Assembly: GCF_029278605.1 (NCBI RefSeq)
Contig: NZ_CP119573.1
Span: forward strand, 186,001 to 250,000
Origin: Cupriavidus sp. WKF15
GTDB taxonomy: Bacteria; Pseudomonadota; Gammaproteobacteria; Burkholderiales; Burkholderiaceae
Direction of reading: 5' to 3'
DNA length: 64,000 nt
Part shown: positions 1-64,000 of the stretch, piece after piece
Layout: each line of letters begins with the position of its first letter
Numbering within the stretch: position 1 is the stretch's first letter
Made by a program: the position numbers and the translations under genes
The notes under the pieces: model-generated
What the model was told of the DNA's origin: nothing
Database searches by the model: none
What the model saw: the letters and a program-made list of their open reading frames with translations, nothing else

Positions 1-1
1 G

Positions 2-370
2 TTCCTGGATGAAGGCGACCGGGTGGCCGCGCTCGTGCGCAACTGGGCATCGGCACACCAGGCGCACGCAGCCAGCCTGGGCATCGCACCCCAGTTCGTC
101 ACCCGGCTGCTCGGCAAGCTGCCCGGCGCCTCCCCCGGCCACGACGCCGAGCCCGCGCTGGTGGCCGGCCTGTCGGACAGCCTCACGGCGCGCGAACTGG
201 AGGTGCTGCAGATGCTGTCGGCGGGCCTGCGCAACCGCGCCATCGCGGAGCGGCTGTTCCTGTCCGAACTGACGGTCAAGTCACACCTGCGCAAGATCAA
301 TACGAAGCTCGGCGCACAGAACCGTACCGAAGCGGTTGCCATCGGCCGCGCGCGCGGGCTGATTCCCTGA
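2..370 (+). CDS. LuxR-family transcriptional regulator, C-terminal part (5' truncated by window edge)
   Basis: The reading frame is open from base 2, so the N-terminus lies outside the window. The last 60 or so residues form a LuxR/GerE helix-turn-helix: LTARELEVLQML, then GLRNRAIAERLFLSELTVKSHLR, then INTKLGAQNRTEAV. This arrangement is typical of MalT-like (LAL) and response-regulator proteins, where the HTH is the C-terminal DNA-binding domain. The visible upstream residues look like the helical repeat end of a MalT-type protein, but too little is present to say. It converges on the thioesterase gene at 551, so it need not belong to the catabolic operon. Confidence 0.85.
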   Translation, partial: FLDEGDRVAALVRNWASAHQAHAASLGIAPQFVTRLLGKLPGASPGHDAEPALVAGLSDSLTARELEVLQMLSAGLRNRAIAERLFLSELTVKSHLRKINTKLGAQNRTEAVAIGRARGLIP

Positions 371-503
371 GGGCAGGACGCCGGCCTGCGTACCGGTATG
401 CTGAGCCCCGCGCGCACGCGCGCGCGGCGAACTTGCGCGCCGCCTGCTCGACGCAGGATATTCAGATCATCATCGGACAATCGGATGTGAAGCCATAACT
501 GCT

Positions 504-533
504 GCCCGCGCGTTGCGCGCACATTGCGCGGGC
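504..533. terminator. GC-rich hairpin between convergent genes (possible bidirectional terminator)
   Basis: An 8-bp perfect inverted repeat, GCCCGCGC (504-511) and GCGCGGGC (526-533), sits in the 180-bp gap between the convergent LuxR-type gene and the thioesterase gene. No clear T-run follows on either strand, so intrinsic termination is only possible, not shown. The rest of 371-550 holds nothing I can recognise. Confidence 0.3.
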
Positions 534-550
534 GGCGTTCCTGATTACGC

Positions 551-982
551 TCATGTCCGACGAAGCACCATGCAGGTAGCCGTGGCAGTCGCCACCAGTT
601 CCCCGTCCTGGCGCAGTTCCCCGACCACGTTGCAGACATTGCGGCCGCGCCGCTCCAGCCGCGCGCGCCCTTGCAGCGGGCCTGCCTGCGCGGGCCGCAG
701 GAACGAGAGATTCAGGTTCAGCGTCGAGCAGAATTCGCCATCGGCCAGCGTCGCGGTGACGAGCATCGCGGTCACATCGTCCAGCATGGCGCCCAGCATG
801 CCGCCCTGCACCTGGCCAGCCGGATTGAGGAAGGCCTCGGTGGCCACGTAGTCGGATTCGAGCGAGCCGCCCTCCGGATCGGCGCGGCGGACCACTCCCC
901 CCAGCAGGCCGGCAACAGCCGGCAGCGGGGCTTCGCCGCGCAGCATCCTCGTGAAATAGTTGACGTTGCTCATCGTATGCAT
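551..982 (-). CDS. PaaI/YdiI-type hot-dog fold thioesterase
   Basis: A protein of about 143 residues with the hot-dog thioesterase core: NPAGQVQGGMLGAMLDD (the GG-x-L-x-x-x-L-D helix with its catalytic Asp) and later SFLRPAQAGPLQGRARL and RNVCNVVGEL. Such enzymes hydrolyse acyl- or aroyl-CoA thioesters in the cytoplasm. ATG at 982 lies 5 bases after the stop of the upstream enoyl-CoA hydratase gene, so it is the last gene of the minus-strand catabolic operon; an in-frame ATG at 973 is an alternative start. A longer open frame reaching 1414 is ruled out because it overlaps the hydratase gene. Its likely job is to release CoA from dead-end thioesters. Confidence 0.85.
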   Translation of the reverse strand: MHTMSNVNYFTRMLRGEAPLPAVAGLLGGVVRRADPEGGSLESDYVATEAFLNPAGQVQGGMLGAMLDDVTAMLVTATLADGEFCSTLNLNLSFLRPAQAGPLQGRARLERRGRNVCNVVGELRQDGELVATATATCMVLRRT

Positions 983-987
983 AGGGG

Positions 988-1758
988 TCAACGGCCGGTA
1001 AAGCGCGGCACGCGCTTTTCCCGCCATGCCAGTGCGCCTTCGCGCAGGTCGTCGGAAGCATCGGCCGCGGCGATGTCTTGCGCCAGCCCGTCGGTATCGA
1101 GCTCGCCGCGGGCAATGCGGTTCAGGTGCTTCTTCATGCCAAGCAGCGCCAGCGGCGCCATGCCCGCCAGTGCCTCGCTCCAGTGCGCCGTCAGTGCGCG
1201 CAGCGCTTCGGGACATTCTTCCAGCCGATCCAGGTACCCGCACGCCAGCATGGCGGCCGCGTCGAACTTGTCGGCCATCAGCAGGATGCGCTTGGCCGTG
1301 GCCAGGCCCAGCCGCGTGACATAGCGCTCCATGCCGCCGCGGTAGAACAGCAGGCCCAGGCGCGCGGCAGGCACGGAAATTTCCGTGCCGACCGCGCCGA
1401 AGCGGAAGTCGCACGCCAGCGCCAGGTCGGTGGCGCCGCCATAGACGCCGCCATGCAGCACGGCAATCGTGACCGGCCGCGCCTGTTCGAGCGCGTTGGC
1501 CAGTGCCTCGAAGCGGGCACTGGCATCGGCGCCGCCAAGGCGGCCGATATTGAACCCGCTGCAGAAATGCCGGCCCTGTCCCTCGATGCGCAGCACGCGT
1601 ATGCGGCTGTCCGCGTCCACGGTCTGCAGGTACTGGCGCAACAGGTCAAGGTCCCCCGGCTCCAGCCGGTTCGCCACCTCGGGGCGGCGCAGGGTGATGA
1701 CCGCGATATGGCCGTCGACGGCCAGTTCCGGCGGCTGTCCTTGCGGGGTCTCGCTCAT
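988..1758 (-). CDS. Enoyl-CoA hydratase/isomerase family protein (atypical active site)
   Basis: 256 residues with a crotonase fold. The two oxyanion-hole segments are visible: GRHFCSGFNIGRL and HGGVYGGATDLALACDFR. The second catalytic segment reads SVPAARLGLLFYRGG where hydratases usually have P-E-x-x-x-G, so the glutamate that activates water is replaced by alanine. The other usual acidic position is also not obvious. The protein may therefore be an isomerase, hydrolase or decarboxylase of the superfamily rather than a hydratase. It lies 15 bases downstream of the first RraA-type gene, in the same operon. A second, canonical family member is at 20503. Confidence 0.85.
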   Translation of the reverse strand: MSETPQGQPPELAVDGHIAVITLRRPEVANRLEPGDLDLLRQYLQTVDADSRIRVLRIEGQGRHFCSGFNIGRLGGADASARFEALANALEQARPVTIAVLHGGVYGGATDLALACDFRFGAVGTEISVPAARLGLLFYRGGMERYVTRLGLATAKRILLMADKFDAAAMLACGYLDRLEECPEALRALTAHWSEALAGMAPLALLGMKKHLNRIARGELDTDGLAQDIAAADASDDLREGALAWREKRVPRFTGR

Positions 1759-1773
1759 GGCATCCGGCCTCGC

Positions 1774-2436
1774 TCAGTGAAAGCCGTAGATCCGCATGGT
1801 GGTCTCGCCCGCCTCCACCCGCCTGAGAATGGCGGCTTCGGTGGCCTCGCGGTCCTGTGCCTTGCGAACAACCTCCGCCGCGCGGCCGCGCGGCACCACC
1901 ACCACGCCGTCACGGTCGCCCACGACCAGGTCACCCGCCTCCACACGAGCACCGCCGACCAGCACCGGCGCATTGAGCCAGCCGATCGCGCCGTAGTCCT
2001 TGCCGGTACCGCGGATGCACAGGCCGCGCGCGAACACCGGAAAGCCGATCTTCTCGAGCAGCACGCCGTCGCGCACGCAGCCGTCGATGACCAGCCCGCC
2101 GAGGTGCTTCACCTTGGCGGCAGTGGTCATGATCTCGCCCCAGTAGCCGTGCTCGTAGGCACCGCTCACATGCACCACCAGCACGTCGCCGGGCTGCGCG
2201 ATGTCGATGGCGCGGTGCAGCCAAAGGTTGTCGCCGCCAGGCGAATGGACCGTCAGTGCCGGGCCGCAGATGCGGAACTCCGGTGCCACGGGCTTGATGG
2301 CCGGCGACACTACGCCGATCTTGCCGCCCGCTTCATGCAGCGTGGCGGTGGGCAGCGCGCGCGCATCGTTCACGATCCCGGCGCTGACCCGCTCGAATTC
2401 ACGGATCATGGTGCTGCTTGCGTCGTGTTCCGCCAT
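1774..2436 (-). CDS. RraA/LigK-type aldolase family protein, copy 1
   Basis: 220 residues matching the RraA-like family, which includes the RNase E inhibitor RraA and the HMG/CHA aldolases that split 4-carboxy-4-hydroxy-2-oxoadipate to pyruvate and oxaloacetate. The family motif G-x-V-x-D-G-x-x-R-D appears as GGLVIDGCVRD; the Arg and Asp bind oxoacid and metal in the aldolases. The C-terminal strand reads DLVVGDRDGVVVVPR. The gene starts 2 bases after the stop of copy 2. The context with a LigB-type dioxygenase in the operon favours aldolase over RNase regulation, but which copy carries the activity cannot be read from sequence. Confidence 0.88.
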   Translation of the reverse strand: MAEHDASSTMIREFERVSAGIVNDARALPTATLHEAGGKIGVVSPAIKPVAPEFRICGPALTVHSPGGDNLWLHRAIDIAQPGDVLVVHVSGAYEHGYWGEIMTTAAKVKHLGGLVIDGCVRDGVLLEKIGFPVFARGLCIRGTGKDYGAIGWLNAPVLVGGARVEAGDLVVGDRDGVVVVPRGRAAEVVRKAQDREATEAAILRRVEAGETTMRIYGFH

Positions 2437-2438
2437 GG

Positions 2439-3110
2439 TCAGGCTCCCTTGGTCTGCAGCTGGTGGTAGCGGAACTGGCGGCGCGCCTCGTCCAGGCGCA
2501 TGCCGCCACGCACGGCTTCGCGGATCGCGTTTTCGGCGTGCTCGATCTGCTCGGCGGTGTCGAGCACCGCGGCTTCGTGCTCGCGCGGGATGACCACCAC
2601 GCCATCGGCGTCACCACGCAGGATGTCGCCGGGCTGCACGCGCGCATCGCCGATATTGACCACCACGTTGGTGGCTTCCACCTGCACGCGGTCCTTGCCC
2701 GTGCGCATCCAGTGGTCCTTGCTGAACACCGGGTAGCCGAGCTGGCGGCACAGCGCAACATCGCGGCACACACCGTCGATCACGGTGCCGGCAATGCCGC
2801 GGCGGTGCGCGATCTCGGTCAGGATGTCGCCCCAGACCGTGGCATTGTCGCGGCCGCCATTGTCGAGCACGAGGATGCTGCCCGGGGGCACGTCGTCTAT
2901 GTAGTCGCCCACGGTGCCCGGCGGGTTCGATGTCGGGCCGTACAGCAGTGTGTAAGCGCGGCCAGCCGTGGCGAAGCCCTCGCCACGGGCCTTGATGCGG
3001 TAGCACTGGCCGGCGATGCCGTGCTTGTCCAGCGCGTCGCTCAGCGTGGCGGTATCCAGCTTCGCCGCGCGCGCGACGTTGATGTCCTGTGGTTCGCTCA
3101 TCTCTCTCAA
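2439..3110 (-). CDS. RraA/LigK-type aldolase family protein, copy 2
   Basis: 223 residues with the same architecture as its neighbours: GIAGTVIDGVCRDVALC carries the D-G-x-x-R-D motif, followed by YPVFSKDHWMRTGKDRV and DGVVVIPRE. Its ATG overlaps the stop of copy 3 by 4 bases (ATGA), showing translational coupling. The three copies are diverged across their lengths, so they are old paralogues or separate recruitments and not a recent duplication. Possible roles are CHA or HMG aldolase, oxaloacetate decarboxylase (a known side activity of the family), or subunits of a hetero-oligomer. Confidence 0.88.
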   Translation of the reverse strand: MREMSEPQDINVARAAKLDTATLSDALDKHGIAGQCYRIKARGEGFATAGRAYTLLYGPTSNPPGTVGDYIDDVPPGSILVLDNGGRDNATVWGDILTEIAHRRGIAGTVIDGVCRDVALCRQLGYPVFSKDHWMRTGKDRVQVEATNVVVNIGDARVQPGDILRGDADGVVVIPREHEAAVLDTAEQIEHAENAIREAVRGGMRLDEARRQFRYHQLQTKGA

Positions 3111-3769
3111 CCCTTCAGCATGTGTTCGTAGTTGCCGCCCATGACTTCCCCGATGGGCGTGCCGCCCAGGATGGCCTTTGCCATCACGGACTCCTTGCGC
3201 ACGATGGCTTCGGCCGTCTCCAGCACGCGCGCGATGTCACGGGCGGCGATGAAGATCACGGCACTGCGGTCGGCGACCACGTAATCGCCCTCTTCCACCG
3301 TCACGTTGCCGATCTGCACAGGCACGTTGGTGCCTTGCTCCACCACTCGGCTGCGCGCAGTGAACGCGGTCAATGCGCGGCTGAACACGGGGAAGTCGAA
3401 ATCGAGCGCTTCATCGATATCGCGCACCGGGCCGTCCGCCACGACGCCGGCGACGCCGCGCGCCTTGGCCCCGAGCGACAGCAGCCCGCCCCAGCTTCCC
3501 GCCTCCACGCCGGTGCGCTGCTCGACGACGATGATGTTGTCCGGGCCCGCCTGTTCGATGGCCGTGCAGCCGAGATGGCGCGTCGGGCCGGGCGGCGGCG
3601 CGCCGGTGCCGAGCTTGACGGTGATGGCCCGGCCGGCAATGCGCCCCGCGCCGGAGCGCTGCGGCAGGCCCGTCACGGTGCCTGGCAGCTGGAGCTTGTC
3701 GAGCGCGTCGGATACCGCGCAGCAATCGAGCCGGCGCAGGCGTTGTACGTTGGATTCGGTTTCACTCAT
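3107..3769 (-). CDS. RraA/LigK-type aldolase family protein, copy 3
   Basis: About 220 residues starting MSETESNVQRLRRLDCCAVS. This ATG at 3769 is preferred over an upstream in-frame start at 3883, which would run through the end of the dioxygenase gene. The motif is GVAGVVADGPVRD. The usual closing strand DGVV-V-P is altered to RSAVIFIAARD, and the segment between is longer on charged residues, so this copy is the most divergent. It is the first of three consecutive family members and directly follows the extradiol dioxygenase gene (29-base gap), the expected order for ring cleavage followed by aldol cleavage. Confidence 0.87.
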   Translation of the reverse strand: MSETESNVQRLRRLDCCAVSDALDKLQLPGTVTGLPQRSGAGRIAGRAITVKLGTGAPPPGPTRHLGCTAIEQAGPDNIIVVEQRTGVEAGSWGGLLSLGAKARGVAGVVADGPVRDIDEALDFDFPVFSRALTAFTARSRVVEQGTNVPVQIGNVTVEEGDYVVADRSAVIFIAARDIARVLETAEAIVRKESVMAKAILGGTPIGEVMGGNYEHMLKG

Positions 3770-3798
3770 GGTCGTTGGTATGGCTTTGGTTCGGTTAT

Positions 3799-4797
3799 TC
3801 AATCCAGCGTCTGCCAGGCCGCGAAGCACAGGCCCGTGCCGGTCAGCGCAGGCGTGCGGTAGCCCGGGACATAGGAAACCCATTCAAGGTCGAGGTCGCG
3901 CACGGCCTCGACGGCGATCAGCCAGTTGCGGATTTCGGAGCTGCCCGCCTGGAGCTGGCGCGGATCCAGCGAGGCGAGGAAGCCGGTGTCCTTGCGGCGG
4001 ATGGCGTCGATGATCGCGTTGTCAAGCTCGGCATCGACCACGAAGTGGCTCAGGCCGCCCGAGGCCAGCACGCCCACGCGCAGGTCTTCGGGATAGGCGG
4101 CAATCAGCTCGCGCAGCGCGGCGCCAAGCTGGATGCAGCGGCGCGGCGTGGGCTGGTTGGGCGGGTCGAAGGTGTTGACGATGACCGGCACCACTGGCAA
4201 TTCCAGCCCCTGCAGGTAGCGGCGGTGGATGAACGAGAACGCATGGCCTTCGAACTGGCCGCGCTCGAGCCCGTCCATCGCGGTGATGTCGAAATCGCGG
4301 TCGCACAGCGCGCGGATCAGCCAGCGGCCCATGTCGGCGTTGACCGGATAGTCGCGGTCGGCGTCGGGCTCCTGGCGAACCATGCGGGCCTTCTTGTACC
4401 AGCCGTCGGAGGCGCTTTCCTCGCGCTTCGCATTACGGATGGTGTCACCGTAGTAGATCGCGAAAGCCGGGTTGTTGGTCGTGCGGAACAGCTCGGTCTG
4501 GTCATCGCCAACCACCAGCAGCACGTCGAGCCGCGCGGCGCGGATGCGGTCGCGCAGCTCGTCCATGGCCGCTTCGGCCTGGTCGTAGCGCTCGCCCATG
4601 CGCTCGGGCGTCACCATGGACTCGGCATCGTCCGGGGCGATCGCGAGCAGCGCTTCATAGGTAGTCGGGTTGCCAGCGCGGTCGAAGTAGTGCGGGTTCT
4701 TCGGATCGACCTGGCGGAAGCCGTGTTGCCAGTCTTCACGCTGGCAAACCAGCATGATGCTGTGGGAAGAGCCGAATGCGGCGACGAGTCTTGCCAT
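3799..4797 (-). CDS. LigB-type (class III) extradiol ring-cleavage dioxygenase
   Basis: 332 residues of the protocatechuate 4,5-dioxygenase beta-subunit family. Fe(II)-dependent members open catechol rings next to the hydroxyls. Visible family features are the N-terminal AFGSSHSIML (candidate His ligand), LLVVGDDQTELF, GHAFSFIHRRY, PVVPVIVNTF and GVLASGGLSHFVVD. There is no LigA-type alpha subunit gene nearby and no fused LigA domain: length and C-terminus fit a LigB-only protein, as in 3-O-methylgallate dioxygenase DesZ, whereas gallate dioxygenases are usually longer fusions (about 420 residues). With LigK-type aldolases downstream and a LigJ-like hydratase in the divergent operon, a gallate-like substrate is most plausible. 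The substrate is inferred, not seen. Confidence 0.85.
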   Translation of the reverse strand: MARLVAAFGSSHSIMLVCQREDWQHGFRQVDPKNPHYFDRAGNPTTYEALLAIAPDDAESMVTPERMGERYDQAEAAMDELRDRIRAARLDVLLVVGDDQTELFRTTNNPAFAIYYGDTIRNAKREESASDGWYKKARMVRQEPDADRDYPVNADMGRWLIRALCDRDFDITAMDGLERGQFEGHAFSFIHRRYLQGLELPVVPVIVNTFDPPNQPTPRRCIQLGAALRELIAAYPEDLRVGVLASGGLSHFVVDAELDNAIIDAIRRKDTGFLASLDPRQLQAGSSEIRNWLIAVEAVRDLDLEWVSYVPGYRTPALTGTGLCFAAWQTLD

Positions 4798-4812
4798 GGA
4801 AGTGTCCTTCGT

Positions 4813-6039
4813 TCAAACGATGTAGGCGGCGCGCAGCTCGCCCACCTGTGCCGCGCTGTAGCCAAGCTCGCGCAGGATGTCGTCGGTATTGGCGCCCTGC
4901 TCCGGCGCGGGCTGCGGCGGCAGGTCGCGCGGATAGCGCGACAGGCGCATCGGCTGGCCGACCAGCGCGACATCGCCAAGCTCGGCGTGCTGCATCGGCC
5001 AGGCCACGCCAAGGTGCTTCACCTGCGGATCGGCAAACACCTGGTCCACGCGATGGATCGGGCCGCATGGCACGCCGGCCTTCAGCAGCCGCTCGGTCCA
5101 TTCGGCCGTGGTGCGCGTGCGCAGTGCGGCTTCGATCGCCGCGTTGACCCTGTCACGGTTGCGCACGCGTTCCGGATCGGAACCCAGGCCGGGCTCGTCG
5201 ACAAGGTGCGGCACTTCCAGCGCCTCGCACAGGCGCTTCCACATGGTCTGGCCGATCGCGGCGATATTCAGGTAGCCGTCGCTGGTGGCGAACACGCCCG
5301 TGGGCACGGTCAGCGGATGTTCGTTGCCGGTCTGTTCGGGAATCTTGCGGTCGACCAGCCACTGCGCGGCCTGGAAGTCCAGCATGGCGATCTGCGCTTC
5401 CAGCAGCGAGGTCTGCACCCACTGCCCTTGGCCCGATGCCTCGCGCTCCAGCAGCGCCGTGAGGATGCCCATGGCGCAGAAATGGCCCGCGCACAGGTCC
5501 GCGAGCGGGATACCGACGCGCATCGGGCCTTCGCCCGGCTTGCCGGTCACGCTCATCAGCCCGCCCATGCCCTGCGCAATGGAGTCGAAGCCGGGCCAGC
5601 CCGCGTAAGGGCCATCCTGGCCGAAGCCGGAAATGCTGGCGTAGATCAGCCGCGGGTTCACCGCGCGCAGCGCGTCCGGGCCGATGCCGAGGCGGTGCTT
5701 CACGTCGGGGCGGTAGTTCTCGATAAAGACGTCGGCGCGGCTGACCAGCTCATGCAGGATCCGCACGCCCTCGGGCGTCTTCATGTTGAGCGTGAGGCTT
5801 TCCTTGTTGCGGTGCAGGTTCTCGTAGTCGGCGCGGTTATGGTCGCGTCCGCCGATCATGTCGTCGCCGCCCGGCGCGCCCGGCGGGATCTCCAGCTTGA
5901 TCACGCGCGCGCCCATGTCGGCGAACAAGCGCACCGCGGTAGGGCCGGCACGCACGCGCGAGGCGTCGAGGATGGTGAAGCGGGACAGCGGGCCCTTGCG
6001 CTCGCCCGTGTCGTGTTCGTTGTGTCGGGTGTCAGCCAT
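4813..6039 (-). CDS. Class III CoA transferase (CaiB/BaiF family)
   Basis: 408 residues, the normal length for the family, which moves CoA between carboxylic acids through an aspartyl-CoA intermediate. N-terminal Rossmann-like segment RVRAGPTAVRLFADMGARV is followed by IKLEIPPG and the RNKESLTLNMKTPEG segment. The motif GIPLADLCAGHFCAMGILTALL places the likely catalytic Asp at residue 181. It probably activates a carboxylic acid substrate for the CoA-dependent enzymes around it. It sits 15 bases upstream of the dioxygenase gene and downstream of the DUF35 gene on the minus strand. Confidence 0.92.
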   Translation of the reverse strand: MADTRHNEHDTGERKGPLSRFTILDASRVRAGPTAVRLFADMGARVIKLEIPPGAPGGDDMIGGRDHNRADYENLHRNKESLTLNMKTPEGVRILHELVSRADVFIENYRPDVKHRLGIGPDALRAVNPRLIYASISGFGQDGPYAGWPGFDSIAQGMGGLMSVTGKPGEGPMRVGIPLADLCAGHFCAMGILTALLEREASGQGQWVQTSLLEAQIAMLDFQAAQWLVDRKIPEQTGNEHPLTVPTGVFATSDGYLNIAAIGQTMWKRLCEALEVPHLVDEPGLGSDPERVRNRDRVNAAIEAALRTRTTAEWTERLLKAGVPCGPIHRVDQVFADPQVKHLGVAWPMQHAELGDVALVGQPMRLSRYPRDLPPQPAPEQGANTDDILRELGYSAAQVGELRAAYIV

Positions 6040-6057
6040 GGTCGTTGCCTCTGGTCT

Positions 6058-6501
6058 TTATGCCGGGGTGAACATCGGCACGGCGTAGCCGCCGTCGCTC
6101 GGCTTGAACACGACCTTCACGCGCTGGCCGATCTCGATCTCGCGCGGGTCGCAGTCCACCAGGTTGGTCATCATCGTCACGCCTTCGTCCAGCCGGACGT
6201 AGGCGAGCGTCCACGCGGCCTCGCCCTTGCCCATGGTGCTGAACGAGTAGACCGTGCCGAAGCCGCTGGCATCGCGCCATTCGGTGCGGTCGGACTGGCA
6301 GTGCGGGCAGATGTCGCGCGGGTAGTAGTGCGGTGCGTGGCAGTCCAGGCACGATTTCAGCAGCAGGCGGCCGGCGTCCGCGGCTTCCCAGAACGCCTGG
6401 CTTTCCGGCAGCGTGCGCGGCGCGGGGATCTTGCGCGGGCCGGCGGGCGGCGCCTTGGCCGCGGCGTTGGCCGGAGTGGCGGGTGTGTTCATGGTGTTCA
6501 T
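6058..6501 (-). CDS. DUF35/OB-fold zinc-ribbon protein, thiolase partner
   Basis: 147 residues with a zinc ribbon, CLDC...CPHC (CLDCHAPHYYPRDICPHC), followed by an OB-fold segment (GTVYSFSTMGKGEAAWTLAYVRL...). DUF35 proteins bind thiolases or heteromeric hydratases; in actinobacterial steroid catabolism such a domain supports the SCP2-type thiolase or aldolase. Its ATG overlaps the stop of the thiolase gene by 4 bases (6498-6501), which fits a stoichiometric complex with that protein. Confidence 0.88.
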   Translation of the reverse strand: MNTMNTPATPANAAAKAPPAGPRKIPAPRTLPESQAFWEAADAGRLLLKSCLDCHAPHYYPRDICPHCQSDRTEWRDASGFGTVYSFSTMGKGEAAWTLAYVRLDEGVTMMTNLVDCDPREIEIGQRVKVVFKPSDGGYAVPMFTPA

Positions 6502-7661
6502 TCCCTTTCAAGAATCAGCGTGGCCGCGGTATGGCGCGAAGCCAGCGCGCCGCCGATGCCGCTGGCCAGTGCCAGGTCGCAGTTGCCGACCTGCACCGCG
6601 GGATGCGCCTCGCCGCGCAGCTGGCGCACCGCCTCGATCACCTTGGTGACGCCGCCGCGGTTGGCCGGATGGTTGTTGCACAGGCCGCCGCCATCGGTGT
6701 TGAATGGCAGGCGTCCCACGCCGGAAATCAGGCCGCCGTCGGCAACGAACTTGCCGCCCTCGCCCTTCTTGCAGAAGCCCAGGTCTTCGAGCTGCATCAG
6801 CACGGTGATGGTGAAGCTGTCGTACAGCGACGCGTACTTGATGTCGGCGGGCGTGACACCGGCCTCGGCGAATGCGGCCGGGCCCGACCACGCGGCGGCA
6901 GACCACGTCAGGTCGATATGGCCGCCCATGGCGTGCTTGGGCGCTTCGCCGGTGCCGCGCACCTTCACCAGCGGGCGCTTGAGCTGGCGGGCGATCTCGG
7001 GGCGCGCCACGATCAGCGCCCCGCCGCCGTCGCTCATCACGCAGCAGTCCAGGCGGTGCAAGGGGTCGGCGACCATCGGTGAATTGACTACGTCTTCCAC
7101 CGTCACCACGTTGCGCAGCATGGCGTACGGATTGTGCTGGGCGTGATGCGACGCGGCCACCTTGATCCACGCGAGCTGCTCGCTGGTGGTGCCGAACTCG
7201 TACATATGGCGTTTCGCCACCATCCCGTAGAGGTTCTGCGTGGCCGGGCCGAAGGGCAGCTCGAAGGCCACGTCGGGCGCGTCCGGGTCCGGCGCCCTCA
7301 GCGCCAGCGCGGCACCGGCTGCGCGGGGGCGCCCCGCCAGCGTGATCAGCGCGACGTTGCAGCGCCCCGCGGCGATGGCCTCGGCGGCATGCGCGACGTG
7401 CAGAATCGGCGCGGAACCGCCGCATTCGGTGGAATCCACGTGGCGCGGCTTCAGGCCGAGGTATTCCACGATCGTGGTGGTCCCGAGGCCGGGCGCATCG
7501 CCAGCGCAGAAGTAGCCGTCGACATCGGCGGCGGTGAGGCCGGCGTCGGCCAGCGCGCCGCGGGCCACATCGGCATGCAGTCGCGCGACCGACAGGTCAT
7601 CGGCTTTGCGTGTGGGATGCTCGTACGCTCCCACGATGTAGGCGGATCCGTTCAGGGTCAT
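6498..7661 (-). CDS. SCP2-type thiolase (acetyl-CoA acetyltransferase family)
   Basis: 387 residues from ATG 7661 (MTLNGSAYIVGAYEHPTRKA). An upstream in-frame start at 7730 would add a tail unlike thiolases. The nucleophile candidate is Cys80 in VDSTECGGSAPILHVAHAAEAI. The C-terminal region keeps the His (CNNHPANRGG) but lacks the usual second C-x-G cysteine, which is typical of the SCP2/lipid-transfer-like thiolases that act as thiolases or retro-aldolases on bulky beta-keto- or beta-hydroxyacyl-CoA. It is coupled to the DUF35 gene and probably performs the last carbon-carbon cleavage of a side chain. Confidence 0.88.
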   Translation of the reverse strand: MTLNGSAYIVGAYEHPTRKADDLSVARLHADVARGALADAGLTAADVDGYFCAGDAPGLGTTTIVEYLGLKPRHVDSTECGGSAPILHVAHAAEAIAAGRCNVALITLAGRPRAAGAALALRAPDPDAPDVAFELPFGPATQNLYGMVAKRHMYEFGTTSEQLAWIKVAASHHAQHNPYAMLRNVVTVEDVVNSPMVADPLHRLDCCVMSDGGGALIVARPEIARQLKRPLVKVRGTGEAPKHAMGGHIDLTWSAAAWSGPAAFAEAGVTPADIKYASLYDSFTITVLMQLEDLGFCKKGEGGKFVADGGLISGVGRLPFNTDGGGLCNNHPANRGGVTKVIEAVRQLRGEAHPAVQVGNCDLALASGIGGALASRHTAATLILERE

Positions 7662-7707
7662 GATGAGGCAGGTACTTGGGAAGAGATGCCGGGCGCCGTT
7701 CCGGGCG

Positions 7708-8694
7708 TCACTGGTCGGGGGTGAAGCCACTGGCCTTGATCACCGGCCCCCAATAGGCGAGTTCCTTGCGCTGGAGGCGGTCCAGCTCCGCGGCCGGCCG
7801 GAAGTCGGGGTGCAGCGTGGCGCGCGTCTGCAGCGTGGCGCGCACGTCAGGCATGGCAAGGACCTTGCCGAGCGCCGCCTGCATGCGGTCCAGTTCTGCC
7901 TTGGGCGTGCGAGCCGGAGCCCAGATGCCGGCCCAGGCTTCGCCGCTGTCGACCGCCACGCCCTGCTCCGTCGCCGTGGGCACGCCCGGCAGCAGCGGCG
8001 AGCGCGCCGCGCCGAATACGGCAATGATGCGAACCTTGCCGCTCTTGGCATGCGGCAGGATGTCCCCCGCGGTCATCACGGCCGATGAAAGCTGCCCGCC
8101 GAGCAGGTCGGTGACGAGCGGGCCGTTACCCTTGTAAGGCACGACGTTCATCGGGACACCAATGGCCTTGCCAAACTGCAGGCCGGTGAAGTGCGTCTGC
8201 CCGCCCAGGCCGGCGGTGCCAAACATGGCCTTGCCGGGGTGCGCCTTCACCCATTCCACGAAGCCCTTCATGTCGGTGACGCCCGTCTGGCTGCTGACCA
8301 CCAGCGCCAACGGATAGGAAATCACCACCGCGACGGGCGTCAGGTCAGCCAGCAGGTCGTACTTGAGCGTGGCGGGCGGGTACAGCAGCGTGGGGAAAAT
8401 GGCGGTGGCATTCGGCGCGACCATATAGGTCAATCCGTCCGGCGCGCTGTGCTTGAGCATGCCGGTCGCCACGCGGCCACCCGCGCCGGGACGGTTGTCG
8501 ACGATCACGGTCTGGCCGAGTTCGCCCTGCAGCTTCTCGGCCAGCACGCGCGCGACGGTATCGGTGGAGCCGCCTGGCGGGAAGCCGACCAGGAACTTGA
8601 TTGGCTGCTTCTCCTGCGCCTGCGCGCCGCAGGCGAATGCCAGGCCGAGTGCCAGCACACCGCAAGCTGACCTTAGGGTATGGATGAGGGCCAT
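7708..8694 (-). CDS. Bug-family tripartite tricarboxylate transporter receptor (periplasmic binding protein)
   Basis: 328 residues with an N-terminal signal peptide (cleavage expected after ...FACGAQA). It is followed by the Bug hallmark KFLVGFPPGGSTDTVARVLAEKL, NRPGAGGRVAT, and DGLTYMVAPNAT. Bug proteins bind carboxylates in the periplasm, either for a TctAB transporter or as orphan sensors. No tctA or tctB gene is present in this window. A good Shine-Dalgarno (AGGAG, about 9 bases before ATG 8694) supports the start. It sits inside the catabolic operon, so its ligand is probably the pathway's substrate. Confidence 0.92.
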   Translation of the reverse strand: MALIHTLRSACGVLALGLAFACGAQAQEKQPIKFLVGFPPGGSTDTVARVLAEKLQGELGQTVIVDNRPGAGGRVATGMLKHSAPDGLTYMVAPNATAIFPTLLYPPATLKYDLLADLTPVAVVISYPLALVVSSQTGVTDMKGFVEWVKAHPGKAMFGTAGLGGQTHFTGLQFGKAIGVPMNVVPYKGNGPLVTDLLGGQLSSAVMTAGDILPHAKSGKVRIIAVFGAARSPLLPGVPTATEQGVAVDSGEAWAGIWAPARTPKAELDRMQAALGKVLAMPDVRATLQTRATLHPDFRPAAELDRLQRKELAYWGPVIKASGFTPDQ

Positions 8695-8739
8695 CGTCTT
8701 TGTCTCCTGTGTGTATTTTTTGAACCGGCCAGGCGCCGC

Positions 8740-9876
8740 TTAGCTTTGCCTGGCCTGCCTGGCGAAACTCGCCAGGTGGTACCCGGCATCGCCGAACAGC
8801 TGGTTGATGACCATCAGGCGCTTGGCGTAGTGGCCGACGCGGCATTCGTCGGTCATGCCCATGGCGCCGTGCATCTGGATTGCCCACTGCCCGACCTGCC
8901 GGCTCGCCTGGCAGATCACCGTCTTGGCCGCCGAGACCAGCCGGCGGCGCTGCACCGGATCGCCGTCGGCGACCGCCATGGCGGCCACGCAGGCCATCGA
9001 CTTGCACTGTTCGAGCGCGATCAGCATGTCCGCGACACGGTGCTGCAGCACCTGGAACTTCGCCAGCAGCGAACCGAACTGCTTGCGCGTTTTCAGTTGC
9101 TCCGCGGTCAGGTCCAGCAGGGCTTCGAGCGCGCCGACGGCCTCCGCGCATAGCACGGCATTCGCGCGGTCAGCGGCGGCAACGATCACCGGCAGCGCGG
9201 CGCCAGCCTGGCCCAGTACCGCGTCGGCACCGGCGCCGACTTCGCGCAGCGTGAGGTGCGCGGCGCTGCGGCCATCCAGCGTGCGGAACTCGCGCACGGC
9301 CAGGCCTGGCGCGTCGGCCGGCACCAGGAAAAGCGTCACACCCTGCTCGTCGGCGGCATCGCCGGCGGTGCGCGCCGCCACGATGAAGGCATCGGCCTGC
9401 GCGCCATCGAGCACGAGCGACTTGGCACCGTCGAGAACCCAGCCGTCGCCATCAGGGCGCGCCAGCGTGCTGACGCGCGACAGCTCATAGCGGGCGTCTG
9501 CCTCGCCAATGGCCAGGGCCAACCGTGCCTCGCCCTCTGCCAGGGCCGGCAGCCACTGCTGCCGCTGCGTTGGCGTGCCGGCCTCGTCGAGCAGTTGCCC
9601 GGCCAGCACCACGCTTGACAGCCACGCACCGCCACCAAGCGCCCGGCCTAGTTCCTGCGCCACGAGCATCATTTCGGTCGGCCCCTGCTCGCTGCCGCCC
9701 ATGTCTGCCGCGAGCGGCAAGCCGAGCAGGCCAAGGTCGGCCATGGCGGCCCAGCGCGCGGCGGCCTCCTCGGCGGTCTCGGCGTCGCCACGTCGATGCG
9801 CGGGGTACTCGCCGTCGCAGAAGCGGCGCACCGCATCGCGCAGCGCGATATGTTCGTCGTTGAGTGAAAAATCCAT
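8740..9876 (-). CDS. Acyl-CoA dehydrogenase family protein, likely non-catalytic or partner subunit
   Basis: 378 residues with the three-part acyl-CoA dehydrogenase fold: N-terminal helices (MDFSLNDEHIALRDAVRRFC), a middle beta domain (DGWVLDGAKSLVLDGAQADAF), and C-terminal helices (RKQFGSLLAKFQVLQHRVADM, QMHGAMGMTDECRVGHYAKRL). Neither usual position of the catalytic glutamate shows an obvious Glu: the segment matching IVD Glu254 reads RANAVLCAEA, and the C-terminal segment reads HYAKRL. Such sequences occur as the partner subunit in alpha2-beta2 heteromeric dehydrogenases (ChsE/FadE pairs). It lies next to a second dehydrogenase gene, fitting a pair. The pairing is an inference. Confidence 0.88.
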   Translation of the reverse strand: MDFSLNDEHIALRDAVRRFCDGEYPAHRRGDAETAEEAAARWAAMADLGLLGLPLAADMGGSEQGPTEMMLVAQELGRALGGGAWLSSVVLAGQLLDEAGTPTQRQQWLPALAEGEARLALAIGEADARYELSRVSTLARPDGDGWVLDGAKSLVLDGAQADAFIVAARTAGDAADEQGVTLFLVPADAPGLAVREFRTLDGRSAAHLTLREVGAGADAVLGQAGAALPVIVAAADRANAVLCAEAVGALEALLDLTAEQLKTRKQFGSLLAKFQVLQHRVADMLIALEQCKSMACVAAMAVADGDPVQRRRLVSAAKTVICQASRQVGQWAIQMHGAMGMTDECRVGHYAKRLMVINQLFGDAGYHLASFARQARQS

Positions 9877-9891
9877 GGTCTCGGTACGGTG

Positions 9892-11079
9892 TCAGGCCGC
9901 GAGGAAGGCCTTGCTGATCAGGTTGCGCTGCACTTCGTTGACGCCGCCATAGATCGACAGCTTGCGCGCGTCGAGGTAGTTGGCCGCCAGCGCCGACAGT
10001 TCGAGCGGGCTGGCGGGTTCGTCCAGCTCGCCGCGCAGCGCCGACTCCTCGAAGGGCACGGCATGCGGGCCCGCCACTTCCACGAGCAGTTCGTAGATGG
10101 CCTGGCGCAGCTCGGTGCCGCGCACCTTGAGCATCGACGCCTCCACCGCCGGCACCCGGCTCTGCTGGTTGGCGCTGAGCAGGCGCAGCGCGGTGAATTC
10201 CAGCGCCAGCAGTTCGATCTCGAACTGCGCCAGGCGCGACTGCAGCACCGGATCGCCGTCCAGCCCCTCGCTGGCCGCGAGCGCTCGGGCGCGTTGCAAT
10301 TGCTGCTTGCACGAGCCGATGCCCGCGATGCCGGTGCGCTCATGGCCCAGCAGGTATTTGCCATAGGACCAGCCCTTGTTCAGCTCGCCCACCAGGTTCT
10401 CCACCGGCACCCGCACATTGTCGAGGTAGCACTCATTCAGGTCGGTGCCGCCTTCGAGCATGCGGATGGGCCGGACCTCAACGCCCGGGGTATTCATGTC
10501 GATCAGCAGGAACGAGATGCCCTCCTGCGGCTTGGCCGCGTTCGGGTCGGTGCGCACCAGCGCGAACATCATCGAGCACCAGTGCGCATATGAGGTCCAC
10601 ACCTTGTGGCCATTGACCACGAAATGCTTGCCGTCCGGTTCCAGCACCGCGGTGGTCCGCACCGCCGCCAGGTCGGAGCCGGCGCCGGGCTCGGAAAAGC
10701 CCTGCGCCCACCACGTATTGCTCTGGCGGATGTCCGGCAGGTACTTCGCCTTCTGCTCGGGCGTGCCGAAGGCGATCAGCACAGGCCCCAGCATCTGGAT
10801 GCCGCTGGCGATGATGCGCGGCGCGCCGCCCAGCATCGTTTCCTCGTCGAAGATATAGCGCTGCACGTGGCTCCAGCCCGGTCCGCCATGTTCCACGGGC
10901 CAGCCCGGCGTCAGCCAGCCGCGCGCTTCGAGGATGCGGAACCAGGTCACATAGTCGGCGTGTTCCAGCCGCAGGCCGAGTTCGACCTTGCGCCGGATGT
11001 CCGCGGGCAGCTTTGCCTTGACGAAGTCGCGCACCTCCTGTCGGAACGCTTCGTCAGCGGGGGAAAAAGTCAGCTTCAT
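9892..11079 (-). CDS. Acyl-CoA dehydrogenase (FadE-type, catalytic subunit candidate)
   Basis: 395 residues of FAD-dependent acyl-CoA dehydrogenase. Seen are the FAD/substrate segment WWAQGFSEPGAGSDLA, HFVVNGHKVWTSYAHW, and the C-terminal IYGGVNEVQRNLISKAFLA. The Glu position of medium-chain enzymes (Y-E-G) is glycine here; GHERTGIAG supplies a Glu at the position used by isovaleryl-CoA/long-chain enzymes. This fits the steroid/bulky-substrate FadE group, often heteromeric. The stop is 15 bases before the start of the second dehydrogenase gene, consistent with co-translation. It oxidises an acyl-CoA to an enoyl-CoA and passes electrons to ETF (not in this window). Confidence 0.92.
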   Translation of the reverse strand: MKLTFSPADEAFRQEVRDFVKAKLPADIRRKVELGLRLEHADYVTWFRILEARGWLTPGWPVEHGGPGWSHVQRYIFDEETMLGGAPRIIASGIQMLGPVLIAFGTPEQKAKYLPDIRQSNTWWAQGFSEPGAGSDLAAVRTTAVLEPDGKHFVVNGHKVWTSYAHWCSMMFALVRTDPNAAKPQEGISFLLIDMNTPGVEVRPIRMLEGGTDLNECYLDNVRVPVENLVGELNKGWSYGKYLLGHERTGIAGIGSCKQQLQRARALAASEGLDGDPVLQSRLAQFEIELLALEFTALRLLSANQQSRVPAVEASMLKVRGTELRQAIYELLVEVAGPHAVPFEESALRGELDEPASPLELSALAANYLDARKLSIYGGVNEVQRNLISKAFLAA

Positions 11080-11097
11080 AGTGTGTGTGCCGGGGGT

Positions 11098-13263
11098 TCA
11101 GGCTTGCGGGGCGCAGACGACCAGCGCATCGAGCGCGAGCACGCGGTCGGGATAGGCCACCAGCGGGTTGACATCGATCTCGGTGATCGCGGGGTTCGCG
11201 CGCATCTGCGCGCCGATCAGCGTCACGGCCCGCGCAATGGCCGCCACGTCGACTGCCGCCGCGCCGCGGATGCCACGCAACAGGGACGCCGCCTTGAGCC
11301 GGCCCAGTTCCGCGATCACATCAGCTTCAGCGAGATCCGCCGGAATCAGCCGCACATCCTTCAGCGCCTCGATCCACACACCGCCCAGGCCCACCAGTAC
11401 GACCGGCCCCCAGCCTTCATCGCGTCGTGCGCCAACCACCAACTCCAGCCCGCGCGGGCCCATCGCCTCGACCAGCACACCGTCGAGCGTCAGCCCTGGA
11501 CGGTGGGTGGCGATGTTTTCCTGCAGGCGGCTCCAGCCGGCACGCAGCGCAGCTTCATCGGTCAGGCCGACGATCACGCCGCCCACATCGCTCTTGTGCG
11601 GCAGCTCGCTTGCCTGCGCCTTGATCACCACCGGGTAGCCGATGCGCGCGGCAATCGCCGCCGCTTCGTCGGCACTCGTTGCCAATGCACCTTCGGGCAC
11701 AGTCAACCCGGCTGCGGCCAGCCACGCCTTGCCCTGATATTCCGCGAACACGCCCGAAGGCGGAACCGTGCCGGGCAACCGCACCGCCGCGGGAAGCGAC
11801 TGGCTGGCCCGATCGGCGCGCTGCAGCGCTTCGCCATAGGCCGACACCCGGGCAAGCGCGCGCAGCGCGCGGTCGGGCGAACGGAAGAACGGCACGCCGC
11901 TGGCGCGGATGGCGTCGACAAAGAAAGGCTCGATCGGGCCGCTGTCGCCGGTCACGACCAGCACTGCCGGCTTGCCGGCGCGGGCCAGCGCCGGGACGAT
12001 GTGCTCGGCCTTGTCGCGCTGCGCTACTTCGGGCCCTGCGGGAATGCTGAGCACGATGCTGCCCACGGCCGCGTCGGACAGCATGGTCAGCAGCACTTCG
12101 CCGACCAGGCCGGGGTTGCGCACGCCGATGGTGGTGTAGTCGAGCGGGTTCTCGGCCACCGCGTAGTCCGGCAGCATGGCCTTGAGGCGTGCCGTCGTCT
12201 CCTCGCCGAGGGGCGGCAACTCCAGTCCCAGCCCGTCGCAGAAGTCCAGCGCGACGTTCTTCATCGCGCCGGACCCGGTCATAAAAGCCGGGCCGCCGGC
12301 AGGCGGCACCGGGAAACGCAGCAGGATCGCTGCAGCGTCGACAAGCTCGTCAGGGGTGTCGACGAGCACGACCGCCTCGCGCGCGAGCGCCACGCAGGCG
12401 GTGGCGTGATCGCCGGCCAGCGCGCCAGTGTGGGACTGCGCCGCTTCGCGCGCCTTCTCGCTGCGGCCCGGCATCAGCATCACGATGGGCTTGCCGGCCT
12501 GGCGGGCCTTGCGCGCCAGCGAGAGGAAGGTACGAGGGCGCCGCACCTGTTCGGCGTACACGGCCAGCACACGGGTCTGCGGGTCGTCGATGTAGTGGGC
12601 AACGAAATCCTCTACGCCGAGCGACGCCTCATTCCCCGTGGAGACCACGGCGGTCAGCGGCAGTGCGCGCCCGACGAAGGCGTCGCGCATGTTCGCCGCC
12701 ATCGCCCCGCTTTGCGCCACCACGCCGATACCCGGGCGACCGCCGCACGGATAGGGCTGGACGGCCTCGAAGGTCACGGGCACGCCGGCCTCGAAATTCG
12801 TGAAGCCCATGCAGTTCGGCCCGAGCAGCAGCATGCCGGCGTCGTGCGCCGCGGCGGCCAGCTGGTCCTGCCGCTCACGGCCGGCCTCGCCGGTCTCCGC
12901 ATAGCCGGACGCGAACAGGACCGCCGCGCGGGTGCCCTTCGCGGCCAGGCTGCGCACGGCATCGAGCACGCCCGCCTCGGGAATCGCCAGCACGGCCAGG
13001 TCGATCCCGGCGGGAAGTTCATCCACCGTTTTCACACAGGCGCGGACGTTGATCTCGGTACTGCTGCGGCTGACCAGGTGAATGGCGCCGGCGTAGCCGA
13101 AGCGCTCGAGGTTAGCCAGCACGAACCCGCCAAACGACCGCGGGTCCGCCGAAGCGCCGACGATACAAACGGAGGCCGGACTGAGGACGCTGGTCACGGC
13201 GGCCACCGTGGCTTGCGCCGCCGGTCGAGGCCGTCCGGCCTGCGGAAAATCAGAGGTCTTCAT
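11098..13263 (-). CDS. Acyl-CoA synthetase, NDP-forming type (COG1042, CoA-binding + ATP-grasp)
   Basis: 721 residues from ATG 13263, chosen because AGGAAGA lies about 8 bases upstream; an ORF start at 13317 has less support. Domain order: CoA-binding Rossmann domain (ASVCIVGASADPRSFGGFV), succinyl-CoA-ligase-like flavodoxin domains with LLLGPNCMGF and the phospho-His loop SHTGALAGD, then a C-terminal ATP-grasp domain (GYPVVIKAQASELPHKSDVGG). Enzymes of this type form acyl-CoA with NDP and phosphate. It is the first gene of the long minus-strand catabolic operon, which suggests that its product activates the substrate carboxylate. Confidence 0.9.
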   Translation of the reverse strand: MKTSDFPQAGRPRPAAQATVAAVTSVLSPASVCIVGASADPRSFGGFVLANLERFGYAGAIHLVSRSSTEINVRACVKTVDELPAGIDLAVLAIPEAGVLDAVRSLAAKGTRAAVLFASGYAETGEAGRERQDQLAAAAHDAGMLLLGPNCMGFTNFEAGVPVTFEAVQPYPCGGRPGIGVVAQSGAMAANMRDAFVGRALPLTAVVSTGNEASLGVEDFVAHYIDDPQTRVLAVYAEQVRRPRTFLSLARKARQAGKPIVMLMPGRSEKAREAAQSHTGALAGDHATACVALAREAVVLVDTPDELVDAAAILLRFPVPPAGGPAFMTGSGAMKNVALDFCDGLGLELPPLGEETTARLKAMLPDYAVAENPLDYTTIGVRNPGLVGEVLLTMLSDAAVGSIVLSIPAGPEVAQRDKAEHIVPALARAGKPAVLVVTGDSGPIEPFFVDAIRASGVPFFRSPDRALRALARVSAYGEALQRADRASQSLPAAVRLPGTVPPSGVFAEYQGKAWLAAAGLTVPEGALATSADEAAAIAARIGYPVVIKAQASELPHKSDVGGVIVGLTDEAALRAGWSRLQENIATHRPGLTLDGVLVEAMGPRGLELVVGARRDEGWGPVVLVGLGGVWIEALKDVRLIPADLAEADVIAELGRLKAASLLRGIRGAAAVDVAAIARAVTLIGAQMRANPAITEIDVNPLVAYPDRVLALDALVVCAPQA

Positions 13264-13311
13264 GGGTTGAGTCTTCCTGGAAAGGGCGTTTGCCTTGCGT
13301 TGAAAGAATTC

Positions 13312-13321
13312 TGGCATACCA
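13312..13321. promoter_or_regulatory. GntR-type operator-like palindrome before the minus-strand operon
   Basis: TGGCATACCA, a TGG-N4-CCA inverted repeat of the kind bound by GntR/FadR regulators. It lies about 50 bases upstream of the acyl-CoA synthetase start. Variants recur at 13626, 22730-22760 and 24733. Confidence 0.5.
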
Positions 13322-13625
13322 TAACCGTAGTTTCAATACACCAGAAAACACTTCATCTCGAACAATCATAGGGAGTTTCCCTTAGACGGGCGGTATCTCC
13401 AGCCTTTTAAAAGCAAGCGGGGAAGTCGGTGACACCGCTACCGAAAGGCCCTTAAAGCCCCTTTCTCCGCTGCTCTGCATCGGGCTGGAATCCATATCTG
13501 GCGCCGGATTTCGGAAAATCTCCAGCCTCGCGCGGGGAGACCGAAGGCACTGTCCCGCTCTTCAGCATAGGGAACAAACGGCGCACGATCGCGAACGCCA
13601 CTCACCGGCACCATTGATCACGTCT

Positions 13626-13655
13626 TTGCATACCAGTATTTTTTTGTTGTATATT
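13626..13655 (+). promoter_or_regulatory. Promoter of the GntR-led operon with internal operator
   Basis: TTGCAT (13626-13631), 18 bases, then TATATT (13650-13655) form a sigma-70-like promoter 38 bases before ATG 13694. The operator-like TTGCATACCA (13626-13635) and ATACCAGTAT (13630-13639) overlap the -35 box and spacer, so a bound regulator would block polymerase. The same architecture is seen on the minus strand before the second GntR gene (24713-24742). Confidence 0.55.
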
Positions 13656-13693
13656 TTGACGCGACAACGAGATGCTTATACGCATTTTTCCGT

Positions 13694-14413
13694 ATGCAAC
13701 CGACCCTTCCGATGCCCACACCCACGCCTGCCATCCGCCCGAGCCGGGCAGAGGACATCCGTGCCACGCTGGAGGCCGAGATCGAAGCCGGTGTCCTGTG
13801 TCCCGGCGCGCCGCTTGACGAGCGCGAACTGGCGCAGCGCTTCGGTGTATCGCGCACGCCGGTGCGTGAAGCGCTGCAGCAGCTGGCCGCGCACGAACTG
13901 GTCAGCATTACCCCGCGCCAGGGCGCGGCGGTCGCGCGCCTGTCCGTCGGCAAGGTACGGGCAATGCTGGAATACGTGGGCGAGCTGGAATCCCTGGCAG
14001 CGCGGCTGGCCGCCCGCCGCGGCGACCAAGCGCTGCATGCTGCGCTCGACGCCGGCCTGTCGCTGTGCCGGCGCGTCGCGGCGACACCCGGTGCAATCGG
14101 CTACGCCGCCGCGAATGCGGCCTTTCACGAAGCCATCTACCAGGGCTGCCGCAACGAAATCCTCGCCGGCCATATCCGCGTGGCGCGGCGGTGCCTGCAA
14201 CGCTATCGCATGCGCGACTTCGCCTCCGGGCAGCAGGTGGCGAAGTCCCTGGAAGACCACCAGCGCATCGCCGATGCGATCCGCGCCGGCGACGAGCAGC
14301 AGGCTGCCGCCGCCATGGCCTTCCATGTGCCCGCGGGCACCACCGGCTTTGCCGAATTCCTGGCGACCGTGCCGGCCCATTTCTTCGAAGGCGGCCATGC
14401 CGCCGCGTCCTGA
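13694..14413 (+). CDS. GntR-family transcriptional regulator with FCD domain, copy 1
   Basis: 239 residues. The N-terminal winged helix reads GAPLDERELAQRFGVSRTPVREALQQLAAHELVSITPRQGAAV. A C-terminal FCD ligand domain follows with the metal/ligand histidines NAAFHEAIYQG, LEDHQRIADAI and MAFHVPAG. It is the first gene of the plus-strand operon and probably controls both divergent operons. Its C-terminus (PAGTTGFAEFLATVPAHFFEG) closely resembles that of the regulator at 23917 (PVGTTGFSEFLSTLPASYLEG), so the two are paralogues that bracket this operon. Confidence 0.93.
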   Translation: MQPTLPMPTPTPAIRPSRAEDIRATLEAEIEAGVLCPGAPLDERELAQRFGVSRTPVREALQQLAAHELVSITPRQGAAVARLSVGKVRAMLEYVGELESLAARLAARRGDQALHAALDAGLSLCRRVAATPGAIGYAAANAAFHEAIYQGCRNEILAGHIRVARRCLQRYRMRDFASGQQVAKSLEDHQRIADAIRAGDEQQAAAAMAFHVPAGTTGFAEFLATVPAHFFEGGHAAAS

Positions 14414-14442
14414 CCACAGTCCCCCAATACCCCAGGCATCCC

Positions 14443-14844
14443 ATGACCAGACCTCTCCGCTCGCTCGATGTGCCCGGCCTTGCGCACAACGCTCCCATTC
14501 CCACCGGCGCCCGCGTGGGCAATGTCATCTGCACCTCCGCCATCTCGGGCAAGGATGCGGCCACCGGTGAACTGCCCGCCGGAGCGGACGCACAGGCCGC
14601 GCACGCGTTCCGCAATCTCGCCGGCGTGCTGGCGGCCGGCGGCGGCAGCGTGGCGGACGTGGTGAAGCTCACTGTCTACGTGAAGGACAACAGCGTGCGC
14701 GACGCCATCAATGCCGAATGGCTGCAGTGCTTCCCCAACCCCGAAGACCGCCCCGCGCGGCACATCGTCGTGCATGACCTGCAGCACGGCATGCTCCTGC
14801 AACTCGAATGCCTGGCCGTCCTGGCCGGTGCCAACCAAGGCTGA
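14443..14844 (+). CDS. RidA/YjgF/Rid-family protein
   Basis: 133 residues starting at ATG 14443 (MTRPLRSLDVPGLAHNAPIP). Rid signatures are VGNVICTSAISGKDAATGEL, VVKLTVYVKDNS and RPARHIVVHDL, the Arg in the last being the substrate carboxylate-binding Arg of RidA imine deaminases. The family hydrolyses enamine/imine intermediates, and members within catabolic operons can act as hydratases or tautomerases on ring-cleavage products. It ends 5 bases before the LigJ-like hydratase start, suggesting a role with that step. Confidence 0.88.
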   Translation: MTRPLRSLDVPGLAHNAPIPTGARVGNVICTSAISGKDAATGELPAGADAQAAHAFRNLAGVLAAGGGSVADVVKLTVYVKDNSVRDAINAEWLQCFPNPEDRPARHIVVHDLQHGMLLQLECLAVLAGANQG

Positions 14845-14849
14845 ACACC

Positions 14850-15854
14850 ATGATCATCGATTCCCACGCCCACGTCGTCATGCCCCCGGAGAGCTTCCGC
14901 TACATGGCGGAACTCATCGGCGGACGCGCCAATCCGTCCACCACGCCGAAGATTCCGGATGCCTCCGTACGCAAGGCGGCCGAAGAACTGGTGCGCAGCA
15001 TGGACGCCGTCGGCACCGACGTGCAGTTCATTTCTCCGCGCCCCTACCTGCAGATGCATTCGGTCAAGCCGGGCCGCGTGACGGAGCTGTGGTCGCGCCA
15101 CTGCAACGACATCATCGCGCGCTTCGTCGCCATGTTCCCGGACCGCTTCCGCGGCGTGGCCGGCCTGCCGCAGCACATGCTGGAATCGCCGGCCGAGCGC
15201 GCCGTGCCGGAACTGGAACGCTGCGTGAATGAACTGGGCTTCGTCGGCTGCCTGATCAATCCGGATCCGACCGAGAGCGAAGGCCCGACGCCGCCGGGTC
15301 TTGGCGATCCGTTCTGGTATCCGCTCTACGAGGCCATGACGCGCCTGGACGTGCCGGGCCTGATCCATTCCGCCGGCAGCTGCAGCGCGCGCGAGTCGTA
15401 CACGCTCAAGTTCATCAACGAGGAAAGCATCGCCGTCATCTCGCTGCTGAATTCGAAGGTATTCCAGGACTTCCCGACCCTGAAGATCGTGGTGGCGCAC
15501 GGCGGTGGCGCGATTCCCTACCAGATGGGCCGCTTCCGCTCGTGGTCGGTGCGCAAGGGCGAAACCGTCACGTTCGACGAGCAACTTCGCAAGCTGTACT
15601 TCGACACCTGCAACTACTCGACCGAAGCGATCGACCTGCTGCTGAAGGTGGCCGGCACCGACAACGTGCTGTTCGGCACCGAGAAGCCCGGCACCGGCAG
15701 CGCGCGCGACCCGCTGACCGACCGCGACTATGACGACATGAAGCCGGTGATCGAAGGCATCTCGTGGCTGACCGATGCGCAGCGCAAGAACATCTTCGAA
15801 TGCAATTGCAGGCGCCTGTACTCGCGCGCCTTCCGCACCGACGAGGAGTGCTGA
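14850..15854 (+). CDS. Amidohydrolase-2 family, LigJ-like 4-oxalomesaconate hydratase
   Basis: 334 residues of the metal-dependent amidohydrolase-2 (COG2159) family. The H-x-H metal motif is IIDSHAHVV near the N-terminus. Segments that I recognise from LigJ of the Sphingobium protocatechuate 4,5-pathway are INPDPTE, FQDFPTLKIVVAHGGGAIPYQ, GRFRSW, LYFDTCNYSTEAIDLLLKV and NVLFGTE. LigJ hydrates 4-oxalomesaconate to 4-carboxy-4-hydroxy-2-oxoadipate, the substrate of LigK-type aldolases, of which three are encoded in the divergent operon. The similarity is recalled, not computed. A decarboxylase of the same superfamily (ACMSD or gamma-resorcylate type) is the main alternative. Confidence 0.78.
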   Translation: MIIDSHAHVVMPPESFRYMAELIGGRANPSTTPKIPDASVRKAAEELVRSMDAVGTDVQFISPRPYLQMHSVKPGRVTELWSRHCNDIIARFVAMFPDRFRGVAGLPQHMLESPAERAVPELERCVNELGFVGCLINPDPTESEGPTPPGLGDPFWYPLYEAMTRLDVPGLIHSAGSCSARESYTLKFINEESIAVISLLNSKVFQDFPTLKIVVAHGGGAIPYQMGRFRSWSVRKGETVTFDEQLRKLYFDTCNYSTEAIDLLLKVAGTDNVLFGTEKPGTGSARDPLTDRDYDDMKPVIEGISWLTDAQRKNIFECNCRRLYSRAFRTDEEC

Positions 15855-15855
15855 C

Positions 15856-17094
15856 ATGCCACTGACCCGCGAAGACAACGACCTGCTCACGCGCGTGGAG
15901 AATGGCGCGCCGATGGGCGAGATGATCCGCCAGCATTACTGGATTCCGGCCGTGCCCTCGGCCAAGCTGGTGGCCGACGGCGCGCCGGTGCGCGTACGCC
16001 TGCTGGGCAGCAACTACGTGGCGTTTCGCCGCACTGACGGCGCGGTGGGCGTGCTCGACGAACTATGCCCGCACCGCAAGACCTCGCTGCTGATGGCGCG
16101 CAACGAGGACAACGGCCTGCGCTGCATCTTCCACGGCTGGAAGCTCGACACCAGCGGCGAGGTCATCGAGGCGCCGAACCACGTCGGCGACCAGGCGCAG
16201 TTCTGCAAGCACGTGCGCGTGAACCGCTACGGCGTGCAGGAGCGCGGCGGCATCGTGTGGGTATGGCTGGGCAAGGGCGAGACGCCGCCGAAGTTCCCGG
16301 ACCTGCCCTTCACTTCGCTGCCCGAGGACCAGCGGTCGGTCACCAGCCAGGAAGTGCCGACCAACTGGGTGCAGGGCGTGGAAGCGTCGATGGATTCGTC
16401 CCACGTCGGCGTGCTGCATGAATCCACCACGCAGATCACCGCGGGCTCTGGCAACCAGCGCCTGCACATGACGAAGGCACTCGCGCCGCGCCTGGAATTC
16501 GAAGACCGCCCTTACGGCTACCGCTATGCCGCGTTGCGGCCGCTGCCCGACGACCAGTTCTATGCGCGCGTGAACAACTTCGTCATGCCGTGGTACGGCA
16601 TCATCTGCGCGCCCGATGAAAAGGGTCCGAGCACGGTGTTCTTCTCGACGCCGGTGGACGATGTCACGCACCGCGCTTGGTTCGTGCATTTCAATCCGCA
16701 CCGCCCGCTCGGCATGACCGTCATGTCGGCCACGCCTGATGTGTGGAACTTCCCGCCGCTGCCGCCGGGCACGCCCGCCGACAACTGGGGCCAGAACCGC
16801 GACCTGATGCGCCGCGGCCACGCCACCGGGTTTCCGCAGCACCTGGGCACCGAGGACTTCGCCATGTTCATCGGACAAGGGCCGATTGCCGACCGCACCA
16901 CCGAGCAGCTCTGCTCGGCCGACGGCGCGGTGCTGCGCGTGCGCCAGGCGCTGTTGAAGTCGGTCCGCGAGTTCGTGGCCGGCAAGACCCCGATGCTCGC
17001 CGACAACCCGGACCTCGACTACAGCCGGATCGTCTCGGTCGGCGGCGTGCTGCCCGCGGGCGAAGACTGGCGTTCGCTGACCACGGCGCCCTGA
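15856..17094 (+). CDS. Rieske non-heme iron oxygenase, phthalate-4,5-dioxygenase family, copy 1
   Basis: 412 residues from ATG 15856, immediately after the hydratase stop. The Rieske [2Fe-2S] ligands are C71-x-H73 and C90-x2-H93 (CPHRKTSLL...GLRCIFHGW). The mononuclear iron site is in MDSSHVGVLHE (H-x4-H). N-terminal GAPMGEMIRQHYWIPA and the overall length fit oxygenase components of the phthalate dioxygenase (OphA2) and related demethylase group, which work as homo-oligomers with an FMN/[2Fe-2S] reductase. Such a reductase is encoded at 19492. The substrate is probably an aromatic acid; O-demethylation or ring dihydroxylation are both possible. Confidence 0.93.
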   Translation: MPLTREDNDLLTRVENGAPMGEMIRQHYWIPAVPSAKLVADGAPVRVRLLGSNYVAFRRTDGAVGVLDELCPHRKTSLLMARNEDNGLRCIFHGWKLDTSGEVIEAPNHVGDQAQFCKHVRVNRYGVQERGGIVWVWLGKGETPPKFPDLPFTSLPEDQRSVTSQEVPTNWVQGVEASMDSSHVGVLHESTTQITAGSGNQRLHMTKALAPRLEFEDRPYGYRYAALRPLPDDQFYARVNNFVMPWYGIICAPDEKGPSTVFFSTPVDDVTHRAWFVHFNPHRPLGMTVMSATPDVWNFPPLPPGTPADNWGQNRDLMRRGHATGFPQHLGTEDFAMFIGQGPIADRTTEQLCSADGAVLRVRQALLKSVREFVAGKTPMLADNPDLDYSRIVSVGGVLPAGEDWRSLTTAP

Positions 17095-17132
17095 GCGGCC
17101 GGCGCAAGACTGAAAAGAAGACGGAGACAACA

Positions 17133-18128
17133 ATGACCAGCCCCCGCTTCCGCTCGCGCCGCCAGCTGTTGCTGGCGGCGTGCGCAGGACTCGCCGCGCC
17201 CGCGGCTTCGTTCGCACAGTTGCGCGGCAAACCCGCCATCCGCATCCTGTTGGGCCTGCCGCCCGGTGGCGGCACCGATGCCATCGCGCGGTTCTTTGCT
17301 GATTCGCTGCCTGCGCTGCTCGATCAGCCGGTGATCATTGAGAACCGTGTTGGTGCTGGTGGCAGGCTGGCAGCCGATGCGCTGAAAACAGCCCAGCCGG
17401 ACGGTCTCACCTACATGATCGCGCCCAATGCGACACCGACCTTCCAGACGCTGGTATTCGGCAAACAACTCAAATGGGATCTGTGGAAGGACTTCGAGCC
17501 GGTGGCAGGACTTGTCTCCTTCCCATGTGGCATGGCGGCCGGCACCAGGACGCAGGCGAGCAATGCTGCAGGCTTTGTACGCTGGGCCAAGGCCAATCCG
17601 GACAAGGCCAACTTCGGTGTGCCCGGACTCGGAGGCCAGAACCATTTCCTTGGCATCCAGTTCGCCAGGAGCGCGGGAATTGACCTGCCAGTGGCTCCAT
17701 ACAAGGGTACGCCTCCGATGATTACCGATCTCCTCGGAGACCACATCGCTAGCGCTATCACACTGCTGGAGGATTTGCGCAAGTACCACCAATCGGGGCG
17801 CGTCCGGCTGCTCGGCATTTTCAGCGACAAACGTTCCGTGTTGGCGCCAGACATCCCCACGATGGCCGAACAAGGCTTCGACGTTACCCAAGGTGACGGC
17901 TGGACTGCGATGTGGGCGCCGGCCCGCACGCCGGCAAGGGAGATCGCGCGCATACAGACGGCGCTGCGCACCATCCTGTCTTCGCCGCAATCGCGCGATT
18001 TTCTGATGAAGCAGCTTGCGGTCGTACCAGACTACCTGGATGGCCAGCAGATGGCTCGCCGCCAGCGCGCCGAACTTGAAACCTGGGCGCCTGTCATCAA
18101 GGCCTCCGGCTTCCGCGCAGAGCTCTAG
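17133..18128 (+). CDS. Bug-family tripartite tricarboxylate transporter receptor, copy 2
   Basis: 331 residues with a twin-arginine-like or Sec signal (MTSPRFRSRRQLLLAACAG...SFA). It is followed by IRILLGLPPGGGTDAIARFF, ENRVGAGGRLAADALK and DGLTYMIAPNATPTFQ, hallmarks of Bug periplasmic receptors. GGAG lies 6 bases before ATG 17133. It shares DGLTYM-APNAT with the Bug protein at 7708, so the two are related paralogues, one in each divergent operon. Its codon use and base composition look somewhat less GC-biased than its neighbours. It sits between two Rieske genes. Confidence 0.92.
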   Translation: MTSPRFRSRRQLLLAACAGLAAPAASFAQLRGKPAIRILLGLPPGGGTDAIARFFADSLPALLDQPVIIENRVGAGGRLAADALKTAQPDGLTYMIAPNATPTFQTLVFGKQLKWDLWKDFEPVAGLVSFPCGMAAGTRTQASNAAGFVRWAKANPDKANFGVPGLGGQNHFLGIQFARSAGIDLPVAPYKGTPPMITDLLGDHIASAITLLEDLRKYHQSGRVRLLGIFSDKRSVLAPDIPTMAEQGFDVTQGDGWTAMWAPARTPAREIARIQTALRTILSSPQSRDFLMKQLAVVPDYLDGQQMARRQRAELETWAPVIKASGFRAEL

Positions 18129-18146
18129 AGGCAAGAGGGACACGAT

Positions 18147-19430
18147 ATGCTGAGCGAGGAAAAGAATCGCCTCTTGACCAATGTCGGCGCGGGTACACCC
18201 ATGGGCGAGGTGCTGCGTCGCCACTGGCACCCGATCGCGGGCATCGATGAACTGGAGCGCGAGCCGATCAAGCCTGTTCGGCTGATGGGCGAGGACTTGG
18301 TGCTCTACAAGGACCTGAGCGGTAACTACGGCTTGGTGGACAGGCACTGCGCCCATCGCCGGGCCGATCTGGCCTATGGTTACGTGGAAACTGACGGCTT
18401 GCGCTGCAACTACCATGGCTGGTGTTACGACCATCGCGGCCGCTGCGTCGAGCAGCCCTTCGAGCAAGTGGTCGATCCGGCGGGCAGGCTACTGGACCGC
18501 GTGCGCCTCAAGGCCTATCGCGTTGCCGCCAAGGCCGGCATGCTGTGGGCGTATCTGGGGCCGGACCCGGCTCCGCAACTGCCGGACTGGGAGCCCTTCA
18601 GCTGGGCCAATGGCTTCGTCCAGGTGGTATTTGCCGAGGTCCCCTGCAACTGGCTGCAGGCGCAGGAAAACTCCATCGACCCCGTGCACTTCGAGTGGAT
18701 GCATGCGAACTGGGGACGGCGGCTGCGCGGCGACCTGGGACAGCGGGCGCCGCGGCATCTGCGGCTCGCCTTCGAAGAGTTCGAGCACGGCTTCCTCTAC
18801 AAGCGCATCAGCGAGGATACCGACGAGCGCCACCCGCTGTGGACCATCGGACGCGTCTGCCTGTGGCCGAACGGCTTCTTCCTCGGCGACCACTTCGAAT
18901 GGCGCGTGCCGGTCGACGACACCAACACGCTGAGCGTCACCTGGTCCTTCATCCGTGTCCCGCGTGAAGCGGAGCCCTTCGTGCAGCGGGAGATTCCAAG
19001 CTGGACGAGCCCCACCCATGATCCGGCCACGGGGCGCTGGATCTCCAGCCACGTCATCAACCAGGACATCATCGCCTGGGTCGGGCAAGGACCGGTGACG
19101 GACCGCACGCGCGAGAACCTGGGCGCCAGCGACAAGGGCATCGCCATGATCCGCCGGCGGCTGCTCGACGATATCGACTCGGTAGCGCAAGGGCGCGACC
19201 CCAAGGGCGTCATCCGCGACGCGCAGGCCAACCACCGTCTGGTGCTGCCGTGCGATTCACGCGACTTCTTCCTCAACGGGCTGCCCCGCGCCGAATACGA
19301 GTGCCATCCGAAGTGGAACAAGCTGCTACGCCACTTCATCTTCCACGCCGGACAGCCGGAAGCCGTCCGGCGTGCCTACGAGGCCGCCACTGGCGTCGCG
19401 ATCGAGGACATCGACGTCGTGGATATCTGA
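18147..19430 (+). CDS. Rieske non-heme iron oxygenase, phthalate-4,5-dioxygenase family, copy 2
   Basis: 427 residues. Rieske ligands are C68-x-H70 and C87-x2-H90 (CAHRRADLAYGYV...LRCNYHGWCYD). The mononuclear iron motif is ENSIDPVHFEWMHANWG (D-x2-H-x4-H). The start MLSEEKNRLLTNVGAGTPMGEVLRRHW is a close family hallmark of phthalate dioxygenase-like oxygenases. It is not a close duplicate of the protein at 15856; the two probably act on different substrates or successive steps. It lies 18 bases after the Bug gene and upstream of the reductase gene, so both oxygenases can share one reductase. Confidence 0.93.
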   Translation: MLSEEKNRLLTNVGAGTPMGEVLRRHWHPIAGIDELEREPIKPVRLMGEDLVLYKDLSGNYGLVDRHCAHRRADLAYGYVETDGLRCNYHGWCYDHRGRCVEQPFEQVVDPAGRLLDRVRLKAYRVAAKAGMLWAYLGPDPAPQLPDWEPFSWANGFVQVVFAEVPCNWLQAQENSIDPVHFEWMHANWGRRLRGDLGQRAPRHLRLAFEEFEHGFLYKRISEDTDERHPLWTIGRVCLWPNGFFLGDHFEWRVPVDDTNTLSVTWSFIRVPREAEPFVQREIPSWTSPTHDPATGRWISSHVINQDIIAWVGQGPVTDRTRENLGASDKGIAMIRRRLLDDIDSVAQGRDPKGVIRDAQANHRLVLPCDSRDFFLNGLPRAEYECHPKWNKLLRHFIFHAGQPEAVRRAYEAATGVAIEDIDVVDI

Positions 19431-19491
19431 GTGCCGGCACCTGCCCCGCTGCGATGCCCATGGCCGCTGGTGCCAAGCCTGGAGAGAATCA

Positions 19492-20460
19492 ATGAACCCT
19501 ACCGAAACCCTGCAACTGCGCGTCAGGTCGATTACCTGGGAGGCCGATGGCATCCTCAGCTACGAACTGCGCGCCGAGCCGCCGCTCAAGGAACTGCCAG
19601 TCTTCGACGCCGGCGCCCACATCGACCTGCACCTGCCCAACGGGCTGATCCGCAGCTACTCACTGCTGAACAGGCCCGACGAGCGGCACCGCTACGTCAT
19701 TGGCGTCAACAAGGATCCCCAGAGCCGCGGTGGCTCGCGCTACCTGCACGAAACGCTACGCCCCGGCGACATCCTCACCGTCTCCCCGCCACGCAACAAC
19801 TTCCCGCTGGAAGAAGGCGCGCCGCTGAGCGTGTTCATCGCGGGCGGCATCGGCATCACCCCGATCTTCGGCATGATCCAGCGCCTGCGCACGCTCGGCC
19901 GGCCCTGGCGCCTGCACTACGCGGCGCGCACGCGCAAGCAGGCTGCCTTCATCGACGCGCTGGAGGCCATGAATGGCCGCGACTGCGCCAACGTGCACGT
20001 CGCCTTCGACCGCGAGGCGGGGGGCAAGATGCTGGACATCCCTTCCATTGCAGCCGACCTGCCAGGCAACGCCCACATCTATTGCTGCGGCCCGGTGCCA
20101 ATGCTCGACGCCTTCGAGGCGGCAACCCAGGCGCTTCCACCAGCGCGCGTACACCGCGAGTACTTCGCCGCGCGCGAGGCCGCCGCCACCGAGGGGGGCT
20201 TCGTCGTGGAACTGGCGCGCAGCAAGCGCAGCCTCGAAGTGCCAAGCGGAAAGACCATTCTGGACTGCCTGCTCAGCGAGGGCATCGAACCACCCTACTC
20301 GTGTCAGGAAGGCGTATGCGGCACCTGCGAGGTGCGCGTGCTGGAAGGTGTGCCGGATCACCGCGACCTCGTGCTGAGCGAAGCCGAGCGCGCCACCAAC
20401 CAGCGCATGATGATCTGCTGCTCCGGCGCCAAGAGCCGCAAGCTCGTGCTGGATCTCTGA
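19492..20460 (+). CDS. Phthalate dioxygenase reductase/VanB-type oxidoreductase (FMN, NADH, [2Fe-2S])
   Basis: 322 residues from ATG 19492, about 7 bases after GGAGAG. Domain order is FMN barrel (IRSYSLLNRPDERHRY), NAD-binding domain (VFIAGGIGITPIFGMIQRL, HIYCCGPVPMLDAFE), and C-terminal plant-type ferredoxin (YSCQEGVCGTCEVRVLEG...MMICCSG, C-x4-C-x2-C-x29-C). It passes electrons from NADH to the Rieske oxygenases encoded just upstream. Length and order match PDR and VanB. Confidence 0.95.
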   Translation: MNPTETLQLRVRSITWEADGILSYELRAEPPLKELPVFDAGAHIDLHLPNGLIRSYSLLNRPDERHRYVIGVNKDPQSRGGSRYLHETLRPGDILTVSPPRNNFPLEEGAPLSVFIAGGIGITPIFGMIQRLRTLGRPWRLHYAARTRKQAAFIDALEAMNGRDCANVHVAFDREAGGKMLDIPSIAADLPGNAHIYCCGPVPMLDAFEAATQALPPARVHREYFAAREAAATEGGFVVELARSKRSLEVPSGKTILDCLLSEGIEPPYSCQEGVCGTCEVRVLEGVPDHRDLVLSEAERATNQRMMICCSGAKSRKLVLDL

Positions 20461-20502
20461 GCGGTGCGCGGCAGCCCCCATATTCAAGAAGGAAGCAAGA
20501 CC

Positions 20503-21300
20503 ATGAGCAATGAACTGGTGACTTATGAACTCGACGGCAACGTCGCCCTGATCGGCCTTAACCGCCCCGACAAGCGCAATGCCATCAACGAAGACGTGGT
20601 GTGGGCCCTGCACGATGCCGTCGTGCGTGCCGGCGAGGAAGCCGACGTGGGCGTGCTGTTCGGCCACGGCAGCAACTTCTGCGCGGGACTGGACCTGAAG
20701 GAAGCGCTGGCGCGCGCCTCGGGCGAGCAGCCGCGTCCGCGCAAGCGCACGCGCCATTCCTGGCATACCGTGTTCGACGGCATTGCGCGCGGGCCTATCC
20801 CGTTCGTCGCGGCGCTGCACGGCGCAGTGGTGGGCGGCGGGCTGGAACTTGCCACGGCCGCGCATATCCGCGTCGCGGACGAATCGGCGCTGTTCGGCCT
20901 GCCGGAAGGACAGCGCGGCATCTTTGTCGGCGGCGGGGGCACCGTGCGCATCCAGCGCGTGGTGGGCTACACCGTCATGGCCGACATGATGCTGACCGGC
21001 CGCCTGCTCAATGCGCAGGAAGGCGAGCGCGAACACATCGTGCGCTACGTGGTGCCGCAGGGCCAGGCGCTGGCCAAGGCGCGCGAACTGGCCGCGCTGG
21101 CCGCACGCAATACCGCCGACACGAACTGGCGCATCACCAACGTGCTGCCGCGCATCAACGACCTGTCGCACGACGACGGGCTGTTCGTCGAGTACCTGAC
21201 CTCGAACATCCCGCGCCCGCCAGAGGCGGCCGAACGCCTGCGCGACTTCGTCGAAGGCCGTGCCAAACCCCTCGCCGGCCCCGGCGCGAAATCAGAATGA
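20503..21300 (+). CDS. Enoyl-CoA hydratase/isomerase family protein (canonical)
   Basis: 265 residues; a crotonase with oxyanion-hole segments NFCAGLDLKEAL and HGAVVGGGLELATAAHIR, and a retained catalytic segment FGLPEGQRGIFVGGGGT containing Glu. An AAGGAAG Shine-Dalgarno precedes ATG 20503. It probably hydrates the enoyl-CoA made by the dehydrogenases of the divergent operon, feeding the hydroxyacyl-CoA dehydrogenase gene that starts 13 bases downstream. Confidence 0.92.
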   Translation: MSNELVTYELDGNVALIGLNRPDKRNAINEDVVWALHDAVVRAGEEADVGVLFGHGSNFCAGLDLKEALARASGEQPRPRKRTRHSWHTVFDGIARGPIPFVAALHGAVVGGGLELATAAHIRVADESALFGLPEGQRGIFVGGGGTVRIQRVVGYTVMADMMLTGRLLNAQEGEREHIVRYVVPQGQALAKARELAALAARNTADTNWRITNVLPRINDLSHDDGLFVEYLTSNIPRPPEAAERLRDFVEGRAKPLAGPGAKSE

Positions 21301-21313
21301 GCCAAGCAACGCC

Positions 21314-22666
21314 ATGACGACCACCACGATTCCATCGAGCGCCGATGCCGTAGCACAGGCCACGGCAGACTATGTCCGCTTCGCCCAGGCTGAAGCGGCC
21401 CATATCCCGGACTTCCCGCAGGACCTGCCGCTGCGCCCCGTCAACCACGTTGCCGTGATTGGCGCAGGCACCATGGGCGGCGGCATTGCGATGGCGCTGG
21501 CCAATATCGGCATTCCGGTCACGCTGATCGACAGCAGCCAGCAAGGACTGGATACCGGCCTGCGCCGCGTGCGCGACAACTACGCCGGCAGCGTCTCGCG
21601 CGGCAAGCTGGAAGCGTCAGCCATGGAAGCCAGGCTTTCGCTCATCAAAGGCTCCATTACCCTGGTCGATGCCGCGTCCGCCGACATGGTGATCGAAGCC
21701 GTCTTCGAGGACATGTCGCTGAAGCAGCAGGTGTTCCGCGAACTCGACGCGCGGTGCAAGCCTGGCGCCATCCTGGCGACCAATACCTCCGGGCTGGACG
21801 TCGATGCCATCGCGGCGGTCACGCGCCGCCCGCAAGACGTGGTCGGCGCCCATTTCTTCAGCCCGGCACACGTGATGCGCCTGCTCGAAGTGGTGCGTGC
21901 CCGCGACACCGCGCCGGACGTGATCGCCACGCTGATGGATCTGGGACGGCGCATGGGAAAGACCGCCGTGCTGGCCCGTGTCTACCCCGGCTTCATCGGC
22001 AATGCGCTGTTCCGCAACTACACGCGCGAAGCGCATTTCCTGCTCGAGGAGGGAGCGCTTCCTCATGAGGTCGACCAGGCCCTCACCGGTTTCGGCTATG
22101 CCATGGGCATCTTCGCCGTGCACGACATGGCCGGCAATGACGTGGGCTACCAGACCCGCAAGGCGCAGATGGCGACACGGCCGCAGGACCGGCGCTGGAA
22201 CGACCTGATCCTCAAGCTGACCGAACTTGGGCGCCTGGGACAGAAAAGCGGCAAAGGCTGGTACCGCTATGAACCCGGCAGCCGCCAGCCGCTGCGCGAT
22301 CCGGAGGTCGAAGCCTTCATCGAACAGGAATCCGCGCGGCTCGGCATCGCACGGCGCCCCATCGGCGCCGGGGAGATCATCAAGCGCTGCGTCTACGGCA
22401 TGGTCAACGAGGGCGCGAAGCTGCTCGAAGCCGGCGTGGCGCTGCGGCCCAGCGACATCGACACCGTCTACCTGACCGGCTACGGCTTTCCCGCGCGCCA
22501 TGGCGGCCCGATGTACTACGCCGACCGCATCGGGCTGCGCGAGGTGTACGCCGACATCGAGCGCTTCCACGCGCAGCACGGCTACTGGTGGGAACCGGCA
22601 CCGCTGCTGGCCCGGCTGGCGCGCGCAGGGAAGACTTTCGCCGACTACCAGCGCGGTCACGCGTGA
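21314..22666 (+). CDS. 3-hydroxyacyl-CoA dehydrogenase (two C-terminal domains)
   Basis: 450 residues from ATG 21314. The NAD-binding loop is HVAVIGAGTMGGGIAMALANIG. The catalytic segment is NTSGLDVDAIAAVTRRPQDVVGAHFFSPAHVMRLLEVV, with the His of the His-Glu pair in GAHFFSPAH. Two tandem 3HCDH C-terminal domains follow: the first around FIGNALFRNYTREAHFLLEEG, the second around IIKRCVYGMVNEGAKLLEAG and GFPARHGGPMYYAD. This is the C-terminal half arrangement of FadB/FadJ without the hydratase part, which is supplied by the preceding gene. It ends the plus-strand operon. Confidence 0.93.
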   Translation: MTTTTIPSSADAVAQATADYVRFAQAEAAHIPDFPQDLPLRPVNHVAVIGAGTMGGGIAMALANIGIPVTLIDSSQQGLDTGLRRVRDNYAGSVSRGKLEASAMEARLSLIKGSITLVDAASADMVIEAVFEDMSLKQQVFRELDARCKPGAILATNTSGLDVDAIAAVTRRPQDVVGAHFFSPAHVMRLLEVVRARDTAPDVIATLMDLGRRMGKTAVLARVYPGFIGNALFRNYTREAHFLLEEGALPHEVDQALTGFGYAMGIFAVHDMAGNDVGYQTRKAQMATRPQDRRWNDLILKLTELGRLGQKSGKGWYRYEPGSRQPLRDPEVEAFIEQESARLGIARRPIGAGEIIKRCVYGMVNEGAKLLEAGVALRPSDIDTVYLTGYGFPARHGGPMYYADRIGLREVYADIERFHAQHGYWWEPAPLLARLARAGKTFADYQRGHA

Positions 22667-22708
22667 GGCCGCGGGCAGCCATTTTCACGGCCTGGTCCCG
22701 CACTCCCG

Positions 22709-22764
22709 TTGCATTCCTAATACGGATTAACGTATACCACTATTTTTTATAAACATACCAGTAA
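22709..22764 (+). promoter_or_regulatory. Porin promoter region with repeated operator-like half-sites
   Basis: AT-rich block upstream of the porin. ATACCACTAT (22734-22743) and ATACCAGTAA (22755-22764) are direct repeats 21 bases apart, two helical turns. TTGCAT (22709-22714) followed after 18 bases by TATACC (22733-22738) could be a promoter of the same layout as the GntR promoters. The right half CATACCA matches the operator-like palindromes at 13312 and 13626. Confidence 0.45.
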
Positions 22765-22825
22765 GCGATAGTTCTGCCACTTCCCGAATCGCGGAAATGA
22801 CAGCCAAAACATGGAGGAGAACAGC

Positions 22826-23896
22826 ATGAAAAGAAACCTGGTCGGCCTTGCCTGCGTCATCGCCAGCGCCACCGCGGCCGCGCAGACGTCGGGCGTCACG
22901 CTGTACGGTGTGGCCGATGCCAACATCGAATACACCAACAACAACCTGGGAACGGGCCCGGACGGGCATTCCAGGGTTGGCGTGAACTCGGGCGGCCTGT
23001 CCCCGAGCCGCTGGGGCCTGCGCGGCACGGAAGACCTGGGGGGTGGCAAGCAGGCAATCTTCGCACTGGAAAGCGGCTTCACCCTGGATAACGGCGTTTC
23101 CACGCAAGGCGGGCGCCTGTTCGGCCGCCAGGCGTGGGTCGGCCTGCGCAGCGCCACGCAGCAACTGACGCTGGGCCGGCAATATACTTCGCTGTTCCTG
23201 ATGATGGCCAACTACTCGCCCACGGCGTATGCCACCACGTATGAACCCGTGGTGGGCATTGCCGGCTCGAACCTGCGCGAAGACAACATGGTGAAATACC
23301 ATGTCGACCTGGGCCCGCTGACGGCCGAAGCACACTGGGCCTTTGGCGAGCAGCCCGGAACGGTCACGGGTTCGTCGGCCTTCGGCGGCGGCTTCGACTA
23401 CCGTTTCGGCTCGTTCGGCATTGCCGGTGCCTATGACAGCCTCAACAGCGCCAAGACCGCCGATTACACCCGCACGCAGAAGGCAGCGCTGGGCCTGCGC
23501 TACCAGATCACGCCGGCGCTGCTGGCCCAGGCGGCGTACCGGTACAACAACAACGGAACGCGCGCGGCCAACACCGCTGCGCGCGACGACCTGTGGTGGT
23601 TTGCGCTGAACTACCAGGCAACCGGGGCGCTGCTGCTCACGGGTGCGTTCTACTACGACAACGTCAAGTCGCAGTACACAGCAACCAGCCAGACCAATCC
23701 GAGCAACCCGTGGCAGGTCACCTTCATCGCGGATTACTCATTGTCCAAGCGCACCGATGTCTACCTCAGCACGGCATACACCAAGAATGCGTCGCTGAAC
23801 TTCGAAAGCCTGAATGGCGCCGCAGCCGCCTACCAGATCGCACCTAACGAGCACAACCAGTTCGGCGTCGCCGTGGGTATGCGGCACAAGTTCTGA
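22826..23896 (+). CDS. Outer-membrane porin, Neisseria/OmpC-like (Porin_4) family
   Basis: 356 residues from ATG 22826, preceded by GGAGGAG at a good distance. Signal peptide MKRNLVGLACVIASATAAAQ is followed by the betaproteobacterial porin start TSGVTLYGVADANIEY. RWGLRGTEDLGGGKQAIFALESGF, GRQAWVGLRSATQQLTLGRQYT and the C-terminal GVAVGMRHKF with terminal Phe (outer-membrane insertion signal) complete the picture. It forms a 16-strand trimeric channel for small anionic solutes, and its position at the end of the catabolic operon suggests uptake of the pathway substrate. Confidence 0.95.
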   Translation: MKRNLVGLACVIASATAAAQTSGVTLYGVADANIEYTNNNLGTGPDGHSRVGVNSGGLSPSRWGLRGTEDLGGGKQAIFALESGFTLDNGVSTQGGRLFGRQAWVGLRSATQQLTLGRQYTSLFLMMANYSPTAYATTYEPVVGIAGSNLREDNMVKYHVDLGPLTAEAHWAFGEQPGTVTGSSAFGGGFDYRFGSFGIAGAYDSLNSAKTADYTRTQKAALGLRYQITPALLAQAAYRYNNNGTRAANTAARDDLWWFALNYQATGALLLTGAFYYDNVKSQYTATSQTNPSNPWQVTFIADYSLSKRTDVYLSTAYTKNASLNFESLNGAAAAYQIAPNEHNQFGVAVGMRHKF

Positions 23897-23916
23897 GTTG
23901 CCGCCCGCGTGGCGGA

Positions 23917-24681
23917 TCAGGCCGCCCGCGGGGCGGCGGGCTTGCGGCCACGCCTGGCGCCGCCGCGGGGTGCGGCGCTCTTGGCGGTGGTCGCCTCGCC
24001 GCCGCCCTCGCCCTCGAGGTAGCTGGCCGGCAAGGTAGAAAGGAACTCCGAGAATCCGGTCGTGCCAACCGGCGCGTGTTCAAGCATGGCCGCGTGCGCG
24101 GCGGCTTCATCGCCGCTCAGGATGGCCTCGGCAAGCCGCTGGTGGTCTTCCAGCACGCGCTGCCGGCGCGCCGGCGTTTGGAAGATGCGCGGGCGGTAGC
24201 GCTGCATCAGCCGGCGGATACCCTGGATCTGCGCCACCAGGTATTCGTTGTGGCTACCCGCATAGACCGTGTCATGGAACTCCGCATTGGCCTTGGCAAA
24301 GCGCTTGCCATCGTCTTCGGCATGCGCCTGCTCGCATTCGGCGCGGGCCGCCTTCAGGCTGGCGCGCTGATCATCGTCCATGCGGCGCGCGGCCAGCTTC
24401 GCCGCCACGGCTTCCAGCTCGCCAAGCAGCTCCAGGGTTTCGCGCAACTGCGTGATCGACAGGCGCGACACGAATACGCCCACGCGCGGCACGATGCGGA
24501 CCATGTTCTGCACGGACAGCTGCTGCAGCGCCTCCCGCACCGGCGTGCGGGAAACGCCGAAGCGCTCGGCCAGCATGCGTTCGTCCAGCGGGGTACCGGG
24601 CGGCATGTCGCCATCCTCGATCTCGCGCTGGATCGTGGCCTTGATCTCGCCGGCCATGCTCTTCTTCTCGGACTGTGTCAT
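23917..24681 (-). CDS. GntR-family transcriptional regulator with FCD domain, copy 2
   Basis: 254 residues from ATG 24681 (MTQSEKKSMAGEIKATIQRE); ATG 24657 with a GAGAAGAAG Shine-Dalgarno is an alternative. The HTH is MPPGTPLDERMLAERFGVSRTPVREALQQL. FCD histidines are NAEFHDTVYAGSHNEY, LEDHQRLAEAI and MLEHAPVG. A basic Ala/Gly/Arg-rich tail (GGARRGRKPAAPRAA) extends the C-terminus. It is a paralogue of the regulator at 13694 and converges on the porin gene. It may respond to the same or a related ligand and share operators. Confidence 0.93.
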   Translation of the reverse strand: MTQSEKKSMAGEIKATIQREIEDGDMPPGTPLDERMLAERFGVSRTPVREALQQLSVQNMVRIVPRVGVFVSRLSITQLRETLELLGELEAVAAKLAARRMDDDQRASLKAARAECEQAHAEDDGKRFAKANAEFHDTVYAGSHNEYLVAQIQGIRRLMQRYRPRIFQTPARRQRVLEDHQRLAEAILSGDEAAAHAAMLEHAPVGTTGFSEFLSTLPASYLEGEGGGEATTAKSAAPRGGARRGRKPAAPRAA

Positions 24682-24712
24682 CTGGTCTGGGGGTAAGCCG
24701 TCTTTGCTGCAC

Positions 24713-24742
24713 AGTATACCGAAACAGGATACTGGCATGCCA
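24713..24742 (-). promoter_or_regulatory. Promoter and palindromic operator of GntR copy 2
   Basis: On the minus strand TGGCAT (24742-24737), an 18-base spacer and TATACT (24718-24713) form a promoter. The perfect palindrome TGGCATGCCA (24733-24742) overlaps the -35 box. CAGTAT (24712-24717) and ATACTG (24729-24734) form a second inverted repeat inside the spacer. This parallels the promoter at 13626-13655 and suggests autoregulation. Confidence 0.55.
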
Positions 24743-24826
24743 TCCGGCGCCGAAAAGAAACAGACGAAACAGACATGACATGCCCCGCGTGCTGGTCCCG
24801 ACCGCCTCACCCTGCACGTTTGTGCA

Positions 24827-25774
24827 TCACGCCTGGCGCAGGTTCTCCAGCATGTCCCGGACCATTTCCTCCAGCCCGTATTGCCGTGCCCAGCCCCAGT
24901 CGGTGCGCGCCACCGAATCATCGATCGAATCCGGCCAGCCCTGCGCGATCGCCTGCCGGTAGTCCGGTTCGTAGCGCACCTCGAACCCCGGCACCTGCTT
25001 GCGAATCGCCGCGGCAATCTCGGCCGGCGTGAAGCTGACGCCGGCAATGTTGTAGCTGCCGCGTTCGGTGAGCTTGTCCGCCGGCGCCTCCATCAGTTCG
25101 ATGGTCGCGCGGATGGCGTCGGGCATGTACATCATCGGCAGCCGCTCGTCTTCGCGCAGGAAGCAGGTATAGGGCTCGCCTTTCACGGCCGAGTGGAAGA
25201 TGTCCACGGCATAGTCGGTGGTGCCGCCGCCTGGCGGCGTCTTGTGCGAGATCAGGCCCGGATAGCGCAGGCTGCGCACGTCCACGCCATGGTTGTCGTG
25301 ATACCAGCGGCACCAGCCCTCGCCCGCCTGCTTGGAAATGCCATAGACGGTCGTCGGCTCCATCACGGTCTTCTGCGGCGTGTGCTCGCGCGGCGTGGTG
25401 GGACCGAAGGCGGCAATGGAACTCGGCCAGAACACGCGCTCGATGCCGAACTGCCGCGCGTGCTCGAGCACGTTCAGCAGGCTGGTCATGTTGAGGTTCC
25501 ACGCCCATTGCGGCGCCTTCTCGCCGGTGGCCGACAAGGCTGCCGCGAGCAGGTAGATCTGCGTGATGCCATGGCGTTCGACGATCGTCGCCAGCCCGCC
25601 GCGGTCGGTGGCGTTGAGCATCTCGTGCGTCAGGTGCACATGGCGCCCGGTCGGCACCACGTCGGACGTGATGACGCTGGTCCTGCCATAACGCTCGGCC
25701 AGCGCCAGCGCAAGCTCGGAGCCGATCTGCCCGTTCGCGCCGACGATCAGGATTTTCGGTGCCGCGTCGCTCAT
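24827..25774 (-). CDS. tdh: L-threonine 3-dehydrogenase, SDR/epimerase type
   Basis: 315 residues of the extended short-chain dehydrogenase family: N-terminal [19 protein letters not shown] (NAD loop), [13 protein letters not shown] and the catalytic [19 protein letters not shown] (Y-x3-K). The pattern WPSSIA and [20 protein letters not shown] is typical of the SDR-type threonine dehydrogenases and not of UDP-sugar epimerases. The enzyme oxidises L-threonine to 2-amino-3-oxobutyrate. Its ATG overlaps the stop of kbl by 4 bases, so the two are translated together, and kbl consumes its product. Confidence 0.88.
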
Positions 25775-26973
25775 CGGACCAGCCCCAGTTCACGGCCGGC
25801 CTGGCCGAACGCATCGAGCGCGGCCTGCAATGCCGCTTCGTCGTGCAGCGCGCTCATCTGCACGCGGATGCGCGCCTGCCCCTTCGGCACCACGGGATAG
25901 AAGAAGCCCACCACGTACACACCCAGCTCCAGCAGCCGTTGCGCGAGTTTCTGGGCCTTTTCCGCGTCGTAGACCATGATCGGGATGATCGGGTGCTCGC
26001 CCGGCTTCACGTCGAAGCCCAGCGTTGCCAGGCCCTTGCGGAAGAACGCGGTGTTGCGCTCCAGCCGGTCGCGCAGTTCCGTGCTGCCTTCCAGGATGTC
26101 GAGCACGGCGATCGACGCGCCCACGATGGCCGGCGCGACGGTATTCGAGAACAGGTACGGCCGCGAGCGCTGGCGCAGCAGCGCGACCACTTCCTTGCGC
26201 GCGCTGGTGAAGCCGCCGGACGCGCCGCCGAGCGCCTTGCCCAGCGTGCCGGTGATGATGTCGATCTTGCCGAACAGGCCGCGCAGTTCATGCGTGCCGC
26301 GCCCGCGCGCGCCCAGGAAACCCGTGGCATGGCATTCGTCGATGCCGAGCAGCGCGCCATGCGCGTCGCAGAGGGTGCGCATCTTGTCCAGGCGCGCAAT
26401 GGTGCCGTCCATGGAGAACACGCCGTCGGTAAACACCAGTTTGTAGCGCACGCCATCGGCCTCGGCCTGCGCCAGTTGCGCGCGCAGATCGTCCATGTCG
26501 TTGTGCTTGTAGCGGTAGCGGCGTGCCTTGCTCAGGCGGATGCCGTCGATGATGGAGGCGTGGTTGAGTTCGTCGCTGATGATGGCGTCTTCCGCGCCCA
26601 GCAGGGTTTCGAACAGCCCGCCGTTGGCATCGAACGCGGAGCCGTAGAGGATGGTGTCCTCTGTGCCGAGGAAACTGGCCAGCCTGGCTTCCAGCGTCTT
26701 GTGCAGGTCCTGCGTGCCGCAGATGAAGCGCACCGAACTCAGGCCGAAGCCGTGCGTGCGCAGCGCCTCGTGCGCGGCCTCGATCACGCGCGGATGCGAG
26801 GACAGGCCAAGGTAGTTGTTGGCACACAGGTTGATGACCTCGCGGCCGTCAACGGTGCGCACGCGCGCGCCCTGCGGCGTGGCGATGACGCGCTCTTCCT
26901 TGTACAGCCCGGCCTGGCGGATGGCATCAAGCTCGGCACGCACGGATGCGTAGAATGCCTCGGCACTCGACAT
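25771..26973 (-). CDS. kbl: Glycine C-acetyltransferase (2-amino-3-ketobutyrate CoA ligase)
   Basis: 400 residues, the usual length, of the alpha-oxoamine synthase PLP family. The PLP lysine is K246 in [14 protein letters not shown]. Further landmarks are [52 protein letters not shown] and [12 protein letters not shown]. It cleaves 2-amino-3-oxobutyrate with CoA to glycine and acetyl-CoA. It is first in the tdh operon (kbl-tdh order), divergent from a XRE-cupin regulator that probably controls it. Confidence 0.95.
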
Positions 26974-27061
26974 GGTTTGGCTCCCGATGCTAGGATCTGA
27001 TCGATAAATCGAACACGTTCGTCATAAAGAACGTTTTGTGCAATATAACGAACGACACGCC
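26974..27061. promoter_or_regulatory. Divergent kbl-tdh / regulator promoter region
   Basis: Short AT-rich intergenic stretch. CGAAC-AC-GTTCG (27010-27021) is a 5-bp inverted repeat with a 2-base spacer. Nearby AACG-containing segments (27030-27033, 27048-27054) repeat the half-site. This is the natural operator for the XRE-cupin protein at 27062; the binding itself is inferred. Confidence 0.45.
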
Positions 27062-27658
27062 GTGACGCAACCCCCCGTCCAGAATTCGCAGGCCGATGGG
27101 CCGCCCGCCGTTGGCGCCGCACTGCAGGCGCTGCGCCAGCAGCAGCAGCTTTCGCTCGACGACCTGTCGCGCCGGGCCGGCGTGTCCAAGTCGATGCTGT
27201 CGCAAATCGAACGCAACCTGACCAACCCGACCGTGGCGGTGCTGTGGCGCCTGGCGAACGCGCTGGGCATCAACCTCGCGGAGCTGCTGTCCGCCGACGC
27301 GGGCGGCCGTGCGGCAAGCGGTATCGCGCTGGTGCAGCCGCACGCCATCCCCTCGCTCAAGAGCCCCGACGGGCACTGCGAACTGAAGATTCTCGGCCCG
27401 ATCGAACTGGCCGGGCGCTTCGAGTGGTACGAGCTGACGATCCAGGCCGGCGGCGTACTGGCGTCCGAGGCCCACGAGGCCGGTACGCAGGAGCATCTTT
27501 CGGTGCTGAGTGGCGCCATGTCGGTGCAGGCCGGAACGGAAGAAAAGAAGCTGCGGCATGGTGAAACGGCACGCTATGCGGCTGACGTGCCACACGCGAT
27601 CCGCAACGGCGGCAAGGCGACATCGACCGCTTTATTGGTTGTAGTGCACCCGGCTTAA
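27062..27658 (+). CDS. XRE-family transcriptional regulator with C-terminal cupin domain
   Basis: 198 residues from GTG 27062; an in-frame GTG at 27038 would add 8 residues but lies in the promoter. The HTH is LSLDDLSRRAGVSKSMLSQIERNLTNPTVAVLWRLANALGINLAELL. A cupin ligand domain follows (HEAGTQEHLSVLSGAMSVQAG, HGETARYAADVPHAIRNGG). Members of this group commonly control amino-acid catabolism. It is divergent from kbl-tdh, so regulation of threonine breakdown is the likely role. Confidence 0.88.
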   Translation: MTQPPVQNSQADGPPAVGAALQALRQQQQLSLDDLSRRAGVSKSMLSQIERNLTNPTVAVLWRLANALGINLAELLSADAGGRAASGIALVQPHAIPSLKSPDGHCELKILGPIELAGRFEWYELTIQAGGVLASEAHEAGTQEHLSVLSGAMSVQAGTEEKKLRHGETARYAADVPHAIRNGGKATSTALLVVVHPA

Positions 27659-27876
27659 CTGCGGCAAGCCCGGAACGTCATCACATGCGGAACCGGGCCA
27701 CTGTCCCGGCGTCAAACGGCTTAGTCCTCGGAAACGTGCCGACGCGCCCGCAGCATCGCGCCGCATCGGTGCATGACGCAGGCATGCGTCTTGCGTAATC
27801 CCCGTGGCTTCGAACGCGCGGCACTCCGCCGCGCCAGTCCCCAGCAAAGCGACCCCCTGCATCCAAGGAGACGAAC

Positions 27877-28092
27877 GTGCTGAGCCCGCATGAACTCGCG
27901 ACACTGCTGCTGATCAGCGGCGGCCCCGAATCCCTCGATACCACTGACTCCCGGCAGATCGACCCGGTCGACCTCCACGCACTTGTAGACAAGGAACTCG
28001 TCCAGCTCGAGATCCTGCATGGCCACAGGCAGAGTCCGCGCCTGACGAGCAACGGCCATTCGATGCTGCGCGCCATGGGTTGTGGCCGCTGA
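27877..28092 (+). CDS. Small hypothetical protein (71 residues)
   Basis: GTG start at 27877 is set by a strong AAGGAG Shine-Dalgarno at 27865-27870. The protein begins MLSPHELATLLLISGGPESL and contains DPVDLHALVDKELVQLEIL and a closing RLTSNGHSMLRAMG. Helix pattern and the LTSNG near the end look like a short winged-helix DNA-binding fold (as in PadR- or MarR-type wings). I do not recognise a specific family and no function is assigned. It stands alone between the XRE regulator and an MFS transporter. Confidence 0.6.
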   Translation: MLSPHELATLLLISGGPESLDTTDSRQIDPVDLHALVDKELVQLEILHGHRQSPRLTSNGHSMLRAMGCGR

Positions 28093-28208
28093 GCCACTCG
28101 CGCTCCAGTCCGCAGAAGGGCGCCCGGCGCGGCGCCGACCTCGCCAGTCCGCCCGCGCCGGCTCATATCACCGAACGCCTATACTGACCCGCATCGGCCC
28201 ACGCATGG

Positions 28209-29714
28209 GTGCGTGCGGGTCTGGCTTCGGATCCCGACATTTCAACGCGAGGTAGTTCCTACTCTTCCCCGAGCGGCTCGCAGACCGGCATTCCTGCCCG
28301 GCTGGACTGCCTGCCCTGGTCCCGCTGGCACTGGCGCGTCGTGCTGGCGCTGGGCATCGCGTGGGTCCTCGATGGCCTCGAGGTCACGCTGGTCGGCTCG
28401 GTCGGTGCCGTGCTCGAACGGCGCGACACGCTGGCGCTGAGCGCGACCGAAGTCGGCTGGACGGGTTCGCTCTATGTCGGCGGCGCCGTGCTTGGCGCGC
28501 TGGTGTTCGGCCGCATGGCCGACCGGCTTGGCCGCAAACGCCTGTTCCTGGCCACGCTGCTCGTATACATGGTGGCGACGCTGGCCACGGCTTTCTCACC
28601 CGGCTTCGCCATGTTCGCGCTGTGCCGCTTCTTCACCGGCCTCGGCATCGGAGGCGAATATGCCGCCATCAATTCCGCCATCGACGAACTGATTCCCGCG
28701 CGCGTGCGCGGCCGCGTCAACCTGGCCATCAATGGCAGCTTCTGGCTGGGCGCGGCGCTTGGCGCCGGGCTCAGCCTGGTGCTGCTCGACCCGCGCTTGC
28801 TGGGACCGGTGTGGGGCTGGCGCGCCTGCTTCGCGCTGGGCGCGGTGCTGGCCTTCGCCATCATGCTGGTGCGCCGGCGCGTGCCGGAAAGCCCGCGCTG
28901 GCTGGCCACGCATGGCCGGCTGGCCGAGGCGGAGCAGATCATTGCCAGCATCGAGGCGCAGGTGTACGCGACGCGGCAAGCGCACACGCTCGCGTCCATG
29001 GCGCCTTCCGGCCCGGTGCCCCACGCGTCGGTGCATCCCTCCGTGGGCGACGTGCTCCGGCTGCTGATGCTGCGCTACCGGCAGCGCAGCCTGATCACGC
29101 TGGCGCTCATGCTGGCGCAAGCCTTCTTCTATAACGCCATCTTCTTCACCTATGCGCTCGTGCTCACGCGCTTCTACGCCGTGCCGGACAGCCGCGTGGC
29201 GCTATACCTGTTCCCGTTCGCGCTCGGCAACGCCGCCGGGCCGCTGGTGCTGGGGCCGCTCTTCGACCGGGTCGGCCGGCGCAGGATGATCGCGATCACC
29301 TATGTGCTGTCGGGACTCGGACTGGCAGCAACCGGATGGGCCTTCACGCAGGGCTGGCTCGACGCGACCGGCCAGGCGCTGTGCTGGTCCGCGGTGTTCT
29401 TCCTGGCCTCGGCCGCGGCCAGCTCGGCCTACCTGACGGCCAGTGAAGTCTTTCCGCTGGAAATGCGGGCGCTGGCCATCTCGGTCTTCTACGCGGTGGG
29501 CACGGGCATGGGCGGCTTCGTCGCGCCGGTCTTGCTTGGCGCGCTGATCGAGCGCGGCAGCCGCGCAGCCGTGGCGGCGGGCTACGGACTCGGGGCCGCG
29601 CTGGTGATCATCGCCGGGCTTCTGGCCTTGCGCTATGGTGTGAACGCGGAGCGGCGGCCGCTCGAAGACGTGGCGCGGCCATTGGGTAGTGACTGGAGAA
29701 ACAGACCGGACTGA
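28209..29714 (+). CDS. MFS transporter, metabolite:H+ symporter/sugar-porter type
   Basis: 501 residues with about 12 transmembrane segments. The loop 2-3 signature is GRMADRLGRKRLFLATLLVY, and the TM4-5 region is CRFFTGLGIGGEYAAINSAIDELIPARVRGR, close to the proline/betaine and aromatic-acid:H+ symporter groups. A second loop copy is PLFDRVGRRRMIAITYVL. GTG 28209 is used as start; the true start may be further downstream because the first 35 residues are poorly conserved in style. The substrate cannot be read from the sequence and there is no obvious operon partner. Confidence 0.88.
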   Translation: MRAGLASDPDISTRGSSYSSPSGSQTGIPARLDCLPWSRWHWRVVLALGIAWVLDGLEVTLVGSVGAVLERRDTLALSATEVGWTGSLYVGGAVLGALVFGRMADRLGRKRLFLATLLVYMVATLATAFSPGFAMFALCRFFTGLGIGGEYAAINSAIDELIPARVRGRVNLAINGSFWLGAALGAGLSLVLLDPRLLGPVWGWRACFALGAVLAFAIMLVRRRVPESPRWLATHGRLAEAEQIIASIEAQVYATRQAHTLASMAPSGPVPHASVHPSVGDVLRLLMLRYRQRSLITLALMLAQAFFYNAIFFTYALVLTRFYAVPDSRVALYLFPFALGNAAGPLVLGPLFDRVGRRRMIAITYVLSGLGLAATGWAFTQGWLDATGQALCWSAVFFLASAAASSAYLTASEVFPLEMRALAISVFYAVGTGMGGFVAPVLLGALIERGSRAAVAAGYGLGAALVIIAGLLALRYGVNAERRPLEDVARPLGSDWRNRPD

Positions 29715-29792
29715 GCGCTAGGTCTCCGACCCGCCGCACTCCGAAATTCGAGAATTCGACCCCGGCTCATTGACCCGTTAATATATAAAAAA

Positions 29793-29823
29793 TCGAAATA
29801 TCGATGATATTTTCGAACAGACT
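29793..29823 (+). promoter_or_regulatory. LysR gene promoter element with TTTCGAACAGACT box
   Basis: AT-rich block just before the LysR gene. TCGAAATATC and GATATTTTCGA form an imperfect inverted repeat (29793-29816). The 13-mer TTTCGAACAGACT (29811-29823) recurs exactly, in reverse orientation, at 31397-31409 in front of the DoxX and isochorismatase genes. This is a candidate LysR binding site. Confidence 0.5.
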
Positions 29824-29840
29824 GATCCATAACCTCAAAG

Positions 29841-30761
29841 ATGAAGATCACACTGGACGCGCTTCAGGTAGTCGAATCCATTGCACGCTGCGGCACGTTC
29901 GGACTTGCCGGCAAGGAGCTGCACAAGGCTCCCTCTTCGCTGAGCTATGTCGTGCAGAAGCTGGAAAGCGACCTGGGCGTCACGGTGTTCGATCGCAGTG
30001 CACACCGCGTACGCCTGACGACCGCAGGCGAAGTCCTGCTCGATGAAGGCCGCCGCCTGCTGCGCGCCGCGAACGACCTTGAGGAACGGGTCAGGCGCGC
30101 GGAAGCCGGCTGGGAGGCCGAACTCAAGATCGCCACCGACGCGCTGGTTCCGTTCGATGCTGTGCTGCCATTCATCTCGGCATTCCAGGCGGAAAACAGC
30201 TACACCCGCCTGTTGTTCTCGCAGGAAATGCTCGGCAACAACTGGAAGGCGCTGGCATCGAACAGCGTCGACCTGCTGATTGGCGCCGTGGGCGATCCGC
30301 CCGCGGTCCAGGGCCTGTTCTCCGTGCCGGCCGGAAGCGTGCGATCTGTCTTCGTGGTCGCGCCCGGGCATCCGCTGGCGGCAGCCGATGAGCCGATAGA
30401 CTGCGCCGAGCTGTGGCAGCACCAGTTCGTGGAAGTCAGCCTGCCCCAGGAGAGCGCTGCCGATACGGTCAAGCCGCTCGTGGACGGACAAAAACACATC
30501 AGCGTGCCGACGCTCGATGCCAAGCTGTCGGTGCTGCTGTCCGGCCTGGCGTGCGGCTACCTGCCGGCCTGCGCGGCCCAGCCGTACCTTGACAAGGGGC
30601 TGCTCGTGGACAGGCGCCTCGGCGAGGAACGCCCGCCGCAGATGCTGCATATCGCGTGGCGCAGCAAGGACCCGGGCCGGGCAATCGGCTGGTGGATCGA
30701 GCGCAAGGACGCCCTGGCCGCAACCCTGCGGGAACGCCTGGGGCTGCAGGCCTCAGCGTGA
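29841..30761 (+). CDS. LysR-family transcriptional regulator
   Basis: 306 residues. The N-terminal HTH is MKITLDALQVVESIARCGTFGLAGKELHKAPSSLSYVVQKLESDLGVTVFDRS. A periplasmic-binding-like effector domain follows (ELKIATDALVPFDAVLPFI..., DLLIGAVGDPPAV, FVVAPGHPLAAADEPI). Normal family length. It converges with DoxX, and its likely targets are itself and the 31216-31654 divergent promoter, which shares a 13-base box with its own promoter. Confidence 0.93.
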   Translation: MKITLDALQVVESIARCGTFGLAGKELHKAPSSLSYVVQKLESDLGVTVFDRSAHRVRLTTAGEVLLDEGRRLLRAANDLEERVRRAEAGWEAELKIATDALVPFDAVLPFISAFQAENSYTRLLFSQEMLGNNWKALASNSVDLLIGAVGDPPAVQGLFSVPAGSVRSVFVVAPGHPLAAADEPIDCAELWQHQFVEVSLPQESAADTVKPLVDGQKHISVPTLDAKLSVLLSGLACGYLPACAAQPYLDKGLLVDRRLGEERPPQMLHIAWRSKDPGRAIGWWIERKDALAATLRERLGLQASA

Positions 30762-30783
30762 CGCAGCGGCAGCGGCGGCCTGG

Positions 30784-31215
30784 CTACGTGTCGCGCAGGT
30801 CGTGCCAGGCGACCAGCAGGAACCCGCCCACCAGCCCGAGGTGTTCGAAAAATGAGTTCTCCATCATGAAGCGCGCGTCGCCGGAGACTTCCCAGAAGCG
30901 ATTGGCCAGGAACGTGGCCATCAGCGTAAAGCCGGCCAGGCCGAGCGCGCCGAGCCAGCGGTAGAAGCCCGTCAGAATCATGGCCGACGCGCCCAGTTCC
31001 AGCGCGATGGTCGCGGCCGCCAGCGGCCCTGCCGGGGCCAGGCCGAAATGCTGCATCTCCGCGATGGCGGCGGGAAAGTCCAGTGCCTTGTTCAGCCCGC
31101 CCTGCAGGTAGGCGGCGCACAGTCCCAGCAATGCCACCCAGCGAACGGCCGGTGTGGCGAACCGGGATAGCCGGGTGCCGGTCCCGCGCGAGGTGATACG
31201 GCCGTGCTCGATCAT
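30784..31215 (-). CDS. DoxX-family membrane protein
   Basis: 143 residues from ATG 31215, preceded by AGGGGGA. Four hydrophobic segments are visible: WVALLGLCAAYLQGG, PLAAATIALELGASAMIL, LGALGLAGFTLMATFLA and FFEHLGLVGGFLLVAW. DoxX/DoxD-like proteins are small four-helix membrane proteins linked with quinone or thiosulfate redox and oxidative stress. It is divergent from the isochorismatase-like gene and shares its control region. Confidence 0.85.
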   Translation of the reverse strand: MIEHGRITSRGTGTRLSRFATPAVRWVALLGLCAAYLQGGLNKALDFPAAIAEMQHFGLAPAGPLAAATIALELGASAMILTGFYRWLGALGLAGFTLMATFLANRFWEVSGDARFMMENSFFEHLGLVGGFLLVAWHDLRDT

Positions 31216-31654
31216 CGAAGATTCCCCCTTGCGCGTAGCGCCTGCACCAGGCATGGACCGCGATGCCCGGTAAAGCGATTCATCTTAATTCATCATCGCT
31301 CGAATATCAGAATCAATTTTTCATCACAGTTTCATTATCCGCATCGCTGCAAACAGCAAGAAATAGAAGCGCCCTCTTCAATCCATTTCTTCGAATAGTC
31401 TGTTCGAAACAATCCGTTATACCCGCCACGATTGTCTCGATATACTTTCGCCGCTCGACAAGGACGGTCCGGGAAGCGCCCGGTACTGTTCGTCCGGCGT
31501 GCCACTGTATGAGTCACGCAGATATCGCTGCCGACGCGCAGCCACGAGTGCGCTGCCGTCGGTGCCCAACTATGCATCCCCCCATGTCACCGCGCAGGCC
31601 AGCGTGCCGATCCGGAGACATGGCTGTCCTTCCCTTCCCTTCCAGGAGAAAACC
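31216..31654. promoter_or_regulatory. Divergent DoxX / isochorismatase control region
   Basis: 439 bases, clearly AT-richer than the surroundings between 31280 and 31450. At 31390-31409 TTCGAA-N7-TTCGAA is present. The right part, AGTCTGTTCGAAA (31397-31409), is the exact reverse complement of the box in the LysR promoter at 29811-29823. No convincing gene is seen in the rest. Confidence 0.5.
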
Positions 31655-32341
31655 GTGAGCAATCCCAAGCTTGAAGTCCTGACCCCGCAGAACTGCCAGT
31701 TGATCTTCATCGACCAGCAGCCACAGATGGCATTCGGCGTGCAGTCGATCGACCGGCAAGTCCTGAAGAACAATGTAGTCGGACTGGCGAAGGCCGCGAA
31801 GATCTTCAACATTCCGACCACGATCACCACCGTGGAAAGCGAGAGTTTCTCCGGCTTCACCTATCCCGAACTGCTCGACGTATTTCCCGACCACAAGCTG
31901 CTGGAACGCACCTCGATGAATTCGTGGGACGACCAGAAGGTGCGTGACGCATTGGCAGCGGCGGGCCGCAAGAAAGTCGTGGTCTCCGGCCTGTGGACCG
32001 AGGTCTGCAATAACACCTTCGCGCTGAGCGCCATGCTTGAGGGCAACTACGAGATCTACATGGTTGCCGATGCATCGGGTGGCACGTCGAAGGAAGCGCA
32101 CGAGTATTCCATGCAGCGTATGATCCAGGCCGGCGTCGTGCCCGTTACCTGGCAGCAGGTCCTGCTCGAGTGGCAGCGCGACTGGGCGCGCCGCGACACC
32201 TATGACGCCGTGATGGCGCTGGTCAAGGAGCATTCGGGTGCCTATGGCATGGGTGTGGACTATGCGTACACGATGGTGCACAAGGCGCCGCAACGCACGG
32301 CGACCAAGCACGAGGCCATTCCTGCCGTTCCTGCGCGCTGA
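31655..32341 (+). CDS. Isochorismatase-family cysteine hydrolase (YcaC-like)
   Basis: 228 residues from GTG 31655, chosen for the AGGAG 6 bases upstream. Longer frames starting at 31499 have low-complexity N-termini. The catalytic Asp is D20 (LIFIDQQPQMAFGV) and the nucleophile is C118 (VVSGLWTEVCNNTFALSAML). The third residue, usually Lys, is unclear in HKLLERTSMNSWDD. Family members hydrolyse amide, imide or vinyl-ether bonds. It is followed by a Tat-exported amidohydrolase gene and a XapX gene, a combination that suggests a common unidentified substrate. Confidence 0.88.
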   Translation: MSNPKLEVLTPQNCQLIFIDQQPQMAFGVQSIDRQVLKNNVVGLAKAAKIFNIPTTITTVESESFSGFTYPELLDVFPDHKLLERTSMNSWDDQKVRDALAAAGRKKVVVSGLWTEVCNNTFALSAMLEGNYEIYMVADASGGTSKEAHEYSMQRMIQAGVVPVTWQQVLLEWQRDWARRDTYDAVMALVKEHSGAYGMGVDYAYTMVHKAPQRTATKHEAIPAVPAR

Positions 32342-32485
32342 TACTTTCACTGGCTGAGCCCGGGCGCTGCGGGAATGCTGCGGTGCCCGCCCGAAAGCTG
32401 CCAACGCGCCCCCGGCGCCCTCGCCGCCGGGGGCATGCCGCGACTGACCGGTTCGCCATTCCCGCCCGTTTTCCACCAGACAGAA

Positions 32486-34468
32486 ATGCCCAGCGAGAAC
32501 GATAATACGGACCGCAACGTCCCGCCCATGACCCGTCGCCAGTTCATTGCCGGAGCCGCAGCGCTCGGCGCGGCGGCCGCCTCCAGGAGTTTCGCCATGA
32601 ATGCTTCGACCGCCCCGGACCTGATTCTCGTCAATGGCAAGTTCACCACGCTGGACCGCGCCAATCCACAAGCCGAAGCCGTCGCCATCCGCGATGGCCG
32701 CTTTGCCGCTGTCGGCACGAAGCAGGAGGTCATGCAGACCGCCGCCGCCAACACCCGCGTGATCGATCTCGGCGGACGCCGCGTGATCCCCGGGCTGATC
32801 GACAGCCACATGCACATCATCCGCGGTGGCCTGAACTACAACATGGAGCTGCGCTGGGATGGCGTACGCTCGCTGGCCGACGCCATGCGCATGCTGCGCG
32901 ACCAAGTGGCGCGCACGCCGGCGCCGCAGTGGGTGCGCGTGGTCGGCGGCTTTACCGAGCACCAGTTCGCCGAGAAGCGCCTGCCGACCATCGAGGAACT
33001 GAACGCGGCGGCGCCGGACACGCCGGTGTTCATCCTGCACCTGTATGACCGCGCCATCCTGAACGGCGCAGCGCTGCGTGCGGTCGGCTACACCAAGGAC
33101 ACGCCGAACCCGCCGGGCGGCGAAATCGTGCGCGACGCGCGCGGCAATCCCACCGGCCTGCTGCTGGCCAAGCCCAATGCCACCATCCTCTACGCCACGC
33201 TGGCCAAGGGGCCGAAGCTGCCGGCCGAGTACCAGAAGAACTCCACGCGCCATTTCATGCGCGAGGTGAACCGCCTGGGCGTGACCGGCGTGATCGATGC
33301 CGGCGGCGGCTACCAGAACTACCCCGAGGACTACGGCATCATCGAAGAGCTGCACAAGGAAGGCCAGCTTACCGTGCGGCTCGCGTACAACCTGTTCACG
33401 CAGAAGCCGAAAGACGAACTGAATGACTTCCGCACCTGGGCCGGCAAGGTCAAGCCAGGCCAGGGCGACGACCTGTACCGGCACAACGGCGCCGGCGAGA
33501 TGCTGGTCTATACCGCGGCGGACTTCGAGGACTTCCGCGTCGAGCGGCCCGAGATGCCGCCGTCGATGGAAGGCGACCTGGAACCGGTGATCCGCCTGCT
33601 GGTGGAAAACCGCTGGCCCTGGCGCCTGCATGCCACCTATGACGAGACCATCTCGCGCGCGCTCGACGTCTACGAGAAAGTGGCGCGCGACATGCCCTTC
33701 GACGGCCTGCACTGGTTCTTCGACCATGCCGAGACCATCACCGACCGCAATATCGACCGCATCGCGGCGCTGGGCGGCGGTATTGCCGTGCAGCACCGCA
33801 TGGCCTACCAGGGCGAGTACTTCGTCGAACGCTATGGCGCGAAGCCGGCCGAGCATACCCCGCCGGTGAAGAAGATGCTGGAACGCGGCGTCAAGGTCGG
33901 CGCGGGCACCGATGCCACGCGCGTGGCCTCCTACAATCCCTGGGTGTCGCTGTACTGGCTCACCACCGGCAAGACCGTGGGCGGCATGTCGATGTACCCG
34001 CAGGCCAACCTGCTCGACCGCGAGACCGCGCTGCGCCTGTGGACGGAAGCCAATACGTGGTTCTCGAACGAGGAAGGCAAGAAGGGGCAGCTCGCCGTCG
34101 GCCAGCTTGCGGATCTCGCGGTTCTTTCCCAAGATTACTTCACGGTGCCCGGCGACGATATCCAGGACATCACTGCCGTGATGACCGTGCTCGGCGGCAA
34201 GGTGGTCCATGGCGACGGCGAGTTCGGCAAGCACGCGCCGGACCTGCCGCCGCCTATGCCGGACTGGTCGCCGGTGCGGCATGTGGGCGGCTACCAGCCG
34301 CGCCCGACGGCGCAGGCCCGCGCGCAGGCGCTCGCCACCGCATGCAGCTGCGCCAGCGCCTGCGGCGTGCATGGGCACTCGCATGCCAGGGCGTGGACGT
34401 CCAATATGCCGGTCTCGGACGAAGGCACATTCTGGGGCGCGCTCGGCTGTTCGTGCTGGGCGTTCTGA
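32486..34468 (+). CDS. Tat-exported amidohydrolase family 3 (YtcJ-like) with Cys/His-rich tail
   Basis: About 660 residues from ATG 32486; ATG 32528 (MTRRQFIAG) is an alternative, and neither has a clear Shine-Dalgarno. A Tat signal, TRRQFIAGAAALGAAAASRSFA, indicates export of the folded metalloenzyme. The amidohydrolase core shows DLILVNGKFTTLD, VIPGLIDSHMHII (H-x-H), HWFFDHAETI, and GAGTDATRVASYNPW (metal Asp). The last 45 residues are unusual: C-x-C-x3-C-x2-HGHSH followed about 20 residues later by GCSCWAF at the very end, a likely metal-binding or anchoring tail. The substrate is unknown. Confidence 0.88.
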   Translation: MPSENDNTDRNVPPMTRRQFIAGAAALGAAAASRSFAMNASTAPDLILVNGKFTTLDRANPQAEAVAIRDGRFAAVGTKQEVMQTAAANTRVIDLGGRRVIPGLIDSHMHIIRGGLNYNMELRWDGVRSLADAMRMLRDQVARTPAPQWVRVVGGFTEHQFAEKRLPTIEELNAAAPDTPVFILHLYDRAILNGAALRAVGYTKDTPNPPGGEIVRDARGNPTGLLLAKPNATILYATLAKGPKLPAEYQKNSTRHFMREVNRLGVTGVIDAGGGYQNYPEDYGIIEELHKEGQLTVRLAYNLFTQKPKDELNDFRTWAGKVKPGQGDDLYRHNGAGEMLVYTAADFEDFRVERPEMPPSMEGDLEPVIRLLVENRWPWRLHATYDETISRALDVYEKVARDMPFDGLHWFFDHAETITDRNIDRIAALGGGIAVQHRMAYQGEYFVERYGAKPAEHTPPVKKMLERGVKVGAGTDATRVASYNPWVSLYWLTTGKTVGGMSMYPQANLLDRETALRLWTEANTWFSNEEGKKGQLAVGQLADLAVLSQDYFTVPGDDIQDITAVMTVLGGKVVHGDGEFGKHAPDLPPPMPDWSPVRHVGGYQPRPTAQARAQALATACSCASACGVHGHSHARAWTSNMPVSDEGTFWGALGCSCWAF

Positions 34469-34514
34469 TCTGGCCCTGTCACAACCTGAAGCGGTCCGCA
34501 CCGACAGGAGGAAA

Positions 34515-34811
34515 ATGATGAAGCTCTATGTGGTTTCACTCGCGGCCGGCGTGCTCGTCGGCATCATCTACGCGCTGTTGCAGGTGCGCTCGCCCGCGCC
34601 GCCGGCGATCGCGCTGATCGGCCTGCTCGGCATGCTGATCGGCGAGCAGGTCGTGCCGACGGTGAAGCGGCTGGTCGCCGGCGAGCCCGTCACCGCCGCC
34701 TGGTTCCGCAGCGAATGCGTGCCCAAGATCACGGGCGCGCCGCCCAAGGCGGATGGCGCCGCCGACGCACCCGTCACGCTTGCGGCGCGTAGCAAGGACG
34801 GCGGGCAATGA
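34515..34811 (+). CDS. XapX domain-containing membrane protein (DUF1427)
   Basis: 98 residues starting ATG 34515 (ATGATG; the second ATG is possible) with AGGAGG at 34506-34511. Two hydrophobic helices (VVSLAAGVLVGIIYALLQV and AIALIGLLGMLIGEQVV), with the family motif RSPAPPAIALIGLLGMLIGEQ, define XapX. The soluble C-terminal half is alanine/lysine rich. The function is unknown. It follows the amidohydrolase gene by 46 bases, as if co-transcribed. Confidence 0.85.
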   Translation: MMKLYVVSLAAGVLVGIIYALLQVRSPAPPAIALIGLLGMLIGEQVVPTVKRLVAGEPVTAAWFRSECVPKITGAPPKADGAADAPVTLAARSKDGGQ

Positions 34812-34845
34812 GGCTGCGGCCGTACGGTTGGCACGGGCATCGGTG

Positions 34846-35964
34846 ATGGCCCGCACCGATCGCGTTGCGGCGCCCCGGTGCCTTGGCCGCGTCGTGGCAG
34901 CACTGTGCGCCATGGCCGCGGCGCCCGTGTACGCCGACAATGCCGTGACCGTCTATGGCCGGCTCAACACGGCCGCGGAGTATGTGACCGTGACCACGGC
35001 CACCGACGGCACCAAGCCAGGCGGGCTGTCGCGCCTCACCAATAACCGTTCGGTATTCGGCCTGCGCGGCGAAGAAGATCTCGGCTACGGACTCAAGGCG
35101 ATCTGGCAGGTCGAGAGCACGCTGTCGATCGACACCGGTGCCGGCCAGATCGCCGCGCGCGATACGCGGCTCGGCCTGCAGAGTCGCTACGGCACGCTGT
35201 TCATGGGCAACTGGGACACGCCCTATACCAGCTCGACCAAGGGCTACGATCCGTACTATCCGACCACGGCCGGCTATATGGCGCTGATGGGCAACGGCGC
35301 CGCGGCCACCACCGACAACGTCGAGAACACCAGCTCGTTCGACCGGCGCCAGAAGAACTCGCTGCACTACCAGACCCCGAAATGGAATGGCCTCGGTGGT
35401 GCCTTCGCGTGGGGGCTCCCTGAAGAACGGAACACCGTGCCGCGCAACCCCGCGCTGTATTCGTTCGCGGCGGCCTATGACCGCGGCCCGCTCAACCTGA
35501 CCCTGGCCTACGAGATCCACCACGCCTACCAGACCGCCGGCCGCAACGACGATGCGATCAAGGCCGGCGTGTCCTACCAGTTTCCCTCCACGCGCATCAG
35601 TGCCGCTTACGAGCGGCTGCACTACCGCACCGCCACCGGCGACCTGACGCGCAACAGCTACTACCTCGCGCTGGTGCAGCAGGCGGGGACCGGCAGCGTG
35701 CGAGCGGGCTTCACCTTCGCGTCCGACGGCGCGGGCAGCGCCACCGAGACCATCGGCTCGGTGCGCAGCGGCGCGCAGACCGGCGCGTTCCAGGTGACGG
35801 TCGGCTATGACTACCCGCTGTCCAAGCGCACCGCCGTCTATGCTTACTACAGCCGCATCAACAACCGCAGCAACGCTTCCTATGACTTTGCCATCAACAG
35901 CGTGGGCGTCCACGCGGGCGCGGATCCGCAGACCTTCGCGCTCGGCATGCGCCACAACTTCTGA
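34846..35964 (+). CDS. Outer-membrane porin, Porin_4 family
   Basis: 372 residues from ATG 34846. Signal peptide ...RVVAALCAMAAAPVYA is followed by DNAVTVYGRLNTAAEYV. SVFGLRGEEDLGYGLKAIWQVES, AARDTRLGLQSRYGTLFMGNWDTPY and the closing FALGMRHNF with terminal Phe complete a 16-strand betaproteobacterial porin. It lies 34 bases after the XapX gene and probably belongs to the same transcription unit, supplying the outer-membrane step for the exported amidohydrolase's substrate or product. Confidence 0.93.
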   Translation: MARTDRVAAPRCLGRVVAALCAMAAAPVYADNAVTVYGRLNTAAEYVTVTTATDGTKPGGLSRLTNNRSVFGLRGEEDLGYGLKAIWQVESTLSIDTGAGQIAARDTRLGLQSRYGTLFMGNWDTPYTSSTKGYDPYYPTTAGYMALMGNGAAATTDNVENTSSFDRRQKNSLHYQTPKWNGLGGAFAWGLPEERNTVPRNPALYSFAAAYDRGPLNLTLAYEIHHAYQTAGRNDDAIKAGVSYQFPSTRISAAYERLHYRTATGDLTRNSYYLALVQQAGTGSVRAGFTFASDGAGSATETIGSVRSGAQTGAFQVTVGYDYPLSKRTAVYAYYSRINNRSNASYDFAINSVGVHAGADPQTFALGMRHNF

Positions 35965-35967
35965 CGG

Positions 35968-36714
35968 ATGTACCGCGCGACGGAGACCGCATTGAGCACC
36001 GTACAGCCGCCCGCCAGTGCCGCCGCCTCACCGGGACCCGCTACCGGCTGCATCCTCGCGTTTGTCGCGGGCTTTGTGGATGTGGTCGGGTTCATCTCGC
36101 TGTTCGGCCTGTTCACGGCGCATGTCACGGGCAACTTCATCATGATCGGCGTGGATGTCACGGGCAATGCCCCGGGCCTGCTGTCCAAGCTGCTCGCGCT
36201 GCCGGCCTTCGTTCTGGCCGTCGCGGCGACGCGGCTGGCTGAAGTGCGCATCGCCAGGACCGGCCGTTCCCCGGTCGCCCCGCTGCTGCTGACCGAAGCC
36301 GCGCTGCTGGCGCTGTTCATGGCCGCCAGCCTGCATGCCGCGCCGGTCACCGATCCGTCCGCCCCAGCGGCAATTGTGGCCGGCATGCTGGCCGTCGTGG
36401 CCATGGGCCTCCAGAACGCGATGTCGCGCACGTCGCTCAGCGAGCTTGGCCCGACCACGATCATGACGGGCAATACGACGCAGATCGTCATTGACCTCGT
36501 CGACCTGCCGTCCGCTTCCGGAACGCAGCGCGACGCGATCCGGCGCCGGCTCCGCAAGATGGGGCCGGCCCTGGCCGCTTTCGCGCTCGGCGCCATCCTC
36601 GGTGCGCTCGGCTATGCCTGGCTTTCGGTCTGGTGCGTGCTGCTGCCGACCGTGCTGCTCGTCACGGTCGGCATTCCCGCCTGGCGGCGCGGCCAGGCAT
36701 CCGCGGCAGGCTGA
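35968..36714 (+). CDS. DUF1275/YoaK-family membrane protein
   Basis: 248 residues with about six hydrophobic segments. The N-terminal FVAGFVDVVGFISLFGLFTAHVTGNFIMIG is the DUF1275 signature, and later GLQNAMSRTSLSELGPTTIMTGNTTQIVIDL is the second conserved block. The function is unknown; the family is a small integral inner-membrane group. It starts 3 bases after the porin stop, so it is likely co-transcribed. Confidence 0.9.
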   Translation: MYRATETALSTVQPPASAAASPGPATGCILAFVAGFVDVVGFISLFGLFTAHVTGNFIMIGVDVTGNAPGLLSKLLALPAFVLAVAATRLAEVRIARTGRSPVAPLLLTEAALLALFMAASLHAAPVTDPSAPAAIVAGMLAVVAMGLQNAMSRTSLSELGPTTIMTGNTTQIVIDLVDLPSASGTQRDAIRRRLRKMGPALAAFALGAILGALGYAWLSVWCVLLPTVLLVTVGIPAWRRGQASAAG

Positions 36715-36745
36715 ACGGCGGGCAGCGAGCCCTGGGGCAAGCCAG

Positions 36746-37939
36746 GTGCCAGACAACCGCACCGCGATCCTCTTCGGCGCCTTTGACCGCCATAACTTCG
36801 GCGACCTGCTGCTGGCGCATATCGCGGCGCACGGATTGACGGGGCGCCCCTTGCATTATTGCGGCCTGGCGGAGCGAGACCTGTCGGCCTGCGGCGGCCA
36901 CAAGGTGCAGGCACTGGCGCGGGTGGCCGAGCGCTTGGGTGGCACGCCGGTCGATATCGTCCACGTCGGCGGCGAGATCCTGACCTGCAGCGCATGGGAG
37001 GCCGCCGTGATGCTGCTGCCCGCAAGCCAGGCCCCCGCAGTGGTCGCGCGGCTCGATGCCGATCCGGCCGGGCGCGCGGCCTGGGCGCAAGCGCGGCTCG
37101 GACTGCCGGACCTTGCGCCCTACCTGCTACCCGGCGGCCTGTTCGCCAATGCCGCGAAGGTGAGCTACCGCGCCGTCGGCGGCATCGACCTCGATCGGCT
37201 GGAACCTGCCATGCGCGGCGAAGTGGTGGCCAAGCTGAAGGCCGCCGCGCGCGTCGGCGTGCGCGACCGGCAAACCCACGCCATGCTGGAATCCGCGGGT
37301 ATCCATTGCGGCCTGGAGCCTGACCCGGCGGTGATGGTGGCCGAGCTGTTCGCGCCGCGCATCCGCCAGCACGCCCGGCATGGCGAACCGGCCGGCGTGA
37401 TCGCCGCATTTCCGCGCGGCTACCTGGCCGTGCAATGCAGCGCCGACTTCGGCGACGACGACACGTTGGCGGCGCTCGCCCGTCAACTCGAACAACTGGC
37501 CCGCGCGCAGGATCTCGGCATCGTACTGTTCCGCGCGGGCGCCGCGCCCTGGCATGACGACCTCGACGTCTACCGGCGGCTGGCGGCGCGCATGCCCCGC
37601 ACGCGTGTCGCCATCTTTGCCTCGCTCAACCTGTGGGACATCTGCGCGCTGCTTGCCCACGGCCGCGGCTTCGCCGGCAGCAGCCTGCATGGCGGCATTG
37701 TCGCCACCGCCCTGGCATTGCCGCACGTGGGCCTGCTGCGCCCGGGACAATCGCTCGCGTCAAGCAAGCAGGCTGCCTTCGGCGCGACCTGGGGCACTGC
37801 CGGCGCACCGGCGGCAGTGCCGGTCGACGCGCTTGCGTCCGGCATGGCTCAAGCCATGGCTACCGAACCGGCACGGCGCGAGGCACTGGCCCGGACCCTG
37901 GTGCAGGCCGGCCGGGCGAGCCTCGCGGCGGGCCAGTGA
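36746..37939 (+). CDS. Polysaccharide pyruvyl transferase-family protein
   Basis: 397 residues from GTG 36746; the frame is open further upstream but overlaps the DUF1275 gene. Family landmarks are ILFGAFDRHNFGDLLLAHIAAHGL, VDIVHVGGEIL, YRAVGGIDL, RVGVRDRQTHAMLESAGI and FAGSSLHGGIVATALALPHVGL. The family transfers pyruvate from PEP to sugars of exopolysaccharides or peptidoglycan-linked polymers. There are no glycosyltransferase or polysaccharide genes nearby, so the acceptor is unknown. The start lacks a good Shine-Dalgarno. Confidence 0.85.
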   Translation: MPDNRTAILFGAFDRHNFGDLLLAHIAAHGLTGRPLHYCGLAERDLSACGGHKVQALARVAERLGGTPVDIVHVGGEILTCSAWEAAVMLLPASQAPAVVARLDADPAGRAAWAQARLGLPDLAPYLLPGGLFANAAKVSYRAVGGIDLDRLEPAMRGEVVAKLKAAARVGVRDRQTHAMLESAGIHCGLEPDPAVMVAELFAPRIRQHARHGEPAGVIAAFPRGYLAVQCSADFGDDDTLAALARQLEQLARAQDLGIVLFRAGAAPWHDDLDVYRRLAARMPRTRVAIFASLNLWDICALLAHGRGFAGSSLHGGIVATALALPHVGLLRPGQSLASSKQAAFGATWGTAGAPAAVPVDALASGMAQAMATEPARREALARTLVQAGRASLAAGQ

Positions 37940-37950
37940 TACACCAGCCG

Positions 37951-38976
37951 TCACACGCGCTCGACACGCACGAAGAACTCCACGCCCTCCTCGGTGCTGT
38001 CCATCGACTGGCCGAACGTGATCCAGCCGTGACTGCGCAGCATGACGTCGTCGCGACGCAGGATGAAACCCTCTTCGCCATCGATGGTGACATAGGTGCC
38101 GTTCGAACTCCGGTCGACCAGCACATAGCGGCCCCCGCGCGTCTCCACGGTGGCCTGGAAACGCGAGGCTCGCCGGTCCGACACCACGATCGTCATGCTG
38201 CTGTCACGACCGATGGTGACCGGCGGCGAGGCAAGACTCATTTCCACCACCACCGAGCGGTAGCGCAGTGTGAGGAATACCGTGCAGGCGGTCCTGGGGC
38301 TTTCGGTGTCGATCAGGGTCAGGTCGGTGGCCTGCTGCCAGATCGCCTCGAACAACTCGACCGGCTGCTCGCGGCCGCGCACCTGTGTCGGGTACAGGTA
38401 GCGCGTGGTCTGGCGCAGCCAGTCCGGAAGCTGCTCCACGGATTCCGCGCTGGTGATGATCTGTCCGCGCGACGCCAGCTTGCATAATCGCGCGGCAAGG
38501 TTGACGGTATCGCCGAACACGTCGCCCGATGCATCGGCAAGCACCGGGCCATGGTGGAAGCCGATATGGATCGACATCGGCACACCGGACACCGGCGGCA
38601 GCTGGGACACTGCAAGCTGCATGTCGAGCGCGGCCTGCAGGGCGCGCTCCGCCGCCGGGAACAGCACCATGATCTCGTCACCGATGGTCTTCACGATGCG
38701 CCCGCCGGCGTCCTCGGAGCAGGACCGCATGACGCCGAGGCATCGCGCGACCGCGGCCATGGCCGCCGCATTGCCGGCCACCTCGTACAGCCTGGTGCTG
38801 CCGCTGAGGTCGGCGAACATTACCGACCCATCCGACACCTCATTAAGCGGTTCCCGGTCCATATGCGCCCCGGCTTGCCCGTCCGTGGCGGCGGGCCGGG
38901 TCCTCATTGCAGTCACGCGATCGCGCAATGCTGGAATTCTGGCACCGCGGCCGGCGATGCTCAACCTGAATGGCAT
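37951..38976 (-). CDS. Class III nucleotide cyclase with C-terminal FHA domain
   Basis: Up to 341 residues; ATG 38907 or 38862 could be the true start and none has a strong Shine-Dalgarno. The cyclase catalytic domain shows SVMFADLSGSTRLYEVAG (metal Asp), RIVKTIGDEIMVLFPAAERAL (second metal Asp and substrate Lys), and GDVFGDTVNLAARLCKLASRGQIITS. The C-terminal FHA domain shows VTIGRDSSMTIVVSDRRASRF and LVDRSSNGTYVTIDG, which bind phosphothreonine. There is no membrane segment, so it is a soluble cyclase switched or located by a phosphorylated partner. No kinase gene is adjacent. Confidence 0.9.
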   Translation of the reverse strand: MPFRLSIAGRGARIPALRDRVTAMRTRPAATDGQAGAHMDREPLNEVSDGSVMFADLSGSTRLYEVAGNAAAMAAVARCLGVMRSCSEDAGGRIVKTIGDEIMVLFPAAERALQAALDMQLAVSQLPPVSGVPMSIHIGFHHGPVLADASGDVFGDTVNLAARLCKLASRGQIITSAESVEQLPDWLRQTTRYLYPTQVRGREQPVELFEAIWQQATDLTLIDTESPRTACTVFLTLRYRSVVVEMSLASPPVTIGRDSSMTIVVSDRRASRFQATVETRGGRYVLVDRSSNGTYVTIDGEEGFILRRDDVMLRSHGWITFGQSMDSTEEGVEFFVRVERV

Positions 38977-39044
38977 GCCCCGGCGCGCGCGCAGCCATGG
39001 CCGGGTTCCGCCAGCCTGCTCGGCTAACCCCGTCAGCTAAACCG

Positions 39045-39755
39045 TCAGCTCAACCCGTCCAGCACGAGATGCTGCCCATGCACCGACGCCGCCGCATCGG
39101 AAGCCAGCATCGACACCATCCGCGCCGCGGACCCGGTCGACACCCAGCGCGCAGGATCCGCATCCGGCATGTCGCGCCGGTTGGCCGGCGTATCGAGCAC
39201 GCTCGGTGCAATGCTATTGACGTTGATGCCGGCACCGCGCACCTCGCGCGACAAGCTCTCGACCAGACGCTGCAGTGCGCTCTTCGATGCGCAATACGCG
39301 CCCATGGCGGCGACGCCCGCCGAAGCACTGCGTGCCGTGACGGCGACGACCTTGCCGCTGCCCCGCGCCAGCATGCCAGGAATGAACGGACGCGTCACGG
39401 CAATGAATGACCACGCGTTCAGGTCCATCATCCGCATCCACGTTTCACGGCTGATGTCTTGCGTGGCTTCGCCCATCTCGAAGCCGCCGGCTACGTGGAC
39501 CACGACGTCCACGGCGCCGAACGTGCCGAGGATGTCCGCGCCGACCTGCGCCATGGCGGTCTCGGACGTGACATCGGCCTCGCGCAGCAGCATGCCGCCA
39601 TCACCATCAGGGTGCGCGAAGACGCTTTGCAGGTGCTGCAGCTTGTGGTCGATCAGGGCCAGGCGGCAGCCCTCCCCTGCGAAACGGCTGGCCACTGCGC
39701 GGCCCAGCGCCCCCGCGGCCCCGGTGATCACGACATGACGAACGGCGGCTTCCAT
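39045..39755 (-). CDS. Short-chain dehydrogenase/reductase
   Basis: 236 residues from ATG 39755, supported by AGGGGAG 8 bases upstream. The cofactor loop is VITGAAGALGRAVASRFAGEG and D at ALIDHK favours NAD. The catalytic Ser and Tyr-x3-Lys are in VVAVTARSASAGVAAMGAYCASKSAL. A conserved INVNSIAPSVLDTPANR follows. The substrate is unknown. It is divergent from the RhtA-like exporter gene and stands alone. Confidence 0.9.
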   Translation of the reverse strand: MEAAVRHVVITGAAGALGRAVASRFAGEGCRLALIDHKLQHLQSVFAHPDGDGGMLLREADVTSETAMAQVGADILGTFGAVDVVVHVAGGFEMGEATQDISRETWMRMMDLNAWSFIAVTRPFIPGMLARGSGKVVAVTARSASAGVAAMGAYCASKSALQRLVESLSREVRGAGINVNSIAPSVLDTPANRRDMPDADPARWVSTGSAARMVSMLASDAAASVHGQHLVLDGLS

Positions 39756-39820
39756 GTTCCGGCTCCCCTGGCAATGGACTGACTCCACCATAGTCGGGCA
39801 GCGCGGAAAGGGAAATCCGG

Positions 39821-40795
39821 ATGTCGCCCGAACTGTACAGAACGGAATCCTTGCACCCGTCTATGGCGCCCGGCGCGCGCATGGCGCAAGATGCGGCTGC
39901 ATCACTCCAACAGGATCTCCAATTGCCCCTGAACCGCCTGCGGCAACGCGCCACCCTTCTCGCCGTCGTGGCACTGACCGGCTCGATGGCCTCCCTGTGC
40001 ATCGGCACCTCGTTTGCCAAGTCGCTGTTCTCCGCGCTCGGGGCGCAGGGCACCACCGCGTTGCGCGTGAGCTTTTCGGCGCTGATCCTGCTGGCCGTCT
40101 GGCGCCCGTGGCGGATTCCGCTTTCGGCCGCCAATGCGCGGGCCATCGCCCTGTATGGTGCCGCGCTGGGCGCGACCAACCTGCTGTTCTATATGTCGCT
40201 GCGCACCATTCCGCTCGGGCTGGCGATTGCCATCGAATTCACCGGCCCGCTCGCCGTGGCGGTGCTGTCGTCGCGGCGCGCCATCGATTTCCTGTGGATC
40301 GCGTTTGCCGTCACCGGGCTGCTGTTGCTGCTGCCGCTAGGCGAGGCCGCTACCCACCTGGACCCCGTCGGCATCGGCTTTGCGCTGGCGGCGGGCGTCG
40401 GCTGGGCGCTCTATATCATCTTCGGCCAGCGCGCCGGCAACGCGCACGGCGGCCAGGCCACCTCGCTCGGGCTGACCATGGCGGCGCTGGTGGTGCTGCC
40501 GTTCGGCCTGGCCCACGCCGGCACGGCCATGTTCAGCCCGCCGCTACTGCTCGCGGGGCTGGCCGTGGGCGTGCTGTCCAGCGCCATTCCCTATTCGCTC
40601 GAAATGGTGGCGCTCAAGCGCCTGCCGCGGCGCACCTTCGGCATCCTGCTCAGCATGGAACCCGCCATGGGCGCGCTGGCCGGCCTGGTGTTCCTCCATG
40701 AGCAGCTCAGCATGATCCAGTGGCTCGCGATTGCCAGCATCATCGTGGCTTCGATCGGCTGCACGGCCACTGCGCGCGGCAAGACTGCCGGCTGA
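39821..40795 (+). CDS. EamA/RhtA-type small-molecule exporter (10 TM)
   Basis: Up to 324 residues; ATG 39863 or 39881 are possible later starts. About ten hydrophobic helices in two EamA repeats. The RhtA-like features are SFAKSLFSALGAQGTTALRVSFSALIL, LGATNLLFYMSLRTIPLGLAIAIEFTGPL and LKRLPRRTFGILLSMEPAMGALAGLVFLHEQLS. RhtA exports threonine and homoserine; the exact substrate here is an inference. Confidence 0.87.
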   Translation: MSPELYRTESLHPSMAPGARMAQDAAASLQQDLQLPLNRLRQRATLLAVVALTGSMASLCIGTSFAKSLFSALGAQGTTALRVSFSALILLAVWRPWRIPLSAANARAIALYGAALGATNLLFYMSLRTIPLGLAIAIEFTGPLAVAVLSSRRAIDFLWIAFAVTGLLLLLPLGEAATHLDPVGIGFALAAGVGWALYIIFGQRAGNAHGGQATSLGLTMAALVVLPFGLAHAGTAMFSPPLLLAGLAVGVLSSAIPYSLEMVALKRLPRRTFGILLSMEPAMGALAGLVFLHEQLSMIQWLAIASIIVASIGCTATARGKTAG

Positions 40796-40801
40796 AGATT
40801 T

Positions 40802-40826
40802 CCGGCGCGTCGAGTAGCGGCGCCGG
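40802..40826. terminator. Hairpin between convergent exporter and GNAT genes
   Basis: CCGGCGC (40802-40808) and GCGCCGG (40820-40826) form a 7-bp stem in the 37-base gap between two convergent genes. There is no long T-run on either side, only ATTT before it, so it is a weak terminator call. Confidence 0.35.
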
Positions 40827-40832
40827 CCCGGC

Positions 40833-41450
40833 TCAGCGGGCGCCGAACCAGTCGGCCGGCAGCCGCTGGCCGGCTTCCGCGCCCGCGGTCCCGAACGCAA
40901 GCGTGGCCTCATGCAGCAAGCTGTCTTCGGGATTGCGCCGGCAGCTGAAGCCCAGACCGCGCAGGATGGCCAGCATGCGCCGGTTCTCGCTGAGCACATC
41001 GCCACGCATGCAGCGCAGCCCCGCTGCCCGTGCCAGTTGCAGCAGCCTGCCGATCAGGCGGCGGCCAAGGCCCTGACCTTGCCAGGCATCGGCCACGAGC
41101 ACGGCGAATTCCGCCGTGCCATGGCTGGTCACCACGAACTGGCCGTTAGCGATCACCGCTTCGGCGCCACCGTCAGCGCTCGGCGCCGTCACCACAAGGG
41201 CCACGCCACCCGCGCCAGCCGTGACCAGCCCCTCTACAATCCCATCGGCCACGCGGCCGCCCGTCAGGAAGCGGAAGTAGCGGCTTTCGCGCGACAGGCC
41301 TTCGACCATGCCGCGTACCGCCGCACCGTCCTCAGCCTTGGCCACGCGCAACGTCACCTGCTCGCCGCGCCGCAGCTTCCAGTTCTCATTGACCACTGGC
41401 TGTGACGCCCGCGCCGCCATCCCTGCCCATGTTCCGACCATTGCCGCCAC
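40833..41450 (-). CDS. GNAT-family acetyltransferase
   Basis: 205 residues. The N-terminal arm is LRRGEQVTLRVAKAEDGAAVRGMVEGLSRES. The acetyl-CoA loop is VADAWQGQGLGRRLIGRLLQLA (Q-x-x-G-x-G/A), and the closing part is GLRCMRGDVLSENRRMLAILRGLGF. The pattern resembles the C-terminal GNAT module of Pat/Pka-type protein acetyltransferases, but it could acetylate a small molecule. The start may be the ATG at 41420. It is divergent from the HxlR regulator gene and its promoter overlaps the presumed HxlR operators. Confidence 0.87.
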   Translation of the reverse strand: MAAMVGTWAGMAARASQPVVNENWKLRRGEQVTLRVAKAEDGAAVRGMVEGLSRESRYFRFLTGGRVADGIVEGLVTAGAGGVALVVTAPSADGGAEAVIANGQFVVTSHGTAEFAVLVADAWQGQGLGRRLIGRLLQLARAAGLRCMRGDVLSENRRMLAILRGLGFSCRRNPEDSLLHEATLAFGTAGAEAGQRLPADWFGAR

Positions 41451-41451
41451 C

Positions 41452-41513
41452 CTGACTTCATGATTTGTAGTCAGAGTATAGGCAAACAGCTGACTTTTGC
41501 AAATGAAGTCAGC
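41452..41513. promoter_or_regulatory. Two inverted-repeat operators between GNAT and HxlR genes
   Basis: CTGACT-N11-AGTCAG (41452-41474) and GCTGACTT-N9-AAGTCAGC (41489-41513) are two related palindromes in the 82-base divergent promoter. The half-site TGACTT matches the GACTT-type half-sites of HxlR proteins. The regulator would control both genes from here. Confidence 0.6.
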
Positions 41514-41532
41514 ATGCTATGCTCAGTGCATC

Positions 41533-42000
41533 ATGAAAGCCGCCACCCCTGACCTTCGCGATTGTTCGATCGCCTCCACGCTGTCGCTGATCGGCGAAAA
41601 GTGGACGATCCTGATCCTGCGCGACGTCTTCCATGGCGTGAACCGCTTTGATGACTTCCTGCGCCGGCTGGAATGTTCGCCCGCCGTCCTCTCCGCCCGC
41701 CTGAAGACGCTGACCGAGGCCGGTTTGCTGCGCCGGGTCGGCTACAAGGAGCCGGGCGAGCGCGAGCGCTTCGAGTACCGGCCGACCCGCGCCGCTGTGG
41801 AACTGCTGCCGGTGCTGGTCGGGCTGATGCAATGGGGCGACCGCCACCTGGCGGCCAACGGCACCGGGCCGGTGGAAATCCGCTCGCGCCGCAATGGCCA
41901 GCGTGTCAGTGCGGCACTGGTCGACGAAGAAGGCCAGCCCGTGTCTCCGTCCGACATGACCGTCATTCGGCTCACGCCACCAGGCACGCCCCAGGACTGA
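41533..42000 (+). CDS. HxlR-family winged-helix transcriptional regulator
   Basis: 155 residues from ATG 41533 (MKAATPDLRDCSIASTLSLIGEKWTILILRD); an upstream in-frame start at 41497 lies inside the operator. The HxlR signature is complete: a redox-capable Cys near the N-terminus (RDCSIA), GEKWTILILRDVFHGVNRFDDFLRRLECSPAVLSARLKTL, and GLLRRVGYKEPGERERFEY. It probably represses the divergent GNAT gene and itself. Confidence 0.92.
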   Translation: MKAATPDLRDCSIASTLSLIGEKWTILILRDVFHGVNRFDDFLRRLECSPAVLSARLKTLTEAGLLRRVGYKEPGERERFEYRPTRAAVELLPVLVGLMQWGDRHLAANGTGPVEIRSRRNGQRVSAALVDEEGQPVSPSDMTVIRLTPPGTPQD

Positions 42001-42033
42001 TTCCCGGCCAGCACCGCGGCGACACATTGCAGC

Positions 42034-42091
42034 GCACCATCACTGTGCCGCGCCGGCGGCTACGCCCCATCGGGGCGCACCAGCACGGTCC
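42034..42091 (+). promoter_or_regulatory. Two NtrC-like binding sites
   Basis: GCAC-N7-GTGC (42034-42048) matches the NtrC core exactly. GCAC-N7-GTCC (42077-42091) matches with one change. Their centres lie about 127 and 84 bases upstream of the predicted sigma-54 start, a normal enhancer distance. Confidence 0.6.
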
Positions 42092-42141
42092 GTACCCTGC
42101 CCATTTGCCGCGAAATACCCCGTTCATCATCACTTCGCCCC

Positions 42142-42156
42142 TGGCACAGCGCTTGC
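42142..42156 (+). promoter_or_regulatory. Sigma-54 (RpoN) promoter of the nitrate assimilation operon
   Basis: TGGCAC-N5-TTGC, a full match to the -24/-12 consensus with GG and GC ten bases apart. The expected transcription start, about 12 bases downstream, falls at 42168, the first base of the leader hairpin. Confidence 0.8.
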
Positions 42157-42167
42157 GTAAATGACGC

Positions 42168-42191
42168 GGGCGGATCAACGGCGATCCGCCC
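42168..42191 (+). promoter_or_regulatory. ANTAR-type hexaloop hairpin at the 5' end of the nas leader
   Basis: A 9-bp perfect stem (GGGCGGATC with GATCCGCCC) closes the hexaloop AACGGC. The loop has A at position 1 and G at position 4, the hallmark of RNA bound by ANTAR antiterminators such as NasR and NasT. It begins at the predicted transcription start. Confidence 0.7.
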
Positions 42192-42202
42192 ACCCCACAA
42201 GC

Positions 42203-42229
42203 GCGGCGGCTATCCCATGTAGCCGCTGT
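42203..42229 (+). promoter_or_regulatory. Second leader hairpin
   Basis: GCGGCTA (42206-42212) pairs with TAGCCGC (42220-42226), extendable by G-U pairs to 42203/42229. The loop is 7 bases (TCCCATG) and lacks the A1/G4 hexaloop pattern, so it is either a diverged second ANTAR hairpin or a spacer stem. Confidence 0.5.
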
Positions 42230-42238
42230 CTGGACAAC

Positions 42239-42289
42239 GGCGTCCCCTGAACCGGCCTCACCCCGGTTTGCGGGACGCCATTTGTTTTT
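42239..42289 (+). terminator. Leader terminator before the nitrate transporter gene
   Basis: GGCGTCCC (42239-42246) pairs with GGGACGCC (42272-42279), with an inner ACCGG/CCGGT stem, followed by ATTTGTTTTT. It lies 38 bases before the first gene and would stop transcription unless antitermination occurs. Confidence 0.8.
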
Positions 42290-42326
42290 GGGCGGTGCGC
42301 ACGCACCGCTCCTCGGAGCGAGAACG

Positions 42327-43640
42327 ATGATTGGCAAAGCCACCCGCATCCACCTGCTGAGCCTCGGCACGCCGCAGATGCGCGCCTTCCACCTGACCTG
42401 GATGGCGTTCTTCGTCTGCTTCTTCGCGTGGTTTGCCTGCGCGCCGCTGATGCCGGTGATCAAGGGCGAGTTCGGCCTCACGCCGGCGCAGATCGCCAAT
42501 ATCAATATCGCCGCGGTGGCGGTGACCATTCTCGTACGGCTCGTGATCGGCCCGATGTGCGACCGCTTCGGCCCGCGCAAGACTTACACCGGCCTGCTGG
42601 CGCTCGGTGCGCTGCCGGTGCTGGGCGTGGCGTTCGCGCAGAGTTACGAGACCTTCCTCGTGTTCCGCCTGCTGATCGGCGCGGTTGGCGCCAGCTTCGT
42701 CATCACGCAGTACCACACCTCGGTCATGTTCGCGCCCAACGTCGTCGGCACCGCCAACGCCGCGGCAGCCGGCTGGGGCAATGCCGGCGGCGGCGCCGCG
42801 CAGGCGCTGATGCCGATGCTGCTGGGCGCCGTGCTGATGCTGGGCGTGGACCAAACCATGGGCTGGCGCGTGGCGCTGCTGGTACCGGGCGTGCTGATGC
42901 TGGCAATGGCCGTCATCTACTGGTGCTTCACGCAGGACTGCCCGGAAGGCAACTACTCCGACATGCGCGCGCGCGGCCAGGCCATCACCGGCAGCGGCAA
43001 GGGCGGCGGCTGGGAAAGCTTCCGTGCCGCCAGCGCCAACTACCGCGTGTGGCTGCTGTTCATTACCTACGGTGCCTGCTTCGGCATCGAGATCTTCATC
43101 CATAACATCGCCGCCACGTTCTACGTGGACCGCTTCGGCCTGAGCCTGAAGGCCGCCGGCCTGGCGGCCGGCAGCTTCGGTCTGCTGGCACTGTTTGCCC
43201 GCGCGCTGGGCGGCTGGCTGTCGGACAAGGCAGCGCGCCGCCGTGGCCTGGATGCGCGCTCGACGCTGCTGTTCGTGCTGATCCTCGGCGAAGGCCTGGG
43301 CCTGCTGTGGTTTGCGCAGGCCGGCAATGTGACGCTGGCTGTGGTTGCCATGCTGCTGTTCGGCCTGTTCACCCACATGGCCTGCGGCGCCACCTATGCA
43401 CTGGTGCCGTTCATCGACCGCAAGGCGCTCGGCGGCGTGGCCGGCATCATCGGCGCCGGCGGCAACGTGGGCGCGGTGGCCGCCGGCTTCCTGCTCAAGG
43501 GCCTGGGCGACCTGCAGCAGACGCTGACCGTGCTGGGCGTGCTGGCGGCACTGTCTGCGTTGTGCGCCATCGCCATCCGCTTCAGCGCCGAGCACAAGGC
43601 GCAGGAACAGGCGCTGTACGACGGCGCGCTGGCCAACTGA
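42327..43640 (+). CDS. Nitrate/nitrite MFS transporter (NarK/NasA type)
   Basis: 437 residues from ATG 42327, preceded by GGAGCGAGA; an earlier in-frame ATG at 42282 is inside the leader terminator and is rejected. About 12 TM segments. The nitrate porter landmarks are FFVCFFAWFACAPLMPVIKGEFGL, VRLVIGPMCDRFGPRKTYTGLLAL, the G-rich WGNAGGGAAQALMP nitrate signature in TM5 and IIGAGGNVGAVAAGFLLKG in TM11. It brings nitrate in for the reductase encoded downstream. It is the first gene of the operon and is controlled by the leader. Confidence 0.93.
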   Translation: MIGKATRIHLLSLGTPQMRAFHLTWMAFFVCFFAWFACAPLMPVIKGEFGLTPAQIANINIAAVAVTILVRLVIGPMCDRFGPRKTYTGLLALGALPVLGVAFAQSYETFLVFRLLIGAVGASFVITQYHTSVMFAPNVVGTANAAAAGWGNAGGGAAQALMPMLLGAVLMLGVDQTMGWRVALLVPGVLMLAMAVIYWCFTQDCPEGNYSDMRARGQAITGSGKGGGWESFRAASANYRVWLLFITYGACFGIEIFIHNIAATFYVDRFGLSLKAAGLAAGSFGLLALFARALGGWLSDKAARRRGLDARSTLLFVLILGEGLGLLWFAQAGNVTLAVVAMLLFGLFTHMACGATYALVPFIDRKALGGVAGIIGAGGNVGAVAAGFLLKGLGDLQQTLTVLGVLAALSALCAIAIRFSAEHKAQEQALYDGALAN

Positions 43641-43707
43641 ATTCCCCGCATCTCCACATAACAGCATCCAGAGCAGCTCTGACTGACTACCGGACAAGGA
43701 ACGCATC

Positions 43708-46269
43708 ATGAAACTGATCATCGTCGGCCACGGCATGGTGGGTCACAAATTCCTCGAATCCCTGGCGGACGCCGGCGCGCAGAACCTGGAAGTGACCGTG
43801 CTGTGCGAAGAACCGCGTCCCGCCTACGATCGCGTGCACCTGTCCGAGTTCTTCGCCGGCAAGTCGGCCGATGATCTCTCGCTGGTGCCGGCAGGCTTCT
43901 TCGAGCAGAACAACAACATGCTGCTGCGCCTGAATGCCCGTGCGGTGTCGATCGACCGCGACGCGCGCACTGTGGCGGTGTCGACCGGCGAGACGCTGTC
44001 CTATGACAAGCTGATCCTCGCCACCGGCTCCTATCCCTTCGTGCCGCCGGTGCCCGGCAAGGACCGCAAGGACTGCTTTGTCTATCGCACCATCGAAGAC
44101 CTGGAAGCCATGCGCGAATGCGGCGCGCGCTCCAGGACCGGCGTGGTGATCGGCGGCGGCCTGCTGGGCCTGGAATGCGCCAAGGCACTGCGCGACATGA
44201 ACCTGCAGACCCATGTGGTGGAGTTCGCGCCGCGCCTGATGGCGGTACAGGTCGACGAAGGCGGCGGCCGCATGCTGCGCCAGAAGATCGAAGGCCTGGG
44301 CGTGACCGCCCACACCGGCAAGAACACCGTCGAGATCGTCGACGGCGAAGACGGCACCCACCGCATGGTGTTTGCCGACGGCACGCACCTCGACACCGAC
44401 ATGATCGTGTTCTCGGCCGGCATCCGCCCGCGCGACGAACTGGCCCGTGCGAGCGGCCTGACGGTGGGCGAGCGCGGTGGCATCTCGGTGGACAACCATT
44501 GCCGCACCTCCGACCCGGACATCTACGCCATCGGCGAATGCGCGCTGTGGCAAGGCAAGATCTACGGCCTGGTCGCGCCGGGCTATGACATGGCGCGCGT
44601 AGCTGCCCGCCACCTGCGCGGCGAAGCCGTGGAGTTCGGCGGCGCCGACATGAGCACCAAGCTCAAGCTGATGGGCGTGGACGTCGCCAGCATCGGCGAT
44701 CCGCACGGCGCCGTGCCGGGCGCCCGCATCTACCAGTTCAGCGATGACCGCAAGGAGATCTACAAGAAGCTGGTGGTCTCGGACTGCGGCAAGTACCTGC
44801 TGGGCGGCGTGCTGATCGGCGATGCCAGCGAATACGGCACGCTGCTGCAGATGATGCTGAACAAGATCGAGCTGCCGGAATCGCCCGAGTTCCTGATCCT
44901 GCCCGACAGCAGCGGCAAGGCCAAGCCTGCGCTGGGCGCCGACGCGCTGCCCGACACCGCCCAGATCTGCTCGTGCAACAACGTCTCCAAGGGCGAGATC
45001 TGCGGCGCCGTTTGCGACGGCGCGACCAGCATCGGCGCGCTCAAGACCTGCACCAAGGCCGGTACGGCGTGCGGCGGCTGCGTGCCGCTGGTCACGCAGA
45101 TCATGAAGGCCGAAATGAAGAAGCAGGGCATGGCCGTCAACAACCATCTCTGCGAACACTTCCCGTACTCGCGCCAGGAGCTCTACCACCTGGTGCGCGT
45201 GGGCAAGTTCAAGACCTTTGAAGCGCTGCTCGAAGCGCATGGCAACGGCATGGGCTGCGATATCTGCAAGCCGACCGTGGGCAGCATCCTGGCTTCGTGC
45301 TGGAACGAGTTCGTGCTGAAGGAGGAACACGCCAGCCTGCAGGACTCCAACGACTACTATCTCGCCAATATCCAGAAGGACGGCACCTACTCCGTGGTGC
45401 CGCGCATGCCGGGCGGCGAAGTCACGCCCGAAGGGCTGATCGCCGTGGGCCAGGTGGCCAAGAAGTATGGCCTCTACACCAAGATCACCGGCGGGCAGCG
45501 CGTGGACCTGTTTGGTGCACGCGTCGAGGAACTGCCTTATATCTGGGAAGAACTGATCGCGGCAGGCTTTGAATCGGGCCATGCCTACGGCAAGGCGCTG
45601 CGCACGGTGAAATCTTGCGTCGGCTCCACGTGGTGCCGCTATGGCGTGGACGACTCGGTCGGCCTCGCCGTCGAACTGGAGAACCGCTACAAGGGCCTGC
45701 GCGCCCCGCACAAGATCAAGTTCGGCGTGTCGGGTTGCACGCGCGAATGCGCCGAGGCGCAAGGCAAGGACGTCGGCGTGATCGCCACCGAAAAGGGCTG
45801 GAACCTCTACGTATGCGGCAACGGCGGCATGAAGCCGCGCCACGCCGAGCTGCTGGCCGGCGACCTGGACCGCGAGACGCTGATTCGCTACATCGACCGC
45901 TTCCTGATGTTTTATGTGCGCACCGCCGACCGCCTGCAGCGCACCAGCGTGTGGCGCGACAACCTGGAAGGCGGCCTGGACTACCTGAAGGACGTCGTCC
46001 TCGACGACAAGCTCGGCATCGCCGCCGACATGGAAGCGGAGATGCAGCACGTGGTCGACACCTACGAAGACGAGTGGAAGAAGGCTGTCACCGATCCCGA
46101 GACGCGCAAGCGCTTCCGCCACTTCGTCAACAGCGATCGCCGCGACGAGAACATCGTCTTCATCGAGGAGCGCGGGCAGATCCGCCCGGCCACGGCCGAG
46201 GAACGGAACTTGCGACGTTCCCGCCTGAGCCACATTCCCGTGGTGGCCGTGCCCGCAAAAGCGGCCTGA
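43708..46269 (+). CDS. nirB: Assimilatory NAD(P)H nitrite reductase, large subunit
   Basis: 853 residues, full length for NirB. Domain order: FAD/NAD oxidoreductase (MKLIIVGHGMVGHKFLESL, VVIGGGLLGLECAKAL); BFD-like [2Fe-2S] domain (CSCNNVSKGEICGAV...CGGCVP); then sulfite/nitrite reductase ferredoxin-like and siroheme/[4Fe-4S] domains with the cluster cysteines C-x5-C in KSCVGSTWCRYG and C-x3-C in VSGCTRECAEAQGKD. It reduces nitrite to ammonium in the cytoplasm together with NirD. AAGGA lies 8 bases before ATG 43708. Confidence 0.96.
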   Translation: MKLIIVGHGMVGHKFLESLADAGAQNLEVTVLCEEPRPAYDRVHLSEFFAGKSADDLSLVPAGFFEQNNNMLLRLNARAVSIDRDARTVAVSTGETLSYDKLILATGSYPFVPPVPGKDRKDCFVYRTIEDLEAMRECGARSRTGVVIGGGLLGLECAKALRDMNLQTHVVEFAPRLMAVQVDEGGGRMLRQKIEGLGVTAHTGKNTVEIVDGEDGTHRMVFADGTHLDTDMIVFSAGIRPRDELARASGLTVGERGGISVDNHCRTSDPDIYAIGECALWQGKIYGLVAPGYDMARVAARHLRGEAVEFGGADMSTKLKLMGVDVASIGDPHGAVPGARIYQFSDDRKEIYKKLVVSDCGKYLLGGVLIGDASEYGTLLQMMLNKIELPESPEFLILPDSSGKAKPALGADALPDTAQICSCNNVSKGEICGAVCDGATSIGALKTCTKAGTACGGCVPLVTQIMKAEMKKQGMAVNNHLCEHFPYSRQELYHLVRVGKFKTFEALLEAHGNGMGCDICKPTVGSILASCWNEFVLKEEHASLQDSNDYYLANIQKDGTYSVVPRMPGGEVTPEGLIAVGQVAKKYGLYTKITGGQRVDLFGARVEELPYIWEELIAAGFESGHAYGKALRTVKSCVGSTWCRYGVDDSVGLAVELENRYKGLRAPHKIKFGVSGCTRECAEAQGKDVGVIATEKGWNLYVCGNGGMKPRHAELLAGDLDRETLIRYIDRFLMFYVRTADRLQRTSVWRDNLEGGLDYLKDVVLDDKLGIAADMEAEMQHVVDTYEDEWKKAVTDPETRKRFRHFVNSDRRDENIVFIEERGQIRPATAEERNLRRSRLSHIPVVAVPAKAA

Positions 46270-46317
46270 ATGCAGCCTGAAAGCAGCCCGAATCCAACGA
46301 AAGCGAAGGAGAACGTG

Positions 46318-46701
46318 ATGAGCCATTCCCACCATCCCGAAACCTGGACCGCGATCTGCACCTTGCGCGATATCGCGCCCAATACTGGTGTCTGCGCCCT
46401 GGTCGACGACCAGCAAGTGGCCGTGTTCCGCATCGGCCGCGGCGAAGAGGTCTACGCGATCGACAATTTCGACCCGAACTCGCAGGCGGCGGTACTGTCG
46501 CGCGGGCTGGTCGGCAACCTGGGCGAGCGCCTGGTGGTGGCTTCGCCGATCTACAAGCAGCACTTCGACCTGCGCACCGGCGAATGCCTGGAAGCGCCGG
46601 AGCACTCGGTCAACGCCTACCCGGCACGCGTCTATGACGGCAAGGTCTGGGTCGCCGCCGACGTGACCGTGAACGAAGTCGAGGAAGAGCTGGCAGCCTG
46701 A
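46318..46701 (+). CDS. nirD: Assimilatory nitrite reductase, small subunit
   Basis: 127 residues with a Rieske-like fold: TWTAICTLRDIAPNTGVCALVDDQQVAVFRIG, YAIDNFDPNSQAAVLSRGLVG and SPIYKQHFDLRTGECLEAP. As is normal for NirD, the Cys-x-His pairs of true Rieske clusters are absent. ATG 46318 follows GAAGGAGAA; it lies 48 bases after nirB. It partners NirB. Confidence 0.95.
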   Translation: MSHSHHPETWTAICTLRDIAPNTGVCALVDDQQVAVFRIGRGEEVYAIDNFDPNSQAAVLSRGLVGNLGERLVVASPIYKQHFDLRTGECLEAPEHSVNAYPARVYDGKVWVAADVTVNEVEEELAA

Positions 46702-46730
46702 CACCCATGTTCCTGACGGAGACCCTGCGC

Positions 46731-47972
46731 ATGACGCCATCCGCCCCCTCGCAACCCCGGCCCCGGCTGGTCGTCGTCGGCAACGGCATGGCCGGCATGC
46801 GCACGGTCGAGGAACTGCTCAAGCTGGCCCCGGACCTGTACGACATCACCGTGTTCGGCGCCGAGCCGCACGGCAACTACAACCGGATCCTGCTGTCGCC
46901 GGTGCTGGCCGGCGAGAAGACCGTCGATGACATCATGCTCAATACGCGCGACTGGTACGCGCAGAACGGCATCGAACTGCTGGCCGGCGACCCGGTGGTG
47001 GCCATCGACCGTCCGCGCCGCACAGTGCGCGCGCAGTCCGGGCGCGAGGTGCGCTATGACCGGCTGCTGCTCGCGACCGGCTCCAAGCCCTTCATCCTGC
47101 CGGTGCCCGGCCACCAGCTCGAGGGCGTGATTGCGTTTCGCGATATCCAGGATGTCGAGACCATGCTGCACGCCGCGCGCAACCATCGCCACGCCGTGGT
47201 GATCGGTGGCGGCCTGCTCGGGCTGGAAGCCGCCAACGGCCTGCTGCGCCAGGGCATGGACGTGACCGTCGTGCACCTGTGCGACAGCCTGATGGAGCGG
47301 CAGCTCGACAAGCCCGCCGCGACCCTGCTCAAGGGCGCGCTGGAACGCAAGGGCCTGCGCTTCATGCTGGGCGCGCAGACCGGCGAGATTCTCGGGGACA
47401 CGCGCGTGACCGGCGTGCGTTTCAAGGATGGCAGCGAAATCCCGGCCGACCTGGTGGTGATGACCGCCGGCGTGCGCCCGAACACCGAACTCGCGGCCGG
47501 CGCCGGCCTGCGCTGCGAACGCGCCATCGTGGTCGATGACACGCTGCAGACCTATGACCCGCGCATCTACGCCGTCGGCGAATGCGTGCAGCACCGCCAG
47601 GCCACCTTCGGCCTGGTCGCGCCGATCTGGGACCAGGCGCGTGTGTGCGCCGCGCACCTGGCCGGCTCGGGCCATCGCCGCTACATCCAGCAAGCCACGG
47701 CGACCAAGCTCAAGGTGACTGGCGTCGACCTGTATTCGGCCGGCGACTTCGTCGGCAGCGAAGGCAGCGAAGACCTCGTACTGCGCGACGCGCGGCGCGG
47801 TGTCTACAAGCGGCTGGTGCTGCAGGACGGCTGCCTGGTCGGCGCCGTACTGTACGGCGACGTGCAGGATGGTCCGTGGTACTTCGAGCTGATCCAGCAA
47901 CGCGCACCGGTCGCGTCATTGCGCCAGCGCCTGCTGTTCGGCAAGGCCCAGTGCGAGGCGCTTGCCGCCTGA
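46731..47972 (+). CDS. FAD/NAD-dependent electron-transfer subunit of assimilatory nitrate reductase (NasC/NirB N-terminal type)
   Basis: 413 residues from ATG 46731, after GGAGACC; ATG 46707 without Shine-Dalgarno is less likely. Two dinucleotide loops are seen: LVVVGNGMAGMRTVEELLKL (FAD) and AVVIGGGLLGLEAANGLLRQG (NAD). FAD motif IYAVGECVQHRQATFGLVAPIWDQA follows. The protein matches the N-terminal oxidoreductase half of NirB, which suggests an origin by duplication, and it would pass electrons from NAD(P)H to NasA, as NasC does in Klebsiella. It ends 39 bases before nasA. Confidence 0.85.
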   Translation: MTPSAPSQPRPRLVVVGNGMAGMRTVEELLKLAPDLYDITVFGAEPHGNYNRILLSPVLAGEKTVDDIMLNTRDWYAQNGIELLAGDPVVAIDRPRRTVRAQSGREVRYDRLLLATGSKPFILPVPGHQLEGVIAFRDIQDVETMLHAARNHRHAVVIGGGLLGLEAANGLLRQGMDVTVVHLCDSLMERQLDKPAATLLKGALERKGLRFMLGAQTGEILGDTRVTGVRFKDGSEIPADLVVMTAGVRPNTELAAGAGLRCERAIVVDDTLQTYDPRIYAVGECVQHRQATFGLVAPIWDQARVCAAHLAGSGHRRYIQQATATKLKVTGVDLYSAGDFVGSEGSEDLVLRDARRGVYKRLVLQDGCLVGAVLYGDVQDGPWYFELIQQRAPVASLRQRLLFGKAQCEALAA

Positions 47973-48011
47973 GATCCCCCGCTGACAACGACATCGCCCC
48001 ACGGAGAAAGC

Positions 48012-50732
48012 GTGAATCTGTCCGACATCCCGGTGGTATCCGCCACCCCGACCACTACCACCGCCACCACCTGCCCCTACTGCGGCGTCGGCTGCGGCGT
48101 GCGCGCCACGGTACGCGCCGACGGGCAGGTCGAGATTGCCGGGGATGCGGAGCATCCATCCAATCGAGGCAGGCTGTGTGTCAAGGGCTCCGCCCTTGGC
48201 GAGACGGTGGACCTGCAAGGCCGCCTGCTGCATCCGAAGGTGCGCGGCGCGGACGGCACGCTCGAACAGGTCTCGTGGGACCACGCGCTCGACACCGTCG
48301 CGCAAGGGTTCTCGCGCATCGTCCGCGAACATGGCCCCGATGCCGTCGCCCTCTATGTCTCCGGGCAGTTGCTGACCGAGGACTACTACGTCGCCAACAA
48401 GCTGATGAAGGGCTTCATCGGCACCGCCAATATCGACACCAACTCGCGCCTGTGCATGTCATCGGCCGTGGCCGGCCACAAGCGCGCGTTCGGTGAAGAC
48501 CTGGTGCCGGGCAACTACGAAGACCTGGAACTGGCCGACCTGGTGGTACTGGTCGGGTCCAACACGGCCTGGTGCCATCCGATCGTGTTCCAGCGCCTGG
48601 TCAAGGCCAAGGAGGCGCGGCCGGAAATGAAGATCGTCGCCATCGACCCGCGCCGCACGGCCACCTGCGAGCTGGCCGACCTGCACCTGGCGGTACGGCC
48701 CGGCACCGATGTCTGGCTCTTCAACGGGCTGCTGAGCTACCTCGCGCGAGAAGGCAAGGCCGACACCGCCTTCGTCGGAGCCAGCACGTCTGGGCTCGAT
48801 GATGCGCTGAAGGCCACCGTCGACTGCGATGACGCCAAGGCTGTTGCGCGCGCCTGCAAGCTCGATGTCGAGGACGTGCTGGCCTTCTATCGCCTGTTCG
48901 CCGATACCGAGAAGGTCGTCACGGCCTTCTCGCAAGGCGTCAACCAGTCGTCCGCCGGCACCGACAAGGTCAACAGCATCATCAACTGCCACCTGCTGAC
49001 CGGCCGCATCGGCCGCGCGGGCATGGGCCCGTTTTCGCTGACCGGGCAGCCGAATGCGATGGGCGGCCGCGAGGTCGGCGGCCTGGCCAATATGCTGGCC
49101 GCGCATATGGAGCTGGCCAACCCGCTGCATCGGGGCATCGTGCAGGACCTGTGGCAATCGCCGGTCATGGCCGACCGCGCGGGCCTCAAGGCGGTGGAAC
49201 TGTTCAATGCGATCGAGCAAGGCCGGGTCAAGGCCGTATGGGTGATCGCCACCAATCCCGTGGTCAGCCTGCCCGATGCCGACCAGGTGCGCCGCGCACT
49301 GGCCAAGTGTGAATTGGTGGTCAGTTCCGACATCATCGAGCGCACCGACACCAATGACGCCGCCCACGTGCTGCTGCCGGCGCTAGGCTGGGGCGAGAAG
49401 GACGGCACGGTCACCAATTCGGAGCGCCGCATCTCGCGCCAGCGCGCTTTCCTGCCAGCGCCGGGCGAGGCGCGCGCCGACTGGCGCATCCTGTGCGACG
49501 TGGCCCGGCGCATGGGCTTTGCCGGCTTCGACTACGCCGGACCGCACGAGATCTTCGACGAGCATGCGCGCCTGAGCGCCTGGCGCAATGACGAGGCGCC
49601 GCGCGCATTCGATATCGGCGGCATGGCCGGCATGGACAAGGAAAGCTATGACACCTTCGAACCCGTGCAATGGCCGGTGGTGGCGGGTTCGCCCGCGGGG
49701 ACGCGCCGGCTGTTCGAGGATGGGCGATTCGCCCATGCCGATGGACTGGCGCACTTCGTCGCCACGCCGACGCGTGCGCCGGCAAACGCGCCGGATGGTG
49801 ACTATCCGCTGATCCTCAACACTGGCCGCGTACGCGACCAGTGGCACACCATGACACGCACCGGCAAGTCGGCCCGCCTTGCGGACCACCTGCCCGAGCC
49901 CTTCGTCGACATGCATCCGCAGGATGCGTTGCTGTGCGGCCTGGGCGAAGGCAAGCTCGCGCGTGTCTCCACGCGCTGGGGCGCCATGGTGGCACGCGTG
50001 CGGCACGGCGGCGGCATTCCGCGCGGCAGCGTGTTCGTGCCGATCCACTGGAACGGGCAGTTCAGCTCCGATGCGCGCGTCGGCGCGCTCGTGAACCCGG
50101 TGGTCGACCCGATGTCCGGCGAACCCGAGTTCAAGCACACGCCGGTGTGCGTGGAGCCGTTCGGCGTCAACTGGCACGGCTTCGTGCTGAGCCGCAAGGA
50201 ACTGCCAGCCGATACCCTCACCTACTGGACGCGCGTGCAGGGGCACCGGTTCCAGCGCTACGAATTTGCCGGGCGCGAAGCCATTGCCGACCGTGCCGCA
50301 TGGGCGCGCAGCCTGCTCGGCGTGACCGACCCGGATGCAGACTGGCTTGAGTACGAAGACCGAAGCGCGGGCACCTATCACGCGGGCTATGTCGTCAACG
50401 ACAGGCTGGAAGCGTGCGTCTACATTGCCACCCGGCCGGAACTACCCTCGCGCTCCTGGCTGGCGGAGCTGTTCGGACGCGAACGGCTGGAGGACACGGA
50501 CCGCATCGGCCTGCTGATGGGGCAACCGATGCAGAAGGGCGCCGATGCCGGCCCCACGGTGTGCTCATGCTTCGGCGTGGGCCGCAACACCATTTGCGAC
50601 GCGGTGCGCAAGCACGGCCTGACCACCCCGGCCGAGATTACGGCCTGCGTCAAGGCCGGCGGCAACTGCGGCTCGTGCGTGCCGGAGTTGAAGAAGCTGC
50701 TGGTGGAGGTACGGGTGGCGGAGGCTGCCTGA
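48012..50732 (+). CDS. nasA: Assimilatory nitrate reductase catalytic subunit (molybdopterin, [4Fe-4S], BFD tail)
   Basis: 906 residues from GTG 48012 after GGAGAAAG. The N-terminal [4Fe-4S] ligands are C21-x2-C24-x3-C28 and C56 (CPYCGVGCG...RGRLCVKG). The probable molybdenum Cys is C148 in NIDTNSRLCMSSAVAGHKRAFG. Bis-MGD segments VVLVGSNTAWCHPI, VIATNPVVSLPDADQVRRAL and NTGRVRDQWHTMTRTGKSA follow. A C-terminal BFD [2Fe-2S] domain (CSCFGVGRNTICDAV...CGSCVPELKKLL) accepts electrons. It reduces nitrate to nitrite in the cytoplasm and is the last gene of the operon. Confidence 0.95.
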   Translation: MNLSDIPVVSATPTTTTATTCPYCGVGCGVRATVRADGQVEIAGDAEHPSNRGRLCVKGSALGETVDLQGRLLHPKVRGADGTLEQVSWDHALDTVAQGFSRIVREHGPDAVALYVSGQLLTEDYYVANKLMKGFIGTANIDTNSRLCMSSAVAGHKRAFGEDLVPGNYEDLELADLVVLVGSNTAWCHPIVFQRLVKAKEARPEMKIVAIDPRRTATCELADLHLAVRPGTDVWLFNGLLSYLAREGKADTAFVGASTSGLDDALKATVDCDDAKAVARACKLDVEDVLAFYRLFADTEKVVTAFSQGVNQSSAGTDKVNSIINCHLLTGRIGRAGMGPFSLTGQPNAMGGREVGGLANMLAAHMELANPLHRGIVQDLWQSPVMADRAGLKAVELFNAIEQGRVKAVWVIATNPVVSLPDADQVRRALAKCELVVSSDIIERTDTNDAAHVLLPALGWGEKDGTVTNSERRISRQRAFLPAPGEARADWRILCDVARRMGFAGFDYAGPHEIFDEHARLSAWRNDEAPRAFDIGGMAGMDKESYDTFEPVQWPVVAGSPAGTRRLFEDGRFAHADGLAHFVATPTRAPANAPDGDYPLILNTGRVRDQWHTMTRTGKSARLADHLPEPFVDMHPQDALLCGLGEGKLARVSTRWGAMVARVRHGGGIPRGSVFVPIHWNGQFSSDARVGALVNPVVDPMSGEPEFKHTPVCVEPFGVNWHGFVLSRKELPADTLTYWTRVQGHRFQRYEFAGREAIADRAAWARSLLGVTDPDADWLEYEDRSAGTYHAGYVVNDRLEACVYIATRPELPSRSWLAELFGRERLEDTDRIGLLMGQPMQKGADAGPTVCSCFGVGRNTICDAVRKHGLTTPAEITACVKAGGNCGSCVPELKKLLVEVRVAEAA

Positions 50733-50738
50733 TTCCCG

Positions 50739-50775
50739 AACGAGCGGCCTCGCCGCTCGTTGTCTGTGTCTTTGT
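50739..50775 (+). terminator. Intrinsic terminator of the nitrate assimilation operon
   Basis: AACGAGCGGC (50739-50748) and GCCGCTCGTT (50752-50761) form a perfect 10-bp stem with a 3-base loop, 7 bases after the nasA stop. A T-rich GTCTGTGTCTTTGTC follows. Confidence 0.85.
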
Positions 50776-51159
50776 CTGTGTCTGTTGCGATTCCCCAACG
50801 CATTGTGAACATCTGTGATATCTGACCTCCGGCGTGTGGTTCGCATCCGCACCACGCCATAAAGTCCATCGTCGGATAGACAGGATCGTGTCGACATCAA
50901 CGCCTCAAGACTGCGTTTTTCGACGTCTGAGGCAGACAATGCGCCCCCTACCCGAGCGCTTCTTGCCGCGCGGCACGCTGGTTCAAGCGATCGCCGCCGA
51001 CTGTCCAATTTGAAGAACGCGGCGAATATCCGGTCACATCCGCCGAGTCTCTTCGCATAAATTGGCTTAGAGTCCCGACTGTCTCCAACTTCTTCAGGCA
51101 TCGATCCCCCGTTGGAGCTGGGGCATGAACCTGGTTTTTGACTCTCGGAAGGAAATCAC
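50776..51159. other. Intergenic region before the lipoprotein operon
   Basis: 384 bases without a convincing gene on either strand. It presumably carries the promoter of the CsgG-type gene, whose Shine-Dalgarno AAGGA lies 7 bases before ATG 51160. I see no clear regulator site or hairpin. Confidence 0.4.
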
Positions 51160-51837
51160 ATGAAGAAACTGACTGCCGTATCCCTGGTGGCCGCGGGCGG
51201 GCTGCTCGCTATGCTCGGCGGCTGCGCCACGGAGTCGTCCACCGCGCTGCCCGTGCAGAAGGTCGAAAGCGCCAGCCGCCCCTACAACGGCGTGCGCACG
51301 CCGATTGCCGTGGGCAAGTTCGACAATCGCTCGAACTACATGCGCGGCGTCTTCTCGGATGGCATTGACCGGCTCAGCGGCCAGGCCAAGACGAGCCTGG
51401 TCACCCACCTCCAGCAAACCAACCGCTTCAATGTGCTCGAGCGTGAAAACCTCGACGAGATCAAGCGCGAGGCCGCGATCAAGAACCAGGCGCAGCGCCT
51501 GAAGGGCGCCGACTACGTGGTGACGGGCGACATCACCGAATTTGGCCGCAAGGAAGTGGGCGACGTGCAGCTGTTCGGCATTCTCGGCCGGGGGCGCGAG
51601 CAGGTGGCCTATGCCAAGGTCAACCTGAACATCGTCAACATCAGCACCTCGGAGGTCGTGTACTCGACGCAGGGCGCCGGCGAATACAAGCTGTCGAACC
51701 GCGAGGTGATCGGCTTCGGCGGCACGGCCAGCTATGACTCAACGCTCAACGGCAAGGTAATGGACCTCGCCATGCGCGAGGCTGTCAACAGCCTGGTGGC
51801 CGCCATCGAAAGCGGCGCCTGGAAACCGGCCCAGTAA
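51160..51837 (+). CDS. CsgG/HfaB-family outer-membrane lipoprotein
   Basis: 225 residues. Lipoprotein signal with lipobox LGGC (Cys22). CsgG fold landmarks: TPIAVGKFDNRSNY, TSLVTHLQQTNRFNVLERENLDEIKREAAI, GADYVVTGDITEFGRK, NISTSEVVYSTQGAGEY and MREAVNSLVAAIESGAW. CsgG proteins form outer-membrane pores or trans-envelope assemblies for curli or holdfast, but here the neighbours are DUF4810 and DUF799 lipoproteins and not curli genes. This three-gene set is conserved in many Gram-negatives with an unclear job. Confidence 0.9.
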   Translation: MKKLTAVSLVAAGGLLAMLGGCATESSTALPVQKVESASRPYNGVRTPIAVGKFDNRSNYMRGVFSDGIDRLSGQAKTSLVTHLQQTNRFNVLERENLDEIKREAAIKNQAQRLKGADYVVTGDITEFGRKEVGDVQLFGILGRGREQVAYAKVNLNIVNISTSEVVYSTQGAGEYKLSNREVIGFGGTASYDSTLNGKVMDLAMREAVNSLVAAIESGAWKPAQ

Positions 51838-51872
51838 CTTCCGCAGTCTGAACATCCACGAGAAAAAAAACG

Positions 51873-52301
51873 ATGATGAACACGGTCACGCTGCGCAGCG
51901 CAGCGTTCTTGTCGGCAGCAGGCAGTCTCCTGCTTGCCGGCTGCGCGGGCCCACAGCCTATGTATCAATGGGAAGGCTATCAGGTCCAGGTCTACGAATA
52001 CTTCAAGGGCGAGTCGAAGGAGGCGCAGATCACCGCGCTCGAAGCGGGTCTGCAGAAGATCCAGGCAAAGGGTGGTGCGGTGCCGCCGGGCTACCATGCC
52101 CAGCTCGGCATGCTCTACCTGAACACCGGCAAGGGCGATCAGATGGTCAAGGAGTTCCAGACCGAGAAGACGCTCTTCCCCGAAGCCACGCCCTACATGG
52201 ACTTCCTGCTGAGGAACGTCAAGACGGACACCCGGACCGATACGAAGGTCAGTACCGCCGTCGAGCCCAAGGCCAACACCACAGCAGGGAGCAGCAAATG
52301 A
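51873..52301 (+). CDS. DUF4810 lipoprotein
   Basis: 142 residues from ATG 51873 (ATGATG). Lipobox LLLAGC places the lipidated Cys at 24. The mature part starts AGPQPMYQWEGYQVQVYEYF, the family hallmark, followed by a tetratricopeptide-like PPGYHAQLGMLYLNTGKGDQMVKEFQTEKTLFPEA and a Thr-rich tail. Its stop overlaps the start of the next gene by 4 bases. It probably forms an envelope complex with the CsgG-like and DUF799 lipoproteins. Confidence 0.87.
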   Translation: MMNTVTLRSAAFLSAAGSLLLAGCAGPQPMYQWEGYQVQVYEYFKGESKEAQITALEAGLQKIQAKGGAVPPGYHAQLGMLYLNTGKGDQMVKEFQTEKTLFPEATPYMDFLLRNVKTDTRTDTKVSTAVEPKANTTAGSSK

Positions 52302-52954
52302 TGCGCCGACTTCTGACCTATGTCGCGAGCCTGGGCGTCGTCCTGCTCTTCGCAGGCTGTGCCGTGCCGAACAAGCAGGTGGACTACGCCGCGTTCAAGG
52401 CAAGCCGGCCGCGTTCCATCCTGGTGTTACCGCCGCTGAACGAGTCGCCCGACATCAAGGCAACCTACGGCATGCTCTCGCAAGCGACTGCGCCGCTGGC
52501 GGAATCCGGCTACTACGTGCTGCCGGTGGCGCTGGTTGACGAGACGTTCCGCCAGAACGGCCTGACGGTCCCCGGCGACATCCATGCCACGCCGGTCGCC
52601 AAGCTGCGCCAGATCTTTGGTGCCGATGCCGCGTTGTACGTGACCGTGGCCGAGTATGGTTCGAAGTACCAGGTCATCAGCAGCGTGACCCGCGTGGCCG
52701 CAAGCGCCAAGCTCGTCGACCTGAAGACCGGCGACGTGCTGTGGAACGGCACGGCCTCGGCGGCGACCGACAGCTCCAGCAGCGGCGGCGGCCTGATCGG
52801 CATGCTGGTCAATGCGGCCATCACGCAGGCGATCAACCACTCCACAGACGCCAGCTACAAGGTCGCGGCGACAACGAGCTACCGCCTGCTGTCGGCCGGC
52901 CAGCCGGGCGGCATCCTGTACGGACCGCGCTCGCCGAAGTACCAGTCGGACTGA
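52298..52954 (+). CDS. DUF799/GNA1162-family lipoprotein
   Basis: 218 residues from ATG 52298 (ATGATG, after AGGGAGC), coupled to the DUF4810 gene by an ATGA overlap. Lipobox LLFAGC gives Cys21. Conserved segments are YAAFKASRPRSILVLPPLNESPDIKATYG, GYYVLPVALVDETFRQNGLT, RQIFGADAALYVTVAEYGSKYQVI and KLVDLKTGDVLWNGTASA. GNA1162 of Neisseria is the characterised relative by structure; the molecular function is not established. Confidence 0.87.
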   Translation: MMRRLLTYVASLGVVLLFAGCAVPNKQVDYAAFKASRPRSILVLPPLNESPDIKATYGMLSQATAPLAESGYYVLPVALVDETFRQNGLTVPGDIHATPVAKLRQIFGADAALYVTVAEYGSKYQVISSVTRVAASAKLVDLKTGDVLWNGTASAATDSSSSGGGLIGMLVNAAITQAINHSTDASYKVAATTSYRLLSAGQPGGILYGPRSPKYQSD

Positions 52955-53383
52955 GATCCGGCGTACCAGGCCGCCGGACGTCCGCGTCGGCGACCTGGGT
53001 TCAGACGAAGTCCCCTCCGCCCTTTCCCTCCGCCCTTTCCCTCCGCCCTTTCCCTCCGCCCGCCTCCGCAAGTCCTGACGGCAGGCAGTCAAGACAGGCA
53101 CCCTGTCGCTCGCACCCGACACACTACAAACAAGTGTGATATGCGGTTGCCACCTGTTCCTGCCGTACTACTTCTCTTCGCCCTATTCCGATCGGACCAA
53201 TCGGACGCGGATTGAACTGGATCGTTCCCGCTTCTGGCCCGCTTCAGAGAATTGCGGAAGATTCTGCCGTGCATCTTCGAATCCTCCCATTTCATATCGA
53301 CGCCGGTTTCGCCAGTCTCCACATGACGCGCTGCGCAAGCCTTTGCAAGTTCTTGCGCCAACCATTTCGCTCGGTATCACGTC
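52955..53383. other. Intergenic region before tpsA
   Basis: 429 bases with no supported gene. It carries the 13-base tandem repeat at 53015-53061 (separate entry). The promoter of tpsA is presumably in the AT-richer part after 53120, but I cannot place it. Confidence 0.4.
53015..53061. repeat. 13-base tandem repeat, three copies plus a partial
   Basis: The unit CTCCGCCCTTTCC occurs three times head to tail (53015-53053) and continues as CTCCGCCC. It is polypyrimidine on the plus strand. It lies between the lipoprotein operon and tpsA, where slipped-strand changes in copy number could alter spacing. Confidence 0.85.
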
Positions 53384-56300
53384 ATGAACAGGAACGCCTT
53401 TCGGATCTTCAGTGTCGTTCGCGGCAAGCTGGTGGCGGTACAGGAAAGTGCGGTAGGACCCGGCAAGGGCCGCCATGGTTGCGCGAAGCGTCAGGACGCA
53501 GGCATGACGTTCGCACCGGTATTGTGGCTGACTGCGCTGGCCGCCTCGATGATGGGCATTCCCGTGGTGCTGGAGCGGACCGCCCACGCACAGACACTGC
53601 CCATCCAGGTGGACAGGAACGCGCCGGGTGCGCACCCATACGTCAATACCCCTGCGAATGGCACGCCGGTCGTGAATATCGCGCCAGCCTCGCGTCCGGG
53701 CGGAACCAGCGTCAATAACTTCACCCAGTACAGCGTCGGGCCTTCCGGCGTCGTGCTGAACAATTCCGGGCAGAACTCGCAGACGCAAATTGCCGGTTGG
53801 GTTGAAGGCAACATGCAACTGGGCAATAACAGCGCCAGCGTCATTGTGAACCAGGTCACCGCCCCCAATCCCTCGCGACTGCTGGGCATGCAGGAAGTCG
53901 CCGGCAACCGCGCGGCCGTGGTGATCGCCAACCCTGCGGGCATCACCTTTTCGGGCTGCGGCGTGATCAACGCGGATCGATTCACGCTCAGTACGGGCCG
54001 CCCGGTCTTCGGTGCCGACGGCAACCTGTCGGGCTTTGATGTCCGCACGGGGCATATTGCCATCGACAGCCAGGGTCTATCCAGCCCGCAAGCACAAGTA
54101 GATTTGCTGGCGCGCTCGATCTCGGTCAATGCCGAACTCTGGGCCAGGCATCTCAATGCCGTGACCGGTGCCAACCAGGTCGATTTTCAGAGCCTGAATG
54201 CCATCGCCCAGGCAGGCGGCGGTTCCGCGCCCCAGTTCGCGCTCGATGCTTCCGCGTTGGGCTCGATGTTCGCGAATGGCGCGATCCGCCTGATTGGCAC
54301 CGAAAAGGGCGTCGGCTTCAACCTGGGCGGTGTGGTCAACGCGCGCGGTGGCGATATCACGGTGGACAACAATGGCAATGTCCGCGAGCTGGCAAGCGGC
54401 CGCGTGCAGGCAGAAGGCGGCGCCATAGTGGCTGGCACGAATCTCGACAACGCCGGGACCCTCACCACGCGCGGCAGCATCACGGCCTCGACGCCCGGCC
54501 AGTTGACCAACAGTGGCACGCTGGCTGCCGGGACCGACCTGCTGGCGCAGGCGGACCGCATTGCCAACTCGGGGACCATCGGCGCGGGCGTGGATGCCAA
54601 TGCCAATGTCACTGGTACCGGGACCGCCAACCTGGCAGCGAAATCGGCGATTCAATCCAGCGGCGCCATTGTCGCCGGAGCGGATGCCAACCTCTCCGCT
54701 GCGACGCTCGACCTCTCCAACGGCTCGGTGGTATCGCACGGCACCGCCAACCTGTCGGCGTCTGGCGATGTCCTGAACCGGAACGCCCGCGTCGAAGGCG
54801 CGGCGCTACAGGTCGTGACGGGCGGTGCCGTGGACAACCAGGGCGGTGCGCTGGTGGCAGGCGCCAACGGTGGCACGATCCAGGCCGCCAACCTGCTGAA
54901 CCAGGGCGATTCTGTCACCAGCGGCGGCACGCTCGACGTCGCGGCTTCGCAAGCTGCGGACAACACCGGCGGCACCGTTGCCGGTACCGGCACCACCGCC
55001 TTTTCCGCTCCCAGCCTGGTCAACCGTGGCGGCATCATCGGTTCCGTCGATGACAAGCTGCTCGTTACCGGCACGCTCGACAACACCTCCGGCAAGGCAC
55101 TGGCTGCCACTGACCTGACGGTGGCAGGCGGCAAGATCACCAATGACCATGGCCAGTTCTCGGCAGGCCGGAACCTGAGCCTGGATACCGCCGGGCACGA
55201 CCTGATCAACACCTCGGGCATCATCGCTGGTGGCAGTGTCGATACCGATTCAGCTCGCTTCGACAACCGCGGCGGCATCGTGCAATCCACCGGCCTCCTG
55301 GTGGCCGACACGCACGGCCAGACCTACGACAACAGCCAGGGCGGGCTAACCGTGGCCAACGGCGCCATGGGTCTCACCACCGGCGTTTTCAACAACCAGG
55401 GCGGTACTGTGTCGGGGCAGCAGGCTGTCATCGTGACCGGCACCGCGCTGGACAACATGGGCGGCAAGATCGCATCCGGAGGACCGTTGACCGTGAACGG
55501 CGACAGCCTCGCCAACACGGGCGGCCAGGTGGCATCGAACGCCGACACCATCCTGCGCATTGCCAATACCTTCGATAACACGGCCGGCCATACCCACGCC
55601 GGAGGCACGCTCGATGCGAATGCCGGGACGATCCTCAACGGCAATACCCTTGGGGGTACGGACGCCAATCCGCTGGGCATCGAAGGCGGCTCGGTTCGGG
55701 TCGTGGCCGGTTCGCTCGGCAACATCGACGGCGCGCTGCGCGCCGATACGTCGCTGACCGTGGGCGCCAACGCACTGGACAATACGCGAGGGGAAGTCAC
55801 GTCGGGCGGCACCGCTCGACTGAACGCGGGCGCCATCACGAACACGGATGGTTTGCTGTCGGCCAATACCAAGCTTGACATCAATGCAGACAGTCTCACT
55901 GGGGATGGCACGCTGCAATCCAGCGCTGGCGACATCACCGCGACGCTCAGGAGCAATTTCCACAATACGAAGACCATCGCCGCAGCGGGAGAGCTTAAGG
56001 TATTGATCGAGAATGCCCAAGGTCAAGCAGTCGGCAGCATCGTCAATGACGGCTCGATGCTGGCAGGCCGCAACGCCGACTTCCACGGCATTGACGTGAC
56101 TAACAATGGCGAACTGTACGGGAAGGTCTCGAACACCGTGAGCGCCGACGCCGCCGTGCTGAACCAGGGACTGATCGATGGCGGCGCAGTGCGTGTGCAG
56201 GCCGGAACCACGGTGACGAACTATGACCGCATCTATGGCGACTCAGTGTCCGTCGGTGCCGGCCAGCAGATCCTGAACGACGTGAACCCGGCCACCGGCC

Positions 56301-58945
56301 AGGGCGCGGTCATTGCCTCGCGCATGGGCGATGTGAATCTCGGCGCGCCCGATATCGTCAACCGCGCGCACAGCCTGATCTATTCGGCCCAGGATCTGAA
56401 CGTCGGCGGCGCACTGGATGCCAACGGGACGGCCACCGGCCAGGCCGGTTCACTCCTGAACGCATCGGCCACCATCGACGTGGTGCGCGACGCCAATGTC
56501 AACGTCGCCTCGGTCAACAACCGCAACGACCACTTCAGTACCGAGCGGATCGACACCGGCACGGTACACAGTCAGGGATACCGGCTCAATGGCTCGGATC
56601 AGGAATTCAGTCCCAAGGACGTGATCCTCTATCAGGTCGACAACAGCACGTGGGCACCGGGCACCGATCCGGGCTTCCTCGGTGACGACGACAAAAAGGT
56701 TCTGGTGCTGCCTTCGGCCCAGTACCCCTTCTCGCAGTTCGGCCCGCCGTTCGACTGGTCACGCAACGCCACGGGGGGCTTCGGCGCAGTCGGTGGCGGG
56801 CCGGTCGGCGCCGCCTACCTGCCACCGTCGTACAACTATGACGACGGCACCCTGAATCCGGAGGTGTTTGTCTATCAGCCCGGCGACGCGATCTGGAACA
56901 AGCTCGGCGTCCAGGCGCCGACCGCTGTTCCGCCCGTGCCGGCGCCCTGTGGCGACGCTCCGGCATCGGCCTGCCAGGCGAAGTTCGATGCCGACACGGC
57001 CACCTACAACGCATGGCGCGACACGAACAAGCCGCTTTACGATCAATTGAACAACCGGATCAACGCCTTCAACGGCGACTTCAACAGCCGCCAGGTCAGG
57101 GAGTTCTTCATTGTCAATCGCGATACGAACATCCAGGAAGAGAAGGTCAGGACGACCGACCCGGCCAGGATCCTGGTCGGGCGCCATGCCACCTTCCCGG
57201 GCGATGTCACCAACGACAAGAGCCAGATCCTGGTGGGCGGCGACCTGAAGATCGACGCCCAACGCCTGCGCAACCTGGACTATGACGGGACCCGGATCGA
57301 GACCACGAGCGGCACGCAGGACTGGACGTTCATCAAGTCGCACGCGTTCAAGGGCGACGATCGCCGTTACACCACCTCCGCGCTCGACACCATTGTCACT
57401 CCGGTTCCGCAGAAGCTCGCCTCAGCCGTCACCGAGCGCAATCTGGGCACCATCGGGCATGATGGCAGCGCACCCGCCCAGGGCGCGGCGCTTGGCCCCA
57501 TCGCCAGCGCCCCGGTACTGAAGGAGCTGCCCCTGCCAGACCAGGCCGGCAGCGGTGGTCGCCTGGGTGGTGCAGTGATCCGCCAGGTCACGCCGGCGCT
57601 GGCGATGCCCAACAACGCGCTGTTCCGCACTCACCCGGAGCCCGGCGCGCGCTACCTGATCGAGACCGACCCGCGCTTCACCAACCAGCGGCAGTGGCTC
57701 TCCAGCGACTTCATGCTGACCCAGTTCAACCTGGACCCGAACAACGTCCTCAAGCGCCTGGGCGACGGCTACTACGAGGCCCGCCTGGTCGCCGACGCCG
57801 TGATGCTGGCGACCGGCCAGCGCTTCGTGGGCGACTACACCGACAACGAGCAACAGTACCTTGCCCTGATGAAGGCGGGCGTGACCTTCGCCCAGCAGTT
57901 CCACCTGAACGTCGGCAGCGAACTGACCGCCGGGCAGATGGCGGCGCTGACCACCGACCTGGTGTGGCTGGTGGAGAAGACCGTGGCCCTGCCCGATGGC
58001 AGCACGCAGCGCGTGCTGGTGCCGCAGGTCTACCTGACGAGCCGCGTGGGCGACCTCAAGGGCAACGGCGCCCTGATCTCGGCCAGCAATACGTCGATCA
58101 AGACCCAGGAGGATGTGGTCAACACCGGCACCATCTCCGGCCGGAATGTGACCCTCATCAACGCCCGGAACATCCAGAACGACGGCGGCACGCTCAACGG
58201 CGGTACGCTGGCGCTCCACGCCCAGCAGGACATCAACAGCCTCGCCGGCAAGATCTCGGGCAATGCCGTGCTGGCCTACGCCGGGCGCGACATCAACCTC
58301 GCCAGCACCACGGCCAGCGGCACCGGCAAGGCCGGCAGCGGCAATACCGTGCTGGCGGGCGTGTCGTCGGTGGATGCCGACACGGCGACGCTGGTGGCCG
58401 GGCGCGATCTCAATGCCAGGGCGGCCAATCTCCAGACGACCGGAGATCTCGCCCTGGGCGCCGGACGCGATGTCAACCTCGGCACGGTCGCGGTGGCCCG
58501 GACCGAGCACTACGAGCATGACGCCAGGAACAAGAGCGACCTCTCGCGCAGCACCGAGATCGGGAGCCAGGTCAGTCGCGCTACAAGCAGACCGTGGCGG
58601 GCTTCGAGGAAGACATCGTCTACGGCGGGCGCACCACGCAGATCGAGGCGGGCCTGGGCTACGTGCCCTTTCGCAATGCCTCGGGCAAGACCAGCCTATA
58701 CGGCAAGTTCTTCCGCAAGACCGCGCACACCACCATCAATGGCCAGGACATCCCCGTGCAATCCCGGGACTTTGTCGGCGTCGAAGTCGGCGCCGCGCAC
58801 CGCCAATACTTCGGTGCGAATGTGGTCGATCTCGGCGTCGGCTGGCGTACTTCGCTGCCGAGCCACTCCAAGGCGCCGGGCTTCGTCCTGGGGGAACCAA
58901 GCTGGGACGGCAAGTCCGAGATCCTGCTGGCCAATGCCGGCCTGA
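53384..58945 (+). CDS. TpsA filamentous haemagglutinin-family exoprotein, 3' end disrupted
   Basis: 1853 residues in frame. An extended signal peptide (MNRNAFRIFSVVRGKLVAVQE, the ESPR) precedes a Sec signal ending ...TAHA. The TPS secretion domain follows: NIAPASRPGGTSVNNFTQY, ASVIVNQV and ANPAGITFSGCGVINADRFTLSTGRP. Then come many haemagglutinin repeats (GGTL/NTGG/AGRD-type) to about residue 1730. From there the frame reads as an Arg/Ser-rich shadow of the tpsB-type frame that begins at about 58573. So the exoprotein lost its C-terminal effector part, and the last roughly 122 residues are out-of-frame translation. Normal relatives are longer. Adhesion or contact-dependent inhibition is the family role; this copy is probably nonfunctional or altered. 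Confidence 0.88.
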   Translation: MNRNAFRIFSVVRGKLVAVQESAVGPGKGRHGCAKRQDAGMTFAPVLWLTALAASMMGIPVVLERTAHAQTLPIQVDRNAPGAHPYVNTPANGTPVVNIAPASRPGGTSVNNFTQYSVGPSGVVLNNSGQNSQTQIAGWVEGNMQLGNNSASVIVNQVTAPNPSRLLGMQEVAGNRAAVVIANPAGITFSGCGVINADRFTLSTGRPVFGADGNLSGFDVRTGHIAIDSQGLSSPQAQVDLLARSISVNAELWARHLNAVTGANQVDFQSLNAIAQAGGGSAPQFALDASALGSMFANGAIRLIGTEKGVGFNLGGVVNARGGDITVDNNGNVRELASGRVQAEGGAIVAGTNLDNAGTLTTRGSITASTPGQLTNSGTLAAGTDLLAQADRIANSGTIGAGVDANANVTGTGTANLAAKSAIQSSGAIVAGADANLSAATLDLSNGSVVSHGTANLSASGDVLNRNARVEGAALQVVTGGAVDNQGGALVAGANGGTIQAANLLNQGDSVTSGGTLDVAASQAADNTGGTVAGTGTTAFSAPSLVNRGGIIGSVDDKLLVTGTLDNTSGKALAATDLTVAGGKITNDHGQFSAGRNLSLDTAGHDLINTSGIIAGGSVDTDSARFDNRGGIVQSTGLLVADTHGQTYDNSQGGLTVANGAMGLTTGVFNNQGGTVSGQQAVIVTGTALDNMGGKIASGGPLTVNGDSLANTGGQVASNADTILRIANTFDNTAGHTHAGGTLDANAGTILNGNTLGGTDANPLGIEGGSVRVVAGSLGNIDGALRADTSLTVGANALDNTRGEVTSGGTARLNAGAITNTDGLLSANTKLDINADSLTGDGTLQSSAGDITATLRSNFHNTKTIAAAGELKVLIENAQGQAVGSIVNDGSMLAGRNADFHGIDVTNNGELYGKVSNTVSADAAVLNQGLIDGGAVRVQAGTTVTNYDRIYGDSVSVGAGQQILNDVNPATGQGAVIASRMGDVNLGAPDIVNRAHSLIYSAQDLNVGGALDANGTATGQAGSLLNASATIDVVRDANVNVASVNNRNDHFSTERIDTGTVHSQGYRLNGSDQEFSPKDVILYQVDNSTWAPGTDPGFLGDDDKKVLVLPSAQYPFSQFGPPFDWSRNATGGFGAVGGGPVGAAYLPPSYNYDDGTLNPEVFVYQPGDAIWNKLGVQAPTAVPPVPAPCGDAPASACQAKFDADTATYNAWRDTNKPLYDQLNNRINAFNGDFNSRQVREFFIVNRDTNIQEEKVRTTDPARILVGRHATFPGDVTNDKSQILVGGDLKIDAQRLRNLDYDGTRIETTSGTQDWTFIKSHAFKGDDRRYTTSALDTIVTPVPQKLASAVTERNLGTIGHDGSAPAQGAALGPIASAPVLKELPLPDQAGSGGRLGGAVIRQVTPALAMPNNALFRTHPEPGARYLIETDPRFTNQRQWLSSDFMLTQFNLDPNNVLKRLGDGYYEARLVADAVMLATGQRFVGDYTDNEQQYLALMKAGVTFAQQFHLNVGSELTAGQMAALTTDLVWLVEKTVALPDGSTQRVLVPQVYLTSRVGDLKGNGALISASNTSIKTQEDVVNTGTISGRNVTLINARNIQNDGGTLNGGTLALHAQQDINSLAGKISGNAVLAYAGRDINLASTTASGTGKAGSGNTVLAGVSSVDADTATLVAGRDLNARAANLQTTGDLALGAGRDVNLGTVAVARTEHYEHDARNKSDLSRSTEIGSQVSRATSRPWRASRKTSSTAGAPRRSRRAWATCPFAMPRARPAYTASSSARPRTPPSMARTSPCNPGTLSASKSAPRTANTSVRMWSISASAGVLRCRATPRRRASSWGNQAGTASPRSCWPMPA

Positions 58946-59379
58946 TGGTGCCATTCCAGGTCTCCGGCCAACGCCTGCGCTACCAAGGCAACGTGCGCGC
59001 GCAGTACGCCCGCACCCGCATCCTTCTGTCCGACTATTTCGTGATCGGCAACCGTTACTCGGTGCGAGGCTTCGATGAGCAGCTCACGCTCGCCGCCGAG
59101 AACGGCGTAACCCTGCGCAATGACCTAGCGTGGCAGCTCGGCAACTCCGGGCAGGAGGCCTTCGTCGGCTTCGACATGGGCCACGTCAGCGGACCGTCCG
59201 CCGCATTCCTGGCGGGCCGGACGCTGATGGGCGCGGTGATAGGGGCACGGGGCCGCTGGGCTGCCAGCCGCTACGCCGCGCTGACCTGCGAGGTCACGCT
59301 GGGCTGGCCGGTCAAGAAGCCCGATCTCTTCCGCACGCCCTCACCCAACATCGCCGCCCAGATCGGCCTCGAATTCTGA
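58573..59379 (+). pseudogene. TpsB (ShlB/FhaC-type) outer-membrane transporter, 3' half only
   Basis: The frame from about 58573 (Q-S-R-Y-K-Q-T) to 59379 encodes the C-terminal beta-barrel of a TpsB protein: VGVEVGAAHRQYFGANVVDLGVGWRT, FVIGNRYSVRGFDEQLTLAAENGVTLRNDLAW, GFDMGHVSGPSAAFLAGRTLMGAVIGARG, ending in Phe. A typical TpsB has about 560 to 590 residues with N-terminal POTRA domains; only about 262 remain. The first in-frame start is GTG 58594 without a Shine-Dalgarno or signal peptide, so it cannot make a working transporter. It abuts the truncated tpsA in a different frame. Confidence 0.8.
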
Positions 59380-59434
59380 ACGCCCCCGCCCCGCTCGCCT
59401 CGAGCGAGATCCACCAACCTTAAGGAGAAATGCA

Positions 59435-59854
59435 ATGAAGAAGAACATGCTATTGGCCGCCCTGCTCGGGATTGCGGCGATGGCCGTGCACGCTGCCGAG
59501 CCCAAATGTCAAAGCCAGACCCTGGGCAGCCACACCAGCAAGCTCTGCATCAGCCAGGCACCTTTCCAGCATGACTACTACAAGCTGTGGGTCGATGGCG
59601 CACCGATCTTCACGCTACCGGATGACTATGTCGAGGACATCGCCCTTGCACACAAGATCCCCGAAGATGCTGCCATTGAGTTCCCGCTGCCCAACCAAGG
59701 CATGCCCGTCGTGAAGATTTCTGGCGGCTGCGCTCCCATCAGTGAGAAGAAAGAGTTGGGAGGCAAGATGGTAGGCATAGAGGTTGGCAGAAGTTGCTCG
59801 TTCAAATGGGGCAACGTAGAGGTGATGAAGGAACTCCGTGTCTCCTTTGAATAG
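59435..59854 (+). CDS. Small exported cysteine-containing protein, unknown function
   Basis: 139 residues after AAGGAGAAATGCA at a good distance. Signal peptide MKKNMLLAALLGIAAMAVHAA precedes a mature part with four cysteines (KCQSQ, KLCISQ, GGCAPI, RSCSFKW), consistent with two disulfides. I do not recognise a family. Base composition is lower in GC than in neighbouring genes. It directly follows the tpsB remnant and may have been an accessory of that locus or a recent acquisition. Confidence 0.7.
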   Translation: MKKNMLLAALLGIAAMAVHAAEPKCQSQTLGSHTSKLCISQAPFQHDYYKLWVDGAPIFTLPDDYVEDIALAHKIPEDAAIEFPLPNQGMPVVKISGGCAPISEKKELGGKMVGIEVGRSCSFKWGNVEVMKELRVSFE

Positions 59855-59935
59855 GACACCTTCAGTCTGAGTGGCAACGGGACGGCCCGGGAATTCCAGC
59901 GTCCGCAATCTGATCCCGGACGTCCCCACCCCTCC

Positions 59936-61357
59936 CTACCCCTCCGCCCGCTCCGTCCGATGCGCCACCGCCCGCGCCTCGTGCGGCGACAACTGCATGA
60001 AGATCCACGCCGACGCACACGTGATCAGCCCCATGCAGACAAAGGTGGCATGAAACGCCGGCAGTACCCCCGACGGCCCTTTGCCAAATCCCTGCTCGAA
60101 CGTCGCCAGCAGCGCCCCCGCCGATGTGACGGCCAGGCTCATCGACAGCATCTGCACCATCGACAGCATGCTGTTGCCGCCGCTGGCACTGGTGCCGCTC
60201 AGGTCTTTTAGCGTGACGGTGTTCATCGCCGTGAACTGGATCGAGTTGACCATGCCGAACAGCGCCAGCAGCGGGATGACCATCCACAGCGGCCGCTGCG
60301 GCGTGATCAGCGCGAACGCGGCCATCACGACGCCAACCGCAAACGTGTTGGCCACCAGCACGCGGCGGTAGCCGTGCTGCTCGATCAGATGGGTGGCCAG
60401 GCGCTTGGACGCCATGCCAGCAGCGGTGACGGGCAGCATCATCAGGCCGGCGTTGAACGGCGAGTAGCCCAGGCTCACCTGCAAGGTCAGCGGGATCAGG
60501 AACGGCATCGAGCCATTGCCGATGCGCGCGAACAGGTTGCCGAGCAAACCCACGCTGAAGCTGTGGATGCGGAACAGCCGCAGCGTGAAGAGCGGCTGGC
60601 GCCGGCGCCCGGCGTGCAGCACGTAGGCCGTCAGCGCGGCCATGCTGGCGATCAGCAGCATCAGCACGGTCGCGTGCTGGAAGCCCAGTTCGGCCAGCCC
60701 GTCCAGCGAAAACGACAACGCCAGCATCGCGACGGCAAGCAGCACATAGCCGGCGACGTCGAAGCGGCCGATGCCGACCTGGCGCGCGTTCGGCATGTAG
60801 CGGATCGTCGCCAGCGCGCCGAGGATGCCGACGGGGACGTTGATCAGGAAGATCCAGTGCCAGGACAACGCCTGCGTGAGCCAGCCGCCCAGCGTCGGGC
60901 CGATCAGCGGACCGATCATGCCCGGGATGGCGACAAAGCTGAGCGCCTGCAGGTACTGGTCGCGCGGAAACGTGCGCAGGACCGAGAGCCGGCCCACCGG
61001 CAGCAGCATGGCGCCGCCAACGCCCTGCACCACGCGCGCCGCTACCAGGAACGGCAGCGTGCCGGCATACGCGCACAGCAGCGAGCCGAGCACGAACAAC
61101 GCGATGGCGGTCTGGAAAATGGTGCGCGTGCCAAAGCGGTCCGCCAGCCAGCCCGACGCGGGGATGATCACGGCCATCGTGAGCGAATAGGCGATCACGA
61201 CCGACTGCATGCGCAGCGGGCTTTCCCCCAGGCTGCGCGCCATGGACGGCAGCGCGGTGTTGACGATGGTGGAATCCAGCGTCTGCATGAAAAAGCCGAC
61301 CGCCACCACCCACAGCATGATGCGGCGGGTGCGGTCGTCAGGCATGGGCGTGGTCAT
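59936..61357 (-). CDS. MFS multidrug exporter, DHA2 (EmrB/QacA/MdtD) type
   Basis: 473 residues from ATG 61357, supported by GGAG 9 bases upstream; an in-frame start at 61402 is weaker. The DHA2 motif C1-like N-terminus is FFMQTLDSTIVNTALPSMARSLG. Motif A is ASGWLADRFGTRTIFQTAI and motif C is FVAIPGMIGPLIGPTLGGWLTQ. About 13 or 14 hydrophobic segments. It is a drug:H+ antiporter of the inner membrane. There is no adjacent EmrA-type membrane-fusion gene, which fits MdtD-like single-component members. It stands alone. Confidence 0.9.
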   Translation of the reverse strand: MTTPMPDDRTRRIMLWVVAVGFFMQTLDSTIVNTALPSMARSLGESPLRMQSVVIAYSLTMAVIIPASGWLADRFGTRTIFQTAIALFVLGSLLCAYAGTLPFLVAARVVQGVGGAMLLPVGRLSVLRTFPRDQYLQALSFVAIPGMIGPLIGPTLGGWLTQALSWHWIFLINVPVGILGALATIRYMPNARQVGIGRFDVAGYVLLAVAMLALSFSLDGLAELGFQHATVLMLLIASMAALTAYVLHAGRRRQPLFTLRLFRIHSFSVGLLGNLFARIGNGSMPFLIPLTLQVSLGYSPFNAGLMMLPVTAAGMASKRLATHLIEQHGYRRVLVANTFAVGVVMAAFALITPQRPLWMVIPLLALFGMVNSIQFTAMNTVTLKDLSGTSASGGNSMLSMVQMLSMSLAVTSAGALLATFEQGFGKGPSGVLPAFHATFVCMGLITCASAWIFMQLSPHEARAVAHRTERAEG

Positions 61358-61444
61358 GGCTGCGTACTCCGGTGCTGGCCGGGGTCCCGGCCAAAGCCGC
61401 AACCTTAGGCCGGCGAAGGGTGATGTGGCAAGTCCGCGCGTGTC

Positions 61445-63598
61445 TTACATCGCCGCGCGCAGGCCGACGAAGAAGCGCCGCCCCGGCGCCGGCTCGAAAT
61501 AGCGGCCGTTGGCTTCGTTGACGATCACCGAGCCGATGTACTTGCGGTCCGTGATGTTGTCGACGCGGCCGAACGCGAACAGCTTCGTCTTGCCGATTCG
61601 GAATTCGTAGCCCGCGCGCAGGTTGAAGGTGGCATAGCCGGGCGCGGCCTGGGTGTTCAGGTCATCCGCATAGATCAGGCTGTCCACGTGCATTTCCGCG
61701 CCAAGCACGAGCGGCGGCAGCGGCCTCCATGCGACATCCAGGTTCAGGCTGTGGCGCGCCGTGCCGGGCAGACGGTTGCCGGCCCTGACGGTCTGTCCCT
61801 GCGCATTGAGAAACGATTCGCCGAAGTAGGCGGACAGGTAGGTGTAGGCCAGGCCGGCCTCGAACCGGCTGCCCGCGGTGCCGTCGGCCGATGAACCCAC
61901 CTGCGCGCCAAAGCCGCCGCGCCAGGCCAGCTCCAGGCCGCGGCGGTGTACGCCATTGACGTTCTGGTAGACGGTGCGGCCGGCGTTGTTGGACAAGGGC
62001 ACGACTTCGTCGTGGCTGTCGGCGCCGAACAACGCCGCTTCCAGCCGCTGGCGCTGCTGCTGCCACTTGACGCCGATCTCGCCCTGGTGGCTGGTGGACG
62101 CCTGCAGGCCGAGGTTGCTGCCGACGCCGCCCGGGCCGTAGGCCACCTCGGTTAGCGTCGGCGACTCGAAGCCCTTGCCGAGATTGGCGTAGACGTTCAG
62201 CGTATCGAGCGCATGCCAGACCATGCCCAGCACCGGGCTGACGTTGTTGTAGGTGGTGGAGCCGCTGTCGTCCGGGCTCGCGGCGGTAATGAAATGATCG
62301 TCGATGCTCAGCTTCACGCGGCTGGCACGCACGCCGCCCACGAGTTCCCAGGACGGATGGAAGGTCCAGTCGAACTGCGCGAACGCGCCGACGTCGCTGG
62401 CCTTGTCGGTTTCGTCGCGGCGCAGCGCGCCCTGGGTGCCGTTGTTGTTGACGAATCCAGTGCGGCCGTCGCGCATGCCGTTGGCCTCGACACCGGCGGT
62501 CCATTGCAAAGGCAGGCCGCCGGCGGTGGTACGCCGGGTCCATGACAGCGCCGCGCCGCCATAGGTGCGGTCAAGGTCGACGATGCCGCCGGATGAACTC
62601 GCGGCAATACCGCTCATGCCGAGCCGCTGGTTGAGCTGGCGCGTGCCGGCATAGAGCCGGCCCTGCAGGCTGTCCGCCTCTGTCAGCTTGTGATCCACGA
62701 CCACGCCGGCCTGGGTCTGTTCGACGGTCTTGCCGGTGTCGAACTGCGTGGCGGCCGGCACTGCCTGGCGCGGATTGGCATCGGCCTGTGCGCGCGTCAG
62801 GCCCAGCGGGTCTTGCGCCAGCGGCTGGTTGAAGTAATTGAACTGGCCGGTCACGCGCGTCGCGTCGGTCGGCTGGGCCACGACCTTGGCATTGAGCTGA
62901 TAGCGGCGCGCGGCACTGTGGTCGCGGTAGCCGTCGGTCTGGTAAGTCCAGGCGTCCAGCGTGCCGCCCAGTTTGTCGTTGCCGCCACCAAGCGCCACGC
63001 CGGCCTGCCACTGGCCATCGGAGCCGAATCCGGTCGAAGCGCGGCCGGTGAAGCCGTCCTTGGGCGGATCGGGCGTGAATACCTGCACCACGCCGCCCGA
63101 GGCATTGCCATACATCTGCGCGAACGGGCCGCGCAGCACCTCCACGCGGCTGGCGTTGGCAAGGTCGGCGGTGGCGGTCTGGCCCTGCCCGTCGGGCATG
63201 GTCGCCGGAATACCATCAACATACATCCGCACGCCGCGCACGCCGAAGGTCGAGCGCGTGCCGAAGCCGCGCACGGAGAGCTGCAGGTCTTGCGAATAAT
63301 TCTGGCGGTCGCGTATCGCCACGCCGGGCACGCCGGCCAGCACTTCCGACAGGTTCACGAGCGGCGAGGCCGCGCGCAGCGGATCGACCGGGACGCTGTC
63401 CACCGCGGCAGGGGCGTCGAACCGGCGCTGCTCGCTGCGCGATGCGCTGACCACGACATCCGGCAGCGCCACATCCGGCTCGCTGGCCAACGCCTTGCCG
63501 CTGGCTGCCATGCCGGCCAGTACGCAGATCGCAGACGCCGCTGTATGCCGCGCCATGCGGTGCCGCATTGCCAGGTTCTGCTTGCCGCCTGTTGTCAT
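61445..63598 (-). CDS. TonB-dependent outer-membrane receptor, PqqU/YncD-like
   Basis: About 717 residues from ATG 63598; ATG 63640 or 63568 are possible, none with a Shine-Dalgarno. A signal peptide (...SAICVLAGMAASGKALA) precedes a TonB-box-like and plug start LPDVVVSASRSEQRRFDAPAAV. The plug block GVRGVRMYVDGIPATMPDGQGQT and VEVLRGPFAQMYGNASGGVVQV resembles E. coli YncD (PqqU), the PQQ receptor, as I recall it. A 22-strand barrel follows. The C-terminus is RRFFVGLRAAM, without the usual terminal Phe. Ligand assignment is tentative. Confidence 0.87.
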   Translation of the reverse strand: MTTGGKQNLAMRHRMARHTAASAICVLAGMAASGKALASEPDVALPDVVVSASRSEQRRFDAPAAVDSVPVDPLRAASPLVNLSEVLAGVPGVAIRDRQNYSQDLQLSVRGFGTRSTFGVRGVRMYVDGIPATMPDGQGQTATADLANASRVEVLRGPFAQMYGNASGGVVQVFTPDPPKDGFTGRASTGFGSDGQWQAGVALGGGNDKLGGTLDAWTYQTDGYRDHSAARRYQLNAKVVAQPTDATRVTGQFNYFNQPLAQDPLGLTRAQADANPRQAVPAATQFDTGKTVEQTQAGVVVDHKLTEADSLQGRLYAGTRQLNQRLGMSGIAASSSGGIVDLDRTYGGAALSWTRRTTAGGLPLQWTAGVEANGMRDGRTGFVNNNGTQGALRRDETDKASDVGAFAQFDWTFHPSWELVGGVRASRVKLSIDDHFITAASPDDSGSTTYNNVSPVLGMVWHALDTLNVYANLGKGFESPTLTEVAYGPGGVGSNLGLQASTSHQGEIGVKWQQQRQRLEAALFGADSHDEVVPLSNNAGRTVYQNVNGVHRRGLELAWRGGFGAQVGSSADGTAGSRFEAGLAYTYLSAYFGESFLNAQGQTVRAGNRLPGTARHSLNLDVAWRPLPPLVLGAEMHVDSLIYADDLNTQAAPGYATFNLRAGYEFRIGKTKLFAFGRVDNITDRKYIGSVIVNEANGRYFEPAPGRRFFVGLRAAM

Positions 63599-63892
63599 CG
63601 TTTGAGAGCGGTTGCGGGCTGGCGCGGTCGTGGAATCCATCCGGCGCCGGCTTGGGTGGATGCGGGATAACTTTATATGGTCCGCGCCGGATTTGCCATG
63701 CCGCGAAGGGACGTGAAGGCCCTTTTCCCGATCCGGCCACAGTTCATCAAATATTTTCAATAATTCCTTTCCATCTGATCCACCATAGGCCTTCGCCACG
63801 TGCCTAGACTTCTCTCAACGGCAGCATACAGTTTGCAACATCGCCGTCAAATCAGATTCAATCCATTTGTTTATTGAGTGAGGCAAGACACC
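63599..63892. promoter_or_regulatory. Divergent region between the TonB receptor and flavodoxin genes
   Basis: 294 bases with AT-rich stretches around 63670-63690 and 63745-63775 that could hold the receptor promoter, and TTTGTTTATTGAG before the flavodoxin gene, whose Shine-Dalgarno GAGGCAAG precedes ATG 63893. I see no clear Fur box. Confidence 0.4.
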
Positions 63893-64000
63893 ATGAGCAT
63901 CGATCAAACCCGCGTCGCCATCGTCTATCACAGCGGCTATGGCCACACCGCCAAGCAGGCCCAGGCTGTTGCGCGCGGCGCCGGCAGCGTGGAAGGCGTG
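63893..64000 (+). CDS. Flavodoxin-fold NAD(P)H:quinone oxidoreductase (WrbA-like), N-terminal part cut by window edge
   Basis: 36 residues are visible, starting MSIDQTRVAIVYHSGYGHTA. The strand-loop VAIVYHSGYGHTAKQA is the FMN phosphate-binding loop of the flavodoxin/WrbA family. GAGTGAGGCAAG precedes the ATG. The rest lies beyond the window, so the exact subfamily is open. Confidence 0.75.
   Translation, partial: MSIDQTRVAIVYHSGYGHTAKQAQAVARGAGSVEGV

Follow-up and report, generated by a model that had tools for sequence, protein, structure and literature searches.

How do the bases in front of a nitrate-assimilation operon of Cupriavidus sp. WKF15 decide whether the operon is read? We addressed this question by computational analysis of a window of 64,000 nucleotides (the whole stretch of DNA analyzed; C2:186001-250000 in a three-contig genome of 7.38 Mb). 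The initial annotation of region 42034..42326 had placed NtrC sites, a sigma-54 promoter, an ANTAR hairpin, a second hairpin and a terminator one after another, and had predicted that nitrogen limitation starts transcription and that nitrate, through an ANTAR protein, lets it pass the terminator. The elements do stand in this order and are conserved; one element, a hairpin that we call P3, had been left out. We explain the region as the doubly controlled promoter and leader of an operon for nitrate assimilation, a two-step switch in which NtrC and sigma-54 would start transcription and NasT would act as an antiterminator via hairpins P1 and P3. To this explanation as a whole we assign a probability of about 0.85.

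The features of the region and operon are collected in Table 1. Among the matches listed, the closest named relatives of the transporter come from Cupriavidus (C. yeoncheonensis, 97%). The nitrate reductase is assigned an assimilatory role because of its operon context. Between the terminator and the ribosome-binding site lies a palindrome, GCGGTGCG-CA-CGCACCGC (window 42292-42309), in a region that is of similar length in L002 and 21-25 bases shorter in L003-L009 and L011. Conservation was examined in 80 named loci that code for a transporter relative (the best 80 of at least 573 confirmed), which together with the window give 81 leaders.

Table 1. Features of the regulatory region, the operon and the sister leaders (window positions unless a contig is given)
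Feature	Position	Strand	Basis
NtrC-type site GCACCATCACTGTGC, centre -127	42034..42048	+	exact GCAC-N7-GTGC
Imperfect second NtrC-like site GCACCAGCACGGTCC, centre -84	42077..42091	+	3/12 mismatches to TGCACC-N5-GGTGCA; weak
Sigma-54 -24/-12 promoter TGGCACAGCGCTTGC (TGGCAC-N5-TTGC)	42142..42156	+	pattern match; predicted +1 at 42168
P1, 9-bp hairpin, hexaloop AACGGC (42177-42182), C-G closing pair	42168..42191	+	sequence, predicted fold
M, middle hairpin, 11 bp, 5-nt loop, no hexaloop	42203..42229	+	predicted fold
P3, second ANTAR hairpin GGAC-AACGGC-GTCC, loop 42236-42241, antiterminator half	42232..42245	+	predicted fold
Intrinsic terminator GGCGTCCC...GGGACGCC, -26.9 kcal/mol, 42239-42245 common to P3	42239..42279	+	predicted fold
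T-rich tail ATTTGTTTTT	42280..42289	+	sequence
NarK-type nitrate/nitrite MFS transporter	42327..43640	+	TIGR00886 308.2 bits, slightly below cut-off 311.7; MFS_1
nirB, nitrite reductase large subunit	43708..46269	+	TIGR02374 1155 bits, cut-off 578
nirD, nitrite reductase small subunit	46315..46701	+	TIGR02378 124.7 bits, cut-off 74.65
FAD reductase like N-terminal half of NirB	46707..47972	+	TIGR02374 455 bits, below cut-off
Molybdopterin nitrate reductase, probably assimilatory	48012..50732	+	TIGR01591 496 bits, NF047855 469 bits, both below cut-off
Sister leader before nrtABC	C1:383495-383579 (L082:4496-4578)	-	model 34.7 bits; directly behind NasT gene
Sister leader before formate/nitrite channel gene	C2:50883-50997 (L102)		model 30.2 bits
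Sister leader before PilJ-domain genes	C2:1616249-1616335 (L143)	-	model 26.9 bits

Promoter and leader RNA

The promoter pattern TGGCAC-N5-TTGC occurs twice in the window (0.32 expected), once where the initial annotation had reported it, and 71 of the 77 P3-bearing leaders (window plus 80 loci) contain a -24/-12 site. A pattern scan of 41900-42400 found no sigma-70-like site. We set +1 at 42168, the first base of the P1 stem, by assuming the customary sigma-54 spacing; the annotation's predicted start at the first base of the 9-bp AACGGC stem thus agrees with the putative start derived here. The GCAC-N7-GTGC site is likewise present as annotated. Its count alone was dropped as evidence, since the window's 4 matches do not exceed chance (4.77 expected). 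Among relatives, the best NtrC-like site upstream of the promoter has no more than 3/12 mismatches in 65 of 71 upstream regions; 12.8% of dinucleotide shuffles reach the same level, a figure that is not a probability, the upstream sequences being kin. The genome encodes one RpoN, and the search for NtrC gave one match above cut-off and 20 more below. Sites and regulator genes together are consistent with the predicted start of the sigma-54/NtrC type.

The leader is predicted to fold with -68.3 kcal/mol (z -6.83), a stability equaled by none of 200 shuffles, and M (42203-42229) and the terminator (42239-42279) are both present in this fold. P1 and P3 both qualify as ANTAR hairpins: each has a stem of at least 3 bp and the A1/G4 hexaloop AACGGC, closed by a C-G pair (C42176-G42183 in P1, C42235-G42242 in P3). 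The initial annotation had taken M for the second ANTAR hairpin. This was mistaken; P3 carries the standard AACGGC loop and sits in the 5' arm of the terminator. The strong terminator with its T-run before the transporter gene was correctly recognized, as 42239-42279 followed by ATTTGTTTTT in the predicted fold. A simple terminator scan of 41900-42400 found none, probably because its rule demands one unbroken stem.

The 3' part of P3 doubles as the start of the terminator 5' arm (42239-42245), and because these bases are common to both, P3 and the terminator are mutually exclusive in the computed folds. This places the switch at P3, inside the terminator arm; in our model, the overlap is how the switch works. 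When the RNA was folded at increasing lengths, P3 was present at 3' ends 42245, 42247, 42260, 42270 and 42275 and absent at 42279 and 42289. Forcing P3 costs 13.3 kcal/mol relative to the terminator form, even in the best such fold, so that something must hold P3.

Conservation of the leader and its middle hairpin

P3 is found in 77 of the 81 leaders. In all 77, the four bases of its 3' arm are paired into a downstream stem with a T-rich stretch after it. Searching both strands of the 80 related loci (569,896 bases) gave 81 occurrences of the 14-mer GGACAANGGCGTCC, of which 76 lie no more than 400 bases upstream of the transporter. The leaders without P3 (L058, L063, L070 and L074, from Nevskia/Solimonas) show hexaloop-like hairpins after a -24/-12-like site. 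Inspection by eye revealed no terminator before their start codons, and they are possibly under translational control.

Of the 77 P3-bearing leaders, 71 have a P1 by an automatic rule, which assigns it wrongly in L045 and L061; the rule misses L017, L018, L027, L057, L065 and L076, which have a mismatch near the loop. We aligned 45 leaders drawn from 67 distinct ones having promoter and P3. Eight of the nine P1 pairs change on both sides, and the outer four fail in 18-21 of the 45. Over the whole structure, 77.1% of cells pair, compared with 71.3% in shuffled and at most 43.6% in slid alignments; by one of five measures, the number of further pair types, the alignment is no better than shuffles (273/500). 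The P3 stem has no covariation support, its pairs never varying in the alignments, and this invariance is in part due to the picking of leaders by P3 sequence.

The middle hairpin was followed in the 30 highest-scoring Cupriavidus leaders (one per genome, 40 genomes having been searched; located by P3; the P1 pattern used on this set misreads L108). All 30 have a hairpin without a hexaloop at the M position, in keeping with the annotation's remark that its second hairpin lacks the standard loop. Of the 11 M pairs, eight vary on both sides, and pairing is kept in 93.2% of cells (28 distinct sequences); for M and P3 together, 95.0% of cells pair, compared with 84.8% when shuffled and 52.6% at best when slid. 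In these sequences M is conserved as a stem, not as a loop. By an automatic rule, 44 of the 77 leaders have an extra A1/G4 hexaloop before P3 (L045 wrongly). Among the 44 are 41 of 45 leaders that we take to be from Oxalobacteraceae (sorted by locus titles and the family of each genus); in these a hexaloop hairpin occupies the M position, usually making three.

The linker between P1 and P3 is 40 nt here, with a median of 38 over 71 leaders. This falls outside the usual short ranges: in the Enterococcus faecalis eut leaders the linker is described as 5-12 nt, with 14 nt already failing (PMC3369931), and a curation of actinobacterial ANTAR targets took linkers of 2-25 nt (PMC8164766). A short linker is not part of the 2012 definition of ANTAR targets, which is worded 'variable linker' (PMC3369931). 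A hairpin that folds the excess linker away is the simplest explanation of M, and so long and structured a linker puts to the test the view that an ANTAR dimer requires two hairpins close together.

Regulators, sister leaders and alternative explanations

The genome contains one ANTAR protein (C1:383799-383954). It has no NIT domain and is of the NasT type; its residues 68-244 match 6wsh ('Response regulator'), and it fits the solved response-regulator antiterminators. Of the two regulator types that the initial annotation had offered, NasT thus fits and NasR does not, the sole ANTAR protein being without a NIT domain. The genome search that it had suggested for nasS and nasT yielded the NasT-type gene and not its NasS partner. 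The P3/terminator overlap and the single ANTAR gene lend support to the predicted ANTAR-controlled read-through.

We propose the following sequence of events. Under nitrogen shortage, NtrC and sigma-54 RNA polymerase would start transcription at ~42168. The emerging RNA would fold P1, then M, then P3, and P3 would last until the terminator 3' arm is made before yielding to the much stronger terminator, so that transcription would by default stop short of the transporter gene. When active, a NasT dimer would grip the AACGGC loops of P1 and P3 and keep P3 closed; the terminator then could not form and the operon would be read. M, as a structured spacer, would take up most of the 40-nt linker in its fold and so allow one dimer to reach both loops. 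Counting against this explanation are the long linker, Rfam scores below gathering thresholds (see below), the absent NasS, and a result from Paracoccus, where mutation of hairpin HII is described as hardly lowering expression with nitrate and raising it 2-fold with ammonium (PMC5424462).

A covariance model built from the 45 leaders gave 29 matches in the genome at E <=10 (150 of 3420 candidates scored). Four leaders are credible, a count that covers the best six matches, the other 23 lying at E >=0.4: the window leader (72.1 bits) and three sisters (Table 1). Two matches were rejected, one opposite a 309-codon reading frame (C1:2080242, E 3.8e-4) and one inside an apparent leuS gene as judged by eye (C1:3033002, E 0.08). 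Every sister carries a -24/-12-like site together with a hairpin close to +1, and in their predicted folds 4/4, 3/4 and 6/6 bases of the P3 3' arm are paired into a terminator-like stem. NasT is also predicted to control the uptake of nitrate, a channel for nitrite/formate and proteins with PilJ domains.

In this genome the nrtABC leader contains three hairpins with A1/G4 hexaloops, and its P3, the same as in the window leader, again overlaps a terminator. The middle hexaloop hairpin is present in 16 of 21 such leaders read (our own plus 20 of the genus; 4-bp rule), and the P3-terminator overlap is complete in 20/20 genus leaders. Alignment A2, which covers 19 of the 21, shows changes on both sides for three middle pairs, in 11 cells compared with 2.5 when shuffled; 179 of 500 shuffles reach this number of pairs and none this number of cells. 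A model match lies directly upstream of nrtA in 34 of 38 genus genomes (not G019, G027, G031 and G033).

The channel leader deviates: its promoter site ends ATGC, and its P1 loop, GATGAC, has no A1. The channel gene occurs in 4 of 40 genus members (E 1e-60). In three of these (G004, G008 and G036) it stands directly behind a NIT-ANTAR gene and P3 reads GGAT[AG]ACG[AG]CGTCC; here, without NasR, P3 reads GGACAACGGCGTCC, the same as in the nas and nrtA leaders. The pattern, in four sequences only, suggests a change of regulator. No remains of a NasR gene were found before the channel gene here above E 0.41. The first PilJ gene is present in 10 of 40 genomes (11 loci), with a P3-type hairpin in 8/11 loci (4-bp rule) and a -24/-12 site in 9/11 (lax pattern). 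One genome has two PilJ copies, with a linker of ~6 nt near a NIT-ANTAR gene (L182) and a long one in the other (L191). The PilJ domain of McpN is described as binding nitrate (PMC6381276).

NasS has been described as NrtA-like and without a signal (PMC3795266). We found no cytoplasmic NasS in the genome, only NrtA, whose start GRRRALATIAGA appears by eye to be signal-like, probably a twin-arginine signal. A second PF13379 match (C1:1263202) was rejected as NasS, having a signal-like start by eye and 24% identity to NrtA over 252 positions. NrtA is present in 38 of 40 Cupriavidus genomes (E 1e-20), and in 34 of the 38 there is no second NrtA/NasS homologue. The other four have one (36% identity), which lies on a different contig from the ANTAR matches listed for its genome or 249 kb or more away from them. 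NasS should be detectable, because signal-less homologues from other families (L155, L162 and L163) match NrtA at 40-49% identity. The ANTAR gene is directly upstream of nrtA in 36 of the 38 genomes, as read from gene positions; the exceptions, G008 and G036, both have a NasR-type gene. Besides our own, two nrtA-adjacent regulators were translated (L139 and L140) and are NasT-type in appearance.

With no NasS partner found, we can only infer that nitrate acts through NasT here, and nitrate sensing by NasT becomes a direct genetic question. We consider it unlikely that NasT in this genus does not respond to nitrate, the leader being opened constitutively or by another signal and NtrC providing the main regulation. 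Such a reading draws on the missing NasS and on a review-type paper according to which c-di-GMP lowers the affinity of NasT for NalA in P. putida (PMC12830290); the retention of the ANTAR gene beside nrtA in 36/38 genomes and the four leaders here that precede nitrate/nitrite-related genes argue against it.

Speculatively, and with more doubt than conviction, NrtA might do both jobs, so that Cupriavidus NasT lost NasS, with the RNA a separate three-hairpin variant. NrtA appears to leave the cytoplasm already folded, through the twin-arginine route; its cytoplasmic, nitrate-free precursor could hold NasT, which nitrate would release. Uptake and sensing would then form one loop, because nrtA sits behind a NasT leader. 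On the RNA side, three hairpins, two or three with ANTAR loops, would serve at least four operons. In a class-wide sample, ANTAR proteins occur in 27 of 94 genomes, and an NrtA-like gene lies alongside 15 of the 29 ANTAR loci outside our own; by eye, 12 of these neighbors have a signal-like start and three do not. The ANTAR genes of L161 and L170, apparently NasR-type by frame length and a short NasT match, also adjoin NrtA-like genes, which weakens adjacency as evidence for an NrtA sensor.

Returning to NasT acting through P1 and P3, M does occupy the place of the hexaloop hairpin of Oxalobacteraceae, as would be expected if P1 and M were the ANTAR pair, or P1 alone sufficed, and the terminator were separate; given that M lacks an A1/G4 hexaloop in 30/30 Cupriavidus leaders and that P3, with a loop of the standard type, overlaps the terminator in the same 30 (located by P3), we regard this arrangement as quite improbable. 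Still harder to defend is a leader working without protein, such as a riboswitch responding to nitrate or some other small molecule: the leader is stable and has alternative folds, but the ANTAR-type loops and the P3/terminator overlap are what stays invariant in it, and a sister leader directly adjoins the ANTAR gene. Control by a NasR-type (NIT-ANTAR) regulator, a protein that some Cupriavidus do have (G004, G008 and G016 by Pfam, G036 by 70% identity), is scarcely credible in a genome whose one ANTAR protein has no NIT domain.

Comparison with known systems

Layered control by sigma-54/NtrC and NasT is not new: it matches that of the Pseudomonas NalA leader, which we take to be the same RNA as Rfam P11 (RF00625) and for which the reference is reportedly Romeo et al. 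2012. What is new here is that the linker is structured and 40 nt long, that the regulon is wider and that NasS is missing. Among the papers listed in a search of the literature, mostly outside subscription journals, none was on NasT without NasS, three-hairpin ANTAR leaders or narK RNA.

NalA, the nirBD leader, is described as having a sigma-54 promoter started by phosphorylated NtrC and as being opened by NasT (PMC12830290); a genome paper describes -24/-12 boxes and a terminator, and no NtrC palindromes in that strain (PMC3973561). The leader described here resembles NalA/P11 in its hexaloop P1 and in the predicted roles of a sigma-54 promoter, NtrC and NasT as antiterminator, and the P11 model also has a middle hairpin and GGACAAAGGCGUCC running into the terminator. 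In contrast to NalA/P11, the linker is longer here (32 bases compared with 14 model positions in the unaligned stretch), NasS was not found, and the operon starts with a NarK-type transporter.

At gathering scores, Rfam yields nothing in the window or in 20 of the 80 related loci, and at up to E 0.5 nothing in the three sister loci. In a lax search of the leader alone, P11 aligns with 42130-42279 at 24.9 bits (gathering 70), and narK RNA (RF03032) matches 42143-42209 at 35.8 bits (E 1.5e-5, gathering 43.2). Among relatives searched in the same lax way, L041 shows narK RNA and P11 weakly and L045 neither at E 0.1. Like the region studied here, narK RNA has the promoter and a P1 with loop AACGGC; its model ends before P3, and 25 of the matched bases precede the predicted start, so that the narK transcript probably begins near P1. 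The narK RNA model apparently takes in DNA of a sigma-54 promoter, and its hairpin resembles an ANTAR P1, which suggests a function for at least part of this orphan family.

The NasS-NasT system of Paracoccus likewise combines a NasT-type regulator with a hairpin leader (PMC3795266; PMC5424462), whereas here NasS was not found and nasT is followed by NrtA with a probable export signal. Klebsiella NasR-nasF (PMC7496416) has the same RNA logic and the same type of target operon, but NasR senses nitrate by its own NIT domain, and no such protein is present here. The logic of two hairpins, the second competing with a terminator, was set out by Ramesh et al. 2012 (PMC3369931), and SELEX showed that a C-G pair closes the loops of ANTAR targets (PMC7496416). 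As described in these papers, the targets of EutV, NasR and AmiR resemble the present leader in their two A1/G4 hexaloop hairpins, C-G closing pairs and a second hairpin exclusive with the terminator (PMC3369931; PMC7496416). Unlike the two-hairpin antiterminator, the leader described here has a 40-nt linker that holds a third, covarying hairpin, and many Oxalobacteraceae nas leaders and many Cupriavidus nrtABC leaders have three hexaloop hairpins.
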